From positions 1 through 35,039 of the forward strand of contig DRQG01000044.1 in NCBI GenBank assembly GCA_011369465.1: a DNA stretch of 35,039 nucleotides, given 5' to 3'. Source of the DNA: Caldithrix abyssi (GTDB taxonomy: Bacteria; Calditrichota; Calditrichia; Calditrichales; Calditrichaceae). Positions 1 to 35,039 of this stretch are shown here, one piece after another; position 1 is the stretch's first letter; each line of letters starts with the position of its first letter. The notes under the pieces are model-generated. The model worked only from the letters and a program-made list of their open reading frames with translations. It was not told the origin of the DNA and searched no databases. The translations under genes were made by a program, and so were the position numbers.

Positions 1-1706
1 AAACTTTGAAGCTCAAGATAATTCCGAATATATTCCAGTTCATTTTCAAGGGTCGTCTCAATTTTATCCGAGTCCATTACCGTTTCACGTAATAGTTTGC
101 TGAATTTACCGAAAATATAATCCACTTTATTCCTGTCCTGTTTTTGGAACAGCGCCCCGATTGAGTTGAGTATATTTAGGGTAAAATGGGGATCAAGCTG
201 ATTGGTTATGGATTTGATTTGCAGCTCAGCAATCTTTTTCTCTGCCTTATACTTCTGTTCATCTCTGTACTTCTGTGCTTTTTGAATAAGCAGTAAAAGA
301 AGAAAAACCAGAATATAAACAGCGGCATAAATCAGATATTTAAAAAAATACAACGGGTTTTCATAATAATCATAATAATAGTGAAAGCTATCACCGCTGA
401 TGAATAGTTCTGTTCCTTTCAACCAGGGGCCTGGCGCGGCCATATAATGCAAGCATGAATTACCGGAAAAATCGATTGTAAGCGGCGATTTAAATCTTTT
501 ATCTGTTAAAAGTAATCGATCTCCGTCTTTTAACAGGAAGGCTCTTACTTTCTTTAGCCCCTTGTCAATATCCGTTTCGTAATAGTTTGTGTTGCTGACG
601 GGCGCTATTTTTTGCTCGGCAATTATACTAAGTTGACTATTCCATTCTTCAATTTGACCATTCTGTTTAATGATGAAGAATGTTTTATTCTTATTATTTT
701 CATTCGAAATCAAACAGGCATTCTGCCATTCTTCACTAAATTCAAATAGTTTTTGGCGGATCCGCTTGCCTTTGCTGTTGTATATTCCTATTGAACAGGG
801 GAACTTTTTATTTCCGGAATAAAGATTTAAAGCGACGAGGTAATTTTGTTTTGTGCTGCGAAGGGCACAAACCTTTAAAGTTGACGGATTGAATCCAATT
901 TTCAACGGTTTAAATTTATATTTTAACCGCGGATTGAAGACAGTCAGCCACGAATTGAAATCTGAAATAGAATTAGTTGAATCGCAATTTCCCGTGGCTT
1001 GAGTGCTGCCGCAAAATTCCAAAGTACCGTCCTTATCCAAATCAATTGCAAATGGGTCAATTGTGTTCAGGCAGTCATCCGGCGATACGTATAAGGTATC
1101 GTTAGCAATATTCAGCGCAAACATATTTCGCAGCGAAGCGCTGAAGCCTGAAACAATTGAAAAGTAAAATTCCTTCCAGCCATCGGCATTGACGTCATAA
1201 AAGCCGCAAGGATATATACCAACATCAACGGTATTATTTATTTTATGATATTCTGATATAAATTTGTTTGCAAACAGTGTTTTTTTACTGACAGGATTGA
1301 AACAGTTTAAGCGGATGTGATTGTTTTGCCAGGTAAAAATAAAAACTTCATCAAGTTGGTCATTATCTATATCCGCACAAAAAACAGGCTTAATATTTAC
1401 AAACTCGCCGTCAAAATTATATTGTCCCAGCACCTTTCCGCCGGTATAAACAATCACCGCCGTTTTACCATTCCAGGGACTAATTATTTCGATTTTCTCA
1501 CTTTGGCCGTTCTTGTCAAAGTCATTGTAAAATATACGCTTGTTTGATGCAACTTTTTCCCGCTTAATCAAATCAATTTTATACCTATCAAATATATGCG
1601 GCAGGAAATATGTTATCAGGGAGCCCAAAATTACAGCGATGAATGGTGTACTGGTCAGGTATTTAATAATCCGGCTTCTAAATTGATTTTTTTTGTCTTT
1701 AGACAA
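1..1706 (-). CDS. Sensor histidine kinase, FG-GAP-like sensor + LytS-type (His_kinase) domain, 3' end cut by window
   Basis: I translated this frame by hand; it is open for 568 codons and runs off the left edge. An N-terminal membrane segment lies at about residues 20-38. It is followed by about 400 residues with acidic DxDxDG-like motifs (FYNDFDKNGQ, ADIDNDQLDE, DVNADGWKE, DLDKDGTLEF) that resemble FG-GAP/VCBS propeller blades. A second membrane helix (about 453-474) and a short linker lead to QLDPHFTLN, the LytS/YehU-type phosphoacceptor motif (usual form NPHFLFN), with the histidine near residue 507. The ATPase domain must lie beyond the window. By topology the propeller region should face the periplasm. 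TTG at 1706 is chosen because an in-frame TAA sits just upstream and a TGGA lies seven bases before it. Partners, normally a LytTR response regulator, are not visible. The kinase call is firm; the ligand is unknown. Confidence 0.85.
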   Translation of the reverse strand, partial: MSKDKKNQFRSRIIKYLTSTPFIAVILGSLITYFLPHIFDRYKIDLIKREKVASNKRIFYNDFDKNGQSEKIEIISPWNGKTAVIVYTGGKVLGQYNFDGEFVNIKPVFCADIDNDQLDEVFIFTWQNNHIRLNCFNPVSKKTLFANKFISEYHKINNTVDVGIYPCGFYDVNADGWKEFYFSIVSGFSASLRNMFALNIANDTLYVSPDDCLNTIDPFAIDLDKDGTLEFCGSTQATGNCDSTNSISDFNSWLTVFNPRLKYKFKPLKIGFNPSTLKVCALRSTKQNYLVALNLYSGNKKFPCSIGIYNSKGKRIRQKLFEFSEEWQNACLISNENNKNKTFFIIKQNGQIEEWNSQLSIIAEQKIAPVSNTNYYETDIDKGLKKVRAFLLKDGDRLLLTDKRFKSPLTIDFSGNSCLHYMAAPGPWLKGTELFISGDSFHYYYDYYENPLYFFKYLIYAAVYILVFLLLLLIQKAQKYRDEQKYKAEKKIAELQIKSITNQLDPHFTLNILNSIGALFQKQDRNKVDYIFGKFSKLLRETVMDSDKIETTLENELEYIRNYLELQS

Positions 1707-2024
1707 TTTTTATTCCATTTAATTAAAAAACGGTTAACAAATATAATTGACTTAAATATAAAAAACCTGAGTGACGCTATGCAAAAATAATGGGTACGTT
1801 TTGACTTTTGAAATATCGACTAAAATTATATAACCAAACTACAATGGATGAGTATATTTTATCTCTTCCCCCGCTTGTCAGCTATAAGACCATTTTTTGG
1901 CATTACTACCGCCATATTCTCTGCTTTTGTATTTTCGATGAATTGTAAAGGAATTTTGTGTATATTGTAAAAAATAGAAGCAATTTTTGAAATCCGAAAT
2001 TGTATTGAGCAGAAGGGACTTTTT
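1707..2024. other. AT-rich divergent intergenic region
   Basis: This gap separates the divergently transcribed sensor kinase and UDP-sugar enzyme genes. Apart from the minus-strand promoter candidate I see no RNA gene, repeat or convincing ORF. The plus-strand gene has an AGAAGGGA ribosome binding site at the right end, but I could not pick a clear promoter for it. Confidence 0.5.
1755..1784 (-). promoter_or_regulatory. Candidate sigma70-type promoter for the sensor kinase
   Basis: On the minus strand TTGCAT (1784-1779) and TATATT (1760-1755) are separated by 18 bases. Transcription would begin near 1748, leaving a leader of about 40 bases before the TTG start. Read by eye only. Confidence 0.4.
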
Positions 2025-2981
2025 ATGCGTGTAGTTGTTACCGGGGGCGCCGGTTTTTTGGGATCGCATTTGTGTGACCGCTTGGTCAGCGAAGGCCACG
2101 ACGTCATTTGCCTGGATAATTTTTTTACAGGGAGCAAACAAAATATAAAGCACCTTTTACATAACGATAATTTCGAGCTGATACGGCACGACATTATCGA
2201 GCCTATCTTGCTGGAAGTGGATCAAATTTATCATTTCGCCTGCCCCGCCTCGCCGGTGCATTACCAGTACAACCCGGTAAAAACCATCAAAACCAGCGTA
2301 ATGGGCACAATTAATATGCTGGGGCTGGCCAAGCGGGTAAAAGCGCGGGTGCTGCTGGCCAGCACCTCGGAGGTATATGGAGATCCCAAAGTGCATCCCC
2401 AGCCGGAATCCTATTGGGGCAATGTAAACCCGATTGGAGAACGCAGCTGTTATGATGAAGGAAAACGGGTGGCCGAAACCCTGATGATGGACTACCACCG
2501 CCAGAGCGGGGTGGATATAAAGATTATCCGCATCTTCAATACCTATGGCCCGCGAATGGCCATACATGACGGACGGGTGGTCAGTAATTTTATTGTTCAG
2601 GCTTTGCAAAACAAAAATATCACCATCTATGGTCGGGGCACCCAAACCCGATCCTTTCAATATGTAGATGATTTGATTGAGGCGACCTATCGTATGATGC
2701 AGACGGATAACTTTATCGGCCCGGTGAATATCGGAAACCCGGATGAATTTACCATTCTGGAACTGGCCGAACAGGTAATCGATCTGGTTGGGTCTTCATC
2801 CAAAATCATCTACAAACCGCTGCCCAAGGATGATCCTGCCCAAAGGCAGCCGGATATCTCTCTGGCCCGTGAACGCCTGGACTGGCGGCCGACTATCCCT
2901 TTGCAAGAAGGGCTTAAAAAAACCATCGCTTATTTTGATCGATTGTTAAGCGAGAAAAACAATCAAACAATTTTAATTTAA
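2025..2981 (+). CDS. UDP-glucuronate decarboxylase (UXS-type) / NAD-dependent sugar epimerase family
   Basis: This 318-residue extended short-chain dehydrogenase/reductase probably converts UDP-glucuronate to UDP-xylose in the cytoplasm, supplying envelope polysaccharide synthesis. A Rossmann nucleotide motif GGAGFLG is at residues 7-13, with Asp31 (CLDNF) where NAD-binding members carry the ribose-binding acid. The catalytic set is visible as TSEVYGDP (114-121) and Tyr143-x3-Lys147 in SCYDEGKR. The TSE and SCYDEGKR strings, and the region from [10 protein letters not shown] on, are typical of UXS rather than GalE or RmlB. Length is normal for the cytosolic enzyme. The ATG follows AGAAGGGA at good spacing. 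No glycosyltransferases adjoin it, so the polymer it serves is unknown. Another decarboxylating or epimerising SDR cannot be excluded by reading alone. Confidence 0.88.
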
Positions 2982-3077
2982 TTTTATTTTTTTACATAGT
3001 TTAATGCTATTTTGTATCAGCAGGCGTTTATTAAACAGACTCGAAAATTTCCACTAAAGTTTTAAGGATAGATATTT

Positions 3078-3683
3078 GTGACAAAACGATCAGGTAATAC
3101 GATAATTTTGTTATTGACCGCATTAACATTCATCGGCGGATATGCATTCTTAAGATATGCGTATAAAGTAACAGATAGCTTTCCCTTTACCCAGGAAATC
3201 GTTTTAATTATTTTAGGCACGGTAGCGACGGTGCTGATCACTGCTCTGCTTCTCAACAAGCAAACTGCCGTAGAATTGCAAAAAGAACAAAATATAAAAT
3301 TTCTTGAGCTGAAATCGAAAACCTACGAACAGCTTATAGCCCAAATAGAAGAAATTGTTTTGGCAGAAAACATATCCGATAGTGACATTATTCGTTTACA
3401 ATTCATCACCCATCGCCTGGCTATATTTTCTTCTCCGCCCGTTCTCGAAGAATTTCACCGCTTTCTGGAGGCCGTCAATCGTGTAGCCCGCGATAGAAAT
3501 ATCAGTTCGGAAGATTCCAAATCCCTATCCGAAAGTCTTGCCAGTTTGACTGTGAAAATCCGCCAGGATCTTTTAGGGGAATCGGATATTTTCAGCGGCC
3601 ACAGCCTGGATAAAATTAAAAAACAAATATTGGAGAATTCAAGCGAGTCCATGGAACTATCCATTTCTCTGAACGAGAATTAG
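3078..3683 (+). CDS. Unknown two-helix membrane protein with cytoplasmic helical domain
   Basis: I do not recognise this 201-residue protein. Two hydrophobic segments (about 9-27 and 38-60) form a hairpin. A charged region rich in Leu, Glu and Lys follows, beginning LQKEQNIKFLELKSK and probably helical or coiled-coil, and the C-terminus is polar. The predicted shape is an inner-membrane anchor with a cytoplasmic helical domain. The start is GTG, supported by AAGGATA about nine bases upstream. It lies alone between the sugar-nucleotide gene and yebC, with gaps of about 100 and 150 bases, so the context gives no role. Confidence 0.6.
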   Translation: MTKRSGNTIILLLTALTFIGGYAFLRYAYKVTDSFPFTQEIVLIILGTVATVLITALLLNKQTAVELQKEQNIKFLELKSKTYEQLIAQIEEIVLAENISDSDIIRLQFITHRLAIFSSPPVLEEFHRFLEAVNRVARDRNISSEDSKSLSESLASLTVKIRQDLLGESDIFSGHSLDKIKKQILENSSESMELSISLNEN

Positions 3684-3769
3684 GAAATCCTCTTATTCAG
3701 CATATTAGCAAAACCGCTTAATTGCAAAAAATACCCCTCATTCATCCCCTACAACCTTCGTGCCAGCAG

Positions 3770-3809
3770 TCCAAATATGTTTGGAAAACGGGGCGCTGTT
3801 TTGTAAATT
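3770..3809 (+). promoter_or_regulatory. Candidate yebC promoter overlapped by an inverted repeat
   Basis: TTGGAA (3781-3786) and TAAATT (3804-3809) are 17 bases apart, upstream of the yebC ribosome binding site. The perfect inverted repeat TCCAAA-TATG-TTTGGA (3770-3785) covers the -35 box and could be an operator. Seen by eye; function is inferred. Confidence 0.35.
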
Positions 3810-3836
3810 AGCTTCTTGTAATTTAAAGGAGGATGT

Positions 3837-4589
3837 ATGTCGGGTCATTCCAAATGGCATTCCATTAAACACAAAAAAGCCAAAGTTGATGCGGCACGCG
3901 GCAGAATTTTTACAAAAATTATAAAAGAACTCACTGTAGCGGCTCGGATGGCCGGAGGCGATCCGGCGGCAAATCCCCGGTTAAGAGTTGCCCTGGCCCA
4001 GGCCAAAGCGGCCAATATGCCGGCAAAAAATATAGATAACGCCATAAAAAAAGGTACGGGTGAACTGCCCGGCGTGGTGTATGAAGACGTTACTTACGAA
4101 GGATACGGCCCCGGCGGCGTAGCTATGTATATTACTGCTGTAACGGATAATAAAAACCGCACCGTTGCGGAAATTCGTCATCTGCTGGGCAAATACGGCG
4201 GTAATCTGGGCGAGTCGGGCAGTGTGGCCTGGATGTTCGAGAAAAAAGGCCTGATCACCGTTCCGCGTGATCGGTACGATGAAGACGAACTGCTGGAAAT
4301 TGTGCTGGAAGCCGGTGCGGAAGATATGTCCGCTGAGGATGAAGTGTACGAAATATATACGGCCTACGAAGATTTCCATCAGGTACGCTCGGAGCTGGAA
4401 GAGCGGGGACTGGCCATCGAAAGCGCCGAGGTTACCATGATCCCGCAAAATACGGTTAAGTTGGAAGGCAGCCAGGCGGAACGTTTAATGAAACTTATGA
4501 ATGCGCTGGACGAGCATGACGATATACAGAATGTGTACGCCAATTTTGACATCGAAGACGCCGAGATGGAGCGCATCCTTTCGGAATAG
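3837..4589 (+). CDS. yebC: YebC/PmpR family protein
   Basis: This 250-residue cytoplasmic protein has the family start MSGHSKWHSIKHKKAK, the following ARGRIFTK block, and the acidic C-terminal half typical of YebC/TACO1. Members have been described as DNA-binding regulators and, more recently, as ribosome-associated factors helping translation of difficult peptide stretches, so the exact role is open. The ATG follows a near-perfect AAAGGAGGA site. It is the first gene of a long co-directional cluster and precedes ruvC by nine bases, a yebC-ruvC arrangement common in bacteria. Length is normal and nothing is missing. Confidence 0.96.
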   Translation: MSGHSKWHSIKHKKAKVDAARGRIFTKIIKELTVAARMAGGDPAANPRLRVALAQAKAANMPAKNIDNAIKKGTGELPGVVYEDVTYEGYGPGGVAMYITAVTDNKNRTVAEIRHLLGKYGGNLGESGSVAWMFEKKGLITVPRDRYDEDELLEIVLEAGAEDMSAEDEVYEIYTAYEDFHQVRSELEERGLAIESAEVTMIPQNTVKLEGSQAERLMKLMNALDEHDDIQNVYANFDIEDAEMERILSE

Positions 4590-4598
4590 CGGCAGATT

Positions 4599-5093
4599 AT
4601 GAAGATTCTCGGGATCGATCCCGGATTAAACATTACAGGATACGGAATTATCGAAATAGCCGGGGACGCCCATCCTCGGCTAATTACGTTTGGGCATATC
4701 CGCACCAGCTCCAAAAAGGCGCTTTCCGAACGGCTCTTCCGGATTTACAGAGAGTTGGATACGCTGATTCGTGCGGAAACGCCGGATATCTCGGCCATTG
4801 AAAATGTGTTTTACGCCGATAATGTTAAAACCGCCATTCTGATGGGGCATGTACGGGGTGCAGCTATTGTGGCGGCGATGAACAATGCGGTTCCTGTTCA
4901 TGAATACACCCCGCGCGAAGTAAAGCAGGCGGTAGTAGGCAACGGCGCCGCGGCAAAAAGCCAGGTAAAATTTATGGTGCGTAATTTATTGCGCATCAAG
5001 GAAGATATTCAGCCGGATGACGCTTCCGACGCTTTGGCGGTGGCTTTTTGTCATTGGCACAGAATGAAATTTGATAAACTGGTATCCGGATAA
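4599..5093 (+). CDS. ruvC: Holliday junction resolvase RuvC
   Basis: RuvC is the endonuclease that cuts Holliday junctions after RuvAB branch migration. This copy has 164 residues, slightly shorter than usual. The acidic catalytic residues of the RNase H-like fold are all visible: Asp7 in GIDPGL, Glu68 in AIENVF, and Asp141 and Asp144 in DDASDALA. It follows yebC by nine bases and is separated from the ruvA ATG by a single base, so translation of the two is probably coupled. The ribosome binding site is weak, which also fits coupling to yebC. Confidence 0.96.
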   Translation: MKILGIDPGLNITGYGIIEIAGDAHPRLITFGHIRTSSKKALSERLFRIYRELDTLIRAETPDISAIENVFYADNVKTAILMGHVRGAAIVAAMNNAVPVHEYTPREVKQAVVGNGAAAKSQVKFMVRNLLRIKEDIQPDDASDALAVAFCHWHRMKFDKLVSG

Positions 5094-5094
5094 T

Positions 5095-5694
5095 ATGCTC
5101 GACTATATCGAAGGAAAACTGGTACAAAAAACGCCGACTACTGCGGTGATTGACAATAACGGTTTGGGCTACAGCCTGCGTATCAGCGTATCGACCTCCG
5201 GTTTGTTACCGTCGGAAGGACAGCAGGTTAAACTGAAAACCTACTTGCATGTGCGGGAAGATATCCTGCAGTTGTACGGATTTGCCGAGGACGGCGAACG
5301 GGATTTGTTTCTGGCTCTTATTTCCATATCCGGCGTAGGGCCCAAATTGGCGCAAACTATCTTGTCCGGCCTTTCTCCGGATCGATTTGTTGCTGCCATT
5401 CAAAACAACGACCAGGCAACTCTGAACAATATTTCCGGTGTGGGTAAAAAAACAGCCGAGCGGCTGTTGGTGGAAATGCGCGACAAAATAAAATCCATTG
5501 CCTCAGCTGCTGCTGCCGATGGACTGAGCGCGCCGCCGTTTGCCGCTACCGCTGCCGAAAATGAGGCGCTTATGGCCTTGCTTTCTTTGGGATATTCCCG
5601 GCAAAAAGCGGAAAACGCCATTCGCAAAGCTCAACATTCGGGTTCGATTGCAAGTACGGAAGAGCTGGTAAAAAAAGCTTTGCAGGTGATTTGA
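5095..5694 (+). CDS. ruvA: Holliday junction branch-migration protein RuvA
   Basis: RuvA binds the four-way junction as a tetramer and loads the RuvB motors. The protein has 199 residues: an OB-fold domain starting MLDYIEGKLV, two helix-hairpin-helix motifs (ISGVGPKLAQTIL and ISGVGKKTAERLL), an Ala-rich linker, and a C-terminal three-helix domain (ALLSLGYSRQKAE) that contacts RuvB. A TTG further upstream at 5071 is open in frame, but it lies inside ruvC and would add residues foreign to the family, so ATG 5095 is preferred. It sits one base after the ruvC stop. Confidence 0.96.
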   Translation: MLDYIEGKLVQKTPTTAVIDNNGLGYSLRISVSTSGLLPSEGQQVKLKTYLHVREDILQLYGFAEDGERDLFLALISISGVGPKLAQTILSGLSPDRFVAAIQNNDQATLNNISGVGKKTAERLLVEMRDKIKSIASAAAADGLSAPPFAATAAENEALMALLSLGYSRQKAENAIRKAQHSGSIASTEELVKKALQVI

Positions 5695-5706
5695 ATGGAT
5701 GGACTA

Positions 5707-5736
5707 TTGAAGTATCGGATGAATGGTATTTATAAT
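5707..5736 (+). promoter_or_regulatory. Candidate internal promoter ahead of ruvB
   Basis: TTGAAG (5707-5712) and a consensus TATAAT (5731-5736) are 18 bases apart in the 114-base gap between ruvA and ruvB. It could let ruvB and the following genes be expressed independently of yebC-ruvCA. Confidence 0.5.
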
Positions 5737-5808
5737 CCCAATATTTCATAACTCCATCGTTCTGTCATTCCGCTGTTCGTATTAAGTGAAAATGAAATTT
5801 GAGTATTT

Positions 5809-6828
5809 ATGAGCGATATCATACGCCCGGGACGGTTGGAAGAGGATCTGGACATTGAAGTTACCTTGCGCCCGCAAAGGCTGGAAGATTTTGTCGGGCA
5901 GACCAAGGTAAAGGAAAACCTGGCGGTATTCATTCAGGCAGCCCGTCACCGTCAGGAAGCTCTGGATCACGTTCTGCTTTACGGCCCTCCGGGGTTGGGT
6001 AAAACCACCCTGGCAATGATATTGAGTAAAGAACTCAATGTGGATATAAAGGTCACTTCCGGACCGGTGCTGGAAAGAGCCGGTGATCTGGCCGGACTGC
6101 TGACCAATCTTAACCAAAACGATGTTTTGTTCATTGATGAAATTCACCGGGTCAACAGCGTGGTGGAGGAGTATCTTTATTCGGCCATGGAAGATTACCA
6201 GATTTCCATCTTGCTGGATAAAGGGCCCAACTCGCGTTCGGTTCAACTGAATATACATCCTTTTACGTTGGTGGGGGCCACCACCCGGGCCGGTTTGCTT
6301 ACTTCGCCCATGCGCGCCCGTTTTGGGGTGGTGCTGCGCTTGAATTTTTACCAGCCCGAGGAGCTGTTTCATATCATCAAACGCAGCGCTAAGATACTTA
6401 ATATCGAAATCGAAGACGACGGCGCAATGGAACTGGCCCGGCGATCGAGGGGTACGCCCCGGATTGCCAACCGCCTTTTACGCCGTACGCGCGACTTTGC
6501 CCAGGTAATGGCCGATAACCGCATTACCCGGCAGGTGGCAGATATGGCCCTGGCTCGTTTGGAAGTGGACGAGAAAGGCCTGGATGAAATGGATAAACGG
6601 ATTTTACTGACTATTATCGAAAAATATCAGGGTGGTCCCGTTGGTATCAACACCATAGCTGTGGCGGTGGGGGAAGAAAGCGATACCATCGAAGAGGTTT
6701 ACGAACCCTATTTAATACAACAGGGATTTTTAAAACGGACGCCGCGCGGCAGAACCGTTACCAGTTTGGCATATCAACATTTTAATATCCCCTTGCGGGG
6801 AACACCGGGCCAGGCGTCTTTGTTTTAA
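5809..6828 (+). CDS. ruvB: Holliday junction helicase motor RuvB
   Basis: RuvB is the AAA+ hexameric motor that drives branch migration with RuvA. The protein has 339 residues with Walker [10 protein letters not shown] (59-67), Walker B FIDEIHR (Asp110-Glu111), the GATTRAG sensor/arginine region, and a C-terminal winged-helix domain with [10 protein letters not shown] and TPRGR. Length is standard. The gap after ruvA is larger than elsewhere in the cluster and carries its own promoter candidate. The ribosome binding site is weak (TTGAGTATTT before the ATG). Confidence 0.97.
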
Positions 6829-6853
6829 GCCCATAAATTAGTGAGGAGTTACA

Positions 6854-7885
6854 ATGAAACTATCAGATTTTTATTTCGAGGTACCCGAAGAGCTGATCGC
6901 CCAATACCCGGTCGAAAAACGTGATGAATCGCGCTTACTGGTACTCGACCGCAAAAATAAGACACGTCATCATCATATTTTTAAAGAAATTACGCAATAT
7001 TTAAACGATGGCGATGTTTTGGTTGTGAATGAGACAAAAGTATTCCCTGCCCGTCTGTTTGGTGTAAAAGAAAAAACCGATGCGCAGGTGGAACTGCTTC
7101 TGCTCCGCCAGTTGGAACAAACCATGTGGGAAGTTTTGGTGAAGCCGGCCCGCAAGGTACGCGTTGGCAACCGTATTCAGATTACGGATGATTTCGGTTG
7201 TGATGTCATCGACAATACGACCTCCGGCGGCCGTGTGGTTCGTTTTGATTATAACGGACAGGATTTTTTCGATCTGATTGAAAATGTCGGTCAATCCCCT
7301 CTTCCACCCTATATTAAACGGGAAGCAGAGGAAATTGACCGTGAAAAATATCAGACCGTTTATGCCAATAAGATCGGCGCCGTAGCCGCACCGACTGCCG
7401 GTTTACATTTTACCAACGAATTGTTGGATGAAATCCGAGGCAACGGCGTGAATATCGCTCCGGTAGTATTACATGTAGGTTTGGGAACCTTCCGCCCCAT
7501 CAAAGTGGAAGACCTTTCCCGTCATCAAATGGATTCCGAATACTTCGAGATCAGCGAAGAGTCTGCTCAGGTTATAAATCAGGCTAAAATGGACGGGAAA
7601 CGGGTTGTTGCCGTGGGCACCACCACCGTGCGCGTACTGGAATCTGCCGCCAATGCCGATAACCTGGTAAAACCGGCCAGCGGCTGGACGGATAAATTTA
7701 TCTATCCACCCTATAATTTTAAGATTATCGATTCGCTGATTACCAATTTTCATTTACCCGCATCCACATTATTTTTGTTAACCTGTGCGCTTGCCGGTAA
7801 AGACGAGGTAATGGAAGCCTATCAGGAAGCGATCGATAAAAAATATCGCTTTTACAGCTATGGCGACGCTATGCTGATTTTGTAG
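6854..7885 (+). CDS. queA: S-adenosylmethionine:tRNA ribosyltransferase-isomerase QueA
   Basis: QueA transfers the ribosyl part of S-adenosylmethionine to preQ1-modified tRNA, forming epoxyqueuosine at wobble position 34. The 343-residue product shows the family start (FYFEVPEELIAQYP), the block PTAGLHFTNELL, HVGLGTFRPIK, and the C-terminal TNFHLPASTLFLLTCALAG and YRFYSYGDAMLI. Length is normal. The ATG follows GTGAGGAGT. It lies 25 bases after ruvB, a common ruvB-queA pairing, and 7 bases before the IspF-like gene. Confidence 0.97.
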   Translation: MKLSDFYFEVPEELIAQYPVEKRDESRLLVLDRKNKTRHHHIFKEITQYLNDGDVLVVNETKVFPARLFGVKEKTDAQVELLLLRQLEQTMWEVLVKPARKVRVGNRIQITDDFGCDVIDNTTSGGRVVRFDYNGQDFFDLIENVGQSPLPPYIKREAEEIDREKYQTVYANKIGAVAAPTAGLHFTNELLDEIRGNGVNIAPVVLHVGLGTFRPIKVEDLSRHQMDSEYFEISEESAQVINQAKMDGKRVVAVGTTTVRVLESAANADNLVKPASGWTDKFIYPPYNFKIIDSLITNFHLPASTLFLLTCALAGKDEVMEAYQEAIDKKYRFYSYGDAMLIL

Positions 7886-7892
7886 GGGGTGT

Positions 7893-8336
7893 ATGCGCGA
7901 AAGCAGCCGAATCGGTATCGGATACAGGCGCTTCCGGTTTGAACCGGCAGATATGCGCTCTGCACAGGCCCAAAATGAGAGGAGCGAGGTAAAAACCGGT
8001 GAGCAGTGTATCGCTTTAACCATTGCCGACGCCCTTCTGGGAGCCGCCGCTTTAGGCGGAGTGGATGCACATTTCAGCAGCGATGAAGATCCGTTGACCA
8101 TCCTGCGCCAAAGCGAAAAAAAAGTCTATTTTTCAGGGTACGAAATCGTCAATATAGATATCAGTTTTGGTCCGCATTCTGCGCTTGATAAACCCGCACA
8201 GGAAGTCCTGTCTGACTTTCGCCGCTTACTCTTTATAAAATCGGAACAAATTAATATTAAATTTTTGCCGGTATTCGATCAGGGTTCTTCCCTTTTGGAA
8301 TGCCAGGCAGTGTGTTTGCTGGGCGGTAAAAAATAA
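7893..8336 (+). CDS. IspF-like protein lacking the active-site residues
   Basis: The 147 residues align by eye along the whole of 2-C-methyl-D-erythritol 2,4-cyclodiphosphate synthase (IspF). Shared features are RIGIGY at the start, DALLGAAALGG (46-56), the GYEIVNIDI strand, and the INIK and LECQAVCLL ends. The catalytic parts are gone. The DxH metal ligands after RIGHGF are Arg12 and Phe14. The third ligand, the His of the HSDGD loop, falls at Lys34 (VKTGEQ). The TTTE and GFTGRGEG nucleotide-binding stretch is FLPVFDQGSS, and the SRELL segment is shortened. The fold and trimer may persist, but synthase activity is very unlikely. The ATG has a strong AGGGGGTG site, and the reading frame is intact, so it does not look like a decaying gene. 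ispF often adjoins gltX and cysS, matching this position. Function unknown. Confidence 0.75.
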   Translation: MRESSRIGIGYRRFRFEPADMRSAQAQNERSEVKTGEQCIALTIADALLGAAALGGVDAHFSSDEDPLTILRQSEKKVYFSGYEIVNIDISFGPHSALDKPAQEVLSDFRRLLFIKSEQINIKFLPVFDQGSSLLECQAVCLLGGKK

Positions 8337-8337
8337 T

Positions 8338-8958
8338 ATGCTGGAGTTTATCAATTCGCTTTTTAATCAGGTTGATCCGTTGTCCGCTTATCTGGTGCTG
8401 GGCCTGAGCGCTTTTGTGGAAAATACCGTGCCGCCCATCCCCGGAGATACGGTTACGGTTTTAGGAGCTTACCTGGTTTCCATCGGAAAACTGAATTTTT
8501 GGGGCGTGTATATTTCCACAACGATCGGCAGTGTGTTGGGTTTCTTTTTTATGTATGTACTGGGCCTGCGATTCGGCCGTTCCATATTGAAATCCCGCTT
8601 AAGCCAAAAAATTTTTAGTGAGACCCAGCTAAAAAAAACGGAACTATGGTTTGGCCGATACGGATACTGGATGATCGCGGCTAATCGATTTTTAAGCGGA
8701 ACGCGCAGTGTGATTTCGCTGTTTACCGGTTTTTTTCATCTCAAATGGTATCTGGTTTTGGGATTGGCGTTCCTGAGCGCGGCTGTGTGGAACGCTTTGT
8801 TGATTTCCGCCGGTTACCTGTTGGGCGAAAACTGGGAATTGGTTACCGGCATTATCGCCCAGTATAATAAAATTGTCATTGTTGTAACGATCGGCCTTAT
8901 TATCTATTTTATCATACGGCGCAAACGTGCCGCTTCATTGCCAAAGGAAACGGAATAA
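8338..8958 (+). CDS. DedA family inner-membrane protein
   Basis: This 206-residue integral membrane protein belongs to the DedA/SNARE-associated (VTT) family, members of which include undecaprenyl-phosphate or other lipid flippases. Visible family marks are VENTVPPIPGD near the N-terminus, the GSVLGFFFMYVLG helix, and ANRFLSGTRSVISLFTG, corresponding to the conserved FxRFxPGxR block with a Ser in place of Pro. Several hydrophobic segments and a basic C-terminal tail (RRKRA) follow. It starts two bases after the IspF-like stop and ends four bases before gltX. The lipid handled is unknown; placement beside cell-wall genes fits a lipid-carrier role but does not prove it. Confidence 0.88.
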   Translation: MLEFINSLFNQVDPLSAYLVLGLSAFVENTVPPIPGDTVTVLGAYLVSIGKLNFWGVYISTTIGSVLGFFFMYVLGLRFGRSILKSRLSQKIFSETQLKKTELWFGRYGYWMIAANRFLSGTRSVISLFTGFFHLKWYLVLGLAFLSAAVWNALLISAGYLLGENWELVTGIIAQYNKIVIVVTIGLIIYFIIRRKRAASLPKETE

Positions 8959-8962
8959 AAAG

Positions 8963-10405
8963 ATGAACAAAGAGCAAGTTCGGGTGCGTTTTGCTCCCAG
9001 CCCTACCGGGTTTCTGCACGTGGGCAGTTTACGTACGGCATTGTATAACTATCTGTTTGCGCGCCAACACAACGGCGTTTTTGTGCTGCGCATTGAAGAT
9101 ACGGATCAGAAACGCTATGTGGAAGGCGCGGTGGAAAACTTGCTGGAAACCCTGCGCTGGTCCGGGCTCGAATACGATGAGGGACCGGAAAAGGAGGGCC
9201 CATACGGCCCCTACTTCCAATCGCAGCGTCTTGATCTGTACAAAAAATACGTGAATCAGCTCATCGAACACGACCATGCTTACCCCTGCTTTTGTTCGGA
9301 AGATCGCCTGAATGCCATGCGCGAAGAGCAGGCGGCAAAAGGACAGGCGGTAATGTACGACGGCCTATGCCGTTCTATTCCCCGAAAAGAAGCGCAGGAA
9401 CGTATGGGCCGGGAAGACCATGTAATCCGCTTAAAGGTTCCGGATAGCGGCTTTAGCGAGGTGGACGATATCATTCGCGGTAAAGTGCGTTTTGAAAACG
9501 CTTTGCTGGATGATCAGGTTTTGCTGAAAAGCGACGGTTTTCCCACCTATCATCTGGCCAATGTCGTGGACGATCATTTGATGAAGATCAGTCATGTTAT
9601 CCGGGGTGAGGAATGGCTGCCCAGTACGCCGAAACACATTTTGCTCTATCAGGCCTTTGGCTGGGAACCGCCCCACTTTGCCCATCTTCCGCTGCTGTTA
9701 AACGAAGACCGCAGCAAACTGAGCAAACGACAGGGCGATGTGGCCGTGGAAGATTACCGCGCCAAGGGCATCCTGCCCGAAGCTCTGCTCAATTTTGTGG
9801 CTCTGTTGGGCTGGAACCGCGGCGACGATCAGGAAATTTTTACCCTGGACGAGCTGGTAAACGATTTCTCGCTGGAGCGGGTAAACAAGGCCGGGGCGGT
9901 TTTCAATCTGGAAAAGCTGGATTGGCTAAACGGATATTACATCCGTCATTTGGATGAATCCGATTATTTGCGCATAGGCAAAGAATGGCTGGATAAGCTG
10001 GAATTAACAACGGGAAATGATGAAAACGACAAAACCATCCTTCTGGCCGTGCGCAACCATCTGAACCGTTTTGATCAGCTTAAAGAGGAAAGCCGTATTT
10101 TTTTTACGGATGATTTTGAATACACGGACGAAGCGCGGCAGTGGATCGACAAAAAGGAAAGCCAAATGCTTCTTACGCTAATGCTCGAAAAAGTCGGGCA
10201 ATACGATCCGTTGAATCTGGATACCTTTCGTTCGCTGATGAAAGAAGTGCAGAAAGAAAGCGGTTTAAAGGGCAAAGATTTGTGGATGCCGGTACGCGCC
10301 GCTTTAACCGGTACGGTGGCCGGGCCCGAACTGCCTGCGGTTATTCAGGTGTTCGGTAAAGAAAAAGTGCAGCGTCTGCTAAAAAATATTTTAAGGGAAA
10401 GTTAG
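8963..10405 (+). CDS. gltX: Glutamyl-tRNA synthetase
   Basis: This class I aminoacyl-tRNA synthetase charges tRNA with glutamate. The 480-residue protein starts MNKEQVRVRFAPSPTGFLHVGS, whose HVGS (19-22) is the HIGH motif; KLSKR (252-256) is the KMSKS motif. A cysteine-containing insert (YPCFCSED then YDGLCR) resembles the zinc site of many bacterial GluRS. An in-frame ATG at 8927 lies inside the DedA gene and would add 12 foreign residues, so ATG 8963 is used. Whether it is discriminating (Glu only) or also charges tRNA-Gln cannot be told here. Confidence 0.96.
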   Translation: MNKEQVRVRFAPSPTGFLHVGSLRTALYNYLFARQHNGVFVLRIEDTDQKRYVEGAVENLLETLRWSGLEYDEGPEKEGPYGPYFQSQRLDLYKKYVNQLIEHDHAYPCFCSEDRLNAMREEQAAKGQAVMYDGLCRSIPRKEAQERMGREDHVIRLKVPDSGFSEVDDIIRGKVRFENALLDDQVLLKSDGFPTYHLANVVDDHLMKISHVIRGEEWLPSTPKHILLYQAFGWEPPHFAHLPLLLNEDRSKLSKRQGDVAVEDYRAKGILPEALLNFVALLGWNRGDDQEIFTLDELVNDFSLERVNKAGAVFNLEKLDWLNGYYIRHLDESDYLRIGKEWLDKLELTTGNDENDKTILLAVRNHLNRFDQLKEESRIFFTDDFEYTDEARQWIDKKESQMLLTLMLEKVGQYDPLNLDTFRSLMKEVQKESGLKGKDLWMPVRAALTGTVAGPELPAVIQVFGKEKVQRLLKNILRES

Positions 10406-10410
10406 CCGGA

Positions 10411-11418
10411 ATGAAAATTGTCGTATTGATGGGGGGCGATTCCACCGAGCGGGATGTTTCGCTGGTGAGCGGCGATCAAATTGCTAAAACCCTGGTCGAA
10501 AACGGCCACGAGGTTATTAAAATTGATCCCAGCGCCACCCGTGATGAGCAAACCGAACTGAACAAAACCGATATTCACTGGATCGGCCTGGATTATCCGT
10601 CGATCGACGCTTTGCCTCTGCACCGTTCCAGCCTTTATTTAAAAAACATCATGCTGGTACGCCGTCTGCGCCCCGATATCGTCTTTAACGCTCTGCACGG
10701 CGGCAAAGGTGAAAACGGCATTGTGCAGGGTATGCTGGAAGCGGCCGAAATTCCTTACACCGGTTCCGGCATGCTGGCCAGCGCCATAGCCATGCAAAAG
10801 GACATCAGCAAAATGTTCTTCCGGCAAAATAACATTCCCACTCCCCGCGCGGTTATTCTGGAACGGCCGGATTCTTCCAGAAAAAAATTAAAAAACGCCC
10901 GTTTCCCGCAGGTGGTTAAACCCAATGATCAGGGGTCAACCATCGGCCTTCATATTGTTGAGCGTAAAGAGGAGCTGGATGCCGCCATCGACGATGCCTT
11001 TAAATTCAAATCCAAAGTGTTGGTGGAAGAATATATTCCGGGCAAAGAAATAACCGTATCTGTCATCCGGCAGCGCACCCTTCCGGTTATTGAGATCATT
11101 CCCGAGCACGGCCTGTACGATTACGAATGTAAGTATAAAGAGGGTATGAGCCGCTACGAGGTGCCGGCCAGGTTGAGCGATGAGGTAACCCGGCAAGTGC
11201 AAAACATCGCCTTTAAGGCCCATCAGGCGCTGGGATGCACAGGATATTCCCGTGTGGATATGCGCCTGAATGAACAGAACGAGCCGTACGTACTGGAAGT
11301 GAACACCTTGCCGGGCATGACCGGAACCAGCCTGGTACCAAAGGCGGCCAAAGCCGCAGGTATCAATTTCAATTCTCTGGTGGAAATGATTGTGGAAGAA
11401 GGACTGAAAAAAAAATAA
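10411..11418 (+). CDS. ddl: D-alanine-D-alanine ligase
   Basis: This ATP-grasp ligase makes the D-Ala-D-Ala dipeptide of peptidoglycan. Its 335 residues show the family landmarks: MGGDSTERDVSLVSG at the start, FNALHGGKGENG (the HGxxGEDG substrate loop), KPNDQGSTIGL and LVEEYIPGKEITV of the ATP-grasp fold, and the metal-binding C-terminal motif LEVNTLPGMTGTSLVPKAA. The tyrosine loop YDYECKYKEG is present. Length is normal. It begins five bases after gltX and precedes cysS by 13 bases. Together with the MurF-like gene two places downstream it suggests a link to wall peptide synthesis. Confidence 0.94.
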   Translation: MKIVVLMGGDSTERDVSLVSGDQIAKTLVENGHEVIKIDPSATRDEQTELNKTDIHWIGLDYPSIDALPLHRSSLYLKNIMLVRRLRPDIVFNALHGGKGENGIVQGMLEAAEIPYTGSGMLASAIAMQKDISKMFFRQNNIPTPRAVILERPDSSRKKLKNARFPQVVKPNDQGSTIGLHIVERKEELDAAIDDAFKFKSKVLVEEYIPGKEITVSVIRQRTLPVIEIIPEHGLYDYECKYKEGMSRYEVPARLSDEVTRQVQNIAFKAHQALGCTGYSRVDMRLNEQNEPYVLEVNTLPGMTGTSLVPKAAKAAGINFNSLVEMIVEEGLKKK

Positions 11419-11431
11419 CAGGAAAAACCCC

Positions 11432-12889
11432 ATGTCCGAACTAACCATATACAACACGCTGACACGTAAAAAAGAAGTTTTTAAACCGATTCATCCGGGA
11501 TTTGTGGGAATTTACGTTTGCGGGCCGACCGTGTACGGTCACGCGCATTTGGGACACGCCAAAAGCTATGTAAGCTTTGACGTGATTGTGCGATACCTGC
11601 GCTATCTCGGGTATAAGGTGCGTTATGTGCAAAACATCACCGACGTGGGACATCTGCTGGGCGACGCCAACGAAGGCGAAGACCGCGTTTTGAAGGCCGC
11701 CCGGCTGGAACAGCTGGAACCGATGGAAATTGTGGAACGCTACACGCGCAGTTATTTTGAGGATATGGACGCCCTGAACGTATTGCGTCCCGATATTTCG
11801 CCCCGGGCCAGCGGGCATATTCCCGAGCAGATTGAGCTGGTAACCGAGCTACTGGAAAAAGGATACGCCTACGAACGCAACGGTACGGTATATTTTGACG
11901 TCCAAAAGTTTAAAGAATACGGCAAATTATCCGGCCGCAAAGTGGAAGAATTAGTGGCCGGCGCGCGCATTGATGTGAAAGAAGAAAAAAAGCATCCGGC
12001 CGATTTTGCCCTTTGGAAGAGAGCCGAACCCGAGCATCTGATGCAGTGGAACAGTCCCTGGGGCCGCGGCTATCCGGGCTGGCACGCCGAGTGTTCGGTC
12101 ATGTCCACCAAATATCTGGGCCAACCGTTCGATATCCACGGCGGCGGCATCGAAAACGTTTTTCCCCATCACGAATGCGAGATTGCCCAAAGCGAAGCCG
12201 CGACCGGTAAACCGTTTGCCCGTTACTGGATTCATAACAATATGGTAACGGTGGACGGCACCAAAATGGGAAAATCGCTCAATAATTTTATTACCATAAA
12301 AGAAGCGCTCAAAAAATATCCGCCGCTGGGCATCCGTTTTTTTGTGCTCAGCAGCCATTACCGCTCGCCGCTCGATTTCAGCGACGAAGCCCTGGAAGCC
12401 GGTCAAAAAGGTTTGGAACGTTTGCACAACGCGTACATCCGTCTTTTAAAAGCCCGCAGCAACGCCTCCGGTAAAAACGAGGTTATGGAAGAAAAAATTG
12501 CCGCCTACCGCGGGCGTTTCGAAGACGAAATGAATGATGATTTCAACACGCCCCGGGCCATTGCCGCTCTGTTTGATTTTATCAAAGAAACGAACCAGTG
12601 GCTGGACAAGGATGAAAACATCGCCGAGGAAACTTTACTGCATGCCATAGAGGTGCTGCGCAAAACCGCCGGCGGCGTGCTGGGATTATTGCCGGCGGAT
12701 GATACGGCTCTCTTAAAAGAGCATTCCGGCAATTTTGACGAAATCATGCAGCTGCTGATCGATCTGCGCAACCGCTTGCGCAAAGAAAAAAACTTTGCCC
12801 TGGCGGATGAAATCCGCAACCGTTTGGCGGAAGCGGGGATCATTTTGAAAGATACACCGCAAGGAACAGTGTGGGAACAAAAAGATTAA
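11432..12889 (+). CDS. cysS: Cysteinyl-tRNA synthetase
   Basis: This class I synthetase charges tRNA-Cys. The protein has 485 residues, with YVCGPTVYGHAHLGHAKS (Cys30 zinc ligand and HLGH signature at 39-42), the remaining zinc ligands in WHAECSVMS and HHECEIAQSE, and KMGKS as the KMSKS loop. The C-terminal part holds the helical anticodon-binding region (DFNTPRAIAALFDF). The ribosome binding site is a modest CAGGAAAA. Length is normal and nothing is missing. Confidence 0.97.
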   Translation: MSELTIYNTLTRKKEVFKPIHPGFVGIYVCGPTVYGHAHLGHAKSYVSFDVIVRYLRYLGYKVRYVQNITDVGHLLGDANEGEDRVLKAARLEQLEPMEIVERYTRSYFEDMDALNVLRPDISPRASGHIPEQIELVTELLEKGYAYERNGTVYFDVQKFKEYGKLSGRKVEELVAGARIDVKEEKKHPADFALWKRAEPEHLMQWNSPWGRGYPGWHAECSVMSTKYLGQPFDIHGGGIENVFPHHECEIAQSEAATGKPFARYWIHNNMVTVDGTKMGKSLNNFITIKEALKKYPPLGIRFFVLSSHYRSPLDFSDEALEAGQKGLERLHNAYIRLLKARSNASGKNEVMEEKIAAYRGRFEDEMNDDFNTPRAIAALFDFIKETNQWLDKDENIAEETLLHAIEVLRKTAGGVLGLLPADDTALLKEHSGNFDEIMQLLIDLRNRLRKEKNFALADEIRNRLAEAGIILKDTPQGTVWEQKD

Positions 12890-12896
12890 TGCGAGA

Positions 12897-14066
12897 ATGA
12901 TATTGGACAACAAACGCAAACTTTCCGGCGCGGAAAGAAGGAAATACGTTACCCTGCGCCGACAATTCCGTAAACCGGTCATTGGTATAACCGGCAACCT
13001 GGGTAAGACCACAACGCAGGAGATGCTAAAAACCATTTTGGAAGCGCGGGGAAAGGTACTGCGCAACCGCCAGGGATTCGGTACCTGGAGCAACAATATC
13101 AAAACGTTGGACAAGCTCTCGGCCGAATATGATTATGCCATTTTCGAATTTGACTATCAGCGCGGCGATAATTTTGCCGAAATTCTGCGGCTTATCAAAC
13201 CAACCATAGGTATTGTTACCAACATCGGCGAAGCGCATCTTTCCTATTTGAGCACCATGATGAAAGTAGCCCTGCGTAAGTCCGAAGTGGTTAAATACCT
13301 GGCTCGCGGCGGCCTGGCCATTTTGAATAAAGATGACGAACTCAGCTCGGCACTGGCCGATTACATTCCAACAAAAAATATCATCAAATACGGACTGAGC
13401 CACAGCTGCGATTATTTTGCCAGCGATATCAAACAGGTAGGACCGGCCGGAATCGAATTTAAACTGAACGGCAAGGAACCGGTTTCCCTGCCCTTGTACA
13501 GCACAATGGATGTGTACAGTTTTTTAGCCGCCACAGCCGCAGCCGTTAATATTGGTTTTGAACTCGATGAGATATTGCACGTTTTCCGAAAAAATTTCGT
13601 TATGCCTGCCGGAAGAGGCCGCCTGCACAAAGTAGGCCGTTACTATGTACTGGACGAAAGTTACATTGCCACACCCCGCTCGCTAAGTAAAGCGGCACGA
13701 TCTTTGATAGGATTTAAAGCCTACACCAAAAAACTGATTCTTGTGGTGGGCGATATGAGCAACGCGGGCGTAAATGTGGAAGATCAGCATCTGAATATGG
13801 GTTATTTTCTGTCCGCTTTACCGATTGATCACCTGATAACCGTTGGCGAGTACGCCAGCTATATCGGGCAGGGCGCCTCACTGATTCGCTCGCGTAAAAA
13901 GAAAATTCATCCGGTGCAAACCATTAACGATGTTTTGAGTGTTTTGGATACGATTTTGGATGATGAAGCCGTTATCTCTTTGAAAGGAGTGGGCTCGGTT
14001 GCCGTCCACCGTATTGTAAAATACCTGCACACTCGCAGCGGTGAAAAAGATCAAATTATGCATTAA
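12897..14066 (+). CDS. MurF-like Mur ligase without the N-terminal UDP-binding domain
   Basis: The 389-residue protein has the Mur ligase central and C-terminal domains. The ATP loop GITGNLGKTTT is at residues 30-40, GIVTNIGEAHLSYL and the ILNKDD stretch follow, and the C-terminal domain contains VLDESYIATPRSLSKA, corresponding to the MurF DxYNANP motif. MurF normally carries about 80-100 residues before the ATP loop that bind UDP-MurNAc-tripeptide; only about 30 are present. The FEFDYQRGDN segment also departs from the usual LEMG motif. The gene follows cysS by seven bases and starts at ATG with weak GCGAGA upstream. It may join an amino acid or dipeptide to a different acceptor. Calling it MurF itself would be over-reach. 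Confidence 0.7.
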   Translation: MILDNKRKLSGAERRKYVTLRRQFRKPVIGITGNLGKTTTQEMLKTILEARGKVLRNRQGFGTWSNNIKTLDKLSAEYDYAIFEFDYQRGDNFAEILRLIKPTIGIVTNIGEAHLSYLSTMMKVALRKSEVVKYLARGGLAILNKDDELSSALADYIPTKNIIKYGLSHSCDYFASDIKQVGPAGIEFKLNGKEPVSLPLYSTMDVYSFLAATAAAVNIGFELDEILHVFRKNFVMPAGRGRLHKVGRYYVLDESYIATPRSLSKAARSLIGFKAYTKKLILVVGDMSNAGVNVEDQHLNMGYFLSALPIDHLITVGEYASYIGQGASLIRSRKKKIHPVQTINDVLSVLDTILDDEAVISLKGVGSVAVHRIVKYLHTRSGEKDQIMH

Positions 14067-14098
14067 AAAATTTAATATAACGAGGAGCGGAGCAAGCT

Positions 14099-15523
14099 AT
14101 GAACAAAAGAAGACAATTGATAAGCAGCGTATTTCATATTACGGTGTTTACTCTTTTAACCAATACGATTTTGCTGGCACAAAACGACCCCAAGCAGAAT
14201 TTTTTTGCTGAGTATGAAAAGCTGATCGATGAATTGCGCAAAAACGACGCCGAAATACTCTCCCCGGAAAATTATAAAATGGCTCTGGAAAAATACAAAG
14301 AAGCCGATGCGGATTACGAAAACCGGGAAAGCGTGGTCAGCATTCGTTCCAAACTGGATGAGTCCCGCAAGTATGCCTTGCGCGCAATGGAGGTGGTTAA
14401 ACTGGCCAAACTGACTTTGGGCACAACACTGGAAGCGCGGAATGCAGCGCTGGACGCCAACGCCCCGTTGTATGCACCGGATTTGTGGGACAAAGCCGAA
14501 GAAGAAATGCAGGACGCCTGTGAAAACCTGGAAGACGACGATATGGAAGACGCACGTCAGTATGGCGCTTCCGCTTTAAACTATTACCGCCAGGCGGAAT
14601 TGATGGCTATCAAAAACGGTATATTGGGCGACGCCCGTACTCAGATCGATTTAGCCCGTCAGGCTGACGCGGAAAAATATTGTTATCACACCTTTCAAAA
14701 TGCCCAAAACCTGCTGGCCGAAACCGAACAAATTCTGAATTCCAATCCCTACGCCAAAGAAGAAGCCATACAGAAGGCTCTGGAAGCAGCCTATGAGGGA
14801 CGACATGCCCAGTATCTTGCCGCCCGTATCAAAACGCTGATGGATAATGAACAGGAATGGGAAAAAGTGTTCCTGGGATTTGAGGACAAAATCAAAACTT
14901 TGAGCGAACCTTTTAAATACCATCCCAAATTTGACGACGGTTTTGATACCAGTGTGCGTACTCTGCTGGCCCACATCACCGAATTGAAGGACGAGAAAGA
15001 GCGCTTGTTAAAAGAAAACAGTGAGTTGGATGAAGAACTGAGCCGGTTACGGGAAAAGGAAGCCAGCACCTCGGCCGAACTGCAAAAGAAAGAGGAACGG
15101 GAACGTAAGATTCAGAAAGTGAAAGATTTATTCACCCCAAGTGAAGCCAAGGTGATTTATGAGGGCGATAAACTGATTCTACGTCTGGTTGGGTTAACCT
15201 TTGCCCCGGCCAAAGCGGTTATCCAGCCGGAATATTTTTCGCTGCTTACCAAAGTACAACGGGCCATACGGGAATTCCCGGATAAATATATTCTGGTGGA
15301 AGGACACACCGATGCGTACGGTAATGCCATTCAAAACAAACGGCTGTCCGAAGAACGGGCCCGGGCTGTAAAAGAATATCTGATGGCCAATATGGAACTG
15401 GACCCTCAGCAAATCGATTCATTCGGTTATGGCGATCAGAAACCGATTGCCACCAATAAAACGCGCGAAGGAAGGTCCAAAAATCGACGTATCGAAGTGG
15501 TTATTTCGCTGGAAGAAGAATAA
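14099..15523 (+). CDS. OmpA-family protein with long helical region, outer-membrane/periplasmic
   Basis: The 474-residue protein has a signal peptide (about 1-27, ending LLAQ). A long alpha-helical region with DUF4398-like repeats (YKMALEKYKEADADYE, LYAPDLWDKAEEEM) is followed by a coiled coil (about 295-345: KDEKERLLKENSELDEELS). The C-terminal OmpA/MotB domain includes VEGHTDAYG, RLSEERARAVKEYL and NRRIEVVI, whose Asp and Arg bind diaminopimelate in the family. It probably tethers the envelope to peptidoglycan. The ATG follows GGAG six bases upstream. It is the last gene of the housekeeping cluster and is followed by an intrinsic terminator. Confidence 0.88.
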   Translation: MNKRRQLISSVFHITVFTLLTNTILLAQNDPKQNFFAEYEKLIDELRKNDAEILSPENYKMALEKYKEADADYENRESVVSIRSKLDESRKYALRAMEVVKLAKLTLGTTLEARNAALDANAPLYAPDLWDKAEEEMQDACENLEDDDMEDARQYGASALNYYRQAELMAIKNGILGDARTQIDLARQADAEKYCYHTFQNAQNLLAETEQILNSNPYAKEEAIQKALEAAYEGRHAQYLAARIKTLMDNEQEWEKVFLGFEDKIKTLSEPFKYHPKFDDGFDTSVRTLLAHITELKDEKERLLKENSELDEELSRLREKEASTSAELQKKEERERKIQKVKDLFTPSEAKVIYEGDKLILRLVGLTFAPAKAVIQPEYFSLLTKVQRAIREFPDKYILVEGHTDAYGNAIQNKRLSEERARAVKEYLMANMELDPQQIDSFGYGDQKPIATNKTREGRSKNRRIEVVISLEEE

Positions 15524-15629
15524 CAATCCGGCACGGTCATCATTCCCAAAACTAAGAATCACCTGTAGAGCTATTTTAATTATGGGAACAAACCGGGCTG
15601 AAGGAATTAAACAATATACAGTTAAAAAC

Positions 15630-15660
15630 AAAAGCGTGTCTGTGCGGGCACGCTTTTTTT
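15630..15660 (+). terminator. Intrinsic terminator closing the yebC-ompA cluster
   Basis: AAAAGCGTG (15630-15638) pairs with CACGCTTTT (15649-15657) around a ten-base loop and runs directly into a T tract ending at 15660. It lies about 105 bases after the OmpA-family stop. Confidence 0.85.
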
Positions 15661-15796
15661 GTTTATTGTAATTGATTAAAAAATAAAAAGATACCAATGG
15701 AATTTAAACCGCTGTAAAAAAGATGGGGTCAATATTTACCCGGCTTTCCGGCCATAAACGAAATAGCTGGCATTCCATTTGCAAAAAAACAAAGGT

Positions 15797-16189
15797 ATGA
15801 ATGCCAACGAAAACCGCAAAAAACGTATCCTCGTTGTCGATCCTGATGAAGATTTTTGCCGAAATGTCCGTTTGTATTTGGAGGAAAGCTACGATGTTTC
15901 GGCGCGGCAGGGACTGGAATATATCGATTACGCCATTCTGCTAAATCGGGTGGACTTGCTGCTTATCGAAGCCGATTTTGCCAACAACGAACTGGTGCGC
16001 TCTTTGCAACGCATTCAAAAAGAGCACGCACATTTGAAAATTGTGATTATGTACACCTATTTCCCGGCGGACAAAAAGATCGAACAAGGTTTGGCTAAAG
16101 TGGCCGACGAAATGATTGCCAAACCGTTCGATGTTTTTCAGCTAAAAACCAAGATTGACGGATTATTGAAAAAAACAGAACAGGTGTAA
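15797..16189 (+). CDS. Stand-alone receiver-like protein with Glu at the phosphoacceptor position
   Basis: The product is about 130 residues with the CheY-like pattern: the acidic patch ILVVDPDED (Asp15, Asp17), a hydrophobic strand DLLLIEADF, a threonine-containing strand IVIMYTYFP, and the conserved lysine in IAKPFD. Aligned on the usual DLVLLD motif, the phosphorylated Asp is replaced by Glu58; Asp60 lies two residues on and is the alternative. There is no output domain. The start is uncertain: ATG 15797 has GG only one base upstream, while TTG 15779 is also open. It lies between the OmpA terminator and the TPR/NtrC genes. Probably a signalling adaptor; partners unknown. Confidence 0.65.
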   Translation: MNANENRKKRILVVDPDEDFCRNVRLYLEESYDVSARQGLEYIDYAILLNRVDLLLIEADFANNELVRSLQRIQKEHAHLKIVIMYTYFPADKKIEQGLAKVADEMIAKPFDVFQLKTKIDGLLKKTEQV

Positions 16190-16303
16190 ACGGTGACATT
16201 CCTGTGACAGAAAACGGCCTAAATACCGACCTTTTTTGTTTAACCACAGTGCACATCGAGAACACAGAGTTTTTTATTCTTAATTCTTAATTAATCTCTC
16301 CTC

Positions 16304-16348
16304 CCTTTGTGCCTCTGTGCCTTCTGCCTTTGTCCCTTTGCCTTCTGG
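16304..16348. repeat. Degenerate pyrimidine-rich tandem tract
   Basis: The unit CCTTTGTG is repeated with variation (CCTCTGTG, CCTTCTG, CCTTTGTC, CCTTTG, CCTTCTG) about six times. An ACAGAG-type string just upstream (16262-16269) reads as its complement. Non-coding by appearance. Confidence 0.6.
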
Positions 16349-16349
16349 G

Positions 16350-16367
16350 CGCAAGATAAATCTTGCG
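16350..16367. repeat. Dispersed palindrome CGCAAGATAAATCTTGCG, copy 1
   Basis: An 18-base inverted repeat with 8-bp arms (CGCAAGAT/ATCTTGCG) is followed by TTACATTCGTAATT. The same unit recurs at 29798 and, inverted, at 34789. Confidence 0.8.
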
Positions 16368-16453
16368 TTACATTCGTAATTCCTAATTTAATAATTCGTA
16401 ATTCTTCCCGTAATATTTTATTAATCTATTTACCCAATCCTTTCGATAATGTT

Positions 16454-16482
16454 TTGATAACAAAATGATTGTATTGTATATT
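16454..16482 (+). promoter_or_regulatory. Sigma70-type promoter for the TPR gene
   Basis: TTGATA (16454-16459) and TATATT (16477-16482) are exactly 17 bases apart. Transcription would start near 16489, about 25 bases before the preferred TTG start. This makes the upstream in-frame TTG at 16469 implausible. Confidence 0.6.
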
Positions 16483-16513
16483 TAATCTACTGCAAAATTA
16501 TAAGGAGATAGCT

Positions 16514-17662
16514 TTGCAAGGTTTTGGGTATCAGGATAACTTGAGAATTAAAAACCACGAGTTTACGGTTCACACCGGATTTGAACCCGATAAAGGCCTG
16601 GCTATCTCGGAAGTTTTTGACCGCGGTAAATTTATTTATGCTTCCAATAACTATTATGGGCTGCGTAAAAAAAATGAGGCCGGAATAGACGAACAATATT
16701 TAAAGGAAGTCGCCTACGGTTTACATCGCCAGGTTATTGAGGACATCCGCATTCTTTTTTATATCCACGAGAAAATCAGAGCGCTGCGCCAGGCCAATCC
16801 GCACTATCGCCTGGGAAAAATATTTTTTGCCCGTAATTTCTATGAAGAAGCGGTGGATAATTTTACACGAGCCATCCAGTTGGACAATAAGCTGATCAAG
16901 GCCTATAAATTGCTGGCGCTGATTTATTTAAAACAAAAAAAGTACCAGGATGCCACTCAGCTTTTGGAAAAAGCGGTTTCGATGGAGCCGGATTTTCCGG
17001 ATTTACTCAACTGTTTGGGGGTTATTCATACCCACAGCGGCCGCTTCGAGAGCGCGCGCGATGTTTTGCAGAAAGCCCTGGATATAAAAGAAGATTTTCC
17101 CGAAGCAAACTTTAATCTCGGCGTTTTGCTCTTCCTTTCTACCCTACAGGAGAACAGCCACGATGATACCGTAGTGTTACCGGCCAGGGTAATGCGCACT
17201 TTCAAACATATCCGCGAACACGAGGCCTACCAGAGTGATGAATGGCAGAAACTTTTTACCCATACGGCAGAGCTGATGGAAACAGGCAACCGGGAGGCGG
17301 TAATTGAGGCGCTGGCCACCCTGCAATTAAAACTTGTAGCTGCCGAACATCTGAATGTTACCATGGATACCTTCTTTCTCAAGTTTATGTACGGCGGCAA
17401 AGAACTGAAACGTGAAGAAGTTGAAAAGTTCGAAAAAATATTTCAGGAAGAAGGCGAACAGCTAAACCGTTACGCCGACTATTGGAATGAGCTGGGCGTG
17501 ATCCATTTAATCCAGTGTCGTGATTATTTTTTAAAGGCCCTAAACGAATTTGAACGTGCCACCAAAATCAATCCTAAATATGATGCCGCCCTTAATTCGT
17601 TGGAACTGATGAAGCATGGAAAAAAAGGGTTCCTTATTCTTTTACGTGCCATTCTAAGATAG
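16514..17662 (+). CDS. Tetratricopeptide repeat protein paired with an NtrC-type regulator
   Basis: From TTG 16514 the product is 382 residues. The start is chosen for its TAAGGAGAT site six bases upstream and for the promoter just ahead. An N-terminal region of about 85 residues is unfamiliar. At least three consecutive TPR units follow (YEEAVDNFTRAIQLDN, YQDATQLLEKAVSMEP, FESARDVLQKALDIKE), and another lies near the C-terminus (LNEFERATKINP). No signal peptide or membrane helix is seen, so it should be a cytoplasmic scaffold. It lies seven bases before the sigma54 activator and is presumably co-transcribed with it; it may be a partner or sensor input for that regulator. Confidence 0.75.
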   Translation: MQGFGYQDNLRIKNHEFTVHTGFEPDKGLAISEVFDRGKFIYASNNYYGLRKKNEAGIDEQYLKEVAYGLHRQVIEDIRILFYIHEKIRALRQANPHYRLGKIFFARNFYEEAVDNFTRAIQLDNKLIKAYKLLALIYLKQKKYQDATQLLEKAVSMEPDFPDLLNCLGVIHTHSGRFESARDVLQKALDIKEDFPEANFNLGVLLFLSTLQENSHDDTVVLPARVMRTFKHIREHEAYQSDEWQKLFTHTAELMETGNREAVIEALATLQLKLVAAEHLNVTMDTFFLKFMYGGKELKREEVEKFEKIFQEEGEQLNRYADYWNELGVIHLIQCRDYFLKALNEFERATKINPKYDAALNSLELMKHGKKGFLILLRAILR

Positions 17663-17669
17663 ATATGTT

Positions 17670-19019
17670 ATGTCTCTGATATTGGCTGTGGATAATGAAG
17701 AACGGATGTGTAAACTGATCAAAACCTCCCTCGAGCTGGATGGTTTTGAGGTGGATTATGCCCTCGGCGGCCGGGAGGCCATCGATAAAATTTCCCAAAA
17801 GGCCTATGATATCATCATAACCGATCTCAAAATGGATGGCGTAGATGGGTTGCAGGTGTTAGATTACACGCGCAATCATTCCCCCCAAAGCGAAGTTATT
17901 CTGATTACCGCTTTCGCCACGCAGGAAACCGCCCTGGAAGCCATGAAAAAGGGCGCCTACGATTATCTCATCAAACCGTTTAAAATGGACGAGTTGTCTC
18001 TGCGCGCCCGTCGCATCATACGGCAAAAAGAACTGGAAGAAGAAAACAAACGCCTTAAGCAAATGGCGCCCCGCCTTCCGGACAGCTTCCCCGGGATTAT
18101 AGGCAAAAGCAAGAACATGCGGGAAGTTTTCCGCAAAATCAAACAAGTGGCGCAAAGCGACACCGCGGTGCATATCCGGGGTGAAAGCGGCACCGGTAAA
18201 GAATTGGTGGCACAGGCCATTCATCAAAATAGTAAACGAAGCGCAAAAGCTTTTGTAGCCATCAATTGCGCTGCTCTGCCGGAAAATCTGCTGGAAAGCG
18301 AACTGTTCGGTTTTGAAAAAGGCGCTTTTACCGGAGCCACCCACCGCAAGGCCGGTTTGTTTGAACAGGCCGAAGGCGGCACCATTTTTTTAGACGAAAT
18401 TGGCGATCTCCCGCTCGCGCTGCAGGCAAAGCTGTTGCGTGTTTTGCAGAACAACGAAATTACGCATCTTGGCGGACAGAATAAAATCAAAGTGGATTTT
18501 CGCCTGATCACAGCCACCCACCGCAACCTGGAACAGATGATCGAGGCCCAGCAGTTTCGCTCCGATTTATATTATCGAATCAATATTTTCCCCATTCATC
18601 TGCCTCCCCTCAGAGAACGAAAAGAAGATATTCCCGAATTGATCCAACACTTCCTGAAAAACCATCCGGAAAAAACCCTCTCGCGCCTGGCCCGCCTTAA
18701 ACTGATGGAATACGACTATCCCGGCAATGTCCGCGAACTGGAAAACATCATTTCCCGTTCGGCTCTGCTTTATGATGATTTGATTGAAGATGTGGATATT
18801 CCCGTAAACGGTTTGCAGAAAAAAGAAACGGAACAGCCAATGGGCGGATGGGAAGCTCTGCTTAATAAGGGAATCCGTTTAGACGAATTGGAAAAAGAAC
18901 TCATCCAAACGGCTCTTCGGCTGGTTAAGGGAAACAAAAGCAAAGCGGCTGATTTGCTGGGTATTACCCGGCGCCGGTTGTATTCCATGATGGAACGGTT
19001 TGGGATAGGAAACGAATAA
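17670..19019 (+). CDS. NtrC-family sigma54-dependent response regulator
   Basis: The 449-residue protein has three parts. A receiver domain carries phosphoacceptor Asp52 in IIITDLKMDG and a conserved Lys in LIKPFKM. An AAA+ sigma54-interaction domain has Walker A GESGTGKE (171-178), the GAFTGA loop (218-223) that touches sigma54, and FLDEIGDLPLALQ. A Fis-type helix-turn-helix ends the protein (GNKSKAADLLGITRRRLYSMM). It should activate RpoN promoters when phosphorylated. No histidine kinase is adjacent, so it is an orphan here. It follows the TPR gene by seven bases, and a weak hairpin follows its stop. Targets are not evident; I did not find a convincing GG-N10-GC promoter nearby. Confidence 0.95.
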   Translation: MSLILAVDNEERMCKLIKTSLELDGFEVDYALGGREAIDKISQKAYDIIITDLKMDGVDGLQVLDYTRNHSPQSEVILITAFATQETALEAMKKGAYDYLIKPFKMDELSLRARRIIRQKELEEENKRLKQMAPRLPDSFPGIIGKSKNMREVFRKIKQVAQSDTAVHIRGESGTGKELVAQAIHQNSKRSAKAFVAINCAALPENLLESELFGFEKGAFTGATHRKAGLFEQAEGGTIFLDEIGDLPLALQAKLLRVLQNNEITHLGGQNKIKVDFRLITATHRNLEQMIEAQQFRSDLYYRINIFPIHLPPLRERKEDIPELIQHFLKNHPEKTLSRLARLKLMEYDYPGNVRELENIISRSALLYDDLIEDVDIPVNGLQKKETEQPMGGWEALLNKGIRLDELEKELIQTALRLVKGNKSKAADLLGITRRRLYSMMERFGIGNE

Positions 19020-19023
19020 ACAT

Positions 19024-19051
19024 AACAGCGGCAAGACCCTGTTCATTTTTT
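19024..19051 (+). terminator. Weak candidate terminator after the NtrC-type gene
   Basis: AACAG (19024-19028) pairs with CTGTT (19039-19043), and a run of six T follows two bases later. The five-bp stem is poor. Confidence 0.3.
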
Positions 19052-19152
19052 GTAAATATTTACATCTTTTTATAGATTATATCGTTTGACCAATGCGTTG
19101 GTTAAATACTGTTAAGCTCTAATTCACCCCATTATCAGGAGAGGAAGTAATC

Positions 19153-20628
19153 ATGCATCTCAATCTGTTCGATTGGGCTATTATCCTGCTGTATATTGTT
19201 CTTATTTTCTATTCCGGCATATTCATGAAAAAATATGTAGGTAACATTGGCGATTTTCTTGTTGCGAATCGTTCAATGGGGTTTCATTTAGGCATGCTGT
19301 CGCTTATGTGTACTGAGATTGGTATGATAACCTATGTGTATTATGCCGAATTGGGTTATAAAGCCGGGCTGGCCGGCTTGATGGCTGCCTTCCCGCCTTT
19401 TATCGCTTTTCTGATTCTCGGAAAAACCGGATTTATTATCAAACCGCTTTTGGATATGAAGATAATGACCATTCCCGAATTCTATTCTAAAAAATTCAGC
19501 AAAGGGGTACGTTTTTATGTGGGTCTTTTAATGGCCGTGGGCGGCATTTTGAATTTTGGCGTATTCCCGGGAGTGGAAGCGAAATTTATCAACATAGTAA
19601 CCGGCATCTCGGAAGACTACCTGTTAATTACAATGGTGGTCATGCTTACGCTGGTTTTGCTCTACACGGTTTTTGGCGGGATGGTATCGGTGATTATCAC
19701 CAACTATCTGCAGTATGCTTTGCTTAGTTTCGGGATGATTTTTATTACCGTTTACGGTTTTACGCAGGTGGGATGGAGCCGTTTAGTGGAAGCGGTTCAG
19801 TTGCATCAGGGCGCCCCAGGCCTTAATCCGTTCCTGCCATCCGTATGGGACAGCGATTTCGGGCTCGGATTTTTGGTGTGGCAAATTTTAATGTGGATTT
19901 CGATCCTCGTCGGCTGGCAGGCTATTTCCATGCGTTTGTTTTCTTCCAAAGATACGGAAACCGGTGTCCGCATCTATTTTTGGTCCGCCCTGTTGTTTTT
20001 GGCGCGTGCCGTTTTGCCTATCTTTTGGGGTGTGATGGCGCTGGCCTTTTTGGGCAACAAAGTTGAACCATTAAATGCCTTACCGGAATTTATCGTAGCC
20101 GTTGTTCCATCCGGGATTTTGGGGCTTATTTTTGCCGCCTTGCTGGCCGCTTCCATGTCCACCTATGCCAGCTATCTGCTTTCCTGGAGCTCGGTGGTTT
20201 CACAGGACATTATCGGAAGTATTTTCACTTTTGTAACGGGAAAAGAGGCCGATTCGAAAAAGCAGCTTCTCATCAGCCGCATAACCATGGCGTTGGTCAT
20301 GATTTTCATTATCTGGTGGTCGTTGTTCCATAAACTGGAAGGCTATCTCTACTTTTATTTGAATATGACCGCCATGTTATTTATTCCCGGCACCTTAGTC
20401 AGCGTAGGACTGGGAATTTACTGGAAAAAATCCCGCACTGCCGGTGCTTATGCGGCTTTTACATTGGGCGCTTTACCGCCGCTTTCCTATCTGATTTTAC
20501 CGGAGCATATTCGTTCGGCCTATACTTCGGAAATGGGCTGGGGTGGTTTTGTTTTGGCCCTTGCCGGCATGCTCATCGGTTCTTTTATTCAAAATTGGCT
20601 GCAACCGCAAAATAAAGAGAGCAAATGA
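19153..20628 (+). CDS. Sodium:solute symporter (SSS family)
   Basis: The 491-residue protein is hydrophobic throughout, with about 13 membrane segments, and fits the SSS family by length and motif. It opens DWAIILLYIVLIFYSGIF, then shows DFLVANRSMGFHLGMLSLMCTEIG, the block IMTIPEFYSKKFSKGVR, VFGGMVSVIITNYLQYALLS, and AALLAASMSTYASYLLSWSSVVSQD, all recognisable SSS blocks. It should import an organic solute with sodium; the substrate (sugar, amino acid or carboxylate) cannot be read from the sequence. The ATG follows AGGAGAGGAAG. It is followed after one base by a 46-residue membrane peptide that is probably co-translated. Confidence 0.92.
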   Translation: MHLNLFDWAIILLYIVLIFYSGIFMKKYVGNIGDFLVANRSMGFHLGMLSLMCTEIGMITYVYYAELGYKAGLAGLMAAFPPFIAFLILGKTGFIIKPLLDMKIMTIPEFYSKKFSKGVRFYVGLLMAVGGILNFGVFPGVEAKFINIVTGISEDYLLITMVVMLTLVLLYTVFGGMVSVIITNYLQYALLSFGMIFITVYGFTQVGWSRLVEAVQLHQGAPGLNPFLPSVWDSDFGLGFLVWQILMWISILVGWQAISMRLFSSKDTETGVRIYFWSALLFLARAVLPIFWGVMALAFLGNKVEPLNALPEFIVAVVPSGILGLIFAALLAASMSTYASYLLSWSSVVSQDIIGSIFTFVTGKEADSKKQLLISRITMALVMIFIIWWSLFHKLEGYLYFYLNMTAMLFIPGTLVSVGLGIYWKKSRTAGAYAAFTLGALPPLSYLILPEHIRSAYTSEMGWGGFVLALAGMLIGSFIQNWLQPQNKESK

Positions 20629-20629
20629 T

Positions 20630-20770
20630 ATGAAACTATTTGAAATATTTTGGTACGGAATTGTCTTGTTTTCACTAATTTCTTTTACCTATCTTTCGGC
20701 AAAGGTTTTGTACAAAGGCCTTCCGGAACTAAAAACGATGTTACGGATATTGCGCAATGAACAAAAATAA
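20630..20770 (+). CDS. 46-residue single-helix membrane protein, likely symporter accessory subunit
   Basis: A small ORF starting MKLFEIFWYGIVLFSLISFT begins one base after the symporter stop and is preceded by AAAGAGAG. It has one hydrophobic helix (about 6-28) followed by a basic amphipathic tail (LPELKTMLRILRNEQK). Small one-helix proteins accompany some SSS transporters; position and shape suggest the same here, but no motif proves it. It is separated from the next gene by about 30 bases. Confidence 0.6.
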   Translation: MKLFEIFWYGIVLFSLISFTYLSAKVLYKGLPELKTMLRILRNEQK

Positions 20771-20802
20771 TAATCGGGTTGCGTATTTGTATTCAGGATA
20801 AC

Positions 20803-21900
20803 ATGAAGATAAAAAAACACTTGATCGTTCTGCTTTTTTTGGCAGCGGTCTCATCCGTTCTGGCGCAGAGCCGGGCGGATACAGTGATCTCAAAGAAACT
20901 AAACTGGATGTTTTACCCCTATGCCTTTTACACACCGGAGACCAATCTGGCTTTTGGTGCCGGCGGTTTAATTTATCTTCGTTTGGATACCAGTAGAGCG
21001 GTTCTCACTTCCAAAGTAAAACTTTCGGCTTATTATACGCTTAGTCGTTTATATTCTTTTTCTTTAATGCCTTCCATATTTTTTCCGGGAGTGGAAAGGG
21101 CAAATCTCGAAGCCGAGTTAAGTTATGCAAAAATAGTCTCCAAATTTTATGGTCTTGGCGGCAATACACCGGATACAGGGAATCCGTACTATTCCTTAAA
21201 TAAATTTCGAGCTTATTTCGAAGTGGCTTCCCGTAGCATTCTTTTCAACTTTTTAAACTCCGGACTGGTATTTGAGTATGCCGATAATATTGTTTACGAC
21301 GCAGAGGATAATAATTATTTACAGGATACTACCCTGCTTGGGAGAAAAGGCGGCAAACTGTTGGGACTGGGATTTTTAGGCCTGGTCGATTTGAGGGATA
21401 ATGTATTTTATCCTACAAAAAACGGTTATTACAAATTTTCTCTCACGTTTTACCATCCAATTATGGGCAGCGATTTTAATTATGCTAATTTTATAGTGGA
21501 CTTGCGTCAATATCAAAGTTTTACAGGAGGACATGTATTAGCCGCCCAGCTCTATGCACATCTTACCAAAGGCGACCCGCCCTTTTTTAATTTACCTGCT
21601 TTGGGCGGAGAAAAACGCATGCGTGGATATTTTGAAGGCCGTTACCGGGACCGTCAATACATTGCCGCACAAATGGAATATCGCAAGCTTGTATGGTGGA
21701 GGCTTGGTTTTGTCGCTTTTTTTAGTGTGGGCGACGTGGCCGGTCATATCAGCGATTTTAAATTTAAACGGCTAAAAACATCTTATGGATTTGGCCTACG
21801 TTTTCTGTTCGATAAAGAGGAACGTATTAACGTTCGGATGGATGTTGGATTCGGCCATAAGACAAACGGGGTGTATTTTGGGCTGGAAGAGGCATTCTAA
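20803..21900 (+). CDS. Omp85-like outer-membrane barrel without POTRA domains
   Basis: The 365-residue product starts at ATG 20803, preceded by CAGGATA; an in-frame TTG at 20779 is less likely. A signal peptide (1-21, ending VLA) is followed directly by alternating beta-barrel sequence. FYGLGGNTPDTGN and ALGGEKRMRGYFEGRYRDRQ correspond to the conserved blocks of the Bac_surface_Ag/BamA barrel, including the RGY/R region of barrel loop 6. The C-terminus ends in an aromatic residue (EEAF). No POTRA repeats are present, so this is a short Omp85-type member, possibly a patatin-free relative. Function and cargo are unknown. Confidence 0.75.
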   Translation: MKIKKHLIVLLFLAAVSSVLAQSRADTVISKKLNWMFYPYAFYTPETNLAFGAGGLIYLRLDTSRAVLTSKVKLSAYYTLSRLYSFSLMPSIFFPGVERANLEAELSYAKIVSKFYGLGGNTPDTGNPYYSLNKFRAYFEVASRSILFNFLNSGLVFEYADNIVYDAEDNNYLQDTTLLGRKGGKLLGLGFLGLVDLRDNVFYPTKNGYYKFSLTFYHPIMGSDFNYANFIVDLRQYQSFTGGHVLAAQLYAHLTKGDPPFFNLPALGGEKRMRGYFEGRYRDRQYIAAQMEYRKLVWWRLGFVAFFSVGDVAGHISDFKFKRLKTSYGFGLRFLFDKEERINVRMDVGFGHKTNGVYFGLEEAF

Positions 21901-22346
21901 AGGCAAAAGTCCGTAAAATATATTTTTAATCAGCCGGTCTGATTTATAAAAAAATTGACCACGCTATTGTTCGGTTCACAGCCCACTCTTCTCCCAACAC
22001 GCACAGCAAATTAACTTTTGCAGGCCGCTCGATTTTAGCGGAAGATATTTGCCGGTAATCCCCTGACAGGTATTTATATTATCCCTATCGCTATAACAAA
22101 ATTGGAGAAGGAATATTCAAAAAATTCTTTGGAATTAATTGTCCTTATTATTATTTTAACCCCGTTTGTTCGGCAACTTAATAAACCCGATTGATACCCG
22201 GAATAAAATCAATTTGCTGAAATTAATCCGCAAAATTGAGCGTCTTATTTTCCGGCGGGGTTTATCCGGGGATTAATTTGTTTCTTTAGAGAACAAATTT
22301 TGATTTACTATTTAAAACCCATTGACAGAGAAGGACATTCTATAGG
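21901..22346. other. Intergenic region of 446 bases ahead of namZ
   Basis: No credible ORF or RNA gene is visible. A small hairpin AATCAG-CCGGT-CTGATT lies near 21930. Near the right end the inverted repeat AATTTGTT-N9-AACAAATT (22275-22299) lies 48 bases before the namZ ATG and could be an operator. I could not fix a promoter. Confidence 0.45.
22275..22299. promoter_or_regulatory. Inverted repeat, possible operator upstream of namZ
   Basis: Perfect 8-bp arms AATTTGTT (22275-22282) and AACAAATT (22292-22299) are separated by nine bases. Spacing and position suit a dimeric regulator; the regulator is unknown. Confidence 0.35.
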
Positions 22347-23597
22347 ATGAACTATTTATTTGTTGTTCTGAGCGCTGCCCTTTTTTTCATTATGCCGGGT
22401 TGCTCGCCTTCGTCCCCAACCGTAAAAAAAACCGTAAGCGCGCCCATGGTTCAATTAGGAAATGAAAATTTTCTGCAAAATTATCTGCATCTCACCAAAA
22501 ATAAACGCGTGGGTATTCTCACCAATCCCAGCGGAGTGGACCGTAATCTGGTTTCCATTGTTGATATCCTGCACAATCGCCGGGATATTAATGTAACCGC
22601 TCTTTTCGCCCCGGAGCACGGTATCCGCGGCGATTATTATGCCGGATCACATGTCGAAAATCAGCGCGATGAGCGTACGGGGTTGCCGGTTTACAGCCTG
22701 TATGGCGACAGCCGCAAACCCGGTAAAGACATGCTGGAAAACGTGGACGCCATCATAGTTGATATCCAGGATATCGGTTTACGCCCCTACACGTATGTAT
22801 ATACGATGGCTATGGTCATGCAGGCGGCGGCAGAATTCGGAAAAGAGGTAATCGTTCTGGATCGGCCCAACCCCATCGGCGGTGTACAGGTTGAAGGCAA
22901 TCCGGTACAGGAAGGTTATTTTTCTTTCGTAGGGCTCTACCCTGTTCCCTACCGGCACGGGATGACCATCGGCGAACTGGCCAAACTGTTTAACGAAGAA
23001 TATGACATCCATTGCCGTTTAACGGTTGTACCGGTTCTCAACTGGCGGCGAAGGATGCACTGGGATCAAACCGGGCTGCCCTGGGTAGCGCCTTCGCCCC
23101 ATGTGCCCACCTGGGAAACCATATTACAGATGATCAGCACCGGCGCCATTGGCGAACTGCAAACGGTTTCCGTGGGCGTAGGTTACACCCTGCCCTTCAA
23201 ACTGATCGGCGCGCCCTGGATGGACGGCCAGCGATTTGCCGATGCTCTGAACCGGCTGGATTTACCCGGCGTACGCTTTCGTCCCCTTTTTTACAAACCA
23301 TTCTACAGTTTGTTTAAAGGCGAGTTGTGTCAGGGCGTCCAACTGCATATAACCGACCGTAACGCCTACAGACCCTATCATACGGGGCTGATGATCATGC
23401 GTGTACTGCTCGATCAATATCCGCAGCAAAATATCTTTGCCGGAAAAGACCGGCGCAAAATGTTCGATAAAGTGGTTGGCTGCAGCTACATCGCCAACGA
23501 TCTTCTGGCCGGGAAAAGCGTGGCTGAAATAGAAGCCAAATGGCAGCAAGAGCTGGCCGATTTTATGCAAATTCGTCAAAAATATTTATTATATTAA
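22347..23597 (+). CDS. namZ: NamZ-type exo-beta-N-acetylmuramidase (DUF1343) lipoprotein
   Basis: The 416-residue protein begins with a lipoprotein signal ending MPGC (Cys19). The DUF1343 fold follows, with GILTNPSGVDRN, LFAPEHGIRGD (Glu90-His91, the conserved acid of the family), VDIQDIGLRPYTY, DRPNPIGG and PHVPTWET. NamZ enzymes release N-acetylmuramate from the non-reducing end of peptidoglycan fragments. Lipidation suggests action at a membrane facing the periplasm. It is followed by a glycosyltransferase 17 bases downstream and an ASKHA kinase-like gene, suggesting a muramate salvage or wall-sugar unit. The start follows AAGGAC at rather long spacing. Other DUF1343 substrates are possible. 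Confidence 0.85.
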   Translation: MNYLFVVLSAALFFIMPGCSPSSPTVKKTVSAPMVQLGNENFLQNYLHLTKNKRVGILTNPSGVDRNLVSIVDILHNRRDINVTALFAPEHGIRGDYYAGSHVENQRDERTGLPVYSLYGDSRKPGKDMLENVDAIIVDIQDIGLRPYTYVYTMAMVMQAAAEFGKEVIVLDRPNPIGGVQVEGNPVQEGYFSFVGLYPVPYRHGMTIGELAKLFNEEYDIHCRLTVVPVLNWRRRMHWDQTGLPWVAPSPHVPTWETILQMISTGAIGELQTVSVGVGYTLPFKLIGAPWMDGQRFADALNRLDLPGVRFRPLFYKPFYSLFKGELCQGVQLHITDRNAYRPYHTGLMIMRVLLDQYPQQNIFAGKDRRKMFDKVVGCSYIANDLLAGKSVAEIEAKWQQELADFMQIRQKYLLY

Positions 23598-23614
23598 GCT
23601 GAACAGGAGTCTAC

Positions 23615-25180
23615 ATGGGTACCAATAAAGCGAGTGTTGTTTTACACTGTAACGATTCCAACCTGCCCCATCTGGCAGAAACTCTAAAAACGATTTGTAC
23701 ACAAACCACTCCTCCGGATGAAGTTCTGGTGTTGTGTGAGAGTGACCCCCAACCCCTGCGCGCACAGGAAAACACATTTAACCCGCACAATGTCTCATTG
23801 TCGTTCCTCGAAGTAGCAAATGAGGCCACTCTGGGCCGGCAATTAAATACAGCCTTTAAAAAAGTGAACAGTCCGTTTATATTGTATCTGGATAATCGTT
23901 CCGACGCCATATTCCTCAAACAGGGCGCTCACGATTTGTTTCTATTGGCCGCCCAACGCAATCCCGATTTCTCGTTAATTTACAGTGATTACGAACTACA
24001 ACAGGATAGCTCCGTAAAAGAAATCCACCTGCTTAAGCATCATCGCGGCCGGGTGCGGGACAATCAGGATTACGGCAAAGTATTTTTTATTTCCCGCCAG
24101 GCCCTGCAGGAGGCGGGTTATGCGGATGAGAATCTGAAAACCAACACACTGTACGATTTACGTCTCAAACTTTCGGAAAAGCATGAATTAGTGCATATAG
24201 CTAACCGGTATGCCGGCTCTTTGTACCGCGCAATCGCCGAAGAAAAAAGCCACAATGTTTTCGATTACCTGCTGGCCGGCAAAGAAAGCCAGTTGGAAGC
24301 GGAAGCGGTTCTGAGCGGTCATCTGAAACGGATCGGCGCCTATTTGGAACCCGGCGCACATTATGGCCCGCGCCCTGCCGAACCTTCTTCGGCCGAGTTG
24401 AAAGCCTCGGTAATCATACCGGTGAACAACCGTCCGGATTTTATCGGAACGGCCATTGAGAGCGTACAGGCCCAAACCGTAAAAGAGGTGGAAGCGATCA
24501 TCGTTGTTAACGGGGGATACGACGACCCCACTATTGGTGAAGTAAAACGGTATATGCCCGGCGGCGATAAATACGATGGGAATAAACCTTCGGTACAGCT
24601 TTTGGTATATGAGATCAACAATCTTGGTTTGTGTTTGAATATGGGTGCCCGGGCGGCGCGTGGCGCTTATTATGTGCAGCTCGATTCCGACGACCGTTTG
24701 AAACCCGATGCGGTGGAAAAAATTCTGCAGGTATATGAAAGCGATCCCAACATCGGTATGGTTATCGGTTCTTACGAAGTGTGGGAAAAGCAGCCCTCAG
24801 GCGAAATCACCCGCATGGAAGACCTGCCCGTGGTTACCCATGACGAATGGACAGATGAAAACGGACGCAACAATCTGCTGCGTATTAACGGCGCCGGGGC
24901 TCCCCGTTCCATTCCCATCGTCTTAATCCGCCAAATCGGATTCAGCGTAAACGAAGAACCCTTTGCCCGCAACTATGGCGAAGACTATAATATGGTGCTG
25001 TTCATCAGCGAGCGGCACCGCATCGGCCGGGTTTGGGAAGCCATTTATGAAGTGATCCGCCACGAAGGCGGTACGGATCACAGCATCGATCAGGCCACCA
25101 TCGACCGCAACGACGAAGCCAAGGACTATATGCGACTGGAAGCCATCCAACGCAGGATAAAATTGAATGCGGAGTCATAA
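23615..25180 (+). CDS. Family 2 glycosyltransferase with degenerate N-terminal GT-A-like half
   Basis: The protein has 521 residues. The C-terminal half (about 265-500) is a typical GT2 fold: KASVIIPVNNRPDFIGTAIESV, then VQLDSDDRLKPDAV with the metal-binding Asp357/Asp359. The N-terminal half has the same outline (KASVVLHCNDSNLPHLAETL, then FILYLDNRSDAIFLKQG) but an altered DxD region, so it looks like a second, possibly inactive, GT-A-like domain. No membrane helix or signal is seen, so it is cytoplasmic. AGGAG precedes the ATG. Its TAA stop overlaps the next ATG by one base (TAATG), implying coupling. Donor and acceptor are unknown. Confidence 0.85.
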   Translation: MGTNKASVVLHCNDSNLPHLAETLKTICTQTTPPDEVLVLCESDPQPLRAQENTFNPHNVSLSFLEVANEATLGRQLNTAFKKVNSPFILYLDNRSDAIFLKQGAHDLFLLAAQRNPDFSLIYSDYELQQDSSVKEIHLLKHHRGRVRDNQDYGKVFFISRQALQEAGYADENLKTNTLYDLRLKLSEKHELVHIANRYAGSLYRAIAEEKSHNVFDYLLAGKESQLEAEAVLSGHLKRIGAYLEPGAHYGPRPAEPSSAELKASVIIPVNNRPDFIGTAIESVQAQTVKEVEAIIVVNGGYDDPTIGEVKRYMPGGDKYDGNKPSVQLLVYEINNLGLCLNMGARAARGAYYVQLDSDDRLKPDAVEKILQVYESDPNIGMVIGSYEVWEKQPSGEITRMEDLPVVTHDEWTDENGRNNLLRINGAGAPRSIPIVLIRQIGFSVNEEPFARNYGEDYNMVLFISERHRIGRVWEAIYEVIRHEGGTDHSIDQATIDRNDEAKDYMRLEAIQRRIKLNAES

Positions 25181-26373
25181 TGAAAGATAATTTTTTACTT
25201 ATCGGCGTGGACGGCGGTGCCACCAAGGTAAGCGCCTGGGAAGTGAACGTAGAGTCAGATGAAGAAAACCTTTTTGGTCTGGGTGCCTTAAATGAGCAAC
25301 GGTCTTACCGCGATATTCCCGGTTATATCAAAGATTTTAAACCGGTGGACCTGGCCACCCAGTTACAGGAATGGCAGGAAGATACCATAAAACCTGAGGA
25401 TGACGAAATCCAGCAGGCTGCCGTGTACATCGAAGCCGCCGCACAGGTGATTGAAACACTGGCCCGGCGCAGCAAAAAAGAACGCATTTTGGTCGGTCTG
25501 GGCATGCCGGGTCTGAAGACCGGTGATAAACGCGGTATCGCCGTGGTGGCCAACGGCCCGCGTATGATCACCTACGCCCGGCAGCTGGAAGAACGGTTGG
25601 CTATGCGAAATATTCGTTTCGTCCGTCCTATCCATCAATTGGGCAGCGACGCCGATTATTGCGGCATTGGCGAAAATTACGCGGCGGAAGGTTTATTCCG
25701 CGATGTGGATAACGCCTACTATCTGGGCGGCGGTACCGGCGTAGCCGACGCACTCAAATTAAACGGCAAACTGCTGCCTTTTGACCGGACCAAGAGCTGG
25801 CTGGCCAAAAGCTGGGAAATGAAAAGCGCCGAGGACCTGTCGCTTGAAAAATACGCCTCAGCCGGCGGCATACAAAGTTTGTATGCGGAACAGTCCGGCC
25901 TTAGTGTGGAAGAACTGAATGCCCGGGGCGTCTATCCCCCGCAAATCGCTCAAAAAGCGGCCGATGGCGAACAGGCTGCGGGCGAAACATATCGCCGGGT
26001 TGCCGAACAGATGGCGCTCTTACTCTATGAACGCATCAGCACATTGTATGCCGGCTGGCAGGGCTTATTTCAGTTTGTCAACCCGCAGCGCCCGTCTCTT
26101 GAAGGCGAACACCCATACCAGGGCACTCTGTTGCAACGTATCATACTCGGTCAGCGTCTGGGTGAATTGTTCGAACTGCCTGTGAGCGAAAACGTACTCA
26201 AAAATCCCATGTTGCGTGAATTGCAGCAGCATGTCGATACATCCGCGGCGCTGGACGAGACCGCCAAAAAGCACTACGCCAATATATCCGACTTAATTGT
26301 TGTTTCCCGCCTGCGGGAAGCGCCGGCCGTCGGCGCCGGCGTGGACGCCTATCTGAACTACAAAATGGGCTGA
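25180..26373 (+). CDS. ASKHA-fold sugar kinase-like protein (ROK/BadF-type)
   Basis: The 397-residue protein carries phosphate-1 motif LIGVDGGATK (7-16) and phosphate-2 motif LGGGTGVADA (about 181-190) of the actin-like kinase superfamily, separated by GLGMPGLKTGDKRG. The closing VVSRLREAPAVGAG resembles the adenosine-binding end (EAPxxGA) of ROK and BadF/BadG-type N-acetylhexosamine kinases. No ROK cysteine cluster (CxCGxxGC) is visible. It overlaps the glycosyltransferase by one base, and a strong terminator follows. With NamZ two genes upstream, a muramate or glucosamine kinase role is possible; that is inference from context. Confidence 0.7.
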   Translation: MKDNFLLIGVDGGATKVSAWEVNVESDEENLFGLGALNEQRSYRDIPGYIKDFKPVDLATQLQEWQEDTIKPEDDEIQQAAVYIEAAAQVIETLARRSKKERILVGLGMPGLKTGDKRGIAVVANGPRMITYARQLEERLAMRNIRFVRPIHQLGSDADYCGIGENYAAEGLFRDVDNAYYLGGGTGVADALKLNGKLLPFDRTKSWLAKSWEMKSAEDLSLEKYASAGGIQSLYAEQSGLSVEELNARGVYPPQIAQKAADGEQAAGETYRRVAEQMALLLYERISTLYAGWQGLFQFVNPQRPSLEGEHPYQGTLLQRIILGQRLGELFELPVSENVLKNPMLRELQQHVDTSAALDETAKKHYANISDLIVVSRLREAPAVGAGVDAYLNYKMG

Positions 26374-26464
26374 TGGATAAGAGCCTTCGGAGCCCTGGAA
26401 TGATGTATTTTGGGACGGATTAAAGGTATTCGTTTTTCATTACTGTAGGTAACAATTTTATTGG

Positions 26465-26490
26465 GCGGCTTGAGGGCCGCTTTTTTTTTT
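26465..26490 (+). terminator. Intrinsic terminator after the kinase-like gene
   Basis: GCGGC (26465-26469) pairs with GCCGC (26476-26480) around a six-base loop, followed by ten T. It separates the plus-strand namZ operon from the convergent minus-strand genes. Confidence 0.88.
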
Positions 26491-26498
26491 GAATAGTT

Positions 26499-27713
26499 CT
26501 ATCTCAGCAGTATCATCTTGCGGGTGTATGTCTGGTTCGCTGCCGTCAATCTGCACAAATAAATACCCGAACTGACCGGCCGATTCCAATCGTCCGTACC
26601 ATTCCATCTGACGGTATAGGCCCTGGCCTGCTGTTCGGCGGAAACCAGCGTTGCCACCTTCTGCCCCAGCATATTGAAAATGCTTAAGTCCACCGGTCCG
26701 GCAAAGGCAAGTTGATAGCGGATTGCCGTAGCCGGATTAAATGGGTTGGGATAGTTCTGATAAAGCCGGAAACCGGAAAAGGAAGGTCCGGATGGATTTT
26801 CTATAGAGGTAAAAAGATCGCTTTCCGGATAATAGGGTTTGCTGATGACCCCTTCGTCGCTCAACAACCGGGCTAATTTTGCATCGCCTAAGACGTTGGC
26901 AACTCCCGTAGAATCACCGTTAAGATAAACCGTTTTGAAAATGAAGCGGATTCCGTGTGAATAATCGGCGTAGTCTGCGCTATGGCCGTTGTACACGGGC
27001 TGGATGGGATTATTTTCGCTTAAATGCCAGCCGTAGATTACCACACGCTCAAAATCCCGATCCGAACTGTAAATCTTATTGGAAATAATTACGTCTTTCT
27101 TATGCCCCCCAATAATCAGATCAGCCGATCTGTCAAATCCGATTTGTTCTATTTGCTGTTTAATGGAATCCGTATGCTGCAGAAAAACCGGCACAGTAGT
27201 CATCTTTTCCGACGGGGGTATGGGTTGGGGATGCAGCCTAATATCCGCGTTAGAATAAATAACATCCACCAGTTTTTTGGTAGGCATCGAGGCGTTCAGG
27301 CGATCCGCCAGATACTGCGCCGTGGAGGGCCGTAAAGGTATGTACAGGTAATCCCGATCGGAGCCGACTGCCAGATAATCGCACAGCGTAAAAAACACAA
27401 GTTCATAGGTTTTACCGTCGATAGATTCGCTAATTTTCAACGGCTTTAGTTTTCGGGAGAAGGAAGGAACATTGCCGGACAGAATTTCATCCACCACGGC
27501 TCTCTCCCGCTCGTCAATATTAAGGTCGCTTATCAGAGCGGCAAACACGGAACCCTCGGCGGCATCATCCCGGCGATCGGGAAGATTAAGATACGCGATA
27601 CTGTCGTTGGCTGATACGGGCATGTTCTTTTGCTGCGTTGCAAAAACCGGTACCATTACCGGCAACAACGCGCTTAGGCAAAATACTACTACGGATATCT
27701 TAAATGACTTCAT
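26499..27713 (-). CDS. Secreted protein of unknown function with T9SS-type C-terminal sorting domain
   Basis: The 404-residue protein has a signal peptide (about 1-25, ending VFA). The C-terminal domain of about 90 residues is of the Por/type IX sorting or FlgD-like kind: FRLYQNYPNPFNPATAIRY, FNMLGQKVATLV, SGIYLCRLTA and the end KMILLR. The middle (about 30-310) is not one I can name; FFTLCDYLAVGSDRDYLYIP and NGHSADYADYSHGIR are conserved-looking blocks, the latter rich in His and Asp, and could be a hydrolase site. It lies downstream of the corrinoid genes, 69 bases after the UroD-like stop, and may be a separate unit. The ribosome binding site is weak. Confidence 0.75.
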   Translation of the reverse strand: MKSFKISVVVFCLSALLPVMVPVFATQQKNMPVSANDSIAYLNLPDRRDDAAEGSVFAALISDLNIDERERAVVDEILSGNVPSFSRKLKPLKISESIDGKTYELVFFTLCDYLAVGSDRDYLYIPLRPSTAQYLADRLNASMPTKKLVDVIYSNADIRLHPQPIPPSEKMTTVPVFLQHTDSIKQQIEQIGFDRSADLIIGGHKKDVIISNKIYSSDRDFERVVIYGWHLSENNPIQPVYNGHSADYADYSHGIRFIFKTVYLNGDSTGVANVLGDAKLARLLSDEGVISKPYYPESDLFTSIENPSGPSFSGFRLYQNYPNPFNPATAIRYQLAFAGPVDLSIFNMLGQKVATLVSAEQQARAYTVRWNGTDDWNRPVSSGIYLCRLTAANQTYTRKMILLR

Positions 27714-27782
27714 TTATTTTTTCTTTCTTTTCTGATTCCAATTCGTATAATTTCAACCGTTATTTCTGAGAGAATAATTCGT

Positions 27783-28802
27783 TTAGCCGAAGGCTTTGGC
27801 AGCTTCCAATAGTGCCCGATAGTTTTTTAGAGGCACATAATCGGGTATGCTATTGCCCGAGCCAACCACATAACCGCCGTTGTAACCGGCCGCTTCTATA
27901 TTCTCTTTAACTTTTTGCCGGATCTCTTGCGGCGTCCCGCGCGCCAGCAGATCCACATCCACATGACCGATAAGACACAGTTTGTCGCCATAGCGGGCTT
28001 TCACTTCTTTGATGTCCATAGCTTTGGGTTCGATGGGATGCAGCGCATCCACCCCGCAGGCAATGATGTCGTCCATTACATCCCACAATTTGCCGTCGGT
28101 ATGGTAGATGAGCGGCTTACCGGCCTGTTTTGCCAGATCGCCGATCTTCTTAAGCCAGGGGAAAAAATACCGCCGCAATACATCGGGCGACATGAGCAAA
28201 CCGGTGCTGAAGGCGATATCGTCGCTGTACCACAACACATCCACCACATCGCTTTGCGCAAAATACTCGAACATGCTCAAAACCAACCCCCCGATTTTAT
28301 CATTCAAAGCTTTAATTAAATCGGGATTTTCAAACAAAGCCATGGAAAAACCTTCAAATCCCATCATTTCCCAGGTCATGGTAAAAATATCCCCATACTG
28401 GCCGACGACCCCCATACCTTCCGGCAGATATTGGCTTACCCGCTCAAAACGGGAATAATCAAAATCCGAGGCCTGCGGAAAGCGATAGTGTTCCAATGAG
28501 GCCATATCCGTGATAACCCCCTGCCCTTCCGAGGCCCAGTTATAAGACAGCGAACCTTCGCGGATTTCCATTTGGGACGGATCAACACCGATTTTATCCG
28601 GATTAAAATCAGCGCCGGGCTGCAGCTTTACATAATCATAGCCGGCCTGATACCAGAAATCCACTTCGTCCTTGAGGTTTTTAATCGGCCGGCCGAGAAA
28701 TGCCTCTTTTATTTTGGGGTGGACGCCCAGTTCGGCAATCGGAACATAGCCGGCCTTTTGCCGGCGCAGGGTTTTAATAAATGCGTTTATGTCGGGTGAC
28801 AT
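27783..28802 (-). CDS. UroD-family (corrinoid) methyltransferase-like protein
   Basis: The 339-residue protein has the uroporphyrinogen decarboxylase fold used by MtaA/MtbA-type methyltransferases: GYVPIAELGVHPKIKEAFLG at the start, YSDDIAFSTGLLMSPDVLR, LIYHTDGKLW (224-227 HTDG), GVDALHPIEP and GDKLCLIGHVDVDLLARGT. Haem-pathway UroD lacks this organisation. In MtaA-like enzymes zinc is held by HxC and a later Cys; here the positions read HTD (Asp226) and GSGNSIP (304-310), so zinc binding, if any, differs. AAAGG lies about nine bases before the ATG. A corrinoid protein and an activation protein lie upstream, supporting methyl transfer from a corrinoid. Substrate unknown. Confidence 0.78.
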   Translation of the reverse strand: MSPDINAFIKTLRRQKAGYVPIAELGVHPKIKEAFLGRPIKNLKDEVDFWYQAGYDYVKLQPGADFNPDKIGVDPSQMEIREGSLSYNWASEGQGVITDMASLEHYRFPQASDFDYSRFERVSQYLPEGMGVVGQYGDIFTMTWEMMGFEGFSMALFENPDLIKALNDKIGGLVLSMFEYFAQSDVVDVLWYSDDIAFSTGLLMSPDVLRRYFFPWLKKIGDLAKQAGKPLIYHTDGKLWDVMDDIIACGVDALHPIEPKAMDIKEVKARYGDKLCLIGHVDVDLLARGTPQEIRQKVKENIEAAGYNGGYVVGSGNSIPDYVPLKNYRALLEAAKAFG

Positions 28803-28912
28803 AAAAAATACCTTTTCTTTAATAATCGAATGTCATTCCGGTTCATTATTATCGAACATCATTCCGATTCTTTACCATCAAAGGTTATTCCCGTTATTTA
28901 CTTTAAAATGTC

Positions 28913-28932
28913 ATTTCGGCGAATGCCGGAAT
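28913..28932. repeat. ATTCCGG-type inverted repeat, copy A
   Basis: ATTTCGGCGAATGCCGGAAT is a near-perfect inverted repeat (one mismatch). A partner copy lies 83 bases on. The unit resembles the small ATTCC-N-GGAAT repeats dispersed in many genomes. Confidence 0.65.
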
Positions 28933-28995
28933 CCATAGCCTACCCAGAAAGGGATTCCGAACCAACCAGTGCAGAAAAGAGCAGGCTCCAACGTC

Positions 28996-29015
28996 ATTCC
29001 GGCGCAGGCCGGAAT
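28996..29015. repeat. ATTCCGG-type inverted repeat, copy B
   Basis: ATTCCGGCGCAGGCCGGAAT has 8-bp perfect arms around GCAG-like centre. It abuts the TAG stop of the activation-protein gene (29016-29018) and may have altered or supplied the end of that gene, or act as its transcript terminator. Confidence 0.7.
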
Positions 29016-29732
29016 CTACGGCCGCCTGCGCAGATAGCAATCCTCTTTATCGCAAACCGCACATTTATACGCCGTTTTGCGTACGGTCTTTCCCACCCCA
29101 ATCACCCCGCTGACCGATTTAATCGGCAGCATAAGCGAGGAATCGGTTAAGCGAATGCCGCAGCAATTTTCGGGCAGCAAGGAAAACAATTTTTGCTGCT
29201 CGCTAACATCCCATCCGCAATATCCCGGGCTGTAACGATTGGTGATGTTCAGTCCTTTTTTTGCCATTTGCTGTCCTATGCGCACTTCCAGCCAATCGGC
29301 AGCTCGTTCCACCGTTTCCGAAGCGATGGCGTCAGCCAGATAAGCGGTAAAGGGGTCGCCCTGCTGAACATATTCGTCCGCCCAGCGGCTTATTTGTGCA
29401 CCGGCTGTGGCTGCAAAAATCAGCAGATAATCCGCTTTATGCAGTTGAGCAAAAATAATAGGTTTTGTTTCCAGCACGGTTTGTTCAAGGATAATCGACT
29501 TTGTCTGTCTCTCCGCTTTAAGAACCGGATATAGCTTATAACCGATACGTATATCCGCTTTTTCCCCGGCTTGCCGCAGCAGTTGTTTGATGGTATCGCA
29601 AACCACATCATCCCGGCAGTCATCATGGTAATGGATGGCCTGCAATATCTGCTCTTTGGCGGGACGTATCTGCTCAAAATCTAAGGATACTTCTTTTTCT
29701 ATATTAAATAAAATATCCGTATTTTCAATCAT
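29016..29732 (-). CDS. MetH-type B12-dependent activation domain protein
   Basis: A stand-alone version (238 residues) of the cobalamin-dependent methionine synthase activation domain, which binds S-adenosylmethionine and helps return oxidised cob(II)alamin to the active state. The signature is NRYSPGYCGWDVSEQQ (about 165-180), matching the RxSxGYxxW element of MetH; SGVIGVGKT follows, and a cysteine cluster ends the protein (CAVCDKEDC, Cys224, 227, 232), which may hold an iron-sulfur centre. ATG 29732 has GCGGAAG upstream and suits the family; GTG 29780, with GGAG five bases before, would add 16 residues. It lies between the corrinoid protein and the UroD-like gene and should reactivate that corrinoid protein. 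Confidence 0.85.
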   Translation of the reverse strand: MIENTDILFNIEKEVSLDFEQIRPAKEQILQAIHYHDDCRDDVVCDTIKQLLRQAGEKADIRIGYKLYPVLKAERQTKSIILEQTVLETKPIIFAQLHKADYLLIFAATAGAQISRWADEYVQQGDPFTAYLADAIASETVERAADWLEVRIGQQMAKKGLNITNRYSPGYCGWDVSEQQKLFSLLPENCCGIRLTDSSLMLPIKSVSGVIGVGKTVRKTAYKCAVCDKEDCYLRRRP

Positions 29733-29797
29733 ATTTGTGTCTTCCGCGGCGTTGTACTTTGAAAGTGTAACGTATGACACTTCTGCTCCGCACTAAA

Positions 29798-29815
29798 CGC
29801 AAGATAAATCTTGCG
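29798..29815. repeat. Dispersed palindrome CGCAAGATAAATCTTGCG, copy 2
   Basis: This is identical over 18 bases to copy 1 at 16350 and is followed by GTACATTTGTCATT. It lies between the corrinoid-protein gene and the activation-protein gene, so it would be transcribed as a hairpin within their message. Confidence 0.8.
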
Positions 29816-29838
29816 GTACATTTGTCATTCACATTATT

Positions 29839-30519
29839 TTAACTTCTCACTCTTCCGTATTTATCATCAATATGCCGGGCGAAGGACTGCGGTTCGGGGA
29901 AATAGCCGTCGGCGCCTATTTTGCCGCTAAAATCGGCCGATAACGGCGCACCGCCCACGAAAACCGGTGTATCCGGCGAATTCTTTTTTACCTGTTGCAC
30001 AATGGTTTCCATGTTGAGCATGGTGGTGGTCAGCAGGGCGCTTAAACCGATCAGCGCATGGGGGTTTTCCTGCAAAGCGGCCAGAAAGCGATCCGGCCCG
30101 GCGTTGGTTCCCAAATCCACCACCTGCCAGCCTTCGCCTTCCAGCACCATCTTAACCAGATTTTTACCGATATCGTGCAGGTCGCCGGTCACCGTACCTA
30201 AAATAACCGTACCTTTATGCTGCGCCTCGCCGCTGGTAAAATAGGGTTTTAAGTGAACCATTGCCGCATTCATTGCTTTGGCGGCAATCAGCAAATCTGG
30301 AATAAAAGCCTTACCGGCAGCAAATCGATCGCCGATGCGCCGCATACCGACCATTAAAGATTTTTCCAATAATTCCGTAGACGAAACGCCCGCATCAAGG
30401 GCCTGTCTGGTTAATTCGGAAGCACCGTCCTGCCCCTGCATGTCGGGCGGGTGCCTGGCATCTTTATCCACCTTCCCTCGCTCAATGCAAACGGCAAGAC
30501 GTTTGAGCAGCTCTTCCAT
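29839..30519 (-). CDS. Corrinoid (B12-binding) methyl-carrier protein
   Basis: The 226-residue cytoplasmic protein has a helical cap domain (about 1-95) and a Rossmann-like cobalamin-binding domain. The base-off ligand motif DLHDIGKN has His115 as lower axial ligand. GLSALLTTTMLNMETIV and VFVGGAPLSADFSGKIGADGY are the family's other cobalamin contacts. It belongs to the MtaC/MtbC/MttC type that shuttles methyl groups. It is the first gene of a three-gene unit with the activation protein and the UroD-like methyltransferase. The substrate-specific methyltransferase (MtaB-, MtgB- or MttB-like) is missing from the window. GAGGA lies nine bases before the ATG. Confidence 0.92.
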   Translation of the reverse strand: MEELLKRLAVCIERGKVDKDARHPPDMQGQDGASELTRQALDAGVSSTELLEKSLMVGMRRIGDRFAAGKAFIPDLLIAAKAMNAAMVHLKPYFTSGEAQHKGTVILGTVTGDLHDIGKNLVKMVLEGEGWQVVDLGTNAGPDRFLAALQENPHALIGLSALLTTTMLNMETIVQQVKKNSPDTPVFVGGAPLSADFSGKIGADGYFPEPQSFARHIDDKYGRVRS

Positions 30520-30619
30520 TTATTTTTCCTCAGTAGTTCCAGGGTAGTGTCAATTTTTTTTCGATCATCTGATTTAATTCACTTAAAATTAATTACTTAT
30601 TTATCGGTAACAGTCCATC

Positions 30620-30672
30620 TTCTCTTTTGTCACGCCAAAAGGCGGATGCGCCTATCGGCGCAAATAAGAGAA
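30620..30672 (-). ncRNA. Candidate structured RNA (branched stem) in the corrinoid operon leader
   Basis: A 7-bp closing helix (TTCTCTT 30620-30626 with AAGAGAA 30666-30672) encloses two perfect hairpins: CGCC-AAAA-GGCG (30633-30644) and TGCGCC-TATC-GGCGCA (30647-30662). On the minus strand it lies about 100 bases upstream of the corrinoid-protein start. The pairing is direct; the regulatory role is inference. An alternative is a decayed repeat. Confidence 0.35.
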
Positions 30673-30707
30673 AGGGGTTGGGAATGCCGGTTTTTTTACC
30701 CATCCGT

Positions 30708-30760
30708 CTTCCCGACTCATAATTCGTCGGGAAGCCAACTTCCCTGATTCAACAGGGAAG
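30708..30760. repeat. Two tandem perfect hairpins with CTTCCC/GGGAAG arms
   Basis: CTTCCCGAC (30708-30716) pairs with GTCGGGAAG (30726-30734). Four bases on, CTTCCCTG (30739-30746) pairs with CAGGGAAG (30753-30760). No T tract follows on either strand, so they do not look like standard terminators. Confidence 0.65.
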
Positions 30761-30836
30761 GAATCGATATGTCCAAATATAGGCAGGATTAATATAGAAC
30801 ACAAAAATCCGTTTTTAATAACGATATGCCGCGGTT

Positions 30837-31370
30837 CTAATCGAGAGTTAAAATCCACTGCTTCGTAAGGGGTACTTCCGCCTTGTTTGAAGTATTTCCC
30901 ATCCACAGAACCATACGTTCGCCTTTGTTTTTTACCTGAAGAGTAAAGTAAAAACTGTACTGAAAGTGTGATCTTAAAATTTTTCTTTGGGAATTGAGCG
31001 TTATTGTTCCACTTGCTCCGTCGGCAGTCGCGTAACCAACCACAAAAGGTGCATCCCACTGGGCTTCCTTCCCGTCGGCAATGACGACTATTTCTATTCT
31101 ATACAGGTAACCGTTGATTCTTGCTCTGTTTTTAACCGGAGGGTACCTGCGCGTTACCGCATAATTACCGGAGTGGTCGTAAACCGCTTTCAGGTAGGCA
31201 GCGCGGGCGGCTATAATGCGGATTGGATTGGTGTTTCGATTCCCCGCCGCATTTTCATCTGCCGCAGCCCGGTTAGAAGCCAGCGGCCGGATGGTGCAGG
31301 CATTGGTAAAATGGAAAAGTATAAAAGAAACGCCCCAAACAAGCAGTCTGTTTTTTATAAGAAATATCAT
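30837..31370 (-). CDS. Small exported protein of unknown function
   Basis: This 177-residue protein has an N-terminal hydrophobic signal (about 6-24) ending FTNAC. Cys25 could be lipidated, though the lipobox is poor. The rest is soluble and beta-rich (INGYLYRIEIVVIADG, GASGTITLNSQRK, FYFTLQVKNKG), resembling a small immunoglobulin-like or jelly-roll domain, but I cannot name a family. It starts three bases after the stop of the upstream barrel gene and has almost no ribosome binding site of its own, so it is probably translated by coupling and acts with the barrel at the outer membrane. Confidence 0.6.
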   Translation of the reverse strand: MIFLIKNRLLVWGVSFILFHFTNACTIRPLASNRAAADENAAGNRNTNPIRIIAARAAYLKAVYDHSGNYAVTRRYPPVKNRARINGYLYRIEIVVIADGKEAQWDAPFVVGYATADGASGTITLNSQRKILRSHFQYSFYFTLQVKNKGERMVLWMGNTSNKAEVPLTKQWILTLD

Positions 31371-31373
31371 CCG

Positions 31374-32093
31374 TTAAAAATACACATTTAATCCGATTTT
31401 AATGTTAGAGATGCCCGTGCTGAACTGCTGTCCTTTTGTTCTTATGGAACGTTTATAGTGGTTTTTCAAAGACTCTTCTGCGTCAACAACATACCATGCT
31501 TTACCAGCGCTTGCATATATTTCTGCTGACAAAGACAGATTTTTGTAAATCTTACTTTCTATTCCAGCCACGCCGCGGACTCCGAGAAAGATTGTTTTAG
31601 TGCTGGTATGCGATTCCCTTTTTCTACCATCCACTACATCAACATCCTGCCATTCAGAATTATCTTTTTGAGTACTGTAATACACTCTTGGACCAACGCC
31701 CAGATAAAAATATATCATTTTATACTGTACAATATTCCAGATATGATCCACATTCAGGGCAATAAACATATTTTTATTATTACCGCTTCCTCTGATTGCG
31801 GATTCTGTTGTGTCCGAGGACCATTGTTCCAGGTAATTCCTATCGTGATTGTTTTCATTATAAGATCCTTCCAAAGAAATGCCGAACCGCCAATAGTTCC
31901 CGGTATTCGTACGCATTTTATATGCGGCGCTCATGCTGTTAATGAACGTAAACTGTAAACCGTTGTTCATAAGCGAATCTGATTTTGTCTCTGTCTCCCG
32001 GCCGGTATCCTTACCCATAACCAGTTGGACACTGAAAAAGATCAAAACAATCAAACAGATCGGACGAAAACCTGCAGCATACGCTTTCATCAT
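31374..32093 (-). CDS. Putative outer-membrane beta-barrel protein
   Basis: From ATG 32093 (AAAGGAGGA just upstream; a second ATG follows at once at 32090) the product is 239 residues. An in-frame upstream start would place the strong ribosome binding site inside the gene. A signal peptide (about 1-27, ending VMG) precedes alternating strands with aromatic girdle residues: NYWRFGISLEGSY, MIYFYLGVGPRVYYS, TIFLGVRGVAGIESKI and the final IKIGLNVYF. The C-terminal Phe is typical of barrel proteins. It resembles the small porin-like fold (about eight strands) but no specific family is recognised. It forms a two-gene unit with the downstream exported protein. Confidence 0.65.
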   Translation of the reverse strand: MMKAYAAGFRPICLIVLIFFSVQLVMGKDTGRETETKSDSLMNNGLQFTFINSMSAAYKMRTNTGNYWRFGISLEGSYNENNHDRNYLEQWSSDTTESAIRGSGNNKNMFIALNVDHIWNIVQYKMIYFYLGVGPRVYYSTQKDNSEWQDVDVVDGRKRESHTSTKTIFLGVRGVAGIESKIYKNLSLSAEIYASAGKAWYVVDAEESLKNHYKRSIRTKGQQFSTGISNIKIGLNVYF

Positions 32094-32709
32094 TCTTCCT
32101 CCTTTAATTAGTAACAAACAAATTTCTGTAGGCGGTAAAACCTGAGTTAAGCAAATTCCGCGGGTTTTAACGCTTCGGATTACTTGTTGAATTCAATATT
32201 CGAATAAATGAGAGTAAGAGATATGTGCAAATGTACAAAATTCGGGCCAACGCATAAATACATAAAATACGCCCTTTATTCAGCCCGAACAGGTTTCAGT
32301 TTGTAAATACCGTTTACACTACAGATAATTTAATTTACATTTCTATACATACTTGTCCAAAATAGAAATTATAACACTATCCTGCTTGAAGAAAATGGCA
32401 ACTCACCCCCTTTATTTCCTCCTCTCTTTCGAAAAGAGAGGGGGACCAAAGGGGAGAGTTGGCGGATAGGTACGCCATGGCGCACAGGCCCGCCACGGCG
32501 GACAAGCAGATATGACAATGAAGATAATTGATGTTGTAACTCCTTATAAAACAACGCTTACTTTTATAATAATAAATTATTTTGGACAGCAACGATTTCT
32601 ATAATGAACCAAATTTTATAGGAATGTGATTGTTTTGTGACTGCCGCCGGATAAGTTTTACTCATGACATACGTCTCATGCAATAAAACCGATATATTGA
32701 GGCTGCGAA
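32094..32709. other. Divergent intergenic region with long hairpin
   Basis: This 616-base region lies between the minus-strand barrel gene and the plus-strand barrel gene. It contains a TTGAATTCAA palindrome (32187-32196), the long hairpin at 32399-32461, and GC-rich short inverted repeats just after it (32462-32505). The rest is AT-rich. I see no RNA gene or convincing ORF, and no promoter I would commit to. Confidence 0.5.
32399..32461. repeat. Long imperfect hairpin / inverted repeat
   Basis: Nested pairings are CAACTC (32399-32404) with GAGTTG (32456-32461), CCCCTTT (32407-32413) with AAAGGGG (32448-32454), and a 12-bp inner stem (32418-32429 with 32433-32444) around a three-base CGA loop. 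It looks like a dispersed non-coding repeat or an RNA hairpin. Confidence 0.7.
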
Positions 32710-33675
32710 GTGAAAACCGTTTTTGTATATACCGTCCTTTTGATTGTACTCTGGGGGTCGCCCAAACTACTGAGGGGGCAGGCCTGTTGCACGGCCGGCA
32801 CACCGTTGATGAGCAGTCTGGATGTTACGGCCACGCCGCCCGGCATCTGGCGCACTTCTTTAACCTATCATTATAATTTTCTTAACGATGTTGTTTCGGG
32901 ATCGCAGAAGATTGAAGGTATCCGGCAACGGCTAAGTCAGTCTCTACTGGCCGATATTTCATACGGACTAAACAGACGTTTGTCTTTCACCGCCCTGTTG
33001 AGCTTTATCCAACAAACCCGCAGCCTCAATCGGCCTAACAGCGCCCAATCCTTGGAAAAAGTGGCCACACGCGGTGTGGGTGACATGCTTTTTCTGGTAA
33101 AATACAATCTCATTCCCCTGGATATATTTTCTCAAACGCAGGTGAGCGTGGGGTTGGGGATAAAAGCACCGACCGGTGCATCCACTTTAAAGATCGGGCA
33201 GATTCTTTTGCCAGCCGATATGCAGCCGGGAACAGGTTCATGGGATGCTGTTTTATGGGCTTATTATTTTAAAGGATTTCTGCCCTTCAGTAAATGGAAC
33301 TACTTTAGCAATCTAACCTATCGTCTGAACGGCAACAATGACCGGTACCAGCTTTCCGACGTCAATTCGGGCTATCGCTTCGGCAACGAATTGCTTGCCA
33401 CCATTGGCACTTCCGTCAGTACGGATTCCTTGTTGTCGCTTAGCCTGATCGTACGTTACCGCAATACGCAGGCAGATCATTTAGCGGAGAGTGTCGTTCC
33501 CAACACCGGAGGACACTGGGTCTATGTCCAACCGGGGGTAAACGTAAATTTCAAAACCGTTAGTTTGCGCCTGAGCGGATCGATACCTGTTTACAGACAG
33601 TTGACCGATACACAGCTCACCACCTCTTACACCTTGTCTTTCGGTCTGTTTTATTCACGACCCATTAAACCGTAA
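32710..33675 (+). CDS. Outer-membrane barrel protein with N-terminal CC motif
   Basis: The 321-residue protein starts with GTG (weak GAGG upstream). A signal peptide (about 1-25) is followed by CCTAGTPLMSSLDVTATPPG, with the double Cys at 26-27. Barrel-like strands follow: WRTSLTYHYNFLNDVVSGSQ, LADISYGLNRRLSFTALLSF, GDMLFLVKYNL, VSVGLGIKAPTG, and TTSYTLSFGLFYS at the end. The layout resembles the transporter/phenol-degradation MetA-like barrels. It is followed ten bases on by a DUF3179 lipoprotein, which suggests a joint envelope function. Substrate unknown. The Cys pair may form a disulfide or bind metal. Confidence 0.7.
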   Translation: MKTVFVYTVLLIVLWGSPKLLRGQACCTAGTPLMSSLDVTATPPGIWRTSLTYHYNFLNDVVSGSQKIEGIRQRLSQSLLADISYGLNRRLSFTALLSFIQQTRSLNRPNSAQSLEKVATRGVGDMLFLVKYNLIPLDIFSQTQVSVGLGIKAPTGASTLKIGQILLPADMQPGTGSWDAVLWAYYFKGFLPFSKWNYFSNLTYRLNGNNDRYQLSDVNSGYRFGNELLATIGTSVSTDSLLSLSLIVRYRNTQADHLAESVVPNTGGHWVYVQPGVNVNFKTVSLRLSGSIPVYRQLTDTQLTTSYTLSFGLFYSRPIKP

Positions 33676-33685
33676 GGAGCGTATT

Positions 33686-34759
33686 ATGTTGTACAGAATA
33701 ATTTTTATGTCCATTGTCGGCCTGCTGTCGGTTTCCTGCGCGCAGGTTACCGATTTTTCCAACAACGAGGCCAAAACCGACGGCTGGCTGATTCCTTCCA
33801 ATCTAATCTATGACGGAGGTCCCGGAAAAGACGGCATCCCTTCGCTGGATGATCCGAAATTTGTGTCGCTCAACGAAGCGGGCTATCTTTCTTCTCTGGA
33901 TCGTCTTATCGCGTATAAGAACGGCAGTCAAATCCGCGCCTACCCGCACCGCATTCTGGACTGGCACGAAATTGCCAATGACGATGCCGATGGATTTAAA
34001 TTTACCGTATCTTATTGCCCTTTAACCGGCTCCGGTATCGGCTATGAGAGCGTTGTAAACAACGGTGGTACCATGGAAAACACAACCTTTGGCGTATCCG
34101 GTTTATTATACAATAATAACTTGATCCTATACGACCGCCGCACCGACAGCTATTGGGCGCAGATGCTTATACAGTGTGTAGGCGGGCCTTTACGCAGCCA
34201 GCGCCCTTTTTACGTGCATTTGGTGGAAACAACGGTTGGCACCCTAAAAAAATTCTACCCGGAAGCTCAGGTTCTGTCCAATGTAACCTATATTTACGAA
34301 CCGGAACAGTACAATATTTATCCCTACGGCGACTATCGATCCAACAATGACAACCTGTTGTTCCCGGTTTCCCCGGACGACCGCCGTCTGCCGCGCAAAG
34401 AACGGGTACTTGTAGCCATAGCGACACAGGAAAAGCGGGCCTATCGGTTCACCACTTTTATTAACAATATTCAAGTCATCAATGACAAGCTGGGTTTTGA
34501 ATCCATTGTTGTAGCCGGCAGTAACGGGCTCGATTTTATCGTGGCCTATCTCAAACCAAATCCCACAACAAATATGAAAAACACATCCAAACCATATCCC
34601 AATATAATGGAAGATGATAAAGGCAACGTGTACGATTTATTCGGCAATGTAACCGAAGGGCCTGCAAAGGGCACAAAGCTAACCGCCGTTAAATCGTACA
34701 TTGCCTACTGGTTTGCCGCGGGCGCTATTTTTCCGGGGATTGATATTTATGGGGAATAA
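33686..34759 (+). CDS. DUF3179 domain lipoprotein
   Basis: This 357-residue protein has a lipoprotein signal ending LSVSC (Cys18). The DUF3179 domain shows GIPSLDDPKFVSLNEA, IRAYPHRILDWHEIAND, VSYCPLTGSGIGYES (a conserved Cys), FGVSGLLYNNNLILYDRRT and SYWAQM. The family's biochemical role is not established. The end is KSYIAYWFAAGAIFPGIDIY. The ATG follows AAGGAGCG. It forms a two-gene unit with the barrel upstream, so the pair may span periplasm and outer membrane. The CPLT block suggests a redox or metal role by resemblance only. Confidence 0.85.
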   Translation: MLYRIIFMSIVGLLSVSCAQVTDFSNNEAKTDGWLIPSNLIYDGGPGKDGIPSLDDPKFVSLNEAGYLSSLDRLIAYKNGSQIRAYPHRILDWHEIANDDADGFKFTVSYCPLTGSGIGYESVVNNGGTMENTTFGVSGLLYNNNLILYDRRTDSYWAQMLIQCVGGPLRSQRPFYVHLVETTVGTLKKFYPEAQVLSNVTYIYEPEQYNIYPYGDYRSNNDNLLFPVSPDDRRLPRKERVLVAIATQEKRAYRFTTFINNIQVINDKLGFESIVVAGSNGLDFIVAYLKPNPTTNMKNTSKPYPNIMEDDKGNVYDLFGNVTEGPAKGTKLTAVKSYIAYWFAAGAIFPGIDIYGE

Positions 34760-34788
34760 AAAAGGCAAATTAATAATTACGAATGTAC

Positions 34789-34806
34789 CGCAAGATTTAT
34801 CTTGCG
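34789..34806. repeat. Dispersed palindrome, copy 3 (inverted orientation)
   Basis: CGCAAGATTTATCTTGCG is preceded by AATTACGAATGTAC, the reverse complement of the sequence that follows copies 1 and 2. It lies 29 bases after the DUF3179 stop. Confidence 0.8.
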
Positions 34807-34912
34807 AGAAGTACATAGTATTTAGTACTTAGTACAAAGTAGGAAGTGACGGGTAATTAGAAAATAGAAATTTGTAATTAGAAACTGGGAACTGTCCCTT
34901 CGACAAGCTCCA

Positions 34913-34938
34913 TTAGATTCCCCTCAAAGGGAATCTAA
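34913..34938. repeat. Perfect hairpin TTAGATTCCC/GGGAATCTAA
   Basis: Ten-bp perfect arms surround a six-base loop CTCAAA. No T tract follows, so it is not a simple terminator; it has the look of a small dispersed inverted repeat. Confidence 0.65.
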
Positions 34939-34954
34939 AAAATTAATTGTAGTC

Positions 34955-34980
34955 GTAGCTTTCTTTTTTGCTACTTTTTT
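34955..34980 (+). terminator. Weak candidate terminator
   Basis: GTAGC (34955-34959) and GCTAC (34970-34974) flank a T-rich loop, followed by six T. The short stem makes this tentative. Confidence 0.3.
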
Positions 34981-35039
34981 CTTTGTTGACAAGTGTTAAA
35001 ATGTGGATAACTTTTAAACCAACTGACAAAAGACTGAGT

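Follow-up and report, generated by a model that had tools for sequence, protein, structure and literature searches.

Pseudoenzymes in general are inactive members of enzyme families, paralogous or orthologous, that have been retained for scaffolding or regulation, and no case known to us has been reported of an IspF persisting, under selection but without catalysis, once its pathway had been lost; a literature search for IspF together with pseudoenzyme found no paper. In Listeria species with the mevalonate pathway, an active partial MEP pathway is retained for MEcDP (PMC13001223). The gene considered here lies in a window of 35,039 nucleotides, the whole stretch of DNA analysed, from a Caldithrix abyssi assembly (genome G000; phylum Calditrichota, family f1). 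It resembles the Listeria case in that an ispF-derived gene is kept in a mevalonate-dependent organism, and differs from it in that the Listeria enzymes are active and make MEcDP, whereas in the window genome the upstream enzymes have disappeared and the protein itself appears to be dead. Like pseudoenzymes generally, it lacks catalytic residues in a fold that purifying selection probably preserves; unlike them, it belongs to a genome that holds no active IspF to be regulated. We propose that it is a conserved pseudoenzyme remaining after pathway replacement, probably with a new, non-catalytic job. The features of the locus are collected in Table 1.

Table 1. Features of the pseudoenzyme locus (positions within the window)
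Feature	Position	Strand	Basis
IspF-like pseudoenzyme gene (147 aa), the genome's only YgbB-family gene	7893..8336	+	alignment, profile, AlphaFold2 model
Shine-Dalgarno-like GGGGGTGT region, queA stop to ATG	7885..7892	+	sequence
Strand beta-1 (RIGIGYRRFR); R12 and F14 replace Zn ligands D8/H10	7908..7937	+	alignment; strand 6-15 in model
Helix 1 (EQCIALTIADALLGAA), core conserved, Zn ligand H42 replaced by Leu	7998..8045	+	alignment, model
Strand with conserved N-x-D (YEIVNIDISFG)	8139..8171	+	alignment
FLPVFDQGSSL, shortened; stands for the canonical TTTEKLGFTGRGEG stretch (nucleotide/Mg site, cavity aperture)	8262..8294	+	alignment
queA, conserved upstream neighbour	6854..7885	+	window sequence and relatives' loci
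DedA-family membrane protein gene, starting 1 nt after the pseudoenzyme stop	8338..8958	+	profile matches
gltX, conserved next gene; start set at internal ATG MNKEQVRVRFAPSPTG	8963..10405	+	window sequence and relatives' loci

A first-pass annotation of this DNA had described the frame as intact, with a ribosome binding site and tight spacing, and the description holds: the 147-codon ORF has a GGGGG Shine-Dalgarno-like run immediately 5' of its ATG, this ATG is 7 nt past the queA stop, and the dedA ATG comes 1 nt past the ORF's own stop. A scan for consensus promoters and terminators around the gene gave nothing convincing. The protein matches the Pfam YgbB (IspF) profile with 31.7 bits (cut-off 26.7, E 2e-7) and the NCBIfam ispF equivalog TIGR00151 with 21.7 bits, far under the cut-off of 116.45. 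Its AlphaFold2 model (pLDDT 82, pTM 0.80) was compared with the PDB by Foldseek, and all the listed top matches are IspF (E 5e-11), one of them, 5esv, being an IspF-scaffolded immunogen. A Caldithrix homologue, modelled with a pLDDT of 87, still matched IspF structures. Judged by profile and predicted fold, the ORF encodes a true IspF-fold protein of the YgbB/IspF superfamily. It is like the MEcDP synthase IspF (PF02542, TIGR00151) in fold, in the order of secondary structures, in its DALLGAA and N-x-D motifs and in its locus, adjoining dedA downstream of queA/ispD; it differs from IspF in scoring under the TIGR00151 cut-off and in having no Zn ligands, nucleotide/Mg motif, cavity arginine or substrate loops. 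The kept core comprises strand beta-1, the N-x-D strand, the K-bearing strand, the C-terminal strand and helices 1 and 2, while the active-site loops have gone, as has the opening of the trimer cavity. The core strands are retained in the monomer models of both the window protein and the Caldithrix homologue, and the alignment shows the N-x-D strand in seven of seven clear ORF-bearing relatives as well as in canonical IspFs.

Every class of catalytic residue is lost. Residues are numbered here as in E. coli IspF and the register is that of a MAFFT alignment; its E. coli row is what we take to be the E. coli sequence, and the Zn ligands, H34 and D38 in it are backed by three canonical Calditrichota IspFs. 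All three Zn ligands of the window protein are replaced (D8>R, H10>F, H42>L). The Arg and Phe at the DxH ligands had already been read from the sequence, and the loss of H42 is an addition to that list. As for the HSDGD loop (H34/D38), the loop is indeed lost, as had been said, but the Lys assigned to its ligand depends on gap placement: the counterpart of the His is Val by MAFFT and Lys by an ungapped count back from Asp46. Other substitutions are D38>Q, D56>G, G58>D and D63>S. The TTTE/GFTGRG stretch had likewise been called lost, and we agree: T132-E135 (TTTE) has become LPVF within a shortened segment, and R142/E144, the clamp of the trimer cavity, are deleted. No other register restores the ligands, a possibility raised in the first-pass annotation as contrary evidence, because the protein's sole D-x-H (D58-H60) lies in the wrong place, past helix 1, and is unconserved in homologues. 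The ligand losses are far beyond chance; other genera show them too, in homologues at this very locus. On these alignments, and with a sub-threshold equivalog score and none of the remaining MEP pathway, the protein lacks what a functional IspF would have, and as far as sequence goes catalysis is excluded: the window protein should be unable to make MEcDP.

The genome around it points the same way. It holds no second or canonical IspF, the window protein being its sole YgbB match, and profile searches found neither IspG nor IspH in any genome of the window's family or of family f2. Its best IspD match is under the cut-off, and its one DXR match is partial (36 positions). Throughout the family, DXR and IspD matches were rejected as pathway genes, being mostly partial and low-scoring. 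The exception is an IspD match of 156 bits (G010:C378:6758-7393) in a Calditrichaceae genome without IspF, IspG or IspH, which is possibly a TarI-like cytidylyltransferase. The mevalonate pathway, on the other hand, is full: there is an HMG-CoA synthase matching the archaeal-type model (531 bits), and a mevalonate operon encodes MvaD (diphosphomevalonate decarboxylase), a PMK-like GHMP kinase, a fusion of HMG-CoA reductase (HMGR) and mevalonate kinase, and IDI-1 (type I IPP isomerase). Since the mevalonate gene set is complete, IspG and IspH are absent and the IspD and DXR matches are not real, we infer from gene content that the isoprenoids of this organism come from mevalonate. The first-pass annotation had suggested that isoprenoid synthesis may have moved elsewhere and had advised searching the genome for a canonical ispF and for MEP against mevalonate genes; the search bears out its suggestion. 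Isoprenoid synthesis is not mentioned in the C. abyssi genome paper.

Some details of these pathways deserve mention in their own right. The window genome has two archaeal-type HMG-CoA synthases (G000:C79:4605-5639 and G000:C108:11923-12951; 531 and 492 bits) and zero matches to the Pfam C-terminal model of the bacterial/eukaryotic type. The reductase-kinase fusion is one protein of 751 aa (L032:7811-10066, contig G000:C109), with TIGR00532 matched by residues 1-388 and TIGR00549 by residues 451-726, and an open frame of about 750 aa for the HMGR match is found in most of the class. Mevalonate genes and MEP genes (DXR, IspD, IspF, IspG, IspH) coexist in three Calditrichia genomes of families f4 and f6 (G022, G031, G034), so the two pathways have occurred side by side within this class.

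The history of the gene can be read from the same interval in relatives. In family f4 the order is queA-ispD-ispF(canonical)-dedA, and in the window's family it is queA-ligand-depleted ORF-dedA in seven genomes (G000, G001, G002, G005, G012, G013 and G014). The first-pass annotation had proposed to collect homologues sharing the altered residues; besides the window's own, at least six genomes in the family carry them between queA and dedA. Since a canonical ispD-ispF stands at this very spot in f4, the window gene is the original ispF altered in place, that is, ispF itself, decommissioned where it stood and lost several times in relatives. The loss of ligands, as aligned, is graded among the copies, because G001 and G002 retain D38 and H42 while D8, H10 and H34 are gone. 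A stop in the G013 copy was considered as a disruption and set aside, being the terminal stop. The contig of locus L065 (JAGHBR010000383.1) is titled Caldisericaceae; it belongs to G012, of the same genus as G005, and is probably mislabelled.

Two readings would take the apparent loss of the enzyme away. The first is that the protein still makes MEcDP, in full or in part, by means of other metal ligands and is kept for signalling by this compound, as has been proposed for Listeria; in its favour are the Listeria precedent itself (PMC13001223) and the D38 and H42 still present in G001 and G002. However, neither the nucleotide/Mg motif nor any Zn ligand survives in the window and Caldithrix proteins, and the window genome, having neither IspD nor IspG and a partial DXR, offers neither a supply of substrate nor a use for the product; we regard such activity as extremely improbable. 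It is just as hard to credit an artefact, either a contaminating contig or a canonical copy missing from an incomplete assembly. The assembly is in 161 contigs with an estimated contamination of 3.7%, but its completeness is 98.5%, IspG and IspH are absent family-wide, and the same arrangement recurs in the closed, single-contig 4.98 Mb genome G005 (Caldithrix) and in six independent genomes.

The decommissioned gene has not been kept everywhere. In G009 a 119-aa ORF directly after queA (L053) is extremely divergent and Pfam-negative and is recognized by a pseudo-IspF profile with E 1.7e-7; to judge from its sequence, it is an almost unrecognisable IspF descendant that looks close to decay. 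The queA-dedA gap is 5-6 nt, without an ORF, in G003 and G006, and gaps that are merely short, from which the absence of the ORF was judged, occur in G007, G008, G010 and all f2 genomes examined. Over evolutionary time the protein can be done without, as the deletion of the ORF from several related genera shows. A species tree from QueA and DedA, tried for counting the losses, was dropped for its weak support.

Is the surviving protein then maintained? Two Caldithrix species, G005 and G012, form the sole pair close enough for dN/dS, with dS (1.3-1.5) near saturation; codon-ML estimates for other pairs were unused, their dS being saturated. Over 133 codons the pair shows 73% identity and zero indels, and the dN/dS of the pseudoenzyme is 0.11-0.12 (bootstrap upper bound 0.20), equal to that of dedA in this pair (0.07-0.11). 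Substitutions at codon positions 1/2/3 number 26/15/63. Neutral simulation gave a mean amino-acid identity of 0.13 (maximum 0.22) against the observed 0.73, and left the frame open in at most 0.5% of trials. In the Caldithrix pair, a protein without catalytic residues is under purifying selection. The window's own gene has no close relative, the others standing at 22-30% identity, and selection on it may be supposed from its membership of this group. The first-pass annotation had called the gene a maintained pseudoenzyme rather than debris and had named a dN/dS near one as the mark of decay; with a low dN/dS, zero indels at a dS of about 1.3 and the IspF fold retained, plain debris is not what the data describe. 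Together with the register and the homologues above, this means that none of the three refutations which that annotation had named came true.

A subtler form of decay would be a slowly dying relic, functionless, its frame kept open because, in a tight co-translated operon, a stop or frameshift would impair the expression of dedA and gltX by polarity. Divergence is indeed fast (the between-genus identity above compares with 75-78% for queA), the ORF was cleanly and repeatedly deleted in sister genera, and the G009 copy is nearly beyond recognition. Polarity would preserve a frame but not amino acids, and it is the amino acids that are conserved between G005 and G012; the IspF fold, moreover, is predicted with good confidence even in the most shortened copies. 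We consider a relic rather unlikely. A new enzyme or ligand-binding protein, with a new site at the old active-site position of the IspF scaffold, is a still more doubtful outcome. Among the four copies from the genus Caldithrix, invariant columns cluster in the old active-site loop and helix 1 (STTFAAL..AVVDALL; 1/20000 shuffles), the HSDGD loop having turned into an invariant STTFAAL motif amid diverged sequence. This motif, however, is absent from the window protein, G001 and G002, and the polar residues invariant in seven of seven pseudoenzymes (D46, E75, N87, D89 and K123, window numbering) all occur in the canonical IspFs of f4 as well, leaving no newly acquired set of polar residues that the pseudoenzymes have in common.

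We therefore return to a decommissioned ispF and consider it probable that the original gene, in its ancestral place, lost catalysis after mevalonate took over and that its product lives on as an oligomeric module without catalysis. The ancestral order would be queA-[ispD]-ispF-dedA-gltX, in which ispF stayed in place, and catalysis would have been dropped once the mevalonate pathway alone supplied isoprenoids. Because the IspF core retains its strands and helices but has lost its active-site loops, the trimer core may survive and work by protein-protein contact, which is the simplest reading. The first-pass idea of a repurposed trimeric binding protein is plausible, though weakened for isoprenoid binding by the loss of the cavity arginine that grips the diphosphate. 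The cavity of the canonical IspF trimer grips isoprenoid diphosphates (PMC2151065); sensing of these compounds through the cavity is disfavoured here, since the R142/E144 clamp is lost.

The leading candidate for a partner of such a module would be the translationally coupled DedA, an UptA-like polyprenyl-phosphate flippase, with the pseudoenzyme perhaps being a subunit that helps to assemble or regulate it; we put this forward tentatively. In profile searches the window DedA is nearest to the models of UptA undecaprenyl-phosphate transporters, under their cut-offs, and DedA proteins of the UptA-like kind were reported as UndP flippases (PMC10127716). The coupling itself is weak evidence for the partnership because it was inherited from active ispF: canonical ispF lies directly before dedA, with a median gap of 1 nt, in 23 Ignavibacteria/Bacteroidota-type loci, which were picked by similarity to the window DedA, and the two genes were already coupled when activity was lost. 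In most of these loci (L103-L142; Ignavibacteria, Melioribacteraceae and Bacteroidota) the gap is -8 to +3 nt, and the arrangement ties a membrane protein of the DedA family to MEP synthesis. That the dead trimer has become a subunit devoted to regulating or assembling a DedA-type polyprenyl-phosphate flippase is speculative, and we would think it unlikely; if true, IspF would have an unnoticed non-catalytic function, perhaps already in bacteria whose active ispF is coupled to dedA.

The practical consequence is one of annotation: pipelines that accept the Pfam YgbB match would wrongly assign a MEP enzyme to these organisms. For the phylum, one locus offers a graded series running from canonical ispD-ispF through partial and complete loss of the ligands to deletion, and in this way the Calditrichota locus is a natural experiment in the conversion of an essential enzyme into a pseudoenzyme once its pathway has been replaced. 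It also prompts one to ask whether IspF has a non-catalytic role, possibly in concert with the DedA flippase translated alongside it, among bacteria where the enzyme is still in use.
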